Origin: Phycisphaerae bacterium
GTDB taxonomy: Bacteria; Planctomycetota; Phycisphaerae; Phycisphaerales; SM1A02
Assembly: GCA_016873275.1 (NCBI GenBank)
Contig: VGXO01000018.1
Coordinates: forward strand, 1-47,608
Reading direction: 5' to 3'
DNA: 47,608 nucleotides
Part shown: positions 1 through 47,608 of the stretch, piece by piece
Numbering within the stretch: the stretch's first letter is position 1
How the letters are laid out: each line of letters begins with the position of its first letter
Program-made: the position numbers and the translations under genes
The notes under the pieces: generated by a model
What the model saw: the letters and a program-made list of their open reading frames with translations, nothing else
What the model was told of the DNA's origin: nothing
Database searches by the model: none

Positions 1-148
1 CCTCGACGAGGACGAGGCGGTTGGCGAGCCCGGTCGCGGGATCCGCCCGCTCGAGATGCCGCCGAAGCGCCTGGTCGATCCGCGCCTGATCGTCGCGGGC
101 GGGCTCGACGCGGGTCGGATCGTCGCGCCTTGGCTGGGGGTCGTGCAT
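1..148 (-). CDS. GGDEF-domain protein, N-terminal fragment (probable diguanylate cyclase)
   Basis: Reading the minus strand from an ATG at 148 gives 49 codons that run off the window edge. The last residues read ERADPATGLANRLVLVE. This matches the opening helix of GGDEF domains (consensus D-x-LTGLxNR-x-x-L), which make cyclic di-GMP. The roughly 30 residues before it are Arg/Asp-rich and polar, with no membrane segment or sensor domain, so the domain would sit almost at the N terminus. The GG[D/E]EF active site lies outside the window, so catalytic activity cannot be judged. The gene diverges from the ABC exporter at 346, leaving about 197 bp between them. The family call rests on one short motif. 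Confidence 0.6.
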   Translation of the reverse strand, partial: MHDPQPRRDDPTRVEPARDDQARIDQALRRHLERADPATGLANRLVLVE

Positions 149-327
149 CGCTGGGTCCTTCGCGCCACGTCCCGCGCCCGGAAGCTCGCGCGAGGGCGGG
201 ACTGACCTAGCCGCGCGACACGGCGAAGATCGGTCCGCAGTCCGGCGATCTCCACCCGAGGTCCGCGGAACCCCGCAGAAGGCTTGATCGACGGCGCGCG
301 GCGGATCGGGCGGCACGCGGCGATCCC

Positions 328-333
328 TATGAT
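328..333 (+). promoter_or_regulatory. -10-like hexamer TATGAT ahead of the ABC exporter
   Basis: TATGAT lies 12 nt before the ATG at 346, so a transcript starting about 7 nt downstream would have a leader of only about 5 nt. No convincing -35 box or Shine-Dalgarno sequence is visible. The rest of 149-345 is GC-rich sequence in which I see no gene. Confidence 0.35.
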
Positions 334-345
334 CCGCCCCCACGG

Positions 346-2319
346 ATGCACCGCCCGCCCTCGAGCCGCCGCCGATTCGCCGAGTACCTCGCGGAGTTCC
401 GGCGGCGGCGGCGCGAGCCGACGCTCATCTCCCGCGAGGGCACGGAGAAGAGCCTGCGGCGGCATCGCCCGTTCCGCCGGCTGATCGGGGTCTTCTGGGG
501 CCTGCTTGGTCGCCACCGACCTCCGCTCCTCTTCGCCCTCGCGACGCTCTCGATCGCGACCATTCTCGGACTCGTTCCGCCCGCCGCGACCAAGTTCGCG
601 ATCGACGACGCGTTCACCGGCCGGGGGCTTCCCGCGGAGTTCTCGCGATGGGTTCCCGCGTCGTGGGGACTGGAGGACCCGAAGCGGCTCCTCGTCGCGC
701 TCTGCGTCGCGGTCTGCCTCGTCAGCCTCGCGCGGGTGGCGATCGGGCTTAACGGTCGCTGGCAGGCGACGCGGGCGTCGCGGCGGCTCGCGGTCGACAT
801 GCGCCGCCGGGCGTTCGAGCACGCGGTGCGGCTGCCGCTGCACCGGGTGCAGGAGCTCAAGTCGGGCGGGGTCGCGAGCATCCTGCGGGAGGACGCCGGC
901 AGCATCGCGGACCTCGTCTTCAGCATGATCTACAACCCGTTCCGGGCGGTGATCCAGCTCGTCGGGATCCTCGCGATCCTCGCGGTCACCGACTGGCGGC
1001 TCCTGCTCGGCTCGCTCGTGCTGCTGCCGACGACCTGGCTCTCGCACCGGACCTGGATCGCCCGGATCCGCCCGATGCACCGCGACATCCGCCGCGAGCG
1101 CGAGCGGCTCGACGCGCAGGCGACCGAGGTCTTCTCGGGGATGCGGGTGGTGCGCGGCTTCGGGCGCGGTCGAAGCGAGACCGCCCGCTTCACCCGCGGC
1201 GGGCACCTCATGGCGCGGCAGGAGCTGCGCACGTGGTGGTGGTCGCGGGGGATCGAGGTGGCGTGGGAGCTGATCATCCCCGCGGCGAGCGCGGCGCTGC
1301 TCTTCTACGGCGGCCTGCAGGTCCTCGACGGGAGGATCACCACGGGCGAGCTCGTGATGTTCCTCACCTACCTCGTCATGCTGCTCGGTCCGATCGAGGC
1401 GCTCGCCTCGAGCGCGACCGGCTTCCAGACCCAGCTCGCGGCGCTTGATCGGGTGCTCGACCTGCTCGAGGAGCCGGAGGAGCTGCCGGATCGTCCCGGC
1501 GCCATCGCGCTCGCGCCGCGCGACGTCCGCGGGCGGATCGAGTTCCGCGGGGTCTCCTTCCGCTACCCGCGGCAGGAGGAGGAGGTCCTCAAGGACGTCT
1601 CGTTCGTCGTGGAACCGGGGATGATGGTCGCCCTCGTCGGCGCCTCGGGCGCCGGAAAGACCACGCTCTCGAACCTCGTCGCCCGCTTCTTCGACCCGAC
1701 GAAGGGCGCGATCCTCCTCGACGGGCGGGACCTCCGCGACATCCAGCTCGCGAGCCATCGGCGGCTCCTCGGGATCGTCGAGCAGGAGGTCCTCCTCTTC
1801 GACGACTCCGTCGCCGCCAACATCGCCTACGGGCGCCGCGACGCGGATCCCGCGGCGATCCGCCACGCCGCCGAGGTCGCCAACGCCGCGGAGTTCATCG
1901 AGAAGCTTCCCGACGGCTACGCCACGCTCGTCGGCGAGCGGGGCGTGCGGCTCTCGGGCGGGCAGCGGCAGCGGATCGCGATCGCCCGGGCGCTCCTCGC
2001 CGACCCGCGGATCCTGATCCTCGACGAGGCGACGAGCGCCCTCGACACCGAGAGCGAGCGGAGGATCCAGGAGGGACTCGCGCGGCTCCTCCGCGACCGC
2101 ACGAGCTTCGTCATCGCCCACCGCCTCAGCACCATCGCCCACGCCGAGCTCATCGTCGTCCTGAAGGACGGGCGGATCATCGAGACCGGCAGCCACGAGT
2201 CGCTGATGGCGTCGAGTGGCGCCTACCGCGAGATGGTGCTCCGGCAGACCTCGCCGCCGGAGCGGGAGCGCCGGAAGGACCGCGCCGAGGCGGTCGCCGC
2301 CGACTCCCCGCCGCGGTGA
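346..2319 (+). CDS. ABC transporter, fused permease and ATPase (MsbA-type exporter)
   Basis: A 657-residue half-transporter: an Arg-rich cytoplasmic N terminus, a six-helix exporter membrane domain at about residues 45-370, then a nucleotide-binding domain. The ATPase shows Walker A GASGAGKTT near residue 432, signature LSGGQRQR near 536, Walker B with LILDEATSALD near 557, and the switch histidine in IAHRLS near 590. Order and length are those of MsbA/LipidA-exporter and multidrug half-ABC proteins, which act as homodimers in the inner membrane. Substrate cannot be read from sequence. A lipid A flippase role fits the other envelope genes here (kdsC, kdsD, LpxL-like), but it is inference. The gene ends 3 bp before the convergent pdeM stop. 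The C-terminal 25 residues are polar and divergent. Confidence 0.93.
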   Translation: MHRPPSSRRRFAEYLAEFRRRRREPTLISREGTEKSLRRHRPFRRLIGVFWGLLGRHRPPLLFALATLSIATILGLVPPAATKFAIDDAFTGRGLPAEFSRWVPASWGLEDPKRLLVALCVAVCLVSLARVAIGLNGRWQATRASRRLAVDMRRRAFEHAVRLPLHRVQELKSGGVASILREDAGSIADLVFSMIYNPFRAVIQLVGILAILAVTDWRLLLGSLVLLPTTWLSHRTWIARIRPMHRDIRRERERLDAQATEVFSGMRVVRGFGRGRSETARFTRGGHLMARQELRTWWWSRGIEVAWELIIPAASAALLFYGGLQVLDGRITTGELVMFLTYLVMLLGPIEALASSATGFQTQLAALDRVLDLLEEPEELPDRPGAIALAPRDVRGRIEFRGVSFRYPRQEEEVLKDVSFVVEPGMMVALVGASGAGKTTLSNLVARFFDPTKGAILLDGRDLRDIQLASHRRLLGIVEQEVLLFDDSVAANIAYGRRDADPAAIRHAAEVANAAEFIEKLPDGYATLVGERGVRLSGGQRQRIAIARALLADPRILILDEATSALDTESERRIQEGLARLLRDRTSFVIAHRLSTIAHAELIVVLKDGRIIETGSHESLMASSGAYREMVLRQTSPPERERRKDRAEAVAADSPPR

Positions 2320-2322
2320 GGT

Positions 2323-2994
2323 TCAGCCGCCGATCCCCGCCGGCAGCGGGACCTCGAGCACGCGGCGCTCGGCGACCACGAAGACGCGGTCGCCCGGCTG
2401 CGGATCGACCCTGACGCCACGCGCGAAGGCCGTGAACGCCGGGAGGACGAGGGTCCGAGCGGCGAGATGGAAGCACGCAAGCAGCAGGCGCCGGCTTCCG
2501 CCGCCGAGCGCCGCCATCGGATGGAGGTGCCCGGCGATCGTCGGGCGGTGCGCCGCCGCGTGGGCGGGGTCGTGGCGGAGCTCGAGCGACTCCCCGATCG
2601 AGAGCATCGATCCGACGCCCTCGATCGCCCACTCGTCGAGGATCCTCGCCGCGGCGCGGTCATGGTTGCCGCCGACGAGCCGCATGGGGAGGTCGCGTAA
2701 GCGGCGCCACGCGGCGACCCGCCCGCGGGAGTCCTCGTCGGGACCGCCCGCGGCATGCAGCAGGTCGCCGAGGATCACGACCTCGCGGGCGCTCGTGCGG
2801 TCGATCGCCTGCTCGAGCCGCGCGAGCGACTCCTCGAGGATCCCCTCCGGGATGGGGATCCCCTGCCGCCGGTAGGCGGCGCTCTTGTCGACGTGGAGGT
2901 CCGCGACGAGGAGCGTCCGGGTGGACTCGACGAGCGCCGCCCGCTCCGGGAGGAGACGGATCGACTCGCCGCCGAGCTCAAGGACGCGGTCCAT
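2323..2994 (-). CDS. pdeM: Metallophosphoesterase of the ligase-associated DNA damage response set (PdeM-like)
   Basis: 223 residues. The calcineurin-like metal-binding motifs are in order: DLHVDKSAAYRRQGIP (D-x-H), GDLLH (GDxxH), GGNHD (GNHD), and GHLHP (GHxH) near residue 150. The family is the small phosphoesterase usually encoded beside an Lhr-like DEXH helicase, an ATP-dependent DNA ligase and an exonuclease. It is thought to act as a DNA endonuclease in repair. The matching helicase is in this window (6504-9083) on the same strand but separated by two unrelated genes and a repeat element; the ligase and exonuclease are not here. A -10-like CACAAT ends 7 nt before the ATG. The gene converges on the ABC exporter with a 3-bp gap. 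Confidence 0.85.
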   Translation of the reverse strand: MDRVLELGGESIRLLPERAALVESTRTLLVADLHVDKSAAYRRQGIPIPEGILEESLARLEQAIDRTSAREVVILGDLLHAAGGPDEDSRGRVAAWRRLRDLPMRLVGGNHDRAAARILDEWAIEGVGSMLSIGESLELRHDPAHAAAHRPTIAGHLHPMAALGGGSRRLLLACFHLAARTLVLPAFTAFARGVRVDPQPGDRVFVVAERRVLEVPLPAGIGG

Positions 2995-3001
2995 CGCCCC
3001 G

Positions 3002-3007
3002 ATTGTG
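3002..3007 (-). promoter_or_regulatory. -10-like hexamer CACAAT 7 nt before pdeM ATG
   Basis: On the minus strand CACAAT is followed by seven G/C bases and then the ATG of pdeM. With normal -10 to +1 spacing, transcription would begin at or next to the start codon, giving a leaderless mRNA. No -35 element is obvious. Confidence 0.35.
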
Positions 3008-3159
3008 CGGGATTCGAGGCGGGGAGACCAGAGGGCGCAATGCGGGTGGAAGAGGCGCGTGGAGGCAGGTGTCTCGCTTCGCCCGGCGGACCGTCGCGGA
3101 GTGGACCCGGTGGACCCGGTGGACGTGAAGCCGCATCAGGCATGCGCGGCGCACGCAAT

Positions 3160-3240
3160 CCGTTGGAGTTGGTCCCCTCCGCCGCCTCGCTCCGCGAGGC
3201 GGCACCTCCCCACGGCGGAGCCGTGGGGAGGAGTTCCAAA
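3160..3240. repeat. GC-rich hairpin element, left copy of an inverted pair
   Basis: This 80-bp stretch contains two strong hairpins: gccgcctcgc with gcgaggcggc, and cctccccacggc with gccgtggggagg. Its reverse complement closely resembles 3421-3502 (shared gaactcctcccc, gggaggtgccg, gaggcggaggggac). The two copies therefore face each other across the octamer array. It lies in the 535-bp gap between pdeM and the phosphodiesterase gene, in which I see no credible gene. The organisation resembles dispersed intergenic REP/MITE-like elements of high-GC genomes; no transposase is present. Confidence 0.6.
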
Positions 3241-3268
3241 GCGCTCCACGTCGAGATCACGCAATCAG

Positions 3269-3426
3269 GAACTCAAGAACTCAAGAACTCAAGAACTCAA
3301 GAACTCAGGAACTCAGGAACTCAGGAACTCAGGAACTCAGGAACTCAAGAACTCAAGAACTCAAGAACTCAAGAACTCCGGAACTCCGGAACTCCGGAAC
3401 TCCGGAACTCCGGAACTCCGGAACTC
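3269..3426. repeat. 20-copy tandem octamer array, GAACTC followed by AA, AG or CG
   Basis: GAACTC recurs exactly every 8 bp from 3269 to 3421, giving 20 copies. The two bases after each GAACTC fall in blocks: four AA, five AG, four AA, six CG, then CT at the exit. Because 8 is not a multiple of 3, every frame is open and would encode a 24-bp cycle (ELKNSRTQ-like), so the open frames across it are not evidence of coding. The first and last units merge into the tips of the inverted flanking elements, suggesting the array grew from the junction by slippage. Confidence 0.9.
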
Positions 3427-3502
3427 CTCCCCGGCGGAGCGCAGCGACGCGGGGGAGGTGCCGAGCGAACGAAGTTCGCGAGGCGGAGGGGAGGTCCGAT
3501 GA
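3421..3502. repeat. GC-rich hairpin element, right copy of an inverted pair
   Basis: This copy begins within the last octamer (gaactcctcccc) and ends near gaggcggaggggaggtcc. It is an inverted, diverged copy of 3160-3240, with its own internal palindrome gcgaacgaagttcgc. Together the two copies and the array make an imperfect inverted-repeat structure about 340 bp long. Confidence 0.55.
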
Positions 3503-3530
3503 ACGGGTTGCCCGCCTCGCGCAAGCACAC

Positions 3531-5552
3531 TCAACCCCTTGGATCCGGTCGCCTCCCCCGCCTCGCCCGCCCCTCGATCCGCGCCGGGACGACCGCCGGC
3601 GGCTCGCCGCCCGCGGCGTGCCGCGCCTGCCCGAGGAGCGACCGCGCCGCCGCCGCGCGGGGCGCGAGGCGAAGGCAGGTCTCGAGCGCCTCGACCGCCC
3701 CCGCCGCATCGCCGCAGGCGAGCCGCGCCCGCCCGAGGACGAGGTGGACCCGCGGATCGCGGAACTCGAGGCTCGCCGCGCGCAGGGCAAGATCCACCGC
3801 CTCCTCCGGATCGCCCCGCAGGAGCCGCACCTCCGCGAGCCGACCGAGCGCCGCATCATCCTGCGGATCGACCACGATCGCCTGTCGCAGCGCCTGCTCG
3901 GCGAGCTCGTGACGCGAGAGGAGGACCGCGACCTCGCCGATCCGCCGATGAAGCCCCGGCGTCCGCGGATGCGCGACCGCGAGCGCCTCGAGCCGCGCGA
4001 GCGCCGCCTCGGCGTCTCCCGCGGAGGTCTCGACGCCCGCGAGCATCATGCCGACGCGGATCGGGTCGTGCCCCCGCGCGGCAAGCGCCACGAGGATCGA
4101 ACGGGCGAGGTCGAGCTCCCCCATCGCCATCGCGCAACTTGCCCGCAGCAGCCTCGCGTTCGGCTCCTCGCGGAGCGATGGATCGAGCTCGTCGAGGATC
4201 GCCGCGGCCCGCGCCGGGCTTCCTGCGTCGGCGATCGAGCACGCGAGGTTGAACCGGTTCGCAGCGGCGGTGTCGCGGGCGTTCGCCTCCGACTCCGCGC
4301 TCGGCGGCGCGATGTAGCCAAGCTCGACGAGCTGCGCGATCGCGGCGCGGCTCTCCGCGGGATCGATCCGCAGGTCCTCCGGATGGCGACCGCACTCGCC
4401 CTCGACCGCCTCCCACGAGTCGATCCGCGGCGGCTCGGCGGCTCCGTCGAGCACCTCCGCGAGGACCCGCCCCGGCATGTCCCGCGCCGCGGGAAGACCA
4501 AGCAGCGTCAGCACGGTCGGCACCACGTCGAGGATGCTCGCGCCGAACGCCCGACCGCCAGCACGGATTCCGGGTCCCACTCCCGCGAACACGCCGTAGG
4601 GGCGATGCCAATCGACGGGACCAGCCTTCCCCTCGCGCGGGTCGGGACGCCGCTCGCCGTGGTGGTAGCCGTGGTCGGAGATGAGGAGCACCGCGGCGTC
4701 CTCGCCCGCGATCCGAAGCAGCGTCTCGAGCATCATGTCGTGGAAGCGGTAGATCCCCGTCATGCAGTGCTCGTACGCCGCGAAGTCCTCCTCCGACACC
4801 TCCGCCATCCGCGGCGGATGGAACTCCATGAACTGATGGCCGAAGCGGTCGATGCCATCGAGATAGACCGCGGCGAAGTCCCAGTCATCGCCCTCAAGGA
4901 GCCTCGTCGCCATCGCGTGGACCGACGCGGTCTGCGCGAGCATCTGCGAGAGCACGCCGAGTCGGTTCGCCGGTCGCGACGCGAGCGCCGCCGCGTTGGG
5001 GACGAAGGGGACCAGCGCGTCGAGTCCGAGCTCGGACGCATGCACCCGGCACTGCGCGATCTCCTCGGCGCGGGAGGCAGGATGGACGACGCCCGAGGCG
5101 AAGGGCGCCCCCGGGCGATCCTGCGCCGGTGCGAACTCGAGCTGGTTCGAGACCATCGTGCCGGCGATCGGCTCCGCGGGATGGGAGGCGTACCAGCCGA
5201 CCACGTGCGAGCGGAGCCCCGACTGGGTCAGGATGTTCCAGATCGCCTTGGTGCGTCGGCTCGTGCTCGCGCTCGGACGGATTCCGGAGCCATCGGGCGA
5301 GGGCTCGGTGAAGCCGAGGATCCCGTGATGCTCCGCTCGCCGCCCGGTGGCGATGGTGTTCCAGAGGATCGGCGAGAGCATCGGCTGCGTCGTCGCCAGG
5401 TTGCCTCGCGCCCCTCGGGCGAGAAGCGACGCGAGGGTCGGCATCAGCCCCTGCGAGACGAGCGGATCGATCATCTGCCAGTCCGCGGCGTCCCAGCCGA
5501 GGAGGAGCACGCGTCGGGGCAGGCGATCGGAACGGACGCGGGCGATCCGCAT
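3531..5552 (-). CDS. Type I phosphodiesterase/nucleotide pyrophosphatase-family protein with TPR repeats
   Basis: About 673 residues. The N-terminal 400 residues form an alkaline-phosphatase-superfamily domain: LLLGWDAADW at the start (first metal-binding Asp), a nucleophile region around TQPMLSPILWNTIATG, DGIDRFGHQFMEFH, and the metal site LLISDHGYHHGE. From about residue 425 to the end the chain is TPR-like helical repeats (for example GRARLACGDAAGAVEALE). This architecture is common in planctomycete and deltaproteobacterial phosphodiesterase-like proteins of unknown substrate. ATG at 5552 was chosen because the domain begins 13 residues later; an in-frame GTG at 5594 is possible but has no ribosome site. 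The last 25 codons share a 43-bp near-identity with the helicase gene's 3' end. Confidence 0.8.
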   Translation of the reverse strand: MRIARVRSDRLPRRVLLLGWDAADWQMIDPLVSQGLMPTLASLLARGARGNLATTQPMLSPILWNTIATGRRAEHHGILGFTEPSPDGSGIRPSASTSRRTKAIWNILTQSGLRSHVVGWYASHPAEPIAGTMVSNQLEFAPAQDRPGAPFASGVVHPASRAEEIAQCRVHASELGLDALVPFVPNAAALASRPANRLGVLSQMLAQTASVHAMATRLLEGDDWDFAAVYLDGIDRFGHQFMEFHPPRMAEVSEEDFAAYEHCMTGIYRFHDMMLETLLRIAGEDAAVLLISDHGYHHGERRPDPREGKAGPVDWHRPYGVFAGVGPGIRAGGRAFGASILDVVPTVLTLLGLPAARDMPGRVLAEVLDGAAEPPRIDSWEAVEGECGRHPEDLRIDPAESRAAIAQLVELGYIAPPSAESEANARDTAAANRFNLACSIADAGSPARAAAILDELDPSLREEPNARLLRASCAMAMGELDLARSILVALAARGHDPIRVGMMLAGVETSAGDAEAALARLEALAVAHPRTPGLHRRIGEVAVLLSRHELAEQALRQAIVVDPQDDAALGRLAEVRLLRGDPEEAVDLALRAASLEFRDPRVHLVLGRARLACGDAAGAVEALETCLRLAPRAAAARSLLGQARHAAGGEPPAVVPARIEGRARRGRRPDPRG
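3564..3606 (-). repeat. 43-bp direct repeat, copy 1 (3' end of the phosphodiesterase gene)
   Basis: Identical to 6525-6567 except for one base (G at 3587, C at 6548). Both copies are in the same orientation and the same reading frame, encoding EPPAVVxARIEGRARRG at the C termini of two unrelated proteins. Confidence 0.85.
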
Positions 5553-5653
5553 GAGGGGTGCATCGGACCGAGGAGGGCCGCGGTCATGAAACACCGTGCG
5601 GGCGGGCGCGGATCTCCCCGCGCGGCGGCGGAGTCACCGTGATCGGTTCCTGA

Positions 5654-6286
5654 TCAGGCCTTCCGCTGGCGACCCCGCAGCAGCCCGAGACCCGCCGCGC
5701 CGGCGGCAAGGAGCCCGAGGGTCGGCGGCGCGGGGATCACGCCCGCCGTGATGCCCGTCCCGCTGACGTTCTCGTACGCCCAGTCGTGGACCACGAAGGT
5801 CCCCGCGGCGTTGTTCACCGAGACGCGCACCCACGAGTAGTAGAGGTTCGCGCCGGTCGCGAAGGAGAGCCCGAGGTACTTGTTGCTCGCCGTGTTGAAC
5901 TGGGCGTTCGGGTTTACCGGACCGTACGCCATCGAGCCGAAGAACGACGGACCGACCGACGCGGAGTCGATCACGAAGCCGCTCGACAGCGCCGAGGCGT
6001 ACGCGAAGCCGCTCGGTCCGGCAAAGAAGCTCACCAGATTGCCGGGGAAGAAGTTCACCGTGGCGCCCTGGTAGGTTCCTCCGAAGAACACGTAGTTCTT
6101 GAGGGTGAGGTCGCCGAAGCCATCGAGGTCGATGTCGAGGTTGAGCGCCGAGAGCTGCGCGATGCTGATGTCCTGCACGCCCGAGTAGATCACCTCGGCG
6201 TCGGCGGACTGGACCGCGACCGCCGCGGCGACCGCGGCGAGCGAGTAGGCAGAGGACAGCGCCGTGCGGGATTCGTTCTGGCTCAT
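5654..6286 (-). CDS. Secreted protein with a PEP-CTERM-like sorting signal
   Basis: About 210 residues. An N-terminal signal peptide (SSAYSLAAVAAAVAVQSADA) is followed by a Gly/Ser/Phe/Tyr-rich beta-type body with almost no Lys or Cys. The C terminus has the three-part sorting signature: VIPAPPT (a PAP variant of PEP), a hydrophobic helix LGLLAAGAAGLGLL, and the basic tail RGRQRKA. Such proteins are exported, processed by an exosortase and displayed on the surface or in the matrix. No exosortase is in the window. ATG at 6286 has a GGAGA ribosome site 4 nt upstream. The body contains DLDGFGD, reminiscent of a dockerin/EF-hand Ca site, but only once. No specific function can be assigned. Confidence 0.8.
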   Translation of the reverse strand: MSQNESRTALSSAYSLAAVAAAVAVQSADAEVIYSGVQDISIAQLSALNLDIDLDGFGDLTLKNYVFFGGTYQGATVNFFPGNLVSFFAGPSGFAYASALSSGFVIDSASVGPSFFGSMAYGPVNPNAQFNTASNKYLGLSFATGANLYYSWVRVSVNNAAGTFVVHDWAYENVSGTGITAGVIPAPPTLGLLAAGAAGLGLLRGRQRKA

Positions 6287-6372
6287 CGATTCTCCGATCG
6301 TCGGAATGTTCAAGGAAACTCGGACCGGGGCGGTCGAGCGGGAACGAGAGCACTACCCCGGGATTTGGCTGA

Positions 6373-6398
6373 GGCAAGTGCCGGGACCCCAACTTGCC
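6373..6398. other. 7-bp inverted repeat upstream of the PEP-CTERM gene
   Basis: GGCAAGT at 6373-6379 and ACTTGCC at 6392-6398 form a perfect dyad with a 12-nt centre, in the 217-bp gap between the helicase and the PEP-CTERM gene. It could be an operator or a weak helicase terminator. The rest of the gap shows no gene. Confidence 0.25.
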
Positions 6399-6503
6399 CA
6401 ACTTTCTCGTGGAAGCCCCGACACTTCCGTTCGGACCGCGTTCCGAGACAGGACGGTCGACCCGGGCGGGTGAACGCCGGCGAGCCCCGACCCAACGCCC
6501 GAC

Positions 6504-9083
6504 TCAGCGCCTTCCCCCTCGCCGCGCCCGCCCCTCGATCCGCGCCGCGACGACCGCCGGCGGCTCGACGACCGCGTCGTCGGACGCGACGCCGAGCGCC
6601 GCGAGCTGCTCGAGCACCGACTCGGTCGAGAGCGTCGTGCCGAGGCGGTCGGCGATCAGCGGCACCGCGAGCGGTCCCGGCGCCGAGAGCGTCACCAGCT
6701 CGATCGGTCCCGCCGCGAGTCGCGCGAGGGTGCCGGCGAGGCGGTCGCCCTCGAACTGCCGCTCGAGCACCTCGCGGCGGCTCTGGGCGAGCAGGAGGTT
6801 CTCCGGGTCGAACTGCGAGAAGACCTCGAAGAGGAGCGACGCCCCCGCCTGCACCTGCCGCGCCGAGGAGTCGCCGCCGAGGGTCCGCTGCGGGACGAGC
6901 CCGGCGATCCGCGCGATGTCGCGGAACTGGCGCCGGCTCAGCTCGCCGAGATTCACCGCCTCGACGAGATCCTCCGCGAGGTTCGCCCCGTCGAAGAGCG
7001 AGGGCTCGATCATCGACTCGAAGGGATAGGGCTCCACGCTCCACCACTCGACGCCGTAGTCGTTGAAGGAGATCGCGAAGCTCCCCCGCCGCCGCCGACC
7101 AAGGCGGAGCGCGACGACCACCGCGAGCCCCTCGTGGACGAGCCGCCCCTCGAAGGGATAGAGGAACCAGTGGCTCCCGCCCTCCCGCGAGGCGCCGTGG
7201 AGGACCTCCGCGAGCACCGAGTCCGCGGCGGGGATCCGCGATCGCGCCGCCTGCGCCTTGAGGATCACGCTCGCCGCAGGCAGCTCGGGCGCGTCGATCG
7301 ACCGGCCGCGCCGCGCGTCGTCGAGCAGCCGCCGCACCGATGCCGCGAGCGCCGTCGAGAGCGGGAAGCGCGAGCCCGACCAGTGGGGCGTGGCGTTCGT
7401 CGCCCGCCGCGCCGGTCGCACCGTCGCCACCTGCTCGCGGATCCGCACGAGCTCGAGATGGCGACCGGCGAAGAGGAAGTCGTCGCCCGGGCGCATCCTC
7501 CCGATGAACCGCTCCTCGATGCTCCCGAGGCGGGCGCCTCCCGCGAGCCTCACCGAGAGCGTCGCGTCGGCGGTGATCGTTCCGATGTTCAGCCGGTGAA
7601 GCGCCGCGATGCGGCGGTCCCTCACGAGGAAGCGACCCGACTCCTCGACGAGCCGGTGATGCCGGGGATACGCCCGCAGCGTCGCGCCGCCCCGGCAGGC
7701 AAGATCGAGCCCCCAGTCGAACTCGCGGCGCTCGAGGTCGCGGAAGCACCACGCGGCGCGGACCTCGCCGAAGAGCTCGTCCGACTCGAAGCCGCCGCCG
7801 AGCCCGATCGTCACGAGGTGCTGGATGAGGCAGTCAAGCGGCGCCCGCACCATCGGGCGGACCTCGATCTCGCGGCGATCGATCGCCTCGCGGGCGGCGG
7901 CGATCTCGACGAGCTCCATGGCGTGGGTCGGCACGCAGAGGACGCGGCAGCGGGCGCCGGGTCGGTGCGCCGAGCGACCCGCCCGCTGCACGAGCCGGGC
8001 GATGCCCTTCGGCGAGCCGATCTGGACGACCCGCTCGACCGGCGAGAAGTCGACGCCGAGGTCGAGGCTCGAGGTGCAGACGACGAGGGTGATCGAGCCC
8101 GCCTTCACCCCCGCCTCGATCCGCTCGCGGATCCCGAGCTCGATCGAGCCGTGATGGAGCGCCAGCCGCTCCGCCCACTCCGGTCGCGCCTTCAGGATCT
8201 CCGCGAACCACCGCTCCGCCTGCGAGCGGGTGTTCGTGAAGAGGAGCGTCGGGATCGAGGGATCGAGCCACCGAAGGAGCGGCTCGAGCATGGTCATCCC
8301 GAGGTGCCCCGCCCACGGAAAGCGCCGTGGATCGGGCGGGAGCAGGCTCTCCACCTCGATCGGGCGCGGAAGATCGTCGCGGACGACGACCGCGCGAGCC
8401 CCGACGCCGACCGCCGCCTGCGCCGCCTCCTCGACGTTCGAGATCGTCGCGGAGAGCGCCCACGTGCGGAGCCCGGGCGCGAGGCGGCGGAGCCTCGCGA
8501 GGGCAAGCTCGACCTGCACCCCCCGCTTCGAGGCGAGGAGCTCGTGCCACTCGTCGACGATGACCGCGCGGAGCGTCGCGAAGCGGCTGCGAGCCTCGGG
8601 CGAGGCGAGGAGGAGCGAGAGCGACTCCGGGGTCGTGACGAGCACCTCCGGCAGGCGGGCGCGCTGGCGGCTCCGCTCCGCGGCGAGCGTGTCGCCGGTT
8701 CGGCTTCCGACCGAGAGCCCAGGCGCAAGCGCCTCGACCGCGAGCCGGAGCGACTTCTCGACGTCCCGGCTCACCGCCCGCAGCGGCGTGACGTAGAGGA
8801 CCGCGAGACCCGGCCGCGGCTGCCCTCGCGCGTCAAGCAGCGCCCCGAGGAACGCGGCATAGGTCTTCCCCGCGCCGGTCGGCACGTGGACGAGCCCGCT
8901 CTCGCCCTGCGTGAACGCCCGCCAGGTCCGCTCCTGGAACGCATGCGGCGTCCAGCCGCGCGTCGCGAACCACGCCCCGAGCGCCGCGACCACCGCGTCG
9001 GCGTCCGAGGTGGCTTGATGCCACGGCGCCTCGATCTCGGCGATCGCCTCAGGCATCGGAGCGTTGGATGGCGTGCGGGGCAT
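6504..9083 (-). CDS. Ligase-associated DNA damage response DEXH-box helicase (Lhr-like)
   Basis: 859 residues, SF2 helicase with Lhr-type C-terminal domains. Motif I is VPTGAGKT at residues 67-74, motif II DEWH near 176, and motif III SATISN near 220. The helicase C-terminal lobe contains QRAGRSAHRPG (motif VI). The size and the DEWH variant fit the helicase that is normally clustered with PdeM, an ATP-dependent DNA ligase and an mRNA 3'-end-processing-like exonuclease in a DNA repair set. Here pdeM is the second gene downstream on the same strand, separated by the PEP-CTERM and phosphodiesterase genes. The C-terminal tail shares 43 bp with the phosphodiesterase gene. A -10-like TAGGAT lies about 30 bp upstream of the ATG. 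Confidence 0.9.
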   Translation of the reverse strand: MPRTPSNAPMPEAIAEIEAPWHQATSDADAVVAALGAWFATRGWTPHAFQERTWRAFTQGESGLVHVPTGAGKTYAAFLGALLDARGQPRPGLAVLYVTPLRAVSRDVEKSLRLAVEALAPGLSVGSRTGDTLAAERSRQRARLPEVLVTTPESLSLLLASPEARSRFATLRAVIVDEWHELLASKRGVQVELALARLRRLAPGLRTWALSATISNVEEAAQAAVGVGARAVVVRDDLPRPIEVESLLPPDPRRFPWAGHLGMTMLEPLLRWLDPSIPTLLFTNTRSQAERWFAEILKARPEWAERLALHHGSIELGIRERIEAGVKAGSITLVVCTSSLDLGVDFSPVERVVQIGSPKGIARLVQRAGRSAHRPGARCRVLCVPTHAMELVEIAAAREAIDRREIEVRPMVRAPLDCLIQHLVTIGLGGGFESDELFGEVRAAWCFRDLERREFDWGLDLACRGGATLRAYPRHHRLVEESGRFLVRDRRIAALHRLNIGTITADATLSVRLAGGARLGSIEERFIGRMRPGDDFLFAGRHLELVRIREQVATVRPARRATNATPHWSGSRFPLSTALAASVRRLLDDARRGRSIDAPELPAASVILKAQAARSRIPAADSVLAEVLHGASREGGSHWFLYPFEGRLVHEGLAVVVALRLGRRRRGSFAISFNDYGVEWWSVEPYPFESMIEPSLFDGANLAEDLVEAVNLGELSRRQFRDIARIAGLVPQRTLGGDSSARQVQAGASLLFEVFSQFDPENLLLAQSRREVLERQFEGDRLAGTLARLAAGPIELVTLSAPGPLAVPLIADRLGTTLSTESVLEQLAALGVASDDAVVEPPAVVAARIEGRARRGGRR
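6525..6567 (-). repeat. 43-bp direct repeat, copy 2 (3' end of the helicase gene)
   Basis: Partner of 3564-3606, one mismatch in 43 bases, same orientation and frame, 2,961 bp apart. The two copies bracket the PEP-CTERM gene and nearly all of the phosphodiesterase gene. Confidence 0.85.
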
Positions 9084-9184
9084 GGAGTCGGCGGCGGCGG
9101 GAGAAGGAAGCCGATCCTACGACCCGGCCGCGGCGGACCGTCGCGTGATCCGCCTGCGGCGCCGACGCCCCCGCGCCGAGGCGA

Positions 9185-9208
9185 CCACTGACATGAGGTC
9201 GTCAGTGG
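9185..9208 (-). terminator. Stem-loop just downstream of the carotenoid glycosyltransferase
   Basis: CCACTGAC and GTCAGTGG form a perfect 8-bp stem with an 8-nt loop, starting about 20 nt after the glycosyltransferase stop on the minus strand. There is no U-tract, as is usual in very high-GC genomes, so terminator function is inferred. Confidence 0.45.
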
Positions 9209-9227
9209 GGACGGACCGCGCGCCGCG

Positions 9228-10451
9228 TCAGGACCCCGTGCGACCGCGCCAGCTCCGCGTGCCCGCGAGATGAAGCCAGAGGCTCCACCACTGCACCGCG
9301 ATCGACGCGAGGACCCCGCCGGGATGGATGATCACCGGCGTGATGCCCTGCGAGAAGCGCGCCGCGAGGAGCGTCCGCTGCACGAGATGCATGAGGACCG
9401 CGACCGCGGCGAGCCCGAGGACCCACGGCTCGCGCCACCCGGGCACCGCGACCGCCCCGAGGAGCACCACCCACGGCAGCACGTGCCCGACGAGATGGAG
9501 CAGGGTGATGAAGATGAGAAGCCCCACCGAGCCGAGACCCTCGTAGGCGTTCTTCGCGAAGCCGCGCCAGCACGCCGCGAGCCCGTGGTACATCCGGCAG
9601 GAGACGAGCGAGGTGCCGTCGAAGAGGTCGGTCGCGTGCCCGTGGCGCCGCAGCAGCCTCGGGAGCTTGATGCCGTCGTGCATCGACCCGCGGAACGCCT
9701 CGTGACCGCCGCATGCGAGCCACGCCTCGCGGCGGACGAGGAGGTACTGCCCGCATCCCGCGGACGCCGCCGGATCAAGGGTCGACCGCATCCTGCCCAT
9801 CGGCAGGTAGCTGAAGAGGATGAAGGCGATCATCGGGACGAAGAGACGCTCGCCGAGCGTGCCGGTCTCCTGCCGCGGGAAGGTCGAGAGGAGCGAGACG
9901 CCCCGCGACTCGGCGAGCGCGACCGCCGGGGCGAAGGAGTCCGGCGCGAACCGCACGTCGGCGTCGGTGAAGAGCAGCCACTCGCTCGCCGCGGCGCGAC
10001 CGATCCGGTCGCAGGCGTGCTGCTTGCCGTTCCACCCCGCGGGCAGCGGATGGGTCCCGACGCGCCTGACCCGAGGATCCCGCGCCACGAGCTCCGCGAG
10101 GATCTCCGTCGTGCCGTCGGTCGACTCGTCGTCGTAGACGAGGACCTCGACCGCGACCTGCTCGCCGGCCGCGGCGAGCGCGCCTTCGACGCAGGCGCGG
10201 AGGTTCGCCCGCTCGTTCCGCGCGGGGATGCAGACCGCGAGGGATCCCGGTCGCCGCGCCGTGCTCGGCGCCGGTCGATACCGCGCGAGGTTCCGCACGG
10301 TCATCGTGAGGGTGATCGCGGAGATGACCACCGCGACCGCGAGGATGACCGCAAGCGGCGAGGAGATCCACGGCAGCGCCTCCGCCGAGGCGGCTCCCGC
10401 CGCGAGGTTGGCGCCCGGAACTTCGACGTCGCCGTCGCCATGAACACTCAT
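9228..10451 (-). CDS. crtQ: Family 2 glycosyltransferase of the C30 carotenoid cluster (CrtQ-like)
   Basis: 407 residues. There is one membrane segment near residues 30-52, then a GT2 nucleotide-sugar domain: CIPARNERANLRACVEG, YDDESTDGT, the DxD-type LFTDADVRF, and WNGKQHACD. Two to three membrane helices follow at the C terminus. The WxGKxHAC and FTDADV motifs match CrtQ of staphyloxanthin synthesis, which puts a sugar on the diaponeurosporenoic acid carboxyl group. The ATG overlaps the stop of the upstream acyltransferase by 4 nt, so the two are translationally coupled. Glucose as donor sugar is inferred from the family. A hopanoid-type GT2 (HpnB-like) is the main alternative, but the neighbours favour the carotenoid role. 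Confidence 0.8.
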   Translation of the reverse strand: MSVHGDGDVEVPGANLAAGAASAEALPWISSPLAVILAVAVVISAITLTMTVRNLARYRPAPSTARRPGSLAVCIPARNERANLRACVEGALAAAGEQVAVEVLVYDDESTDGTTEILAELVARDPRVRRVGTHPLPAGWNGKQHACDRIGRAAASEWLLFTDADVRFAPDSFAPAVALAESRGVSLLSTFPRQETGTLGERLFVPMIAFILFSYLPMGRMRSTLDPAASAGCGQYLLVRREAWLACGGHEAFRGSMHDGIKLPRLLRRHGHATDLFDGTSLVSCRMYHGLAACWRGFAKNAYEGLGSVGLLIFITLLHLVGHVLPWVVLLGAVAVPGWREPWVLGLAAVAVLMHLVQRTLLAARFSQGITPVIIHPGGVLASIAVQWWSLWLHLAGTRSWRGRTGS

Positions 10452-11296
10452 GGCGAGCCTCCGCGGTCTCGTCCTTCGCGGTCGATCGCGCCCGCGCGAC
10501 CCCACAGGCGGAGCCACCAGTCGTAGACCGGATGGATGGAGGTCTCGCCGCCGACGAGCACCTCGAACGCCGCGGGATCCCGCGCGATCACCTGCGACGC
10601 GAGCGCCGCGGCGTTCTCCTGCATCGCGCCCTGCATCGCGCGATGCCAGTCGGCGGTCGAGGGCAGGCGCCCCTCGGCGGTCGGGCGGCAGCGGGTCGCC
10701 CGCAGGAAGACCTCCGGGCGCTGGTCGAGCCAGAAGGCGTACTCGACCGCCACCGCGACGACCTCGACCTCCTCGAGCGACGCCGCCATCGCCGCGGCCC
10801 CGGGACGCAGGCGGATCGGCGTCCGCACGTCGGTGAGCGTCCCTTGCGGCGTGAGGAGGAGCACCTCGCCCCCTTGCGTCATCCGCGGGCGCAGGTAGTC
10901 GCGCATCGCCTCGAGGCTCGCGGGGTCGTCTGGATCGATGCCGAACATGCCGACCGCGCGGAAGAAGCGGAAGCGCTCGAGCTCGCGGCGGTGCATCGGT
11001 CCCGCGGCGCCGCGGGATCCGAAGAACCGGTCCCAGATCCAGATCGCGAGGATCGGATCCCACCAGCTCGCGTGACTGAGCAAGAGGATCGTCGGGCGAC
11101 TGCTGCGGTCGATCGGCGCGATCACCTCGGCGGATCCGCGGGCGAGCCGCACCGCGTGGAATCTCCGGCGGAGGAGCCGCCGCGCGTACCAGCGGATGCC
11201 CGCGGCGATCCGCGGGCTCGGTCGCCCGGGAAGCAGGAGGTCCTCCGCCATGGACCGGCTCGATGACTCGTCGCCTCCCCGCACCATCGCCTCCAT
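10448..11296 (-). CDS. PlsC-type acyltransferase of the carotenoid cluster
   Basis: 282 residues, 1-acylglycerol-3-phosphate acyltransferase fold. It has the HxxxxD catalytic motif as HASWWD near residue 75 and the acyl-acceptor motif as TPQGT (usual FPEGT). It starts 6 nt after the crtP stop and its own stop overlaps the glycosyltransferase start, so it belongs to the operon. In staphyloxanthin synthesis the last step esterifies the sugar with a fatty acid, using the unrelated CrtO. A PlsC-like enzyme here is a plausible functional replacement (inference). ATG at 11296 is the first start; GGAGG lies directly before a second in-frame ATG at 11287. Confidence 0.8.
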   Translation of the reverse strand: MEAMVRGGDESSSRSMAEDLLLPGRPSPRIAAGIRWYARRLLRRRFHAVRLARGSAEVIAPIDRSSRPTILLLSHASWWDPILAIWIWDRFFGSRGAAGPMHRRELERFRFFRAVGMFGIDPDDPASLEAMRDYLRPRMTQGGEVLLLTPQGTLTDVRTPIRLRPGAAAMAASLEEVEVVAVAVEYAFWLDQRPEVFLRATRCRPTAEGRLPSTADWHRAMQGAMQENAAALASQVIARDPAAFEVLVGGETSIHPVYDWWLRLWGRAGAIDREGRDRGGSP

Positions 11297-11302
11297 CGCC
11301 GG

Positions 11303-12910
11303 TCAGACCCCCACCGCCGGCGCCGCCTCGCGGCGGAGTCCCGCGGCGAGACCGAAGTCCTCCCCCGCCGCCCACGCCGCCGTCACGCCGCTCATCATCA
11401 CCATCGGCGTGCCGGGACCAGGGTTCGCGCTCCCGCCGGCGAGGTAGAGGTTCCGGTAGACGCGGCTTCGGTTCCTCGGCTTGAAGCCGCCATGCAGGCG
11501 ACCATGCGAGGCGAGCCCGTAGATCGCGCCACCCTCGGCGTTGTACATCCGCTCGATCCCGGCGGGCGAGAGCGTGCGCTCGACGCGGATGTGATCGACG
11601 AGGTCCGGCATGCCGTTCCGCCGGAGCTTCTCGATGATCACCGGTCGGTACTGCTCGAGCAGGCCGCCCGGACCATCCCACCGCTGCCCCGGACGGATGT
11701 ACGCGGTGTGCACGAGGATGTAGAGCGCCTCGCCGCCCGCGGGCGCCTGGTCCGGATCGGTGCGGCTCGGCACGCAGAGGTAGAGCGTCGGATCCTGCGC
11801 CGGGACGCCGCGGCGGTAGAGGTCGTCGAACTCCCGCCGCGAGTCGCTCGAGAAGAGGAAGTTGTGGTGGGCGAGGTGCTCGTACTGCCGGTCGAGCCCG
11901 AGGTAGAGGACCACCCCGCTGCAGGCAGGCTCGTACCGCGCGGCGATCTTCCGCTGCTCGGCGAGGTCCCGCCCGCCGCCGAGGAGATCGCGGTAGGTCC
12001 GCTGCACGTCGCAGTTGCTCACGACGAGGTCCGCCTCGATCGTCGAGCCGTCCTCGAGCTCGACGCCGCGCACGCGGTCGCCCTCCGCGAGGATCCGCCG
12101 GACGCCGACGCCGGTGCGGACGGAGGCGGACTCCTCCGCGAGGATCCGCGCGAGCGACCGCGCGACCTCGCGGGTGCCGCCCATCGAGTACCAGCAGCCC
12201 TGATCGACCTGCGCCGCGGCGATGAGGGAGAGGATCGCCGGGGCGAGGAAGGGGCTCGAGCCGACGTACTGCAGGAAGTGCTCGGAGAGCTGCGCGAGAT
12301 GCGGCTCCGCGAGGTGCCGGTGCAGGGTCGTCGCCATCGTGCTGTGGATCCGCATCGCGAGGACGTCGCGGAGGAGCCCCGCCTCCCGCGGCGGCGGCTT
12401 CCGCATGAGGTCGCCGATCCCGCCGAGGTCCTTGTAGAAGAACACCTTCTCGCTGAGCCCGAGCATCCGGCGGCTGTAGGCGATGAAGGATCGCCACCCA
12501 TCGCCCGCGCCCCGACCGGGGAACTGCCGGTCCATCGCCTTCGCCATCGTCTCGACGTCCTCGCGGAGGTCGATGACGGTGCCGTCCTCGTAGAGGCAGC
12601 GCCACTGCGGGTCGAGCCTCACGAGCGTCAGATAGTCGCTCGGGCGGCGACCGGACCGCTCGATGATCCCCCGCACGACCGCGGGGATCGTGAGGATGGT
12701 CGGTCCCATGTCGAAGCGGTAGCCGCCCTCCTCGAGGACGTTCATCTTGCCGCCGAGGTGGCGGTTCTTCTCGACGAGCGTCACCGCGCAGCCGAGCGTG
12801 CGGAGCTCGACCGCCGCGGCGAGTCCCGCGAGACCTCCGCCGATCACCACCGCGCGGGGGGTCGTGCTCCTCGCCATCGTGCTCCTCTTCGTCATGGTCG
12901 CGTCGCGCAT
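11303..12910 (-). CDS. crtP: 4,4'-diaponeurosporene oxygenase-like FAD enzyme (CrtP family)
   Basis: 535 residues of the carotenoid desaturase/oxygenase family. The N-terminal FAD-binding motif is VVIGGGLAGLAAAVEL, then GGKMN and GPTILTIP. Features shared with staphylococcal CrtP rather than CrtN are YVGSS followed by an Ala/Pro-rich helix, QGCWYSMGG, YLGLDRQYEHLAHHN, and the C-terminal FAD segment NLYLAGGSANPGPGTPMV. The enzyme oxidises a terminal methyl group of a C30 carotenoid to the aldehyde. The start chosen is ATG 12910, preceded by GGGAGG with 4-nt spacing; this overlaps the end of the aldehyde dehydrogenase by 19 nt. Alternative ATGs at 12895 and 12877 lack ribosome sites. Precise reaction is inferred by family and context. 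Confidence 0.85.
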   Translation of the reverse strand: MRDATMTKRSTMARSTTPRAVVIGGGLAGLAAAVELRTLGCAVTLVEKNRHLGGKMNVLEEGGYRFDMGPTILTIPAVVRGIIERSGRRPSDYLTLVRLDPQWRCLYEDGTVIDLREDVETMAKAMDRQFPGRGAGDGWRSFIAYSRRMLGLSEKVFFYKDLGGIGDLMRKPPPREAGLLRDVLAMRIHSTMATTLHRHLAEPHLAQLSEHFLQYVGSSPFLAPAILSLIAAAQVDQGCWYSMGGTREVARSLARILAEESASVRTGVGVRRILAEGDRVRGVELEDGSTIEADLVVSNCDVQRTYRDLLGGGRDLAEQRKIAARYEPACSGVVLYLGLDRQYEHLAHHNFLFSSDSRREFDDLYRRGVPAQDPTLYLCVPSRTDPDQAPAGGEALYILVHTAYIRPGQRWDGPGGLLEQYRPVIIEKLRRNGMPDLVDHIRVERTLSPAGIERMYNAEGGAIYGLASHGRLHGGFKPRNRSRVYRNLYLAGGSANPGPGTPMVMMSGVTAAWAAGEDFGLAAGLRREAAPAVGV

Positions 12911-14331
12911 GCGTCCTCCCTGCTCCGTGCCGCGGAGGGCGCCGCCTCCGCCGTGGATGGATGCTTCGGCGTCGCCTCGTCGAGGGCGGGCGGTCGCGCG
13001 GCGCCCCGCCCCCATGCCGCGAGCCGTGCGAGCATCGCGGTCGTCCGCGCGTCGGGTGCTCGGGGCGGCACCCGCCACCGGGTCGAGGTGGTCGAGACCG
13101 TCGCCGCCCGCGTCATCGCGAGCAGTCCCGCGCGACCGCGGGAGAGTCCCCAGCCGCTGCGGCGCTCGCCGCCGATCGAGACCGCCGGGTGCGCCGTCGG
13201 CAGGATCACGTCGTTGATCGTGACGACCGAGGCGCGAAGCCTCGGGAAGAACGCGTCCACGCGGCGGGGTCGCGCGGTGAAGACGCTCGTCGCGAGGTGC
13301 TGGTCGCACGCCTCGTGCACCGCGAGGGCGTCCTCGACGCCATCGACCGGAAGGACCGCGACCGCCGGACCGAAGTGATCGCCCGCGACGAGGTCGGAGC
13401 CGCGGTCGGGATCGATCACCGCGACCGGTCGCATCGCCCGTCCGATCGCGGGCTCGTAAGTGCCGCTCAGGCTGCGCCCGCCGGAGGCGATCGCCGCCGC
13501 GGCGACCCGGGAGGTCCGCGCCGCCGCCGCCTCGTCGATCAGCAGGCGCGGTCTCGCCGCCGCGGCGAGGGGCGCGAGGGCGCCGAGGAAGCCGCGCCAG
13601 GCAAGGCGATCGACGAGGATCCGCCGCGGCGCCATGCAGGTCTGACCGGCGTTCATCTCGACGCACTGCCACAGGACCCGCGCCGCGAGGACGGGGTCGG
13701 CGTCGTCGAGGACGAACGCGGAGTCGCGACCGGAGAGCTCGAGGGTGGTCGGGGTGAGCGACCGCGCCGCGACGGCGGCGATCTCGCGACCGACCTCGGT
13801 CGATCCGGTGAAGACGACGTGGTCGAACCGCTCGGTCTCGAGCAGGATCCGCCCCGCCTCGCGGGTCGGGCGGACCCAGGAGAGCTGACCATCCGGAAGC
13901 CCCGCGGCGACCGCGAGCTCGAGGAAGCGCTCCTGCGTGCGGGGCGACCGCTCGGAGGGCTTCACCACCACGCGGTTCCCCGCCGCGACCGCCTGCAGGA
14001 GCTGGATGCCGAGGAGCTGGATCGGGTAGTTCCAGGTCGCGATGATCGCGACGCGTCCGAGCGGCGCCCGCGCGACCCAGTGCCGCTGCCCGAGCAGCCA
14101 CCACGGACGCCCCGTGACGACCTCGGTCCGAAGGAGCCCCGCGAGGTTCGCCCTCGCCCAGCGGAACGCCGCGCGAAGCGGCAGGATCTCCGCCGCGATC
14201 GCCTCGTGGCGCGGCTTCGAGATCTCCTCGACGCAGAGCCCGACCAGCGTCTCCGCGTCCGCCGCGACGAGCCGATCGAGGCGGTCGAGCCACCTCAGTC
14301 GCGCCGACAGCGGGAAGGGATCGCTCGACAT
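12892..14331 (-). CDS. aldH: Aldehyde dehydrogenase of the carotenoid cluster
   Basis: 479 residues, NAD(P)-dependent aldehyde dehydrogenase family. The Asn of the oxyanion hole is in IATWNYPIQL, the cofactor-binding turn is VFTGSTEVGREIA, and the general base Glu is in LELSGRD (LELGGK in most relatives). The catalytic Cys is in NAGQTCMAPRRIL. It is the first gene of the minus-strand operon (aldH, crtP, acyltransferase, crtQ). Its expected role is oxidation of diaponeurosporenal to the carboxylic acid before glycosylation, as AldH does in staphyloxanthin synthesis. The C-terminal 50 residues after the domain are Ala/Arg-rich and look like a lineage-specific extension. The upstream region shared with crtN carries back-to-back -10-like boxes. 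Confidence 0.85.
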   Translation of the reverse strand: MSSDPFPLSARLRWLDRLDRLVAADAETLVGLCVEEISKPRHEAIAAEILPLRAAFRWARANLAGLLRTEVVTGRPWWLLGQRHWVARAPLGRVAIIATWNYPIQLLGIQLLQAVAAGNRVVVKPSERSPRTQERFLELAVAAGLPDGQLSWVRPTREAGRILLETERFDHVVFTGSTEVGREIAAVAARSLTPTTLELSGRDSAFVLDDADPVLAARVLWQCVEMNAGQTCMAPRRILVDRLAWRGFLGALAPLAAAARPRLLIDEAAAARTSRVAAAAIASGGRSLSGTYEPAIGRAMRPVAVIDPDRGSDLVAGDHFGPAVAVLPVDGVEDALAVHEACDQHLATSVFTARPRRVDAFFPRLRASVVTINDVILPTAHPAVSIGGERRSGWGLSRGRAGLLAMTRAATVSTTSTRWRVPPRAPDARTTAMLARLAAWGRGAARPPALDEATPKHPSTAEAAPSAARSREDACATRP

Positions 14332-14441
14332 CGTCGAAGGGTTCGGCGCAGGGTCAGGTCGGACGCGGTCGGAAGGATCGGATGATCGTTCGATTCGGGC
14401 GATCCGCCGCCCGCCGAGCACCTCGCCCGCCTTCCCTCGCG

Positions 14442-14449
14442 AGTATAAA
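14442..14449. promoter_or_regulatory. Back-to-back -10-like boxes between aldH and crtN
   Basis: AGTATAAA reads TATAAA toward crtN (plus) and TATACT toward aldH (minus), in a 211-bp divergent spacer. A perfect 10-bp palindrome gcgtcgacgc follows at 14453-14462 and could be an operator coordinating both sides. -35 boxes are not convincing, and leader lengths would be about 90-105 nt. Confidence 0.4.
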
Positions 14450-14542
14450 CCCGCGTCGACGCGTCGTTTCGCGGCGACACCGACCGGGTTTCGGGAGGTC
14501 CCGTCGAATCCTCGGCGGCTCCATGGATCGAAGGAACGACGC

Positions 14543-16153
14543 ATGATCGCCACGCCCGCACGCGACGGTTCGAGACGAGGTCCCGAGCGCTCCGCCCCGC
14601 GGGTCGCCGTCGTCGGGGCAGGTCCCGGCGGTCTCGCCACCGCGATGCTCCTCGCCGCGCAGGGCGCCGACGTCGAGGTGCTCGAGCGCCAGGCGGTCGT
14701 GGGCGGCCGGACGCGGCGGCTCGAGGAGGGTCCCTACCGCTTCGACTGCGGTCCGACCTTCTTCATGATGCCCTACGTCCTCGAGGAGATCTTCGCGGCG
14801 ACGGGGGCGTCGCTCGCGGACTCCGTCGAGCTCCGCCGGCTCGATCCGATGTATCGGCTGATCCTCGGTCGACCCGGGGACGCGCCGATCGTCCTCGACG
14901 CGACGAGCGACCTCGAGCGGATGCAGCAGCGGCTCGCCGCGATCGATCCCCGCGACGCGGTCGGCTTCGCCAGGTTCATCGAGGACAACCGGCGCAAGCT
15001 GGAGGCGATGACGCCGATCCTCCGGCGCCCGATGCGGTCGTGGCTCGACCTGGTGTCCTTCGACGCGATCCGCGCCGCGCCCACGATCCGCCCGGGCGAG
15101 AGCCTGTGGACGCTGCTCGGTCGCTACTTCCGCCATCCGCAGGTGCGGCTCGCGATGAGCTTCCAGAGCAAGTACCTCGGGATGAGTCCCTTCGAGTGCC
15201 CGAGCCTCTTCTCGATCCTTCCCTTCATCGAGTACGAGTACGGCATCTGGCATCCGATCGGCGGATGCAACGCCCTCGTGCGGGCGATGGCGGCGCGGCT
15301 CGAGGCGCTCGGCGGCGCCGTGCGGACGAGCGCGACCGTCGAGCGGGTCACCTTCGAGGGTCGCGCCGTGCGGGGCGTGGTGGTGGACGGCGAGGAGCGC
15401 CGCTACGACCACGTGATCCTCAACGCCGACGCGGCGTGGGCGCTCAAGAACCTCGTGCCGGAGACCCATCGCCCGGGCTGGTCGGACCGGGCGATCGACT
15501 CGAAGAAGTACTCCTGCAGCACGTTCATGCTCTACCTCGGGATCGACGGCGAGGTGGACCTCCCCCACCACGTGATCCGGACCTCCGACGAGTACGAGAC
15601 GAACCTCGCGGACATCGCGGTGCACGGAAGGCTGAGCGAGAAGCCCTCCTTCTACGTCTGCAACCCCTCGCGGCTCGACCCGACGCTTGCCCCGCGCGGT
15701 CACTCGAGCCTCTACGTGCTCGTCCCGGTCCCCAACCTCGGCGGATCGATCGACTGGGCGAAGGAGACGCCGGCGTTCCGCGAGAGGACCCTCGACCTCG
15801 TCGCGGGACTCACCGGGATCGGCGACCTCCGCTCGCGGATCCGCGCGATCCGCACGGTGACGCCCGAGACGTGGCGCGGCGAGGGAATCCACCTCGGCGC
15901 GACCTTCAACATGGCGCACTCGCTGCCGCAGATGCTCTATCGCCGCCCGCCGCACCGGATGAAGGGCGTCGACGGGCTCTGGCTCGTCGGCGGCGGCACG
16001 CATCCCGGCTCCGGGCTCCCGGTGATCTTCCTCTCCTCGCAGATCACGGCGAGGCTCCTCTGCGAGGAGGCAGGTCTCGGCGATCCGACGGCGCCGAGGC
16101 CGTCGTCGATCTCGTCGCGACGCGAGGGATCCTCGCTCGCCGCGGTCAGGTAG
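14543..16153 (+). CDS. crtN: 4,4'-diapophytoene desaturase-like enzyme (CrtN family)
   Basis: 536 residues. The FAD-binding motif VAVVGAGPGGLATAMLL is followed by GGRTRR and GPTFFMMPYV. CrtN-like landmarks are FQSKYLGMSPFECPSLFSI, the GIWHPIGGCNALVRAMA helix, YSCSTFMLYLGID, and the C-terminal GGGTHPGSGLPV. CrtN introduces the conjugated double bonds into a C30 backbone made from squalene or diapophytoene. It is divergent from the aldH-crtP-crtQ operon and evidently completes the pathway; the squalene-forming genes are not in the window. ATG 14543 has GAAGGA upstream. Its 3' end overlaps the convergent TPR-OGT gene by 8 bp. Confidence 0.87.
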   Translation: MIATPARDGSRRGPERSAPRVAVVGAGPGGLATAMLLAAQGADVEVLERQAVVGGRTRRLEEGPYRFDCGPTFFMMPYVLEEIFAATGASLADSVELRRLDPMYRLILGRPGDAPIVLDATSDLERMQQRLAAIDPRDAVGFARFIEDNRRKLEAMTPILRRPMRSWLDLVSFDAIRAAPTIRPGESLWTLLGRYFRHPQVRLAMSFQSKYLGMSPFECPSLFSILPFIEYEYGIWHPIGGCNALVRAMAARLEALGGAVRTSATVERVTFEGRAVRGVVVDGEERRYDHVILNADAAWALKNLVPETHRPGWSDRAIDSKKYSCSTFMLYLGIDGEVDLPHHVIRTSDEYETNLADIAVHGRLSEKPSFYVCNPSRLDPTLAPRGHSSLYVLVPVPNLGGSIDWAKETPAFRERTLDLVAGLTGIGDLRSRIRAIRTVTPETWRGEGIHLGATFNMAHSLPQMLYRRPPHRMKGVDGLWLVGGGTHPGSGLPVIFLSSQITARLLCEEAGLGDPTAPRPSSISSRREGSSLAAVR

Positions 16154-18689
16154 CCGCCGGCGAAGCACCCTCCGCTCGACCGAGGAATGCCGCCCGGGGG
16201 GGAACGCCGCGGCACCACTGGACCCACGCGTGCCGGATCGCCGCCTCGAAGCGAGTCGCGAAATCGGTCGCGTCGCACAAGCGGCTCGACCGCATGCGTT
16301 GCCGGAGATCCTCGTGAAGAGATCGTCTCCTCGCGGCGTCGCGGGCGAGCTCGCGGGCGGTCTCGACGAAGGAGGCATCGTCCTCGCAGGCAAGCTCTGG
16401 AAGTCCCGCCGCGCGGAGCAGGGTCTTGCCGACCCGCGCTCGATGGCATTGCCCGACCCGACTGACGACCGGCACGCCGTTCCACAGCGCCTCGCACGTG
16501 GTGGTCGTCCCGTGGTAGGGAAAGGTATCGAGCGCGACGTCGATCTTCCCGTAGAAGCCGTGGTGCGCCGCGACGCCGTGCGCGAAGCCTCGCAGCTCGA
16601 TCCTCGACGGCGCGACGCCAAACCGATCCAGCCGATCGAGCATCGCCGCGCGAAACACCGGATCCTCGAACTGCCGCGACTTCAGGAGGAGCCTCGACTC
16701 CGGCACCGCGCGAAGGACCGCTGACCAGAGCACCAGGCAGGGATCGCTCAGCTTGGCGGTGTTGTTGAAGCTCCCAAAGACCAGAGGACGATCCGGACGC
16801 CGCGGAACATCGATCGCCGCGTGCTCCGCGTCGAAGCAGAGGAACGGTGCTCCCATGCGAAGGAGCGCCTCCGTCGCCGCGTGATCCGACCCCTCGGGAT
16901 CGGTGACTTCGTCGACGAGGCGCCACCCCATCTCCGGCAGCCCGGTGGTGTTCGGATATCCCAGCCACGTGATCTGCACCGGCGCCGGCTGACCGCGGAA
17001 GACTCCGAGGCGGTTCTCGCCGGTATGTCCGCTCAGGTCGATCAAGACGTCGATCTGGTCGGAGCGGATCATCTCCGACACGACCTCGTCGGGACGTCCT
17101 GGGACGTCCCGCCACTCGGCGAACCTCCCCCTCATCGCGTCGGTCACGGCGTCCCCCGCGACGGTGTTCGAGTAGGCGACGGACGACAAGGTTCGGCGAT
17201 CGAGCGACCGTAGCAGCGGTCCGAGGAACCATGCGACGGAGTGCCCCTTCAGGTCTCCGGAGACCCACCCCACCCGCAGCGGTCGGTTCTCGTCGGGATG
17301 GACCTCCGGAGGTCTCTTCCCCGTCGCGGCGCCCACCCGCGGCGCGACGCGAGCATGCGTCTTGGTCACCATCGGCTCGTCGATTGCCCCGGGGTACTGG
17401 AGCGACAGGAGGTAGTTCGATACCTGCGACGCCGACGGGTCAGGCGATGCCTCGAGGAAGGCGCCATCCTCCAGCGCGTCGGCATGCCGCCCCAGCTCTG
17501 ACCGGAGCACCATTCGCGCCACCCGCAGCGCGACGTCTGAATCGTCCCGCGACAGCGCCGCGTCGATCACCTCGAGCGCCCGCGTCACGAGCCCGCGACG
17601 GTGGAGCGCCGAGTACAGTTCGAGCGACGCGGGACCTGACCTGCCGCTCGCCTCCCATGCCCGCGCGAAGACGGCGATCGCCGCCTCGGCGTCTCCCTGC
17701 GCGAGCAGGACGCGACCGTGCTCGATCTGCAGGGAGAACGAGTCACGATCCAAGGCGACCGCGCGACCGACGATCGCGAGTGCCTCGGAGAGCCTCCCGG
17801 ACTGCCGAAGCGCCGTGGCAAGCATCCCCAGCACCTCCGCGTCATCGGGATGTCCATCGACCCATCCACGAAGCCGCTCCGACGCCTCGGGCAGTCGACC
17901 GAGGACGATCTCCGCCATGGCGGTGATCCGCGTGCGGTCTCGCGGCGGGACCGCGGACGCGCCGGACCGATCGAGAAAGGAGATCGCCTCCATCGCCTCC
18001 GACGCCTCCCCGGTCGAGGCAAGCGCGGTGGCGAGGTTGACGACGGTCACCGAGGACTCCGGAAGCACCCGGAACGCACGGCGAGCCGCCTGGAGCGCCC
18101 GACGGGGTTGCCCCTGCAAGGCACGGAGGCGGGCGAGGAGCGAGAGCGCCGTCAGGTCGTCGGGGTCCGCGGCGAGCAGTCGGTCGAGATCCTCGGACGC
18201 GACGTCGAGCCGACCGAGCCTCAGCGCGAGGGCGGCGCGATGGCGGCGGAGCGACCACGCCTCAGCGGCGCCCTCGAGGGCACGATCGAGCACCGACCAC
18301 GCCCCAGGCAGGTCCCCCTGCTCGACGAGCATCGACCCGAGCCGCTCGCCGACCTCCGCCGATCCAGGATCCCGTTCGTAGGCCGCCCGGTAGTCCGCCA
18401 GGGCACCGATCGGATCGCCGTTCGCCTCGCGCAGGATCCCCCGCTGCAGCCAGGCGGTCGGAGCGCTTGCGTCGAGCTCGAGGCATCGGTCGAGGCATCG
18501 CCTCGCCTCGTCCGCCCTGCCGGCATCCCGAAGCGCTCCGCCGAGGAGCTCGAGCACGATGGGATCCTCCCCCTCGAGATCGACGAGGCGTCGATAGAGA
18601 TCGATCGACTCCGCGAGGCGTCCCTCCTCGTGCAGGCGGACGGCGTGCTCGAAGAGGTCCTCGTCAGGGGCCGGGAGCGGATCGTCCAA
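16146..18689 (-). CDS. TPR-repeat O-GlcNAc transferase-like protein (GT41/SPINDLY family)
   Basis: 847 residues. The first 430 are TPR repeats (AVRLHEEGRLAESIDLYRRL and successors). The rest is an OGT-type GT-B domain: LRVGWVSGDLKGHSVAWFL, DLSGHTGENRLGVF, QITWLGYPNTTGL, VFGSFNNTAKLSD, and the C-terminal DTFPYHGTTTTCEAL. The His-X-Val/DLSGHT and nucleotide-binding segments of UDP-GlcNAc transferases are present. The protein probably glycosylates Ser/Thr of proteins in the cytoplasm. The only in-frame start is TTG 18689 (an upstream TGA blocks extension), supported by GAGG 7 nt before it and a -10-like TACCAT at 18718-18723. Codon bias looks a little less GC-extreme than its neighbours. The acceptor is unknown. 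Confidence 0.87.
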   Translation of the reverse strand: MDDPLPAPDEDLFEHAVRLHEEGRLAESIDLYRRLVDLEGEDPIVLELLGGALRDAGRADEARRCLDRCLELDASAPTAWLQRGILREANGDPIGALADYRAAYERDPGSAEVGERLGSMLVEQGDLPGAWSVLDRALEGAAEAWSLRRHRAALALRLGRLDVASEDLDRLLAADPDDLTALSLLARLRALQGQPRRALQAARRAFRVLPESSVTVVNLATALASTGEASEAMEAISFLDRSGASAVPPRDRTRITAMAEIVLGRLPEASERLRGWVDGHPDDAEVLGMLATALRQSGRLSEALAIVGRAVALDRDSFSLQIEHGRVLLAQGDAEAAIAVFARAWEASGRSGPASLELYSALHRRGLVTRALEVIDAALSRDDSDVALRVARMVLRSELGRHADALEDGAFLEASPDPSASQVSNYLLSLQYPGAIDEPMVTKTHARVAPRVGAATGKRPPEVHPDENRPLRVGWVSGDLKGHSVAWFLGPLLRSLDRRTLSSVAYSNTVAGDAVTDAMRGRFAEWRDVPGRPDEVVSEMIRSDQIDVLIDLSGHTGENRLGVFRGQPAPVQITWLGYPNTTGLPEMGWRLVDEVTDPEGSDHAATEALLRMGAPFLCFDAEHAAIDVPRRPDRPLVFGSFNNTAKLSDPCLVLWSAVLRAVPESRLLLKSRQFEDPVFRAAMLDRLDRFGVAPSRIELRGFAHGVAAHHGFYGKIDVALDTFPYHGTTTTCEALWNGVPVVSRVGQCHRARVGKTLLRAAGLPELACEDDASFVETARELARDAARRRSLHEDLRQRMRSSRLCDATDFATRFEAAIRHAWVQWCRGVPPRAAFLGRAEGASPAAT

Positions 18690-18717
18690 CTCGTGACCTC
18701 GCGGGCGGCGAAGTGCG

Positions 18718-18723
18718 ATGGTA
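18718..18723 (-). promoter_or_regulatory. -10-like TACCAT upstream of the TPR-OGT gene
   Basis: TACCAT lies 28 nt before the TTG start on the minus strand. This leaves a leader of about 20 nt that includes the GAGG ribosome site. The same region must also hold the promoter of the divergent tryptophan dioxygenase. Confidence 0.35.
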
Positions 18724-18769
18724 CCGCCCGCGCCACCTCAGCTTCTGCTTCAATGCCCGCGGAGCCACC

Positions 18770-19588
18770 ATGACGACCCCCCGCGAATCCGATCGTCCAC
18801 CGTCCGCCCCGCTGACCTACGCCAGCTACCTGAAGGTCCCCGAGCTCCTCGCGCTCCAGCAGCCCCGCTCGCCGGGACCGGAGCACGACGAGATGCTCTT
18901 CATCGTGATCCACCAGGTCTACGAGCTCTGGTTCAAGCAGATGCTCTGGGAGGGCGACCATCTCTCGGCGCGGCTCGCCGCGGGCGAGCGGCCGACCGCG
19001 CAGGCGACGCTGCGGCGGATGCTGACGATCCTCAAGACCCTCGTCGCGCAGATCGACGTCCTCGAGACGATGACGCCGGTCTCCTTCCTCTCCTTCCGGG
19101 CGAGGCTCGAGTCGGCGAGCGGGTTCCAGTCCGCGCAGTTCCGCGAGTTCGAGTTCCTCCTCGGCAACAAGCGACCGGGCGTGATCGAGCGCTACGACGG
19201 ATCGATCGAGGAGCGGACGCGGCTCGAGCGCCGCATGGCGGCGCCCTCGCTGTGGGACGCGTTCCTGCGCTTCCTCGCGGCGTCCGGGATCTCGGTCCCG
19301 CCGGCGCTTCTCGCCCGCGACGTCCGCGAGGCGCCGCAGCCCTCGGAGCCGCTGCAGGAGGCGCTCCTTGCGCTCTACCACGGGGAGCCCGACCTCCGCG
19401 TGGTCTGCGAGCTGATGGTCGACCTCGACGAGGGCGTGCAGGAGTGGCGCTACCGCCACGTGAAGATGGTGGAACGGACCATCGGCATGCGGGGCGGCAC
19501 CGGCGGCTCCGCCGGCGTCGGCTACCTCGTCAACACGCTCTTCCGCCCGGCATTCCCCGACCTCTGGGCGATCCGCACGCGGCTCTAG
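18770..19588 (+). CDS. kynA: Tryptophan 2,3-dioxygenase
   Basis: 272 residues, full length for bacterial TDO. The heme- and substrate-pocket segments are present: HDEMLFIVIHQVYELWFKQM, SGFQSAQFREFEFLLGNK, and the C-terminal WRYRHVKMVERTIG with the proximal heme His and the following GTGGSAGVGYL loop. The enzyme opens the indole ring of L-tryptophan to N-formylkynurenine. GGAG precedes the ATG. No kynureninase, formamidase or NAD-synthesis gene is adjacent, so the downstream fate (NAD, catabolism) is not visible here. Confidence 0.95.
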   Translation: MTTPRESDRPPSAPLTYASYLKVPELLALQQPRSPGPEHDEMLFIVIHQVYELWFKQMLWEGDHLSARLAAGERPTAQATLRRMLTILKTLVAQIDVLETMTPVSFLSFRARLESASGFQSAQFREFEFLLGNKRPGVIERYDGSIEERTRLERRMAAPSLWDAFLRFLAASGISVPPALLARDVREAPQPSEPLQEALLALYHGEPDLRVVCELMVDLDEGVQEWRYRHVKMVERTIGMRGGTGGSAGVGYLVNTLFRPAFPDLWAIRTRL

Positions 19589-19631
19589 CGTCGCGGGGGC
19601 GTGCGCATCGCGCGATCCGTTGGCGGCCGCG

Positions 19632-19668
19632 GGGTCCGTCTCGTCCGCGCCGCGAGGTCTACGGACCC
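19632..19668. terminator. Weak inverted repeat between convergent kynA and the LptC-like gene
   Basis: GGGTCCGT and ACGGACCC are perfect 8-bp arms with a 21-nt loop, overlapping the stop codon of the LptC-like gene. It is placed where a two-way terminator would be expected, but the long loop makes this uncertain. Confidence 0.25.
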
Positions 19669-22600
19669 GCCCCGCCCTCGCCGCGAGCGCCGACGATCTC
19701 GATCCGCCCGGTCCGCAGGTTCCAGGTGACCTTCTCCGCCCGCGTGGGTCCGGGCGCGCTCCGCGCAAGCACCGACACCGTGCGACCCGGTCGCGCCGTG
19801 AGCGTCGCGATGCCCTTCTCCGCGTCGTACTCGAACGCATCGCCCTCGACGTCGCGCTCGCGGGAGCGGACGAAGACCTTGCCGATCCCCCGCACCTCGA
19901 CGAGCGTCGCCTCCGCGACCGCCGTCTCGGGCGTGATCGCGGCGCCCTCGGGGCGGTCGACGAGCACCTCCATGCGGTCGGCGGTGAGCGTCACGCTCTC
20001 GCCTGCGGCGCCGGGGGCATGGATCAGCTCGACGTCGTCGGCGAGCACCAGCCGGGAGCGGGTCGCCAACTCGCGGGTGAGGTCGAGGCGACCATCCCAC
20101 GAGAACCGCGAGGTCCCGCCGCGTCCGACGCCGGTCGCGGTGCTGCCCGGCTCCGCGACGAGCAGCGTGCCCGCGCCGGGCACGCGACCCTCGCCGCTCG
20201 CGAGGTCATGCTCGAGCCGCGGACCGGCGATGCGGAAGAGGCTCGGCGGAGCATCCGCCGCGGCGCCCTCCGCCCGGCGGCGGGCCTCCAGCACCGCCTC
20301 GCCCGTCGCGTCGAGGCGGCGCGGCTCGAGGTCGCCGTTCGTCGCCGCGACCGCGCCGCCCTCGCCGCGTGCCTCGGCGAAGAAGACCTCGACTCGCTCC
20401 GCGGCGATCCGGTCGTCGGCGCCGGCGTCGCCGCGGGAGCGGGCGATCACCCCGCCTCGAAGATCGAGGCGTGCGGCGTCGCCGCCGGTCCGCTGCGCCG
20501 GCGGCGCCTCCTCGAATCGCATCGACTCGCGCCACGCGACCGCGAGGCGGAGGTCCTCGCTCGGGTCTGGACGGACCGGCGGCGCCGCGAGCCTCGTCGA
20601 GAGGTCCTCGGCATCCTCCGGCGCCCTCCATGGATCAAGGAGCGAGCCATCGACCGCCCGCAGGCGCCCGGCATGCGGCGCCTCGACGGAGCGCGACGAC
20701 GCCTCGTCGCGAAGCAGGAGCGTCGTCATCCGGTCGAGGACCGCGCCATCCCGCACGATCGCGAGGTCCCCGCCGGCGAGGTCGAGCCGACCCTTCACGG
20801 CGTCGCCATCGAGCCTCTCCGCGAAGATCCAGGTGCCGTCCTCGAGCCCCACCACCACGCTGCCCTCGGCGACCGCCCGCTCGAGACCGCCGGCGTCGAT
20901 CGCCCGCGGCGAGGACTCCGCCGGCGCCGCGACGAGGAGAAGCGCCTCGATCGAGTCCGCATGCACGACCTGTCGGCGGTCGAACGCCCGCGCTCCGCCC
21001 ATCGCGAGGACGCGGCGCGGCTTCGTGTCGCCCTCGACCTCGACGAGCTCGACGAGCACCCGCTCCGCCTCAAGCCCACCCGGCTCGCCGATCCGCCGCG
21101 CGACGACCTCGCCCTCGGCGGCGAGCCGCTCGAGGCGATCCTCTTCGCGCGAGGCTCCGGCGGGCTCGACGAAGTCGACGACGAGACGGGTCGCGGAGAG
21201 ACGAAGCTCGTCGGTCCGGACCTGCACGCCGCCGGGGACGCCGCCCTCGAAGTCCGCGCGGCGAAGCCGCTCGCCGCCCGGGGCGAGCAGGAGATCGACC
21301 TCCTCGCGCCAGTCAAGCCGCACCGGCGGCGTCTCCGCCTCGCCCGCGGGGCGAAGCTCCATCATGCCGGGGCCCGCGAGGATCGCCCGCTCCTCCGCGG
21401 ATCGCCACGACGCCCCGGGTGCCTCGAGGAGGAGCGTCGGGGAGTCGACGCGGATCGGATCCGCTCCGCCGACGAGGTCGAGCCGGTCGCCGCTCGGACC
21501 GGAGATCGAGTCGATCCGGGCGCCGCGGATCCGTGCCTCGCGGCGGGCGTCCTCGATCTCGACCGGCGCGCCGTCGAGGCGGACCCAGACGTCGCGCTCG
21601 TCGAGCGGACGCGGATCGCGCGGCGCAAGCGGCTCGAGGACGAGCCCGCCCGCGAAGGTGATCGCGACCTCCTCCGCGATCGGCGACGCCGGGGTCCCCT
21701 CGACTTCCGGCTCCTGCGGCGCACTCCGGACGGTCGAGGTCAGGACGCTTGAGGCGAGAAACGCGGTCGGCGATGCGGGACTGCTCGGGGAGTGCGAGGG
21801 CGAGAGCGAGGGCGACGCGTCGACGATCGCATCGAGCCCGCCGCCCTCGAGGCTGAAGACCGCGCTGAGCCGATCGGCGCGGATCGTCGCAAGATCCTCC
21901 CCGGCGCGGCGGACGATCACCACGTCGCGCTCGATCACGAGCCGCACGAACCGCCCCGCCGGTGCCTCGTCCCCGGGGGTCGGCGGCGCGACGGCGTCAG
22001 GCGCGCCCTCCGCAGGAACCGGGGGCTCCGGCGGCGCGGGCGTCGACGCCGCCGTCGCGTCGGAGGTGCCGGCGGCGCTCGGTGCGGTCGCCTTCCGCCG
22101 AAGCACCAGCGGACGCGTCGCCCGCTCGACCTCGAGCCGCTCGAGGTCGCGACCGCTCGCGTCGAGGACGAGCAGCATGCCCTCGCCCGCGAAGTCGATC
22201 TCCTCGGACTGGATCGAGACCGCCTCGTCGCAGCGGATGCGACCCTCCGCGCCGTCGAAGTCCGCCTGGTCGGCGAGGATCGTCACCCATGGCGCGTCGC
22301 GGGCGAGGTCCACGGGGCGACCATCGACCGGTCGGTGGATCGCGATCCGCACGCGACCCTCGAGCGAGCCGGACTCGAGCGCCTTCTCGGGGATCCGCGC
22401 GGTGCCCTGATCCCCCTCGAGGGTGGTCACGCGACCATCGCGCGAGAAGAAGACCGCCCGAGGACTCGTCATCTTCACCCAGCGGTCCGGCAGTGGATCC
22501 ATCCGCGACGCCGCGTACTGCTGGCTCAGGCGACCAGACTCGTCGGCGACCTGGACCCAGCCGCCCTCCGCGAGCTCGATCGCCCCGGGCGTGGTCCACG

Positions 22601-22841
22601 GATCCTCGCCCTCCTCGCGGCGACCCTCGCGCTCCGACTCGGTCAGCGGCGCGGGCTTGACGAGGTCGACGATCTCGCGAGAGCGAGGCTCGCGCGGCGC
22701 CTCGGTCTCCCGATCGAGGCTCCACGCGACGACGAGCACCGCGACGGCGACCGCGATCGCGCCGCCGATCGCGAGCGGGGCGCGCCAGGAGCGTCGCGGC
22801 GGCGAAGGCATGGATTGACGAAGGAGCTCGGGCGGCGGCAT
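19659..22841 (-). CDS. Giant LptC/OstA-like envelope protein
   Basis: About 1,060 residues. A short N terminus and one membrane helix (LAIGGAIAVAVAVLVVAWSL) are followed by a very long periplasmic region of short beta segments. LptC/OstA-like language recurs: VFFSRDGRVTTLEGDQGTA, LTADRMEVLVDRPEG, VEGDAFEYDAEKGIATL, and KVTWNLRTGRIEIVGA at the C terminus. LptC and LptA carry lipopolysaccharide across the periplasm on jelly-roll beta folds of under 200 residues, so this protein would contain several such modules. It sits directly behind kdsC, the order seen for kdsC-lptC in Proteobacteria. ATG 22841 has GGGGAGG at proper spacing; ATG 22850 is also possible. Low-complexity Ser/Pro and Glu/Pro linkers occur near residue 260 and residue 350. 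Role is inferred. Confidence 0.7.
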   Translation of the reverse strand: MPPPELLRQSMPSPPRRSWRAPLAIGGAIAVAVAVLVVAWSLDRETEAPREPRSREIVDLVKPAPLTESEREGRREEGEDPWTTPGAIELAEGGWVQVADESGRLSQQYAASRMDPLPDRWVKMTSPRAVFFSRDGRVTTLEGDQGTARIPEKALESGSLEGRVRIAIHRPVDGRPVDLARDAPWVTILADQADFDGAEGRIRCDEAVSIQSEEIDFAGEGMLLVLDASGRDLERLEVERATRPLVLRRKATAPSAAGTSDATAASTPAPPEPPVPAEGAPDAVAPPTPGDEAPAGRFVRLVIERDVVIVRRAGEDLATIRADRLSAVFSLEGGGLDAIVDASPSLSPSHSPSSPASPTAFLASSVLTSTVRSAPQEPEVEGTPASPIAEEVAITFAGGLVLEPLAPRDPRPLDERDVWVRLDGAPVEIEDARREARIRGARIDSISGPSGDRLDLVGGADPIRVDSPTLLLEAPGASWRSAEERAILAGPGMMELRPAGEAETPPVRLDWREEVDLLLAPGGERLRRADFEGGVPGGVQVRTDELRLSATRLVVDFVEPAGASREEDRLERLAAEGEVVARRIGEPGGLEAERVLVELVEVEGDTKPRRVLAMGGARAFDRRQVVHADSIEALLLVAAPAESSPRAIDAGGLERAVAEGSVVVGLEDGTWIFAERLDGDAVKGRLDLAGGDLAIVRDGAVLDRMTTLLLRDEASSRSVEAPHAGRLRAVDGSLLDPWRAPEDAEDLSTRLAAPPVRPDPSEDLRLAVAWRESMRFEEAPPAQRTGGDAARLDLRGGVIARSRGDAGADDRIAAERVEVFFAEARGEGGAVAATNGDLEPRRLDATGEAVLEARRRAEGAAADAPPSLFRIAGPRLEHDLASGEGRVPGAGTLLVAEPGSTATGVGRGGTSRFSWDGRLDLTRELATRSRLVLADDVELIHAPGAAGESVTLTADRMEVLVDRPEGAAITPETAVAEATLVEVRGIGKVFVRSRERDVEGDAFEYDAEKGIATLTARPGRTVSVLARSAPGPTRAEKVTWNLRTGRIEIVGARGEGGAGP

Positions 22842-22872
22842 GCGTGGCATCCTCCCCGAAGTTCGGGTTCGC

Positions 22873-23445
22873 TCAACCCGAGGCGTCGTGGCGGTCGCTC
22901 CAGCGCCCCTGCCTCCGGAGGATCGCCTCGATGACCTCGCGGACCGCGCCGTGACCGCCGGGTCGCTCGGTGACCCACGCCGCCGCCTCGCGGACCTCGG
23001 AGACCGCGTCGGCGACCGCCACCGGGAGCGCGACCATGCGGAGCAGGTCGAGATCGGGGAGGTCGTCCCCGATCATCGCCACCACCGACCACTCGTGACC
23101 GAGCTGCTCGAGGACCCGCCCCACCGCCTCGACCTTGTCGGGAACCGCGGAGAGCACCCAGCGGACCCCGAGCTCGCCGAGCCGGTGCCGCGTCGCCGGA
23201 CCGCCTCGACCGGAGGCGACGATCACCTCGTGCCCGCTCTGCAGCCAGCGGCGCAGCCCGTAGCCGTCCTTGATGTCGAAGCGCTTGAGCTCGCGACCGA
23301 AGGGATCGACCCAGAGCCCGCCGTCGGTGAGGACGCCGTCCACGTCGAGGACGAGCACGCGGATCGCCTCGAGCACCGCGTCGCCGCGCCGCGTGGAGGT
23401 CCCGGAGGACCTCCGCGGACGAGGCGAGGGCGATCGGGGGCTCAT
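22873..23445 (-). CDS. kdsC: 3-deoxy-D-manno-octulosonate 8-phosphate phosphatase (KdsC, HAD family)
   Basis: 190 residues. HAD motif I is LVLDVDGVLTDG (nucleophile D34, acid D36), motif II is VASGRGG, Lys is in the KVEAVGRVLEQL region, and motif III is MIGDDLPDLDLL. The DGVLTDGG signature and size match KdsC, which dephosphorylates KDO-8-phosphate during inner-core LPS synthesis. About 28 residues precede the domain, Arg/Ser-rich. A TACACT -10-like box ends 6 nt before the ATG. The LptC-like gene follows closely, and kdsD is at 35294. Confidence 0.88.
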   Translation of the reverse strand: MSPRSPSPRPRRSSGTSTRRGDAVLEAIRVLVLDVDGVLTDGGLWVDPFGRELKRFDIKDGYGLRRWLQSGHEVIVASGRGGPATRHRLGELGVRWVLSAVPDKVEAVGRVLEQLGHEWSVVAMIGDDLPDLDLLRMVALPVAVADAVSEVREAAAWVTERPGGHGAVREVIEAILRRQGRWSDRHDASG

Positions 23446-23451
23446 GCCGCG

Positions 23452-23457
23452 AGTGTA
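23452..23457 (-). promoter_or_regulatory. -10-like TACACT 6 nt before kdsC ATG
   Basis: TACACT fits TANNNT and is separated from the ATG by six G/C bases, so the transcript would start at or near the start codon. No -35 box seen. Confidence 0.4.
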
Positions 23458-23485
23458 CGCGGACGCCGCGCGGTGCCCGGCGGCG

Positions 23486-24397
23486 TCACGCCGTCACGCC
23501 CGCCGCGACCTCCTCCTCGAGGATCTCCGCGATCTCCAGCATCGAGGAGGGGCGGTCCTGCGGGCGCGGGGCAAGCAGGCGCCGCACCAGGGAGACCACC
23601 GAGTCCGCCGTGCCGTGCTCCGCCAAGAGCGCCGCGGCGGCGTCGGCGTCGGCGGTGAGGCGCGGGAACTCGGTGCCCTCGAGCGAGGCGCGTGCGGCGC
23701 TGCTGCCCGCCGAGCCAAGCTCCGAGGCAAACCGCCCGTGCAGGGTGGTCCGCAGGATCGACGCGCCAAGGGCGAACGCATCGGTCGCCGGACCAAGCGG
23801 CTCGAGGCGCCGCTGCTCCGGCGCCATGAAGCCGGGCGTTCCCTGGATCCGCGGCTTCCTGGCGCCGATCTCGCACGCCTGACCGAGGTCGATGAGGACG
23901 ACCGTGCCGTCCCCGGGGTCGATCATGTTGCCGGGCTTGAGGTCCGCGTGCACGAAGCCCCTCGCGTGGAGCGCCGCGAGCGCCCGCGCCGCATGGAGAT
24001 GCCAGCGGAGGATCTGCGAGGCGTCGTCGGTCGGGATCCGGTCGAGCGGCGCCCCGTCGACGAAGTCGAGGAGGAGCACGATCTCCGAGACCCGCAGCAT
24101 CGACCGGATCCGTATGATGCGGCGAGCGGCGCGGATGCCGGGATGGTCGATCGAGCTGGCGATCTCGTGCTCGTTCTCGGCTTGATCGAGGAAGCGCTGG
24201 TCCTCCCGCTCACGGCCGGGGCGGCGCACGACGTGCTTGAGCGCGTGAAGCGACCGCGTCGCCGGATCGCACGCGACGTAGAGCGTGCTCGCGGCGCCGC
24301 GCCCGAGCCGCTGCAGGATCTGGTAGCCGTGCAGCGAGGTGGGCACTCGCTCGGTGTTGGTCGCGGCGTCGAGCCGCGTGGTTCCAAGGGTGGTCAT
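23486..24397 (-). CDS. Serine/threonine protein kinase
   Basis: 303 residues, essentially a lone Hanks-type kinase domain with no membrane helix or sensor region. The Gly loop is LGRGAASTLYVA, the ATP-anchoring Lys is K54 in HALKHV, and the catalytic loop HADLKPGN has D152, K154 and N157. The Mg loop is DLGQACE (D170), and TPGFMAPEQ is the APE-like motif. The catalytic loop has Ala in place of the Arg of HRD and the Mg loop is DLG rather than DFG. Both changes suggest activation-loop phosphorylation is not needed. Substrate unknown; transcribed alone, with a 259-bp upstream gap. Confidence 0.88.
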   Translation of the reverse strand: MTTLGTTRLDAATNTERVPTSLHGYQILQRLGRGAASTLYVACDPATRSLHALKHVVRRPGREREDQRFLDQAENEHEIASSIDHPGIRAARRIIRIRSMLRVSEIVLLLDFVDGAPLDRIPTDDASQILRWHLHAARALAALHARGFVHADLKPGNMIDPGDGTVVLIDLGQACEIGARKPRIQGTPGFMAPEQRRLEPLGPATDAFALGASILRTTLHGRFASELGSAGSSAARASLEGTEFPRLTADADAAAALLAEHGTADSVVSLVRRLLAPRPQDRPSSMLEIAEILEEEVAAGVTA

Positions 24398-24551
24398 CCC
24401 GACGTCTGCCTCCTGGCGTCCTCTCCGTGGACGCCACGCCAACCGTCCGAATCGATCACGCGCAGGGCAACCCTGCCCTCCGTACTCCGCCGTCTTCGAG
24501 GTGGAGTGGTGCGGTCTGGCGCGATGACGCCATCGACGCCGTCCGCGACGG

Positions 24552-24580
24552 GTCGGCTCCGTTCGCCGTGCGGAGCCGAC
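24552..24580 (-). terminator. 10-bp stem-loop downstream of the CPBP protease gene
   Basis: GTCGGCTCCG and CGGAGCCGAC are perfect arms with a 9-nt loop, about 76 nt beyond the CPBP stop on the minus strand. No U-tract. A smaller agggca/tgccct hairpin is at 24464-24479. The 259-bp gap contains no gene I can support. Confidence 0.4.
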
Positions 24581-24656
24581 GCGATTCGGCATCTTCTCGC
24601 GAGAGGTCGGGAGGAACGACCCGGAGACCGCCGCGAAGTGCGGTTCCGAGAACTGC

Positions 24657-25391
24657 TCAGGTCCCGAGGAGGGCGACCACGTCGTAGAGGGCGTGCGCCC
24701 CGACGGTGATCCCGAAGCCCCGCAGCAGCATCAGCGCGCCGAGCCAGCACCCGGCGAGGACGTAGAAGACCGCCCGCCCAAGCATGAGCCCGCCCTCGGC
24801 GTCCTGCAGCGGGTGGTAGACCGCGAAGAGGATCGCCGCGACCGCCACCGCGAGCACCGATCCGGGCAGCTCGCGCAGCTTGAGGAGATCGATCAGGATC
24901 GCATGCAGCAGCCCGAGCAGCAGCATGCGGAAGACGAGCTCCTCGAAGAGCCCGGCGCCGAAGCTCGCGGCGAGCTTGCCCCCGACGCCCATCGATTCCC
25001 ACGCCGGCTCGGTCGCCATGAGCGAGGAGGTCGAGAACAGCCTCGCGAGCACGAGGAGCGGCGCCACCATCACCGCGCTCTCGAGGAGCATCACCCCGAG
25101 CGTGCGGAGCGACACCTTCCACGGGTCGCGGGCGATGAGGTGCCAGAGGAGGAGCACCGCGACGAGCACCGCGCCCGGGAGCGCCAGCCACAGCCGTCCT
25201 CCGCCGGCGATGCCGATCCCCTCGAGGAACCGCAGCACGCCGAGCTCCGCCTTGTTGACCACGACGCCCTCGGCGTCCGCCGAGAGGAGCATCAGGCGGA
25301 CCTCATAGAAGAGGACCGCGGGCAGAAGGAAGCAGAGGATCGTCAGCGGACGCCGCGACGCCTCGAGGTAGGCATCGATCGAGTCCCGCAT
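24657..25391 (-). CDS. CPBP-family intramembrane metalloprotease
   Basis: 244 residues, strongly hydrophobic with about six to seven membrane helices. The Rce1/CAAX-like catalytic signature is present: EE at 150-151 followed by R155 (FEELVFR), H193 (YHPL) and H233 (GAHALYDV). These proteases act within the membrane; bacterial members process or mature proteins, often peptides, with mostly unknown targets. ATG 25391 starts just before the first helix. The 112 bp upstream to rpsT carries no gene. Confidence 0.85.
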   Translation of the reverse strand: MRDSIDAYLEASRRPLTILCFLLPAVLFYEVRLMLLSADAEGVVVNKAELGVLRFLEGIGIAGGGRLWLALPGAVLVAVLLLWHLIARDPWKVSLRTLGVMLLESAVMVAPLLVLARLFSTSSLMATEPAWESMGVGGKLAASFGAGLFEELVFRMLLLGLLHAILIDLLKLRELPGSVLAVAVAAILFAVYHPLQDAEGGLMLGRAVFYVLAGCWLGALMLLRGFGITVGAHALYDVVALLGT

Positions 25392-25503
25392 CCTCGCGAG
25401 GCGGGAGGAGCCTCGGCGTTCACCCTCCGGCGAGCCCGACCTGCGTCGGGCGCCGGCGGAGGAACGGGACGACCGCGGGGCGCCGGCGGCCAACTCGTCT
25501 CGA

Positions 25504-25782
25504 TCACGCCGCGGGGGCGGACTTCAGGGCGTTGAGGCGACGCGCGAGGCGGCTCTTGCGGCGGGCGGCGGTGTTGCGGTGCATGGTGCTCGTCGAGGAG
25601 ACCTTGTCGAGCACCGACGCCACCTTCCGAAGCTCCGCCTCCGCCGCCGAGACGTCCTTGCTCTGAAGCGCGTCAAGGAACGACTTGACCTGGTTCTTGA
25701 CGCGCCGCTTCCGCCACTGGTTCAAGGCCTGACGCTTGACGCTCTGACGGACGCGCTTCTTGGCGGACTCGGTATTCGGCAC
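25504..25782 (-). CDS. rpsT: Small ribosomal subunit protein bS20
   Basis: 92 residues, Lys/Arg-rich helical protein. It opens PNTESAKKRVRQSVKR and contains STMHRNTAARRKSRLARRLN, the classic S20 C-terminal helix that binds 16S rRNA. The start is GTG 25782 with GGAG 8 nt upstream; no in-frame ATG fits. It has its own promoter (25831-25858). Confidence 0.96.
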   Translation of the reverse strand: MPNTESAKKRVRQSVKRQALNQWRKRRVKNQVKSFLDALQSKDVSAAEAELRKVASVLDKVSSTSTMHRNTAARRKSRLARRLNALKSAPAA

Positions 25783-25830
25783 GGGACGGTCTCCGAACGG
25801 GCGACCACCTCGGGAAAGGTGGAATCGGGG

Positions 25831-25858
25831 ATTATGGAGGGTCGCCGCAAGAATGCAA
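25831..25858 (-). promoter_or_regulatory. Sigma70-type promoter of rpsT
   Basis: On the minus strand TTGCAT (25858-25853), a 16-bp spacer, and CATAAT (25836-25831) give a recognisable -35/-10 pair with a leader of about 40 nt before the GTG. The -35 box lies exactly on the first two codons of the divergent FIST gene. Confidence 0.6.
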
Positions 25859-27127
25859 CCCCTTGAGGGTCCTCGACCGACCTTCGATCTTCCCGACCCC
25901 GTGCCCCCTCCCGCCTTCTCCATCCTTCCTTGGGCGACCGCCGCCCACTCCCGCCACGCCGACACCCGGACGGCGGCGTTCGAGTTGTGCGAGCGGCTCG
26001 AGGCACAGGGACTCGCGCCCGGGTCGACCCTCCTGCTCTTCGCGTCGTTCCACCATCGATCCGCCCTCCCCGAGGCGGTGGACTCGATCCGGCGGACCCT
26101 CCGCCCCGCCAACCTCGTCGGGACGACGGCGGAGGCGGTGATCGGTGGCTCGGAGGAACTCGAGGGCAGCCCGGGTCTCTCCGTCCTCGCCCTCGCGCTT
26201 CCGGAAGGCTCGGCACGGACCTTCGCGATCGATCCGAGCGAGGGTCCCCTCGAGTCGTGGACGCCGGAGGCGATCCGGCGACGTCTCGGCTTCCCCGCGT
26301 CGGGAGCGCCGCGGGCGATCGTCGCGTTCGTCGATCCCTTCTCGCTCCCCGCGACGACGCTGCTCGCCGCGATCGAGCGGGCGGGCGATCCAGTGCCGCC
26401 GGTCTTCGGCGTCGTCGCGAGCGGCTCGAGCCACGTCGGCGGCAATTTCCTGCTCGAGGGGTCGAGACGCCTCGCCTCGGGCGTGGTGGGCGTGACGCTC
26501 GCCGAGGCGGTCGAGGTCGAGTCGCTCGTCTCGACCGCGTCGCGGCCGATCGGTCGTCCGATGGTGGTGACCTCCGTGCGCGGTCCCGCGCTCGCGACGC
26601 TCGGCGGGCGCACGGCGATCGAGATGGCGCGGGAGGCGACCGCCGACCTCGACGAGCACGCCCGCGCCTGCCTGCGGCATGGTCTCTTCGTCGGCGTCGC
26701 GGAGGAGGAGGGCGGCTTGATGGGTCGGGGCGGCTACCTGCTCCGCACCATCACCGCCGGACACCTGCGGCGCGGGGAGATCCTCACGAGCGAGCCGATC
26801 CGCGCCGGTCGCACCATCCAGTTTCATCTGCGGGATCCGGCGGTCGCCTCGGAGGACCTCGCGATGCTGCTCGACGGCGCGTCGGTCGGGGAGCGCCCGC
26901 AGGCGATCGCGCTCTTCTGCTGCGGGCAGCGCGGGCGACGCCTGTTTCACCGCCCCGACCACGACGCCGCGGCGATCCGCCGCCGGCTCGGCGAGGTCCC
27001 GCTCGCGGGCTGCATGGGCGCCGCCGAGCTCGCCCCCGGTCGCCGCCGCAACGTCATCCAAGGTCTCGCCGCGGTCGCGATGATGCTCCGCCGCGGCGCC
27101 TCGCGCAGCTCCCCGCAGAGCGCCTGA
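25853..27127 (+). CDS. FIST-domain sensory protein
   Basis: 424 residues covering FIST N (about 20-230) and FIST C (about 245-405) domains: VGTTAEAVIGGS, VFGVVASGSSHVGGN and ALFCCGQRGRRLF are typical. FIST domains bind small ligands, possibly amino acids, and are usually fused to or placed beside signalling proteins; here the pair stands alone. ATG 25853 has GGAGG 11 nt upstream. Its first codons overlap the -35 region of divergent rpsT, so the two promoters cannot be fully independent. Confidence 0.85.
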   Translation: MQPLEGPRPTFDLPDPVPPPAFSILPWATAAHSRHADTRTAAFELCERLEAQGLAPGSTLLLFASFHHRSALPEAVDSIRRTLRPANLVGTTAEAVIGGSEELEGSPGLSVLALALPEGSARTFAIDPSEGPLESWTPEAIRRRLGFPASGAPRAIVAFVDPFSLPATTLLAAIERAGDPVPPVFGVVASGSSHVGGNFLLEGSRRLASGVVGVTLAEAVEVESLVSTASRPIGRPMVVTSVRGPALATLGGRTAIEMAREATADLDEHARACLRHGLFVGVAEEEGGLMGRGGYLLRTITAGHLRRGEILTSEPIRAGRTIQFHLRDPAVASEDLAMLLDGASVGERPQAIALFCCGQRGRRLFHRPDHDAAAIRRRLGEVPLAGCMGAAELAPGRRRNVIQGLAAVAMMLRRGASRSSPQSA

Positions 27128-27263
27128 CCTGCCGCGCCGAGCGACGATCCATCGCCGATCGGCGCGATCCGCGGCGCCTCCGACCTGATCCGGCGCAGGC
27201 TCGGAGAGGCCCGGATCGGAGGCGGACCCATCGGACGGTGCGTCGCCTCCGCTCCGTCCCCCC

Positions 27264-27269
27264 TATCGT
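27264..27269 (+). promoter_or_regulatory. -10-like TATCGT 7 nt before the GspE/PilB ATG
   Basis: TATCGT is followed by seven C/G bases and the ATG at 27277. No Shine-Dalgarno sequence is present in that interval, consistent with a leaderless mRNA. Confidence 0.4.
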
Positions 27270-27276
27270 CCCGCCC

Positions 27277-28947
27277 ATGGGTCTCGGCACGCTCCTGCTC
27301 GACCGCGGTCTGATCTCCGGCACTCAGTTGTCGGAGGCGCTCGGCGAGCAGCAGCGGACCGGCGAGCGGCTCGACCACGCCTTGGTTCGGCTCGGCTTCG
27401 TGCAGGCGCAGGACGTCCTCGAGGCGATCGGCGAGCAGTTCGGGCTGCCGATCGTCGACCTCTCCTCGATCTCCGTCGACGAGGCGACGCTGCGGATGCT
27501 GCCGTCGAGGCTCGTCTTCAAGCAGCGGTGCGTGCCGATCCGCCGGACGGAGACGGCGCTCCAGATCGCGACCTCCGATCCCTTCGAGCTCAGCGCGTTC
27601 GACGAGCTGAAGCTCCTCACCGGCGTGCCGATCGAGCTCGTCCTCGCGGAGGAGCGGGAGATCGCGAAGTTCATCCGCGCCCACTACGGCGTCGCGGGCG
27701 ACACCCTCGACGCGCTCGCCGCGGAGGGCGGCTCGACCACGATCGGCTCCGAGGAGCGGCGCTCCGACGAGCTCGAGCAGGCGCAGGAGGCGAGCGTCAT
27801 CCGCCTCGTCAACGACCTGCTGCTCGAGGCGATCAAGGAGCGGGCGACCGACATCCACATCGAGCCCTACGAGGAGTCGCTCGCGATCCGCTACCGGATC
27901 GACGGCGTCCTCGCCGACGCGGGCGTCCCCGCCACCGTCAGCCGCTTCCGCCACGCGATCACGAGCCGCCTGAAGATCATGGCGAACCTCAACATCGCCG
28001 AGAAGCGGAAGCCGCAGGATGGTCGCATCACCCTGCGGAGCAAGGGGCAGGAGTACGACCTCCGCGTCTCGGTCATCCCGATGCTCTCGGGCGAGGGCGT
28101 GGTCCTCCGCATCCTGAGCAAGAGCGCGGTCCTGATGGGCCTCGAGGACCTCGGCATGCCGCGCGGGATCGAGGATCGCTGGGACGCCCTCATCGGTCGA
28201 CCGCACGGGATCCTGCTCGTGACCGGACCGACCGGCAGCGGCAAGTCGACCACGCTCTACGCAAGCCTCCGCCGGATCGTCTCCGGCGCCGTGAAGGCGA
28301 TCACGATCGAGGATCCGGTCGAGTACCACGTCCCCGGGGTCAACCAGATCCAGGTGAACCACGGCGTCGGGCTCGACTTCGCCGCGGGCCTGCGGTCGAT
28401 CCTCCGCCACGATCCCGACATCATCATGATCGGGGAGATCCGCGACCGGGAGACCGCCGTCGCCGCCGTGCAGGCGTCGCTGACGGGTCACCTCGTCTTC
28501 TCGACGCTGCACACCAACGACGCCCCCGGCGCGACCACGCGGCTCCTCGACATGGGCGTCGAGCCCTACCTCGTCTCGAGCTCGGTCGAGGGGATCATGG
28601 CGCAGCGGCTCGTCCGGCGGATCTGCAAGGCGTGCGGCGAGGACCGGGTGCCGGGCCGGTCCGAGCTCCCGAGCGGCTTCGAGCTTCCCGAGGGCGCGAC
28701 CATCCGGGAGGGCCGGGGATGCCGGGAGTGCCGGCAGACCGGCTTCCGCGGACGCCTCGGCGTCTACGAGCTGATGACCCTCTCCGACCCGACGAGGGAG
28801 CTGGTGATGCAGCGGGCGAGCGCCTCGCGGATCGCGGCGGTGGCGGAGGCGGAGGGCGGACTCGCCCGGCTCGCGGAGGACGCCTTCGCCAAGGTCCGCG
28901 CCGGCGCGACCTCCCTTCCGGAGGCGATGCGGGTCGTGCCCGCTTGA
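27277..28947 (+). CDS. GspE/PilB-type secretion/pilus ATPase
   Basis: 556 residues. An N-terminal GspE-N/MshEN-like domain (LLLDRGLISGTQLSEALGEQ) is followed by the ATPase. Walker A is GPTGSGKSTT near 316-325, the Asp box is AITIEDPVEY, Walker B is IMIGEIRDRET, and the His box is STLHTNDAPG. The Zn-binding tetracysteine is CKACG...CRECRQ near residue 450-490. This is the full arrangement of type II secretion and type IV pilus assembly ATPases, which drive pilin polymerisation from the cytoplasmic face. No pilin, GspF or GspD gene is adjacent. Confidence 0.92.
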   Translation: MGLGTLLLDRGLISGTQLSEALGEQQRTGERLDHALVRLGFVQAQDVLEAIGEQFGLPIVDLSSISVDEATLRMLPSRLVFKQRCVPIRRTETALQIATSDPFELSAFDELKLLTGVPIELVLAEEREIAKFIRAHYGVAGDTLDALAAEGGSTTIGSEERRSDELEQAQEASVIRLVNDLLLEAIKERATDIHIEPYEESLAIRYRIDGVLADAGVPATVSRFRHAITSRLKIMANLNIAEKRKPQDGRITLRSKGQEYDLRVSVIPMLSGEGVVLRILSKSAVLMGLEDLGMPRGIEDRWDALIGRPHGILLVTGPTGSGKSTTLYASLRRIVSGAVKAITIEDPVEYHVPGVNQIQVNHGVGLDFAAGLRSILRHDPDIIMIGEIRDRETAVAAVQASLTGHLVFSTLHTNDAPGATTRLLDMGVEPYLVSSSVEGIMAQRLVRRICKACGEDRVPGRSELPSGFELPEGATIREGRGCRECRQTGFRGRLGVYELMTLSDPTRELVMQRASASRIAAVAEAEGGLARLAEDAFAKVRAGATSLPEAMRVVPA

Positions 28948-29071
28948 CGTTCCCCACGCTCGCGCCGACACTTGCGGATCGGATTGCTCCCGGAGACGGT
29001 CGCATCGACGCGGCGTCCGGGAGGCTCCCGGCAGGGCGGCCGCTTCGCCTGTTCGCAAGAGAGGATCCCGC

Positions 29072-30445
29072 ATGGCGACCCGCGCAGGAGCCGGCACCGG
29101 AATGCTGGTCTCGCTGGTGGTCTTCGTGGTGGCGACGGTGGCGCTCCTGGTCGTGAGCATCGTGCTCTTCACCGGGAAGTCGAAGGCGGAGGACGCCGAG
29201 AAGGCGTCGCAGGCGACGCTCGCCCAGGTCATCACGACCGAGGAGCGGAACCGCGACGCGGTGCGGGCGATGCTCGGCGACGCGACCTCGAACCGGCAGA
29301 GCCTCTACGCCGCCATGGCGCAGCGGGCGAGCGACGTCGCGACCTTCGTCGCGGGCAATCCGGGCGCGACCCTCGCCGACATGCAGCGCGACCTCGCCGT
29401 CCCGGAGGGGCAGACGGTGCGGACCGTGCTCGGCAACGAGCGATCGCAGGTCCGCCGCCTCTCGCAGGACCTCGAGACGATGCAGACCCGGCTCGCGTCG
29501 GCGAACGACGAGTCGAAGAAGCTGCAGGGCACCATCACGGACATGGAGAGGCAGCACGCCGCCGCGCTCGCGGACGCGCGAAAGTCGCTCGATGCATTCG
29601 CGAAGACGGTCGAGGATCTTCGCGGTCAGACCTCGGACGCGGTGCAGGGGATCGACGAGGTCCGCCAGCGCATCGAGAACCGCTACGCCCAGCGCGTCCG
29701 CGACCTCGAGGGGCAGGTCGATCAGCTGAACCAGGACAACGCGGTGCTCCGCACCCGCGTCGCGGAGCTCGACGCGAAGGTCGGCGAGGTCCGCCCGAAG
29801 CCGCAGAGCCCGGCGGAGATCGTGGACGGCGAGGTGCTCGACGTGGTCGGCGCCGAGCGCCAGGTCTTCATCAACCTCGGTCGCCAGGACCGCATCGTGC
29901 CCGGCATGACCTTCGAGGTCTACGCCGACTCGCGGGGCATCTCGGTCGATCCCAAGACCGGCAACTACTCCCGCGGCAAGGCGTCGATCCAGGTCATCAA
30001 GGTCGGCGACGGCACCTCGACCGCCCGCATCACCCGCGAGACGACCGGCAGCCCGGTCGTTCCCGGCGACGTGATCGCGAACGCCGTCTTCGACGCCAAC
30101 ACCAAGTTCAAGTTCCTCGTGTTCGGCAAGTTCGACCTCGACGGCGATGGTCGGGCGACCGAGGCGGAGGCGGAGTACATCCGCCAGCGGGTCCGCGACT
30201 GGGGCGGGATCGTCCTCGAGGGCGACGACCTCACCGGCGACCTCGACTTCCTCGTCCTCGGCGTGCAGCCGCCGCAGCCGGGTCCGATCCCGCCGAACGC
30301 GAGCGCCCAGCAGATCCAGGCGCGACTCGAGGCGCAGGACGAGTACGACCGGTACGACCGGCTCTTCCGCCGCGCGACCGAGGCGCAGATCCCGGTGCTG
30401 AACGCCACCCGCTTCGAGATCCTCACCGGATCGACCCCCCGCTAG
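29072..30445 (+). CDS. Membrane-anchored coiled-coil protein with FlgT-like and BRCT-like C-terminal regions
   Basis: 457 residues with no confident family. One N-terminal membrane helix (MLVSLVVFVVATVALLVVSI) is followed by long coiled coil at about residues 30-245 (Gln/Asp/Arg/Leu heptads). A beta module at about 250-350 has GEVLDVVGAERQVFINLG and RIVPGMTFEVYA, resembling the SH3-like FlgT C-terminal fold. The last part, FLVFGKFDLDGDGRATEAE with VRDWGGIV and FLVLG, looks like a BRCT-type alpha/beta unit with a single EF-hand-like DLDGDG loop inserted. GAGAGGAT lies before the ATG. The gene sits between the GspE ATPase and the LpxL-like gene and could be an envelope scaffold; that is speculation. 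Confidence 0.7.
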   Translation: MATRAGAGTGMLVSLVVFVVATVALLVVSIVLFTGKSKAEDAEKASQATLAQVITTEERNRDAVRAMLGDATSNRQSLYAAMAQRASDVATFVAGNPGATLADMQRDLAVPEGQTVRTVLGNERSQVRRLSQDLETMQTRLASANDESKKLQGTITDMERQHAAALADARKSLDAFAKTVEDLRGQTSDAVQGIDEVRQRIENRYAQRVRDLEGQVDQLNQDNAVLRTRVAELDAKVGEVRPKPQSPAEIVDGEVLDVVGAERQVFINLGRQDRIVPGMTFEVYADSRGISVDPKTGNYSRGKASIQVIKVGDGTSTARITRETTGSPVVPGDVIANAVFDANTKFKFLVFGKFDLDGDGRATEAEAEYIRQRVRDWGGIVLEGDDLTGDLDFLVLGVQPPQPGPIPPNASAQQIQARLEAQDEYDRYDRLFRRATEAQIPVLNATRFEILTGSTPR

Positions 30446-30493
30446 GCGCCCGTCGGTCGAGCTGACGCGACGCCCCGCCTCCGGAGCCTCGTC

Positions 30494-31528
30494 GTGGTCC
30501 GCTGGTCCGATTGGCTCCAGTACGTCGGTCTTCGCGCGGTCGGCGGGCTCGCCCCCTGCTTCTCGAGCGAGGCGAACCACGACACCGCCGCCACGGTGGG
30601 ATCGATCTACTGGCGGCTCTCCGCGCGGCACCGCCGTCGGGCGATGCTCAACGTCGCGGCGGCGTTTCCCGAGCTCACCCCTCCGCAGGTCGAGGCGCTC
30701 GCCGAGGGATCGGTCCGCTCGCTGATGGCGATGTTCCTCCTCGACAGCCTCGTCATGTCGAGGCGGATCACGCCCTCGGCGTGGGCGTCGCACGTGAGCC
30801 TCGGGTCGATCGGCGGCGCGGTGGACCTGCTGCTCTCCGACAAGCCGGCGATCCTGATCACCGCCCACCAGGGAAACTTCGAGCTCCTCGGCTACACGCT
30901 CTCGATGCTCGGGCTGCCGCTCACCGCGCTTGCCCGCCCCCTCGACAACCCCATGCTCGACGCGTGGCTCACCGGGATGCGCACCCGGCACGGGCTCGAG
31001 ATCATCACCAAGTGGGGCGCCACCGACCGCGTGCTCGCCGCGATCGCCCGCGGCGCCAAGGTCGCCTTCATCGCCGACCAGAACGCCGGCGACGACGGCA
31101 TCTTCGTCCCCTTCTTCGACCGGCTCGCCTCGAGCTACAAGTCGATCGCGCTCCTCGCGGTGCGGGAGCGGTTGCCGCTCATCAGCGGCTTCGCCCGCCG
31201 GACCTCCGCGGACTTCCGCTACGAGATCACCGGCGTCCACCGCCTCGAGCCGGAGGAGTGGGAGTCGCACCCCGACCCGATCTTCTTCGTGAGCGCCTGG
31301 TACACCTGGGCGATCGAGCGGATGGTCCGCGTGGCGCCCGAGCAGTACTGGTGGCTCCACCGCCGCTGGCGGAGCCGACCACGCTTCGAGCGCGAGGGAA
31401 AGCCGATGCCCGCGAGGCTCCGCGAGCGGCTCGAGTCGCTGCCCTGGCTCGACGCGGCGAGGATCGAGCGGATCCGCGCGAACTCCGAGGATCTGCCCCG
31501 CGATCCAGCCGAGGCGACCGCCCGATGA
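30494..31528 (+). CDS. Lipid A-type lysophospholipid acyltransferase (LpxL/HtrB-like)
   Basis: 344 residues of the LpxL/MsbB family. It has a hydrophobic N terminus, the catalytic HxxxxE as HQGNFE (H125, E130), then ADQNAGDDGIFVPFF, the typical DQ...G...PFFG-like substrate segment. The enzyme adds a secondary acyl chain to lipid A or a related lipid at the inner membrane. GTG start with GGAG 9 nt upstream. The stop overlaps the response regulator start (ATGA), so the two are co-translated. Acyl donor and substrate are not deducible. Confidence 0.85.
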   Translation: MVRWSDWLQYVGLRAVGGLAPCFSSEANHDTAATVGSIYWRLSARHRRRAMLNVAAAFPELTPPQVEALAEGSVRSLMAMFLLDSLVMSRRITPSAWASHVSLGSIGGAVDLLLSDKPAILITAHQGNFELLGYTLSMLGLPLTALARPLDNPMLDAWLTGMRTRHGLEIITKWGATDRVLAAIARGAKVAFIADQNAGDDGIFVPFFDRLASSYKSIALLAVRERLPLISGFARRTSADFRYEITGVHRLEPEEWESHPDPIFFVSAWYTWAIERMVRVAPEQYWWLHRRWRSRPRFEREGKPMPARLRERLESLPWLDAARIERIRANSEDLPRDPAEATAR

Positions 31529-31926
31529 GCCAACGACCGCTCGAGGGTCGCCGCGTGCTGCTCGTCGACGACGATCCGGACATCCTCGGCGGCATGGACC
31601 TCGCCTTCCGCGGCGCCGGCGCCGAGACCTCCCTCGCTGGGGACGGCGAGTCGGCGCTCGCGGCGATCGAGGCGTCGCGACCGGACCTCGTCGTCCTCGA
31701 CATGATGCTGCCGCGGGCGTCCGGGCTCCTCGTCCTCGAGCGGCTCCGAGGCAGCGCCGACCGCCCGCCGGTCGTGATGATCACCGCCAACCGCGGTCAG
31801 CGTCATCAGGCGTTCGCTCGGGAGCTCGGCGTCGAGGCGTACCTCGTGAAGCCGGTGGCGCTCGCCCGCCTGCTCGAGGTGGCGGTCCGGCTCACGGGCG
31901 GCGGAGCCCCGCCGGGCTCGCCCTGA
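31525..31926 (+). CDS. Stand-alone response regulator receiver protein
   Basis: 133 residues, a single CheY-like receiver: acidic pocket VDDDPD (D16-D18), phosphoacceptor D59 in LVVLDMMLP, switch Thr in MITAN, and Lys in YLVKPV (K109). No output domain, so it works by protein contact or as a phosphorelay step. Starts on the stop of the LpxL-like gene. No histidine kinase is in the window. Confidence 0.93.
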   Translation: MSQRPLEGRRVLLVDDDPDILGGMDLAFRGAGAETSLAGDGESALAAIEASRPDLVVLDMMLPRASGLLVLERLRGSADRPPVVMITANRGQRHQAFARELGVEAYLVKPVALARLLEVAVRLTGGGAPPGSP

Positions 31927-31962
31927 GGTGGCGGGCGGGTCGACGCCTCCCCGCGCCTCCGC

Positions 31963-31968
31963 TACCGT
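31963..31968 (+). promoter_or_regulatory. -10-like TACCGT ahead of the small-protein pair
   Basis: TACCGT followed by CCCC lies 14 nt before the ATG at 31983. A leader would be about 7 nt and lacks a ribosome site. Confidence 0.3.
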
Positions 31969-31982
31969 CCCCACCCTCGTCC

Positions 31983-32327
31983 ATGCAGCGGCAGCTCGTC
32001 ATCCTTTCCCGCAGCGACTCCGACCGCGACCGCCCGTCGCCGATCGCCCGCCGCGCCCGGATCATCGAGGATCTGGCGGCGATCAACACCGGTCCCGAGG
32101 TCCCCGGGGGCGACGTCCTCTACGGACCCGGCATCCAGATCGAGCTCCCGCCCGACCAGGATCCCGTGCAGCAGATGCTGCTGACGGTCGTCGACGAGGA
32201 CATCGCCTGGTCGGTGATCCGCCGGCTGCTTCGGACCTTTCCCTGGCGGATGCAGGATCCGATCAGCGGCATGGAGTGGGTCGGCTCGGGCGGCACGAGG
32301 CAGGACGACGAGGAGGGAGACTCGTGA
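31983..32327 (+). CDS. Small conserved protein of unknown function
   Basis: 114 residues, not recognised. Soluble, with an N-terminal basic segment (LVILSRSDSDRDRPSPIARR), a middle reading GPGIQIELPPDQDPVQQML, then VVDEDIAWSVIRRLLR and FPWRMQDPISG. The tail is acidic. Coding status is supported by clean codon bias and by overlap of its TGA with the GTG start of the next gene. The pair is probably co-expressed. Confidence 0.65.
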   Translation: MQRQLVILSRSDSDRDRPSPIARRARIIEDLAAINTGPEVPGGDVLYGPGIQIELPPDQDPVQQMLLTVVDEDIAWSVIRRLLRTFPWRMQDPISGMEWVGSGGTRQDDEEGDS

Positions 32328-32686
32328 GCGAGCAGACGTTCAGTCAGGGCGTGCGGGTCGATCGCGCTGGTCCGCACGGCGAGGCGACCTTCGCGGAGGC
32401 GATCGCCGCGGCGGTCGACTACCGCGGCGACGTGACCCTCGACCGGAGGGAGGGTCGGATCGAAGGCTACCTCTTCGACGTCCGTGCCGACCGCGGCGAG
32501 CTCCGGTTGCTGCCGGCGGATGGTCGCGGGCGCACCGTGGTGCCGCTTGCCGAGGTGACCGCGATCGAGTTCAGCGGGAAGGACGCCGCGAGCGGCAAGA
32601 CCTGGGAGAACTGGGTGCGTCGCTACGTCGAGCGGAAGCTCGCCGGCAAGAGCGCGAACCTCGAGAGCGAGTCGCTCGACGGCTGA
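32324..32686 (+). CDS. Small conserved protein, beta-rich, unknown function
   Basis: 120 residues. AVDYRGDVTLDRREGRIEGYLFDVR, broken here into its two beta strands YRGDVTL and GRIEGYLFD, plus TVVPLAEVTAIEFSGKD, suggests a small Sm-like barrel. ASGKTWENWVRRYVERK forms a C-terminal helix. I recognise the pattern from uncharacterised bacterial proteins but cannot name a function. The start is GTG 32324 with GGAGGGAG just upstream, overlapping the previous stop. Confidence 0.7.
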   Translation: MSEQTFSQGVRVDRAGPHGEATFAEAIAAAVDYRGDVTLDRREGRIEGYLFDVRADRGELRLLPADGRGRTVVPLAEVTAIEFSGKDAASGKTWENWVRRYVERKLAGKSANLESESLDG

Positions 32687-32779
32687 GCCGCGATCCCTCA
32701 AGCGCGATCGAGTTCGACGCCGATCAACCGCGATCCCGCCGACGGGTCGCCCCCCTCACGTCCCTGCCCCGAGAGGATC

Positions 32780-34291
32780 ATGATCCGCGCGCTCCCCCTC
32801 CTCCTCGCCCCGCTCCCGATCGCCGCGTCCGTTGCCCCCTGCCTCGCGGCGGACCTCGATCGGGAGGTCGCCGCCCTCGTCGCCGCCGCCAAGATGCCGA
32901 AGGCGACCGTCGCGGTCAGCGTCCGCGACGTGTCGAGCGGCGAGGAGCTCGTCGAGCTTCGCGACGCGCTTCCGCTCATCCCGGCGAGCAACATGAAGCT
33001 CCTGACGAGCGGGGCGGCGCTCGCGGCGCTCGGACCGGACTTCCGCTTCCGGACCACCGTGGTCCTCGCGGGCGGCGACCTCGTCGTCCGCGGCGCCGGC
33101 GATCCGGCGTTCGGCGACCCCGAGCTCCTCGCGGAGACCGTCCACCGCGGCGCCGATGGCGATGCCGACGACCTCGCCGACGTGGATGCGCTCCTCGACG
33201 TCTGGGTCGACGCGATCGCCCGGACGGGGATCCGCGAGGTCGGGGAGGTCGTCGTCGACGACCGCATCTTCGACCGCGAGCGGGTGCACCCGGACTGGCC
33301 GAAGGACCAGCTCTCCAACCACTACTGCGCCGAGGTGGCGGGGCTCAACTTCCACGGCAACTGCGTCCACCTGTGCCCGAAGCCGCGGAGCGGGTCGAGA
33401 CCGGATCCGGGGCGGTTCATCCCCAACGCGGCGTTCCTCGTCCTCGAGAACCGCGCGACCTCGGCGACCGGCGCGAAGGAGAAGCATGATCCCTGGCTCG
33501 CCCACGCCCCCGGCGAGACCACCACCGGCTTCACGCTCCATGGCAACGTCCGCGCGCCGATGCAGGAGCCGATCCGCATCGCCATGAAGGACGCCCCCGA
33601 CTTCTTCGCGGCGCTCCTCGCCGAGAAGCTCCAAGCGCGGGGCATCCGGGTCGCGGGTCACCGCGTCGCCCGCAGCGACGAGCCCGCCGCGGGCGGTCGC
33701 GAGGTCGCGCCGGCGATCTCGACCCCGATCGGCACGGTGCTTGCCCGCGCGAACGTCGACAGCGCGAACCTCCATGCGGAGGCGCTCCTCAAGCGGCTCG
33801 GGAACGCGCGGAGCGGCGAGCCGGGCTCCTGGCGGAACGGCACCGCGGCGCTGCGGGCGGTGATCGCCGAGCGCATCGACTCGACGCTCCTCGAGGGCAC
33901 GACCTTCGCCGACGGCTCCGGTCTCAGCCGACGCAACCGCGTGCGGGCGGACCTCATGACTGCCTGGATCGCCGCGATGCTGAACGATCCCCGCTGCCGC
34001 GAGGGCTTCCGGGAGAGCCTCGCCGTCGGCGGGGAGTCGGGCACGCTCGCGAAGCGGTTCCGCGGACTCGACCTCCGCGGCTGCATGGTGCGGGCGAAGA
34101 CCGGCTACATCAACGGCGTGAGCTGCCTCAGCGGCGTGGTCGAGGCGCCGGATGGTCGCGCCCGCGCCTTCAGCGTCCTCTGCAACGGCGTGACCTCGGT
34201 CGCCGACGCGAAGAAGCTGCAGGAGCGGGTCGTGGCGGCGATCGCCCGCGACCTCGCCGAGGAGCCGGTCCCGACCGCCCTCGGCGGCTGA
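32780..34291 (+). CDS. dacB: D-alanyl-D-alanine carboxypeptidase/endopeptidase (PBP4, DacB family)
   Basis: 503 residues with a cleavable-looking signal peptide (LPLLLAPLPIAASVAPCLA). The penicillin-binding motifs are SNMK (S70, K73) after IPA, SGL in FADGSGLSRRN, and KTGYI near residue 445. A large inserted domain between motifs 1 and 2 is the hallmark of class C PBP4. It trims or cleaves peptidoglycan cross-links in the periplasm. Peptidoglycan genes fit current knowledge of planctomycetes. It converges on scpA with a 10-bp gap. Confidence 0.93.
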   Translation: MIRALPLLLAPLPIAASVAPCLAADLDREVAALVAAAKMPKATVAVSVRDVSSGEELVELRDALPLIPASNMKLLTSGAALAALGPDFRFRTTVVLAGGDLVVRGAGDPAFGDPELLAETVHRGADGDADDLADVDALLDVWVDAIARTGIREVGEVVVDDRIFDRERVHPDWPKDQLSNHYCAEVAGLNFHGNCVHLCPKPRSGSRPDPGRFIPNAAFLVLENRATSATGAKEKHDPWLAHAPGETTTGFTLHGNVRAPMQEPIRIAMKDAPDFFAALLAEKLQARGIRVAGHRVARSDEPAAGGREVAPAISTPIGTVLARANVDSANLHAEALLKRLGNARSGEPGSWRNGTAALRAVIAERIDSTLLEGTTFADGSGLSRRNRVRADLMTAWIAAMLNDPRCREGFRESLAVGGESGTLAKRFRGLDLRGCMVRAKTGYINGVSCLSGVVEAPDGRARAFSVLCNGVTSVADAKKLQERVVAAIARDLAEEPVPTALGG

Positions 34292-34301
34292 CGGCGACGG
34301 C

Positions 34302-35234
34302 TCACTCGGGCTCGACTGCTGCCTCCGCCGACACGGTCTCCGCGACTTCCGTCTCCGGGACTTCCATCTCCGGGACTGCCCTCTCGGCGTCAGGCGCCAC
34401 CGCAGGCGACGCCGCGTCGCCGAGCCACTCGATCTCGATCGGCGCCTCGATCGCGTCCTGACGGATCGCGATCCGCTGCGATCGCGCGAGCTCGAGCGTC
34501 GCGAGGAAGAGCCCGATCATCTCGAGGCGATGGCGTCCCGCGAACGCCTCCTGCAGCGTCAGGCGCCGGTTCGGCGCCCGCTCGAGCCGATCGATGAGGT
34601 CCGCCTGGTGAAGCGCGATCGGCGTGTCGTCGATCTCGACCCGATGGTCGCCGAGCCGGGCGACGTCGACCACCGCGATGATCTTCTCGAACGCCTCGAG
34701 CAGGTCGAGCACGTGCGCGTCCTCGAGCTCGAGGTCGGCAGCGTCCTCCGCCTCCTTCGTCTCGGGCTCCTCGCCGCCATCCCGCTCGAGCCGCACGACG
34801 TGCCGGCGGGCGTGCTCCTCCCGCAGGCTCTCGAGCGCCTCCGACGCGTCGCGGAAGCGCTGGTAGGCGAGGAGCTGCCGCACGAGGTCGAGGCGAGGGT
34901 CCGCGTCGGCGAGTCCGGCGAGCGGCTCGGCGTCCTCGCGGGGATCCTCGCCGCGCGGCGCGATCGCCTTCGCCTTGATCTCGACGAGGGTCGCCGCCAT
35001 CACGAGGAAGTCGCCCGCGGTCTCGATGTCCACGCGGTGCAGGTCGCCGAGGTGCTCGAGGTACTGCTCGGTGATCTGGTGGATCGGGATGTCGTGGATG
35101 TCGACCTCGGCACGCTTGATCAGGAAGAGCAAGAGATCAAGCGGTCCCTGGAAGCGATCGAGCCGGACGACGTACTCCCCGTCGCCTCCGGAGACGATCC
35201 TTCGCGCGACGGGACTGCCGGACGCTCCTCGCAT
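34302..35234 (-). CDS. scpA: Segregation and condensation protein A (kleisin)
   Basis: 310 residues. The conserved start is VVRLDRFQGPLDLLLFLI followed by RAEVDIHDIPIHQITEQYLE, then VMAATLVEIKAKAI; the winged-helix C terminus is near residues 200-270. ScpA bridges the Smc dimer with ScpB. The final 45 residues are a Pro/Glu/Val-rich repeat-like tail (EMEVPETEVAETVSAE) absent from most ScpA. No scpB or smc gene is adjacent. The ATG has a GATAGT box 8 nt upstream. Confidence 0.92.
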   Translation of the reverse strand: MRGASGSPVARRIVSGGDGEYVVRLDRFQGPLDLLLFLIKRAEVDIHDIPIHQITEQYLEHLGDLHRVDIETAGDFLVMAATLVEIKAKAIAPRGEDPREDAEPLAGLADADPRLDLVRQLLAYQRFRDASEALESLREEHARRHVVRLERDGGEEPETKEAEDAADLELEDAHVLDLLEAFEKIIAVVDVARLGDHRVEIDDTPIALHQADLIDRLERAPNRRLTLQEAFAGRHRLEMIGLFLATLELARSQRIAIRQDAIEAPIEIEWLGDAASPAVAPDAERAVPEMEVPETEVAETVSAEAAVEPE

Positions 35235-35242
35235 GCGAGGAG

Positions 35243-35248
35243 ACTATC
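35243..35248 (-). promoter_or_regulatory. -10-like GATAGT 8 nt before scpA ATG
   Basis: GATAGT and the following eight bases lead directly into the scpA ATG, another leaderless-type arrangement. The box is only about 33 bp from the opposing kdsD box. Confidence 0.3.
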
Positions 35249-35281
35249 ACCTCGCCCGAGGGGGAGCGACCACCCCGCCGA

Positions 35282-35287
35282 TACCAT
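35282..35287 (+). promoter_or_regulatory. -10-like TACCAT 6 nt before kdsD ATG
   Basis: TACCAT, then six bases, then the ATG at 35294. No Shine-Dalgarno sequence can fit. No -35 match seen. Confidence 0.4.
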
Positions 35288-35293
35288 GCCCCG

Positions 35294-36301
35294 ATGCCCG
35301 CGCCCTCCCGGACCGACGAATCGGCGCTCCTCGAGCAGAGCCTCCGCACGGAAGCCGCCGCGATCGAGCGGGTCGCGGAGGCGATCGCCGCGGGCGCCAT
35401 CGATCACTGGACGCGGGCGATCGACCTGCTCGAGCAGTGCCGGGGTCACGTCGTCGTCTCGGGGATGGGCAAGTCCGGGCTGATTGGTCAGAAGCTCTCC
35501 GCGACCTTCTCGAGCCTCGGGCAACCCTCGCACTTCGTGCACCCCGCCGAGGCGGTGCATGGCGACCTCGGTCGCATCCGCCGCGGGGACGTCGCGCTCC
35601 TCCTCTCGGCGAGCGGCGAGACCGAGGAGGTCGTCACGCTCGCGGGGATCCTGCGGGCGGATGGACTTCCCCGCATCGGCGTCTCGACCCGCCCGGGCTC
35701 GAGCCTCGCGGGACTCTGCGAGGTGCACCTGCCGATGGGCGACATCGTGGAGGCGTGCCCCCACAACCTCGCCCCGACCACCTCGACGACGGTGATGCTC
35801 GCGATGGGCGATGCGCTCGCCCTCGCCCTCGCGCAGCGGCGGAACTTCGCCGCGGACGACTTCCACAAGCACCACCCCGGCGGCATGCTCGGCGTGGGGA
35901 TGCGGCGGGTCGTCGAGGTCCTCCGCTACCGGGTCGATCGGAACCTCGCGGTCGTCTCCGAGGACGCGCCGGTCCTCGAGGCGATCCGCTCGAGCGGCGC
36001 CGACCGGCGTGCGGGCGCGTTCCTCCTCGTCGACGGCACCGGTCGGCTCTCGGGGATCTTCACCGACGGCGACCTCCGCCGGCTCGTCCAGCGGGAGGGC
36101 GAGAAGGGTCTCCGGCGTCCGCTCCGCGAGGTCATGACCCGAAGCCCCGTGCATCTCGGCGCGGAGGATCAGGTCCGCGACGCGGTCCGGCTCGTCCGGG
36201 AGCGGAGGCTCGACGAGATCCCGGTGATCGACGCGGAGGGGCGTCCGATCGGACTGCTCGACGTGCAGGACCTCGTGACGCTGAAGGCGGTGCGGGACTA
36301 G
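35294..36301 (+). CDS. kdsD: D-arabinose 5-phosphate isomerase (KdsD/KpsF)
   Basis: 335 residues. The SIS sugar-isomerase domain has VVVSGMGKSGLIGQKLSATF, SFSG-like LLSASGETEEV, and DFHKHHPGGMLG. Two CBS domains follow from about residue 210 (VLEAIRSS...GIFTDGDLRRL and RRLDEIPVIDAEGRPIGLLD). The enzyme makes arabinose 5-phosphate, the precursor of KDO, and so pairs with kdsC at 22873. A strong terminator lies 45 bp past the stop. Confidence 0.93.
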   Translation: MPAPSRTDESALLEQSLRTEAAAIERVAEAIAAGAIDHWTRAIDLLEQCRGHVVVSGMGKSGLIGQKLSATFSSLGQPSHFVHPAEAVHGDLGRIRRGDVALLLSASGETEEVVTLAGILRADGLPRIGVSTRPGSSLAGLCEVHLPMGDIVEACPHNLAPTTSTTVMLAMGDALALALAQRRNFAADDFHKHHPGGMLGVGMRRVVEVLRYRVDRNLAVVSEDAPVLEAIRSSGADRRAGAFLLVDGTGRLSGIFTDGDLRRLVQREGEKGLRRPLREVMTRSPVHLGAEDQVRDAVRLVRERRLDEIPVIDAEGRPIGLLDVQDLVTLKAVRD

Positions 36302-36345
36302 TCCCGCCCTCGCCCGTCGCTTCCACCACGCTTCCCGTGATGCGA

Positions 36346-36374
36346 CGCGACCCCCGAGGATCTCGGGGGTCGCG
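36346..36374. terminator. Two-way hairpin terminator between kdsD and the alphaCTD protein gene
   Basis: A perfect 13-bp stem (CGCGACCCCCGAG with its complement) closes a 3-nt GAT loop. It sits in the 109-bp gap between two convergent genes and is followed by a short gttctt stretch on the plus side. This is the clearest terminator in the window. Confidence 0.75.
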
Positions 36375-36410
36375 GGCGTTCTTGATGGCGTGATCGATCG
36401 CGCGCGGGCG

Positions 36411-37340
36411 TCAGTCGAGCGTCCGCAGCGAGAGCCCGTGCTCGACGAGCTTCCGCTTGATCTCCTCGAGGCTGGTCGTCCCGAAGTTCTTGACGCCCAT
36501 CAGCTCCGCCTCGGTCCGCGCCGCGACCTCGCCGAGCGTCTGGATGTTGAGCAGCTGCAGCGCCTTGCGTGCCCGGACCGAGAGGTCGAGGGTCGAGATC
36601 GGCTTGTTGAGGATGGCGTCCGACGCCTTGCCGCGGAGCTGCTCGATGATGTCCTTGCGGACGCGGGCGTAGGCGCCGCCCTCGAGACCCTGCCCGAGCC
36701 GCAGACCCCGCACCGAGAGCATCTCCTTGATCTCGGTGAGGCTCGTCTCGCCGAAGTTCTTGTAGGAGAGGAGCTCCGCCTCGGTGATCTTGAGCAGGTC
36801 GCCGAGGGTCCGGATCTGCATCTTCTTGAGGCAGTTGCGGGCGCGGACGGAGAGCTCGAAGTCGGTGACCGGCGTGTCGAGGAGGGCGTCGCGACGGACG
36901 CGGTCGCGGTCATGCTCCTCGTCGTAGAACATGTCCTTCGAGGCGGTCACGTCCCGCATGAAGAGCCGGGCGCGGGGATGGTTGGGATCGGTCTCGAGCA
37001 CCTGACGCAGGCACTTCTCCGCCTTGATCCACTGCCCGCGGTCCTCGTAGAGCACCGCGAGGTTGATCAGGGCGTTGACCGGCGGATCCTGGCGGGAGGC
37101 GAGCTCCTCGTAGAGATGCACCGCCTCCTCCTCCTCGCCCGAGAGGTCGAGGAGGAACGCGAGCCGGAAGATGGTGTCCGCCGCGTCGTCGCACTCGATC
37201 GCCCGTCGATAGGAATCGATCGCCCCCTGCCGATCCCCCGCGTGCTCGCAGGCGACCGCCTGCTTGACGAGGGTGGCGGCCTTCTGGGCATCACGCGTGC
37301 TGCCGCCGATGACGGTGTCGAGTCCGCTGCCTGCAACCAT
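36411..37340 (-). CDS. TPR protein with two RNA polymerase alpha C-terminal-type domains
   Basis: 309 residues. Residues 20-135 are TPR repeats (AGDRQGAIDSYRRAIECDD; GQWIKAEKCLRQVLETDPNH). Two alphaCTD-like helix-hairpin-helix domains follow: SVRARNCLKKMQIRTLGDLL...NFGETSLTEIKEML, and SVRARKALQLLNIQTLGEVA...NFGTTSLEEIKRKL. In RNA polymerase alpha one such domain binds UP-element DNA and activators through the conserved Arg and NFG..S residues, both kept here. There is no alpha N-terminal domain, so this is not rpoA. It may be a transcription or DNA-binding adaptor. GGAGG lies 8 nt before the ATG, and a good promoter is at 37391-37419. Confidence 0.85.
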   Translation of the reverse strand: MVAGSGLDTVIGGSTRDAQKAATLVKQAVACEHAGDRQGAIDSYRRAIECDDAADTIFRLAFLLDLSGEEEEAVHLYEELASRQDPPVNALINLAVLYEDRGQWIKAEKCLRQVLETDPNHPRARLFMRDVTASKDMFYDEEHDRDRVRRDALLDTPVTDFELSVRARNCLKKMQIRTLGDLLKITEAELLSYKNFGETSLTEIKEMLSVRGLRLGQGLEGGAYARVRKDIIEQLRGKASDAILNKPISTLDLSVRARKALQLLNIQTLGEVAARTEAELMGVKNFGTTSLEEIKRKLVEHGLSLRTLD

Positions 37341-37390
37341 GGACGTCGCCTCCGAGGAGCCGGGGGATCCGGATCCAGTGCGAATCGGGC

Positions 37391-37419
37391 ACTGTATCGC
37401 CCTGACCGGTGCCCCTCAA
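37391..37419 (-). promoter_or_regulatory. Sigma70-type promoter of the TPR-alphaCTD gene
   Basis: TTGAGG (37419-37414), a 17-bp spacer, and TACAGT (37396-37391) give a near-canonical pair, with a leader of about 45 nt that contains GGAGG. It is squeezed into the 83 bp after the MATE stop. Confidence 0.6.
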
Positions 37420-37423
37420 CCCT

Positions 37424-38980
37424 TCAGGAACCCTCGCGCCGCCGAGACTCGAGGGCGAGCTCCTCGGCGAGGTCCCCCACCGCCGCCGCCGCATCCGGCT
37501 GGGGGGGACCGCCGAGGAGCGGCGCCACGGCCGCCGCAGCCGCCTGCTCGCCCCCGACGAGCCGCATCCTCCGCCACGCCCCCGACTCGAACCGCCACGC
37601 CATCGCGACCCCGAGGACCATGATGTAGGCGGTCGCCGCGATCCACGGTCCGAGCGACTCGAGGTCCGGCATCCAGAGCACGATGAGCCAGCCGCCGAAG
37701 ACGATGAAGCCCCAGCTCGCGACCACGGTGAGGACGCCCGGCACCAGGGTGTCCCCCGCGCCGCGGAGGGCGCCTGAGTAGACGATCCCGACCGCGTCGA
37801 GGAGCTGGAAGACCGCGGCGCAGATGATGAGCCGCGAGCCGATCTCGACGATCCGCGCGACCATCTCCGGCGGGGCGTCGCCGCCATCGGCGAAGACCCT
37901 GACCAGCGACTCCCGCCCGACGAGGAAGAGGATCCCGCAGGCGGTCATCCACGCGATCGCCATTCCCAGCGCCGTCCGCGCCCGCTGCGCCGCGAGGTCC
38001 GGTCGCCCGGCGCCGATGAAGCGACCGACGAGCGCGGTCGTCGCGACGCTGAAGCCGACGGCGGGCATGAACGAGAGGTGGACGTAGCGCATGGTCGCCC
38101 AGCCTGCCGCCATGTGGTCCTCGCCGAAGCGACCGACGAGGACGGTCATGAAGATCGTCCAGCAGACGAGCTCGTTCCCGAACTGCGCCGCGGCGGGCGC
38201 GCCGACGCGGAGGAGGTCGCGGATCGGACCCAGTCCGCACCGCCACGCCCGACGCGAGCCGAGCTCGCGGTCCATGGATCGCCCGAGGAAGACCGCGAGC
38301 GGGATCGCCGCCTCGACCGCGACGCCGATCGTGGTGCCGATCGCGGCGCCGACGAGCCCGAGCGCCGGCACGCCCGGGACGCCCGGCAAGCCCAGCGCCG
38401 GGACGCCCGCCTCGCCGAAGGTGAGGACGTAGCTCACGAGGACGTTGACGATGTTCCCGACGATCGCGGCGAGGGTGATGAGCTTCGGGCGATGCAGCCC
38501 GAAGAAGAGGTGCCCCATCGCCTTGCTCGCGAGCAGGAGGATGCCCCCGACGAGCATGATCCTTCCGTAGGCGCTCTCGCCCGCGACGAGCTCCGGCGAG
38601 TGCCCGATCGACTCGAACGCCCAAGGCAGGATCGCCGCGATCGGAAGCAGGACGACCGCCCACGCCCCGAGCGAGATCCAGAGCCCCGCCCACCCGTACG
38701 CGGCGACGCGGTCGAGCCGTCCGGCGCCGAGGTTCTGCGCGGCGAAGGTGTTGATCACCGTCAGCAGCCCGAAGACGAAGGAGATCGGCGCGAAGGACCA
38801 GAGCCCGCCGTTTCCCTGCGCCGCGACCTCGAGCGGACCGATCCGCGAGACCATCAGGCTGTCCACGAACTGCATGACGGTGTAGCTCGTCATGGTCAGC
38901 ACGGTCGGCCAGGCCTGCGACCAGACCTCGCCCACCGCGCCGCGGGCGCCGGGCGCCGTCGTGGGGAGCATGGTGCTCAT
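37424..38980 (-). CDS. MATE-family multidrug/cation antiporter
   Basis: 518 residues with 12 predicted membrane helices: VMQFVDSLMVSRIGPLEVAA and AAQNLGAGRLDRVAAYG in the first half, AAQFGNELVCWTIFMTVLVG and GALRGAGDTLVPG in the second. MATE pumps export cationic drugs using Na+ or H+. The ATG lies 1 nt after the RND pump stop, so it is the third gene of the efflux operon. Between helices 5 and 6 there is a duplicated GVPALGL motif joined by PGVP, an insertion not usual in the family. The C-terminal 40 residues are Ala/Pro-rich. Confidence 0.92.
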   Translation of the reverse strand: MSTMLPTTAPGARGAVGEVWSQAWPTVLTMTSYTVMQFVDSLMVSRIGPLEVAAQGNGGLWSFAPISFVFGLLTVINTFAAQNLGAGRLDRVAAYGWAGLWISLGAWAVVLLPIAAILPWAFESIGHSPELVAGESAYGRIMLVGGILLLASKAMGHLFFGLHRPKLITLAAIVGNIVNVLVSYVLTFGEAGVPALGLPGVPGVPALGLVGAAIGTTIGVAVEAAIPLAVFLGRSMDRELGSRRAWRCGLGPIRDLLRVGAPAAAQFGNELVCWTIFMTVLVGRFGEDHMAAGWATMRYVHLSFMPAVGFSVATTALVGRFIGAGRPDLAAQRARTALGMAIAWMTACGILFLVGRESLVRVFADGGDAPPEMVARIVEIGSRLIICAAVFQLLDAVGIVYSGALRGAGDTLVPGVLTVVASWGFIVFGGWLIVLWMPDLESLGPWIAATAYIMVLGVAMAWRFESGAWRRMRLVGGEQAAAAAVAPLLGGPPQPDAAAAVGDLAEELALESRRREGS

Positions 38981-38981
38981 C

Positions 38982-41900
38982 TCACGCCCGCCCCGGTCGA
39001 GACCGCATGACCGCGCTCATCAAGAGCGGCACGAGGAGGATCGTGAAGACCGTCGAGACGAGGAGCCCGCCGGTCACCACGCTGCCGATCCCGCGGTAGA
39101 GCTCGCTGCCCGAGCCCGGCATCAGGACGAGGGGGAGCATGCCGCCGACCGAGGTGAGCGTGCTCATGAGGATCGGGCGGATGCGGGTCCGCACGCTCTC
39201 GGCGATCGCCTCGCGGTACCCGAGCCCCTGCCCCGGCTCGAGGCGCCCGCCGCCGAGCCACCGCAGGTCCGGCGCCTCGTCGGGAGTGCTTCCCCGCATG
39301 AAGTTGAGCGCCTGATGCACGATCAGGATCGCGTTGTTGACCACGACCCCGATCAGCAGCACGAACCCGAGCATCGTCAGGATGTCGAGCGTCTGCACCG
39401 GCATGTAGGGATCGCTCAGGCTCCAGAGGAACACCGCGAAGAGCGCCGCGAAGCCGCCGACCGTCGCGAACGGGACCGCGAGCATGATCACGAGCGGCAG
39501 GCGGAAGCTCTGGAAGAGGACGGCGATCAGCAGGTAGACGACGATGAGGGCGAGCCCGAAGCTCGAGGTGAGCGATCCGAGGAGGGTGCCGTCGCCGAGG
39601 AGCGTCCGTCGGATCGAGGCGAGCTTGCTCGCGCTTCCCTCGACCGACACCTCGACCGTCGGCGGAATGACGCTGCCCGCCCGAAGCCCCGCGAGCACCT
39701 CGTCGATTCCCGCCATCGCGGTCTCGAGGGCGACCCGCGGCGGCGGCGTCACCTGCAGGCTCACCGCGCGGCGGCGGTCCACCCGGTTGATCTGCGGGAC
39801 GGCGGGCGCCTCGACGAGCTCCGCGAGCTCGCCGAGCGGCACCGCCTCTCCCCTCGGCGTCGCGATGGGGAGATCGCGCAAGCCATCGAGACCTTCCGGG
39901 CGCGGGCTCGCCGAGTCGATGAGGACGAGGTCGATCGAGTCGCCGGCGGGTCGGTACTCGCCGAGATAGAGCCCCTCGCCCGCCGCCTGCACGCTCTCGG
40001 CGAGCGCCGCGGGGCTCATCCCGACCTCGGCGAGGCGGAGGTAGCGCGGCACGACCCGCATCTCCGGTCCCGAGAGGTTGAAGTTCGGCGGGTCCGGCTG
40101 GATCGTGCCCGGTCCGAACTTCCCCATGAGCGCCCCGAAGGTCGCGCCCGCCGCGGTCGAGACCTCCCGCAGGTCGTCGCCCGCGAAGACGATCTTGATC
40201 GCGGCGCCGCTCGCGCCGCCGACGCGGAAGAGCGGGACTTGGAAGCCGAAGGCAAGCACGCCCGGCAGCACCTCGCCGCGGGTCGCGTGGGCGAGGAGCG
40301 AGACGTTGTCGGTCGCGCGGGCGTCGTCCTCGGCGATCGCGCCGTGGAACATCGTCGACCCGGCGCTCACCACGAAGTAGTTCTCGATCGGTGCCGGCAC
40401 CACCGGATCCCCCGGCTGCCCGGTCATCCAGTTCATGGTCGGCACCGCGGGCAGCGCCTGCACCGCCGCGTCGCGCTCGGGCGATCCCGGCGCCGTGCGG
40501 CCCGCCTCCCAGAAGGGGCGGATCGTCTCCTCGATGCGCGCCGCGAGCTCGCCCTGCTTCCCGAGGTTGTAGCCCGGCGGCGGCAGGATGACGCCGAAGA
40601 CGAGGTTTCGGTTGCCGAGCGGGAGGTAGTCCGCGGGCGGCGAGAGCAGGAACGATCCGGCGAGGCTCGCCCCGCCGAGGACCGCGACGAGGAGGAGGCT
40701 CGCCACGCGGCTCGCCGAGATCCGGTAGACGAGCCGGGCGATCCAGACGGAGGGTCCCGTGGGGACGCGGTCGGCGCTTGCGGCGCGCGGTCGCAGCCAC
40801 CTCGCCGCGGCGCAGGGGACGAGCGTCACCGAGACGAGCAGGCTGAAGGAGACCGCCGCGACGATCGCGAGCCCGAGATCGGCGAAGAGCTGCCCCGCCT
40901 CCTCCTCGATGAGGAGGACCGGCAGGAAGACGATCACCGTCGTCGCGGTCGCGGCGAGCACGGCGCCCCAGACCTCGCGGGTCCCATCGATCGCCGCCTT
41001 GATCGGCGACTTCCCCATCGAGAGGTGCCGGTCGATGTTCTCGAGGACCACGATCGCGTTGTCGACCACCATCCCCACGGCGAACGCCATGCCGGCGAGG
41101 CTCACCACGTTGACGCTGCGGCCCAGCGCCACCATCGCGACGACCGTGCCGACGATCGAGGTCGGGATCGCGAGCCCGATCACCACGAGCCCGGGGAGCG
41201 AGCGGAGGAAGAGGAGGAGCGTCAGCATCGCGAGCGCCCCGCCGAGCCAGATGTTGCCGACGACGAGGTCAAGCGCCTGGTCGATGTAGACCGTCTGGTC
41301 GAAGACCTGCTCGAGCCGGAGCTCCCCCGCGAGGTTCATCGACTTCGCCGATCGCTCGAGCAGCCCGCCCGGCTCGCGCATCGCGGCGATCTCCTCCTGC
41401 AGCCCCCGCATCACCTCGATCACGTTCGAGCCGGGATCGCGCTGGGCGTTGAGGGCGATGACCGGCTCGCCGCGGCTCCGGACGAAGGTGTCGGGACGGC
41501 GGAAGTCCTCGATCACCTCCGCCACGTCGCGGAGGTGCACCGCCCCCTGCGGCGTCTCCGCGAGGACGATCCGCGCGAGGTCCTCCGGTCGCGTCGCCTG
41601 CCCCATCGTGCGGAGGCGGAGATCGAACTTCGAGTCGGCGACGAGCCCGGCGGAGACGTCGCGGTTCGCCGCGGCGATCGCCCGCCGCACGTCGCTCACC
41701 GAGAGCCCGAGCCGCGCGAGCGCCTCCGGGTCGAACCGCACCTGCACCTGCCGCTCGCGACCGCCGAGGGCGTTGACGTCGGAGACCCCCGGCACCCGCT
41801 CGAGCCGCGGCTTGATCCGATCCTCCGCGAAGTCCTGGAGCGTGCGGATGTCGAGGGTCGGGTCCGTCGTCGAGAGGACCATCCACGCGATGTAGTCGCG

Positions 41901-42296
41901 GTTCTCCGGGTCCGACGCCTCGACGACCGGCTCCCGCGCGGTCTCGGGATACCTCGCCACGCGGCGCAGGCGGTCGCTCACCTCGCGGAGCGCCTCCTCC
42001 TTCCTCATGCCGAGGCGGAAGCGGAGCCGGATCGTGCCGACGCCCTGACTGCTCGTCGAGGTCATCTCCTCGAGACCGGCGATCCCCTTGAGCTCGTCCT
42101 CCTGCGGATCGACGATCTCCCGCTCGACCTCCTCGGGTCCGGCGCCATCCCAGCGGGTCGAGACGGAGATGATGGTGTCGTCGATCGTCGGGGTGAGTTG
42201 GATCGGCAGCTGCCGAAGCGCCACGAACCCCGCGAGCACGAGGAGGACCCCGAGCGAGATCACCGTGACCGGCTGCTCGATCGCGCGTCGGATCAC
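38982..42296 (-). CDS. RND-family efflux pump inner-membrane subunit (AcrB-like)
   Basis: 1,104 residues with the RND layout: helix 1 (VISLGVLLVLAGFVALRQL), a large periplasmic porter domain, and helices 2-6. These include AFAVGMVVDNAIVVLENIDR, which carries the proton-relay Asp. A second periplasmic domain and helices 8-12 (ALIVVYLLIAVLFQSFRLP; GVVVNNAILIVHQALNF) follow. It exports drugs or lipophilic compounds as a trimer with the adaptor encoded just upstream. The start is GTG 42296, 6 nt after the adaptor stop. An outer-membrane TolC partner is not in the window. Confidence 0.94.
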   Translation of the reverse strand: MIRRAIEQPVTVISLGVLLVLAGFVALRQLPIQLTPTIDDTIISVSTRWDGAGPEEVEREIVDPQEDELKGIAGLEEMTSTSSQGVGTIRLRFRLGMRKEEALREVSDRLRRVARYPETAREPVVEASDPENRDYIAWMVLSTTDPTLDIRTLQDFAEDRIKPRLERVPGVSDVNALGGRERQVQVRFDPEALARLGLSVSDVRRAIAAANRDVSAGLVADSKFDLRLRTMGQATRPEDLARIVLAETPQGAVHLRDVAEVIEDFRRPDTFVRSRGEPVIALNAQRDPGSNVIEVMRGLQEEIAAMREPGGLLERSAKSMNLAGELRLEQVFDQTVYIDQALDLVVGNIWLGGALAMLTLLLFLRSLPGLVVIGLAIPTSIVGTVVAMVALGRSVNVVSLAGMAFAVGMVVDNAIVVLENIDRHLSMGKSPIKAAIDGTREVWGAVLAATATTVIVFLPVLLIEEEAGQLFADLGLAIVAAVSFSLLVSVTLVPCAAARWLRPRAASADRVPTGPSVWIARLVYRISASRVASLLLVAVLGGASLAGSFLLSPPADYLPLGNRNLVFGVILPPPGYNLGKQGELAARIEETIRPFWEAGRTAPGSPERDAAVQALPAVPTMNWMTGQPGDPVVPAPIENYFVVSAGSTMFHGAIAEDDARATDNVSLLAHATRGEVLPGVLAFGFQVPLFRVGGASGAAIKIVFAGDDLREVSTAAGATFGALMGKFGPGTIQPDPPNFNLSGPEMRVVPRYLRLAEVGMSPAALAESVQAAGEGLYLGEYRPAGDSIDLVLIDSASPRPEGLDGLRDLPIATPRGEAVPLGELAELVEAPAVPQINRVDRRRAVSLQVTPPPRVALETAMAGIDEVLAGLRAGSVIPPTVEVSVEGSASKLASIRRTLLGDGTLLGSLTSSFGLALIVVYLLIAVLFQSFRLPLVIMLAVPFATVGGFAALFAVFLWSLSDPYMPVQTLDILTMLGFVLLIGVVVNNAILIVHQALNFMRGSTPDEAPDLRWLGGGRLEPGQGLGYREAIAESVRTRIRPILMSTLTSVGGMLPLVLMPGSGSELYRGIGSVVTGGLLVSTVFTILLVPLLMSAVMRSRPGRA

Positions 42297-42302
42297 CGCC
42301 GC

Positions 42303-43472
42303 TCAGCCTCCCGCCGCCGCAGCGCCCGCGGCGGGCAGGGGCATGACCGGCGACATCGGCATGAGGCGCTCGTTGCCCTCGACGACGACCTCGTCCCCCG
42401 CCGCGAGCCCGCCCGCGTGGATCGCCCAGCGATCGCCGAGCGGGAAGGCAAGATCGACCGGCAGCGGCATCGCCATGCGAGGACCATCGGGCGCGCCGCG
42501 CAGGACCCACGCGATCGGTCCGGTCTCGCGGAAGAGGACCGCGTCCTTCGGGAGGGTGATCCACGCCCGCGGCTCGCCGAGCGGCACGAACGCCGTCGCC
42601 GACATGCCGGGCAGGAGCCTCCGACCGGGGTTCGCGATCGCGCCGATCGCGGTGAAGCTCCGACCGCTCCGCGCGACCTCGGGCACGATGCGGAGCTCCC
42701 CGAGCCGCATCACCTCGCCGGTCGCGTCGATCCGCAGGAACACGCCCTTCAGGTCAAGCGGTCGCCCGCCCGCGACGTCCGCCGCCGCCGCATCGACGAC
42801 CGTCTGGGGCACCGCGAGCCACGCCTCGAGCCGGTCGACTTCGACGAGCGTCGCGACCCCCCCGCCGGGCGCGAGCCACTGACCGACCTCGACGAGCCGC
42901 GCGGTGACCACGCCGTCGAAGGGCGCCCGGATCGCGAGGTCCTCGAGCCGCTGCGCGAGGAGGTCGATCCGCGCCCGCGCGACCGCGAGGTCCTTGCGGG
43001 CGCGATCGACCCGCGCCGCGGCGATGTCGCGGGCGCTCGTCGAGTTCAGGATCTCCCGCTCGCTGACCGCGCCGCTTGCGCGGCTCCGCTCGACGAGCTC
43101 GAGGTCGCGGATCGCCTGCCGCTCCTCCGCCTCGCGCTCCCGAAGATCCGCCTCGCTCGCGGCCGCCTGCGCCCGGGCGACCTCGAGGTCGAGGCGCACC
43201 CGCACCGGATCGAGCCGGACGAGGAGGTCGCCCGCGGCGACCGCGTCGCCCTCGACGACGAGGACCTCCTCCACGATCCCCGCCTCGATGCCCGCGACGG
43301 TCGAGGTGCGGGGCGCCCGCAGCTCGGCGGTGACGCTCCGCCGAGGCGCGAGGTCCTCCGCGGCGACGGTCGCGGTCCGCACCATCGCCGGGGGCGCCTG
43401 CGCGACGCTCGAGCGTGCGCCGGCAAGCATCATCAGGGCGAGCAGGATGGGGAGAAGCCGCGGGCGGGGCAT
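42303..43472 (-). CDS. RND efflux periplasmic adaptor (membrane-fusion protein)
   Basis: 389 residues. The signal peptide LLPILLALMMLAGARSSVAQA is followed by the lipoyl half-motif GIEAGIVEEVLVVEGDAVAAGDLLVRLD, here seen as GDAVAAGDLLVRLD. An alpha-hairpin runs from about residue 95 to 175. The second lipoyl half is IRAPFDGVVTARLVEVGQWL, and beta-barrel and membrane-proximal domains follow. It joins the pump to an outer-membrane channel. First gene of the adaptor-RND-MATE operon. ATG 43472 places the signal peptide at the N terminus; the frame stays open upstream to 43577. Confidence 0.9.
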   Translation of the reverse strand: MPRPRLLPILLALMMLAGARSSVAQAPPAMVRTATVAAEDLAPRRSVTAELRAPRTSTVAGIEAGIVEEVLVVEGDAVAAGDLLVRLDPVRVRLDLEVARAQAAASEADLREREAEERQAIRDLELVERSRASGAVSEREILNSTSARDIAAARVDRARKDLAVARARIDLLAQRLEDLAIRAPFDGVVTARLVEVGQWLAPGGGVATLVEVDRLEAWLAVPQTVVDAAAADVAGGRPLDLKGVFLRIDATGEVMRLGELRIVPEVARSGRSFTAIGAIANPGRRLLPGMSATAFVPLGEPRAWITLPKDAVLFRETGPIAWVLRGAPDGPRMAMPLPVDLAFPLGDRWAIHAGGLAAGDEVVVEGNERLMPMSPVMPLPAAGAAAAGG

Positions 43473-43549
43473 GCGTGGTCTCGGACGCGACGAAGGGCAC
43501 GCCGCCGCATCGGCGGAGGAAGCGTCCTTCCGCCAGACGTCCGCGGTCG

Positions 43550-43555
43550 ATGATA
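43550..43555 (-). promoter_or_regulatory. -10-like TATCAT upstream of the efflux operon
   Basis: TATCAT lies about 78 bp before the adaptor ATG on the minus strand, in the 171-bp divergent gap with ychF. -35 not evident. Confidence 0.35.
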
Positions 43556-43584
43556 CCGGCGCCTTCGCGCGGGTCATCGCTCGC

Positions 43585-43590
43585 TACCAT
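43585..43590 (+). promoter_or_regulatory. -10-like TACCAT upstream of ychF
   Basis: TACCAT followed by CCC, as at kdsD and the small-protein pair, but here 53 nt before the GTG, leaving room for the GGAGG ribosome site. Confidence 0.35.
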
Positions 43591-43643
43591 CCCGACCCCC
43601 GCGAGGCACGAGCCATCGCCTCGCGCGGTCGGAGGCTTGATCC

Positions 43644-44732
43644 GTGGAATGCGGCATCGTCGGTCTGCCCAACGTCGGAAAGAGCACCCTCTTCAACGCC
43701 CTCACCGCGGCGGGGATCGAGGCGCAGAACTATCCCTTCTGCACCATCGAGCCGAACGTGGGCGTGGTGGCGGTGCCGGATCCGCGGCTCGCCCGCATCG
43801 AGAAGCTCGTCAAGACGCAGAAGGTGGTGCCCGCGGCGATCCGCCTCGTCGACATCGCCGGGCTCGTCGAGGGCGCGAGCAAGGGCGAGGGTCTCGGCAA
43901 CAAGTTCCTCGCGAACATCCGCGAGGTCGACGCGATCCTCCACGTGGTCCGCTGCTTCGAGGATCCGGACGTCGTGCACGTCTCCGGCACGGTCGATCCG
44001 CTGCGGGACATCGAGGTCATCGCCACCGAGCTCATGCTCGCCGACCTGCAGCAGATCGAGGGCGCCCTCGACAAGGCGCAGCGGCAGGCGAAGTCGGGCG
44101 ACAAGGAGGCGAAGCTCCGCGTCGCGGTCCTCGAGCGCTGCCTTGCCTGCCTCGACGCCGGTCGACCCATCCGCGCCCTCGAGTTCGCCCCCGAGGAGAG
44201 CGCCGCGGTGCGGTCCTTCGGGTTCATCACCGCGAAGCCGGTGCTCTACGTCTGCAACGTGGACGAGGCGCACATGGATGGCTCCGGCGAGCTCGTCGCC
44301 CGCGTCCGCGCCCACGCCGCGAAGACCGGCGGGGAGTCGGTCGTCGTCTGCGCGAAGATCGAGTCCGAGCTCGCCGAGCTCGGCGAGCCGGACCGCGCGG
44401 AGATGCTCGCCTCGCTCGGGATGAAGGAGCCGGCGCTCGCGGTCGTCGCCCGCGCCGCCTACGACCTCCTCGGGCTCCAGAGCTACTTCACCGCGGGTCC
44501 CAAGGAGATCCGGGCCTGGACGATCCGCCAGGGCGACACCGCCCCCAAGGCGGCGGGGGTCATCCACGGCGACTTCGAGCGGGGCTTCATCCGCGCCGAG
44601 TGCTTCTCGATCGAGGACCTCGAGCAGTTCAAGAACGAGAAGGCGATCCGCGAGGCGGGCAAGCTCCGCAGCGAGGGCAAGGACTACGTCGTCCGCGACG
44701 GAGACGTGGTGCACTTCCTCTTCAACGTGTGA
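43644..44732 (+). CDS. ychF: Redox-regulated ATPase/GTPase YchF
   Basis: 362 residues, full length. P-loop GLPNVGKST (7-15), [20 protein letters not shown] (G3 region), and a TGS domain ending [19 protein letters not shown]. YchF is an Obg-family P-loop protein that prefers ATP and associates with ribosomes and stress responses. The start is GTG 43644 with GGAGG 7 nt upstream. Confidence 0.96.
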
Positions 44733-44745
44733 TCGAGCCGGGCGT

Positions 44746-44769
44746 GTCGGACGGTCGGACGGTCGGACG
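44746..44769. repeat. Three tandem copies of the octamer GTCGGACG
   Basis: Three perfect 8-bp units directly after the ychF stop codon, in the 66-bp gap before the hepT stop. No hairpin; probably a slippage product. Confidence 0.7.
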
Positions 44770-44798
44770 CTGTTCGACGTCTTCCCATTCCCATCTCG

Positions 44799-45220
44799 TC
44801 ACGAACCGGACAGTTCCCGACACAGCGCGTTGAAGTCGTCGAGGTGCCGCTCGACCACGGCCCGCAGGATCGCCCGGTCGAGCATCCGGTACTGGTGAAC
44901 CGCCACGTTCCGGAAGCCCACCATCGAACGCATGCGTGCGGCGGTGGCGTCCGTCAGCAGCCCCGCTCGCTCGAGCAACGTGAACGCCTCGGCGCTGTCG
45001 CCGGGGATTCCGAGCCCGCGAAGCGGGACCACCCGCGAGGCGGCGTCGATCGCCTGCTCGCAGGCCCGCTGAAGATTCAAGACGACCGCATCCTGCACCA
45101 AACCGCATCCTGCACCAATTGGTCCTCAAGTCGATCGAGATCGCCCGCGACGAAGGTCCGGACCTGCTCGATGCAGCGGTGGATGCTGGCGAGCTTCTGC
45201 ATGAAGACCTCATCCGCCAC
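44799..45220 (-). pseudogene. hepT: HepT-type HEPN toxin, frameshifted by a 17-bp tandem duplication
   Basis: The N-terminal part reads VADEVFMQKLASIHRCIEQ and continues to LEDQLVQDAV in one frame, then hits a stop. The C-terminal part VQDAVVLNLQRACEQAIDAAS and onward reads in another frame. The break coincides with two exact copies of a 17-bp sequence (45085-45101 and 45102-45118). Removing one copy gives 405 nt, a clean 134-residue HepT (DUF86) with the RNase motif R-x4-H-x-Y as RNVAVHQY. HepT is a ribonuclease toxin; its partner MntA is intact just upstream. The GTG start at 45220 overlaps the mntA stop by 11 nt. The gene is either freshly inactivated or switchable by slippage. A GTG restart inside the repeat could make the C-terminal piece. 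Confidence 0.85.
45085..45118. repeat. 17-bp perfect tandem duplication inside hepT
   Basis: The unit accgcatcctgcaccaa is present twice, head to tail, with no mismatch. Length 17 is not divisible by 3, so it shifts the hepT frame. Confidence 0.95.
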
Positions 45221-45623
45221 GGAATCGCTCCCGCATGGATTCGGTGCACATCCGCCGGTTGGGCCCGAACGCCGCGTGGTCGGAAAGGGCGTGGGTCGCG
45301 AACAGGTCCGCCTCGAACTGGTTGGGGGCCGCGAGCAGGCGACCCTCGTGCGTCGCCATGACCCGCAGCAGTCCCGGGGCGGCGCGAAGGTCGACGAGGT
45401 CGACGCGAGCTCCCGCAACGCGCTCGAGACGCGTCGCCGCCATCCCCACCGCGATCGGATCGAGCTTGCCGTCGGCGAGCACCGCAAGATCGACATCGCT
45501 CCGCGGCGTCGCCTCGCCCCGGGCATGGCTGCCGTAGAGCCACAGCCCGAAGAACCGGCGATCGGGGAACGACTCCGCGAGCGTCTCCATCACCCGATCT
45601 GCAAGGCGGACGCGATCGATCAT
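45210..45623 (-). CDS. mntA: MntA-type minimal nucleotidyltransferase antitoxin
   Basis: 137 residues. The nucleotidyltransferase signature is LYGSHARGEATPRSDVDLAVL: GS at 31-32 and the two metal Asp at 43 and 45. A third acidic residue is in ARVDLVDLR. MntA proteins neutralise HepT by AMPylating the Tyr of its R-x4-H-x-Y motif, which is retained in the neighbouring toxin. The start is ATG 45623; the stop overlaps the hepT start. The 276 bp upstream to the retroelement template show no gene. Confidence 0.9.
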   Translation of the reverse strand: MIDRVRLADRVMETLAESFPDRRFFGLWLYGSHARGEATPRSDVDLAVLADGKLDPIAVGMAATRLERVAGARVDLVDLRAAPGLLRVMATHEGRLLAAPNQFEADLFATHALSDHAAFGPNRRMCTESMRERFRGG

Positions 45624-45899
45624 GGCGGCAGTGTAGGGATCGATCTCCGATCGTCTTGCCCGTCGATGGGCGCTTCCGTGATCCGCCGCTTGCCGCGGCG
45701 ACTCCGCACGGAAACGCGGCCGAAGCGAAGCATGCCGTCCACGGCACCGCCGACCGGATTCCCGGTCCGCAGTGCCGTCACGACGGATTCGGGCGAAGCA
45801 GCGTCTCGCCATTCACCCTGCCGACGACCGTGGACTCCTTCGCCCGCCCGCGGCGCCGGGCGCCATCGCCCGAGGGCCGTCGGTTCCGATCGAAGGGTG

Positions 45900-46030
45900 C
45901 TCGCGGCACGAAACCCGTTGTTGTTGTTGTCGTTGCCGGGCTCGTTGTTGTTGCGGTTCGACGCACGACAGTTGTTGGAGTTGTTGTTCCAGCTCCCGCC
46001 ACGCAACACCCGGTTCGTGCCGTTGGACAG
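45900..46030 (-). repeat. DGR template repeat (TR)
   Basis: Read on the minus strand, this non-coding region translates as SNGTNRVLRGGSW, a run of Asn-rich segments (NNNSNNCRASNRNNNEPG and NDNNNNGFRAA), the C-terminal core of an FGE-sulfatase/C-type-lectin domain. From the Trp codon to GFRAA there are 14 Asn codons and all are AAC. AAC is the codon favoured in DGR templates because mutating its two adenines yields many residues but never a stop. The left edge (45900-45917) is identical for 18 bp to the window's end (47588-47605), the start of the variable repeat. The right edge is approximate. The TR begins about 20 bp after the reverse transcriptase stop, on the same strand. Confidence 0.92.
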
Positions 46031-46048
46031 GTCGTCGCCGATTGCAGC

Positions 46049-47134
46049 CTACCCGAAGCTGGCGACGATCGCGTCCGCACCCGAGCGACACAGGATCGTC
46101 TCGAACGCCCCCTGTCCTGTCGCGTGCCTCGCGTGACCTCGCCACGCCGCGAGACTCTGCCAAAGCGTGTTCGCCGGCAGGCACTCTCCCCGCACCTGCT
46201 GCGAGAGTCGTCGCAGCCTCCGCGTCGCCCGAAGCACGCTCGGTCGAAGCAGCCGCCGCTCGCCTTGCTTCAGGCGGAACCCCAGAAAGGGAACCTCGGT
46301 CGAGGTCGAGTGGACCCCGCCCTTGCGCGGGTGCAGGCGAAGACGCAGTCCTTCGAGCGTCTCGGCGATCCGGCCCCTGAGGTGCCACAGGCGGTCGGAC
46401 TCGTCCGCGAACACCAGCAGATCATCGCAGTAGCGGAGGTACTCGCCAAAGCCGAGCCGATCCATCACCTCGTGGTCGAGCCGATCGAGCAGGACATTGG
46501 CGAGGAACTGCGAGGTCAAGTTGCCGATCGGAAGACCCCGCCGCCGCTCGAGGGGCGTGAAGAGGTCGTCGCCGGGGAACCACTCCTCGACCGGCTCCTG
46601 GGGATTGCTGCCGTCGATCACGCGATCAAGCACCGCACGCAGGCGCTCGTCGGCGATCACGCGACGCACCTCCGCCTTGAGGACCTCGTGATCGATCGAG
46701 GGGAAGAACTTGGCGACGTCCGCCTTGAGGACGAACCGCCGTCGGACCATGAGGGTGCTCGCCCGCCGCAGCGCCGCATGGCTCCCCTTGCCGACCCGGC
46801 AGGCGTAGGAGTGCGCGACGAAGCGTCGCTCGAAGTGGGGCTCGAGCAGGGAGACGATCGCGTGATGCACCACTCGGTCGCGAAACGGCGCCGCGCTGAT
46901 CAGTCGAGGCTTGGGCTCGACGATGCGGAAGGTGCGGTACGACCCGGGGAACCACCTGCCCGCCGACAGTTCCTCCGCGAGCCTAAGGCACTCCGGCTCG
47001 AGGTCGAGCAGGAACCTCGCGACATCCGGCTTGCGGCGCTTGCCGCGGGCGGCAGTTCGCGCAGCGCGGATCAGGTGCCCGGGCTCGCAGAGGTCGCGGA
47101 AGAGTTCGCCGTTGCGTCCGATGCCTTTCGCCAT
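46049..47134 (-). CDS. Diversity-generating retroelement reverse transcriptase
   Basis: 361 residues. RT motifs are in order: FVLKADVAKFFPSID with catalytic D139; LPIGNLTSQFLANV at 201-214, whose IGxxxSQ form is the DGR-specific version of the QGxxxSP motif; and the active site YCDD at 235-238. A GFR-containing segment (FLGFRLKQGERRLL) and a basic thumb follow. There is no maturase or endonuclease domain, unlike group II intron RTs. With Avd it copies the template RNA into adenine-mutagenised cDNA that replaces the variable repeat. ATG 47134 was chosen as the start of the conserved region; this overlaps avd by 64 nt. The frame is open further upstream but through avd. Confidence 0.95.
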   Translation of the reverse strand: MAKGIGRNGELFRDLCEPGHLIRAARTAARGKRRKPDVARFLLDLEPECLRLAEELSAGRWFPGSYRTFRIVEPKPRLISAAPFRDRVVHHAIVSLLEPHFERRFVAHSYACRVGKGSHAALRRASTLMVRRRFVLKADVAKFFPSIDHEVLKAEVRRVIADERLRAVLDRVIDGSNPQEPVEEWFPGDDLFTPLERRRGLPIGNLTSQFLANVLLDRLDHEVMDRLGFGEYLRYCDDLLVFADESDRLWHLRGRIAETLEGLRLRLHPRKGGVHSTSTEVPFLGFRLKQGERRLLRPSVLRATRRLRRLSQQVRGECLPANTLWQSLAAWRGHARHATGQGAFETILCRSGADAIVASFG

Positions 47135-47484
47135 GCGCCCACCTGCATTCCCAGATCGACCTGCAGCTTCGCCGCGTGAACGAAGCTCTGCTCCGAAAGA
47201 AGCGTCATCTCGCAGGCAAGCCGCAGCAGGTGCCGCGCGACCTGCAGGCGCCGATTCGCGAACTCGAGCGCCTCGCCGCGGCGCGAGCCGCGGCTGTACT
47301 GCGCCGCGACGAGCGACTCGAGCACGTCGAGGTGCGCCGCCTCGATGCGGCTTCCCAACCCGTAGCGCACCTGCCTCGGAAACCGCCCCACCTTGGGAAT
47401 GATCCACTTCAGCAGATCCGCCGCCAGGATCACCGCGGCTGGTTCCGAAGGCGGCGGCGCGGTCACGAGTCGTTCACCCGACAC
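47071..47484 (-). CDS. avd: DGR accessory variability determinant (Avd, four-helix bundle)
   Basis: 137 residues. The family core is LLKWIIPKVGRFPRQVRYGL, then RIEAAHLDVLESLVAAQYSR, RLQVARHLLRLACEMTLLS, and VHAAKLQVDLGMQVGAWRKA, corresponding to the four helices. Avd forms a basic pentameric barrel that binds the RT and the template RNA and is needed for mutagenic retrohoming. GTG start at 47484. The 3' end overlaps the RT start by 64 nt, so the two are co-translated. Without the neighbouring RT it could be read as a plain S23/four-helix protein, but here the role is secure. Confidence 0.92.
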   Translation of the reverse strand: MSGERLVTAPPPSEPAAVILAADLLKWIIPKVGRFPRQVRYGLGSRIEAAHLDVLESLVAAQYSRGSRRGEALEFANRRLQVARHLLRLACEMTLLSEQSFVHAAKLQVDLGMQVGAWRKASDATANSSATSASPGT

Positions 47485-47495
47485 TTGACTTGCAC

Positions 47496-47577
47496 GATGG
47501 AGAAACCAGAAGTGGCAGCAGAGAAGGAAGAAGAAGGAAGAAGAGAAGAGGAAAGATGGAAGATGGGAAAAGGGAAC
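47496..47577. other. Polypurine tract between the DGR target and avd
   Basis: About 80 bp of almost pure A/G on the plus strand (pyrimidine-rich on the coding strand), with far lower GC than the surroundings. It begins directly after the target gene's stop codon. It could form triplex or single-stranded structure near the homing site, or be a simple slippage repeat. Confidence 0.7.
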
Positions 47578-47608
47578 TCAAGGAGTCCTCGCGGCACGAA
47601 ACCCGCCG
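47578..47608 (-). CDS. DGR target protein, last codons (variable repeat 3' end)
   Basis: Only the final nine codons and TGA are in the window: GGFRAARTP then stop. Compared with the template, GGGTTTCGTGCCGCGAG is identical, and the next codon inward is GGC where the template has AAC, i.e. two adenines replaced. The GFRAAR ending is typical of FGE-sulfatase-type DGR targets, whose lectin fold displays the variable residues for ligand binding. The rest of the gene lies beyond 47608. Confidence 0.85.
   Translation of the reverse strand, partial: GGFRAARTP

Follow-up and report, generated by a model that had tools for sequence, protein, structure and literature searches.

Components of a diversity-generating retroelement at a contig end

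The DNA analysed here, hereafter called the window, is the complete contig C18 (47,608 nucleotides) of a 3.23-Mb draft genome in 136 contigs, and it ends at position 47608. Read along the minus strand from that end, it carries the 3′ end of a variable repeat (VR), the stop codon of a target gene, a pyrimidine tract, avd, a reverse transcriptase (RT) gene, a template repeat (TR), and a structured RNA. VR end, avd, RT, and TR all lie on this one strand, as the original prediction had it, and judged by its sequence the locus is very probably a chromosomal diversity-generating retroelement (DGR)—a real representative of an already known class, which confirms the initial observation.

The RT gene (46049–47134, minus strand; start at 47134, stop at 46049) adjoins the TR and encodes 361 amino acids in an open frame that includes the motifs IGNLTSQ and YCDD. 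We assigned it to the DGR type by profile (Pfam RVT_1, E 5.9e-19), by these motifs, and by its best PDB sequence match, 8ub7 (E 3.5e-41), which we take to be the RT complex of the BPP-1 DGR. Avd accessory proteins are common, albeit not universal, in DGRs; here, an Avd-type protein of 137 amino acids is encoded at 47071–47484 (minus strand). Its matches to NCBIfam DivGenRetAVD (E 6.3e-19; 68.2 bits against a curated cut-off of 80) and Pfam bAvd (E 1.3e-9; 38.9 bits against a cut-off of 40) are significant, though under both curated cut-offs.

One template serves several variable repeats

The TR core (45900–46009, minus strand; 110 nt) contains the 14 AAC codons counted previously. At the window edge, the in-cis VR 3′ end (47588–47608, minus strand) is cut by the contig end; the 18 bp it shares with the TR, followed by an adenine-only change from AAC to GGC, had been described correctly. 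Two of three template adenines and none of the 18 other bases are changed there, a comparison that is weak by itself (p 0.014). As the contig stops at 47608, the in-cis target cannot be extended in the present assembly; the alignment of VR and TR that had been proposed as a check was run on two VRs from other contigs, C40 and C99, and here too the mismatches were concentrated at template adenines, as expected for a DGR. Mismatches between the TR and the complete VR on C40 fall on 22 of 32 adenines and on none of 78 other bases (p 8e-16); for the VR on C99, they fall on 20 of 32 adenines and 2 of 78 other bases, with one additional codon (p 9e-12). A VR end does lie at the edge, consistent with the target gene predicted just outside the window; counting those of C40 and C99 on other contigs, this TR supplies no fewer than three VRs. 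Given its two non-adenine changes and extra codon, the C99 VR may be older or derive from an earlier TR; slippage on AAC repeats, which is mentioned in PMC12875486, would fit the extra codon. Contigs C18 and C99 both break at or near VRs.

Target proteins

In both C40 and C99, the VR occupies the 3′ part of a gene with the FGE/C-type-lectin fold. The C40 gene product has 805 amino acids, in which Pfam (threshold E up to 0.1) recognized a C-terminal FGE-sulfatase domain alone (E 5.2e-50); contig C99 opens inside its target gene, whose product matches the same family (E 1.5e-18). Among solved structures, a profile built from eight FGE target domains matched best to TvpA, a variable protein of Treponema denticola (2y3c, E 7.5e-53). 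The lectin-fold target anticipated from the template therefore holds for the targets found, all of which end in an FGE-type domain according to Pfam and the 2y3c match, and which differ in this respect from the BPP-1 target Mtd. An AlphaFold model of the target FGE domain from eight sequences was of low confidence (mean pLDDT 50.1, pTM 0.61). FGE-type targets are common in DGRs (PMC3521204). The C40 target is set apart from TvpA and other FGE-type targets by a long N-terminal part, in which we read a signal-like start as well as lectin-like, EF-hand-like, and dockerin-like stretches, and we infer that the variable proteins are located at the cell surface. Contig C13 ends within the start of a further gene that, together with its upstream sequence, is 96% identical to the C40 start over 589 nt.

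In the related locus L044, a single reading frame (1–2646) encodes two FGE-type domains, both of them ending in a VR-like sequence; the internal VR (VR1) contains an additional codon and continues into coding sequence, with neither stop nor tract. Just downstream of the C99 VR (L006, 698–5677), an ORF of at least 1660 amino acids comprises many repeats of ~90 amino acids, and the contig ends inside it.

Gene order in relation to known elements

Our comparisons draw on portions of PMC8144416, PMC3521204, PMC6642488, PMC12875486, PMC3240598, PMC4679880, PMC10743442, PMC5006420, PMC4372165, and PMC9160355, and statements citing these refer to the portions used. The window element resembles the BPP-1 DGR (mtd-avd-TR-brt) in its RT family, its Avd-like protein, the adenine-specific TR/VR mismatches, and a structured RNA 3′ of the TR (the spacer of BPP-1; PMC12875486). 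However, its TR and spacer are located 3′ of the RT, whereas those of BPP-1 lie between avd and RT. The order target-avd-RT-TR differs from BPP-1, as the original prediction pointed out, but it is not unusual: the TR is downstream of the RT in DiGReF group 2 (PMC3521204), whose VR-RT-TR order makes the layout a known one, and close relatives are arranged alike. Among 16 RT loci from whole genomes, the window included (L024–L039), an AAC-rich TR was found 3′ of the RT in ten and 5′ in two, with no AAC-dense stretch found in the other four; in the named loci L040–L046, whose genomes partly repeat those of the former set, it lies 3′ of the RT in 7/7. Seven distinct relative records have the VR on the opposite side of the RT from the TR, that is, the order VR-RT-TR.

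As for the host, planctomycetes were not found among the DGR hosts in the portions of PMC3521204 used. In their global catalogue, Roux et al. 2021 (PMC8144416) list Planctomycetes within a PVC group and find VRs in C-type-lectin folds, which the present element matches in both its planctomycete host and its lectin-fold VRs. With this element, the DGR catalogue gains a planctomycete that has several hypervariable genes of the FGE type.

Some relatives harbor more than one RT. Genome G207 has two RT loci of unlike layout, with the TR after the RT in one (L029) and before it in the other (L038). On a single chromosome (G1047:C1), we observed five RT matches at separate sites, whose near-equal scores suggest a recently copied RT element. 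On its other side, the TR region of the window is adjoined by a HepT/MntA type VII toxin-antitoxin pair (44799–45623, minus strand; NCBIfam). A perfect 17-bp tandem duplication inside the HepT region (45085–45101 and 45102–45118) appears to shift the frame of the gene: the match enters the 120-position HepT model at position 29, and the part missing before it is readable in another frame.

A covarying RNA structure downstream of the template

Directly 3′ of the TR lies a structured RNA (45729–45901, minus strand), supported by covariation among ten sequences—the window and nine relatives—from which we built a model (R1) that scores the window RNA at 87.7 bits, the window being among the sequences used to build it. 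The consensus comprises 32 pairs, 13 of which are changed on both sides; 93.1% of cells pair, compared with at most 49.3% when the structure is slid by 1–3 columns. In 500 shuffles, 13 such pairs were reached once and the covariation score never, bearing in mind that the structure was derived from the same ten sequences on which it was tested and that some of these are close relatives. The strongest hairpin (45741–45777, minus strand; GAAU loop) corresponds to consensus helix 4, with two-sided changes in 6 of its 15 pairs. Folded as a single sequence, it reached a z of −3.93 in the window (45725–45795) and of −2.8, −2.4, −2.6, and −0.4 in four relatives.

No Rfam family matched 45500–47608 at E up to 1. 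The ten-sequence model matched 19 of 400 genomes of the order, and we inspected 11 of these 19 RNA loci: two possess both RT and TR, one (L065) has a degraded TR and no RT in the 3.1 kb examined, and the rest are a contig edge, truncated remnants, or weak matches. In the RNA-like region after its degraded TR, L065 (G048:C123) contains tandem short G-rich units, and L044 carries an insert similar to them.

The BPP-1 spacer that follows the TR is a folded RNA to which RT-Avd is recruited and which primes the cDNA (PMC12875486). The RNA described here is the probable counterpart of that spacer and, by analogy, would likewise serve in RT-Avd recruitment and priming; TR and spacer would then have stayed together, while their location relative to the RT moved. 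Transferred from BPP-1, the mechanism would run as follows: an RNA spanning the TR and the structured RNA would be bound by RT and Avd, cDNA synthesis would be primed inside the structured RNA, the template would be copied with errors at adenines, and the cDNA would take the place of the 3′ portion of every target gene as far as the IMH. As a result, cells would differ in the binding face of their target proteins.

Loss and decay in related genomes

Of 301 genomes searched within the order, 14 had an RT match. Neither an RT nor an RNA match was found in G028 or G120, the remaining two members of the genus, and the element is therefore dispensable. Both possess ychF, and DNA similarity to the window ends at or ~30 nt past this gene. 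What G028 retains is a relic: a VR followed by an avd fragment of ~65 residues that runs into stops, in a stretch 87% identical over 316 nt to the window edge region. The neighbors of this relic have counterparts on contig C37 of the window genome, and the relic itself had no match in the 12 kb of C37 compared; either a rearrangement or movement of the element may lie behind this difference. Truncated DGR remnants were also detected in other genomes of the family (L065, L068, and L069). These relatives show how such DGRs decay.

Compared with the window TR, the two former VRs of G028 have 3/69 and 7/78 non-adenine differences. FGE-type genes that lack the tract described below (L011, L012, L082, and L084) are far more distant, with 24–35/78, as is L014 with 25/78. 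The gene C45, with 17/78 non-adenine differences and a pyrimidine-rich end, may be an older former target.

With decay so frequent among relatives—in G028, two former VRs and a piece of avd persist, whereas neither RT nor RNA was found—and with two non-adenine changes in C99, the window element might itself have been inactivated recently, its parts still legible, diversification stopped, and its VRs the frozen products of past rounds. We consider this quite improbable: C40 is free of non-adenine changes, unlike the G028 former VRs, the RT frame is open with its YCDD motif, and the RNA structure is kept. Sampled at one genome per species, the sequences point to an element that is likely active at present.

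IMH and a pyrimidine tract at the target gene ends

By sequence, VRs end in an IMH and TRs in a variant of it (IMH*). In the window, the last part of the target gene, past the VR core (47578–47587, minus strand; stop at 47578–47580), reads AGG in the alignment where the TR reads AGC. The distinction is consistent, with AGY at the IMH* side in 10/10 TRs and AGG in 11/11 VRs or former VRs (3/3 of the window genome, 2/2 of G028, and 6/6 of L041–L045).

Directly after the target stop lies the pyrimidine tract (~47507–47577, minus strand), which has a 7-nt step (lag-7 autocorrelation 0.66) and is the sole stretch of the window, on either strand, with a pyrimidine fraction of at least 0.88 over 40 nt. 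A pyrimidine-rich stretch starts at most 3 nt from the stop in 11/11 scored VR or former-VR genes (50-nt maximum 0.76–0.96), a count that leaves out the internal VR1 of L044, where coding sequence follows in place of a stop. For comparison, the same maximum was at most 0.74 at 78 ORF ends in the window, and it was 0.42–0.72 in seven FGE-type genes in which no VR was recognized and from which the tract is absent (L011, L012, L018, the second one of L036, L082, L084, and L087). Across 116 genes in 15 sequences, six reach 0.78, and five of these are VR or former-VR genes, counting C45. An end score of 0.80 was obtained on C40 for an aminotransferase-like gene without a VR, behind which lies a repeat-like, pyrimidine-rich stretch (L005, ~3770–4000); tracts are thus not strictly confined to DGR targets.

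Just downstream of its VR, BPP-1 has a GAAA-loop hairpin, which is needed for efficient homing (PMC3240598). The window's family has the tract instead of such a hairpin: five of six VRs or former VRs (those of the window genome, of G028, and C45) lack any stem of at least 6 bp with a loop of 3–8 nt within 100 nt, and C40 has a 6-bp stem at offset 74 only. In the relative L041, a long hairpin is discernible by eye ~50 nt past the stop. Hairpins downstream of the VR were reported in 'a subset of DGRs' (PMC3521204) and are therefore no defining feature, while PMC3240598, citing unpublished data, states that one is predicted in most chromosomal DGRs. Since a near hairpin is missing around the element's own VRs, the tract may stand in for it in this family. 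Together with the AGY/AGG difference between IMH* and IMH, a phased tract on the VR side only may make the transfer one-way.

A phased 7–8-nt array after many variable repeats of planctomycetes, phages, and some other phyla

We extended the comparison to loci from a class search (matches in 31 of 397 genomes) and a phylum search (47 of 392), keeping 30 loci from each, to the best 80 of 298 viral relatives, and to the earlier loci. A script paired TRs and VRs, requiring an alignment of at least 50 nt with at least seven mismatches, at least 75% of them at adenine, so that decayed VRs were left out of the counts; likewise excluded were VRs followed by less than 70 nt of sequence and those whose last 60 nt were repeated. 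This yielded 39 planctomycete, 8 other-phyla, and 62 viral VRs (59 distinct viral tails).

In the 60 nt after the VR, the higher of the lag-7 and lag-8 autocorrelations had medians of 0.442 (planctomycete), 0.400 (other phyla), and 0.365 (viral), compared with 0.321, 0.288, and 0.288 in dinucleotide-shuffled sequence (p 4e-14, 3e-5, and 3e-19, respectively; these values treat VRs as independent, which is true only in part, and the viral set alone was clustered, into 56 clusters). Upstream of the VR, the medians were 0.264, 0.238, and 0.269. Values of at least 0.40 occurred after 25/39, 4/8, and 20/62 VRs; among the other gene ends of the respective sets, the counts were 11/127, 6/119, and 21/433. 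General pyrimidine richness, considered as an alternative description, was discarded: a fraction of at least 0.78 was seen in 12/39 planctomycete, 0/8 other-phyla, and 0/62 viral VRs. It is the 7–8-nt step that extends more widely.

In viral tails, 132 of 166 neighboring CTGs are 7 or 8 nt apart (17 of 173 at other gene ends). At least two such CTG pairs follow 42/62 viral VRs (37 of the 56 VR clusters) on the sense strand, with 0/62 on the other strand and 0/62 after TRs; the figures for other phyla are 5/8, 0/8, and 0/8. In planctomycetes, two or more pairs were found for CTG after 3/39 VRs and for CT[GT] after 18/39, with 0/39 after TRs.

YTK—picked from three trinucleotide patterns after the IMG/VR tails had been inspected—formed chains of at least four units after 42/62 viral, 22/39 planctomycete, and 5/8 other-phyla VRs, the chains of the remaining 20, 17, and 3 VRs being shorter. 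At gene ends running into largely non-ORF sequence, such chains occurred in 1/180 (viral), 2/62 (planctomycete), and 1/33 (other phyla). In 14 VRs of named phages (limit of five mismatches, plus-strand pairs)—the closest to a held-out set, yet with tails inspected before the pattern was settled—six had a chain of at least four, compared with 0/99 gene ends; the eight with fewer units included BPP-1, which has no YTK chain after its VR. Within the window's family, the C99 VR has a chain of two (lag-7 0.38), the former VR G028_C154 a chain of three, and C45 a chain of two.

The family's tract, pyrimidine-rich and placed after the stop, is reminiscent of the C-rich, G-poor rut sites (PMC9160355), and the phased sequence could belong to a terminator of the target mRNA, Rho-dependent or otherwise, and have no part in homing. 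That reading is unlikely, given the rarity of long YTK chains after other genes of the same loci, a rut descriptor of YC dimers 9 to 13 bases apart rather than 7–8 nt (PMC9160355), and viral units that contain CTG or CTGA and hence are not G-poor.

The unit varies by lineage (TTYCC, CTTTGCC, YCTGANN, and CTTGATC types) and the step is kept. This would also be compatible with a scar of homing, or of slippage past the integration end, that has no function of its own, the more so as heptamer arrays without a DGR link have been found elsewhere (PMC4679880). A scar nevertheless seems rather doubtful, for the array is confined to the sense strand and is missing after TRs, and its chains most often comprise 4–6 units and start at a median of 3–8 nt past the VR.

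The array is a statistical regularity with a putative function. A reading we regard as evenly poised is that ~4–6 YTK-type pyrimidine-led units with a 7–8-nt step form a sense-strand array that is widespread in DGR target sites, placed after the VR and ahead of any hairpin; this array would mark the VR as homing target and, with the IMH, set direction, and the tract would be its form in the window's family, where it would replace the hairpin. The portions of the DGR literature searched name IMH and hairpin only, and we found no description there of an array or tract after the VR, which may already be described in other literature. Should the array prove functional in target sites, it would join IMH and hairpin as an additional cis element, could assist in locating targets distant from the RT (here on other contigs), and would bear on cDNA entry into the VR, a step called incompletely understood (PMC12875486). 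What merits follow-up is the structured RNA 3′ of the TR, together with the phased array downstream of the VRs.

Avd is a pentamer, and as a speculation, step and unit number of the array would suit a ring-shaped binding protein such as this. Pairing of the array with the DGR RNA was considered and rejected: a complementary chain of at least four units within 250 nt after the TR was present in only 1/37 planctomycete, 0/7 other-phyla, and 4/62 viral cases.

Hairpins were scored in the same sets. Those with a GRNA loop and a stem of at least 5 bp follow 16/62 viral, 3/8 other-phyla, and 1/39 planctomycete VRs, compared with 1/62, 0/8, and 1/39 after TRs, and stems of at least 7 bp with loops of 3–6 nt follow 15/62, 2/8, and 11/39 VRs, respectively. 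In several phages, the array comes first and the hairpin after it.
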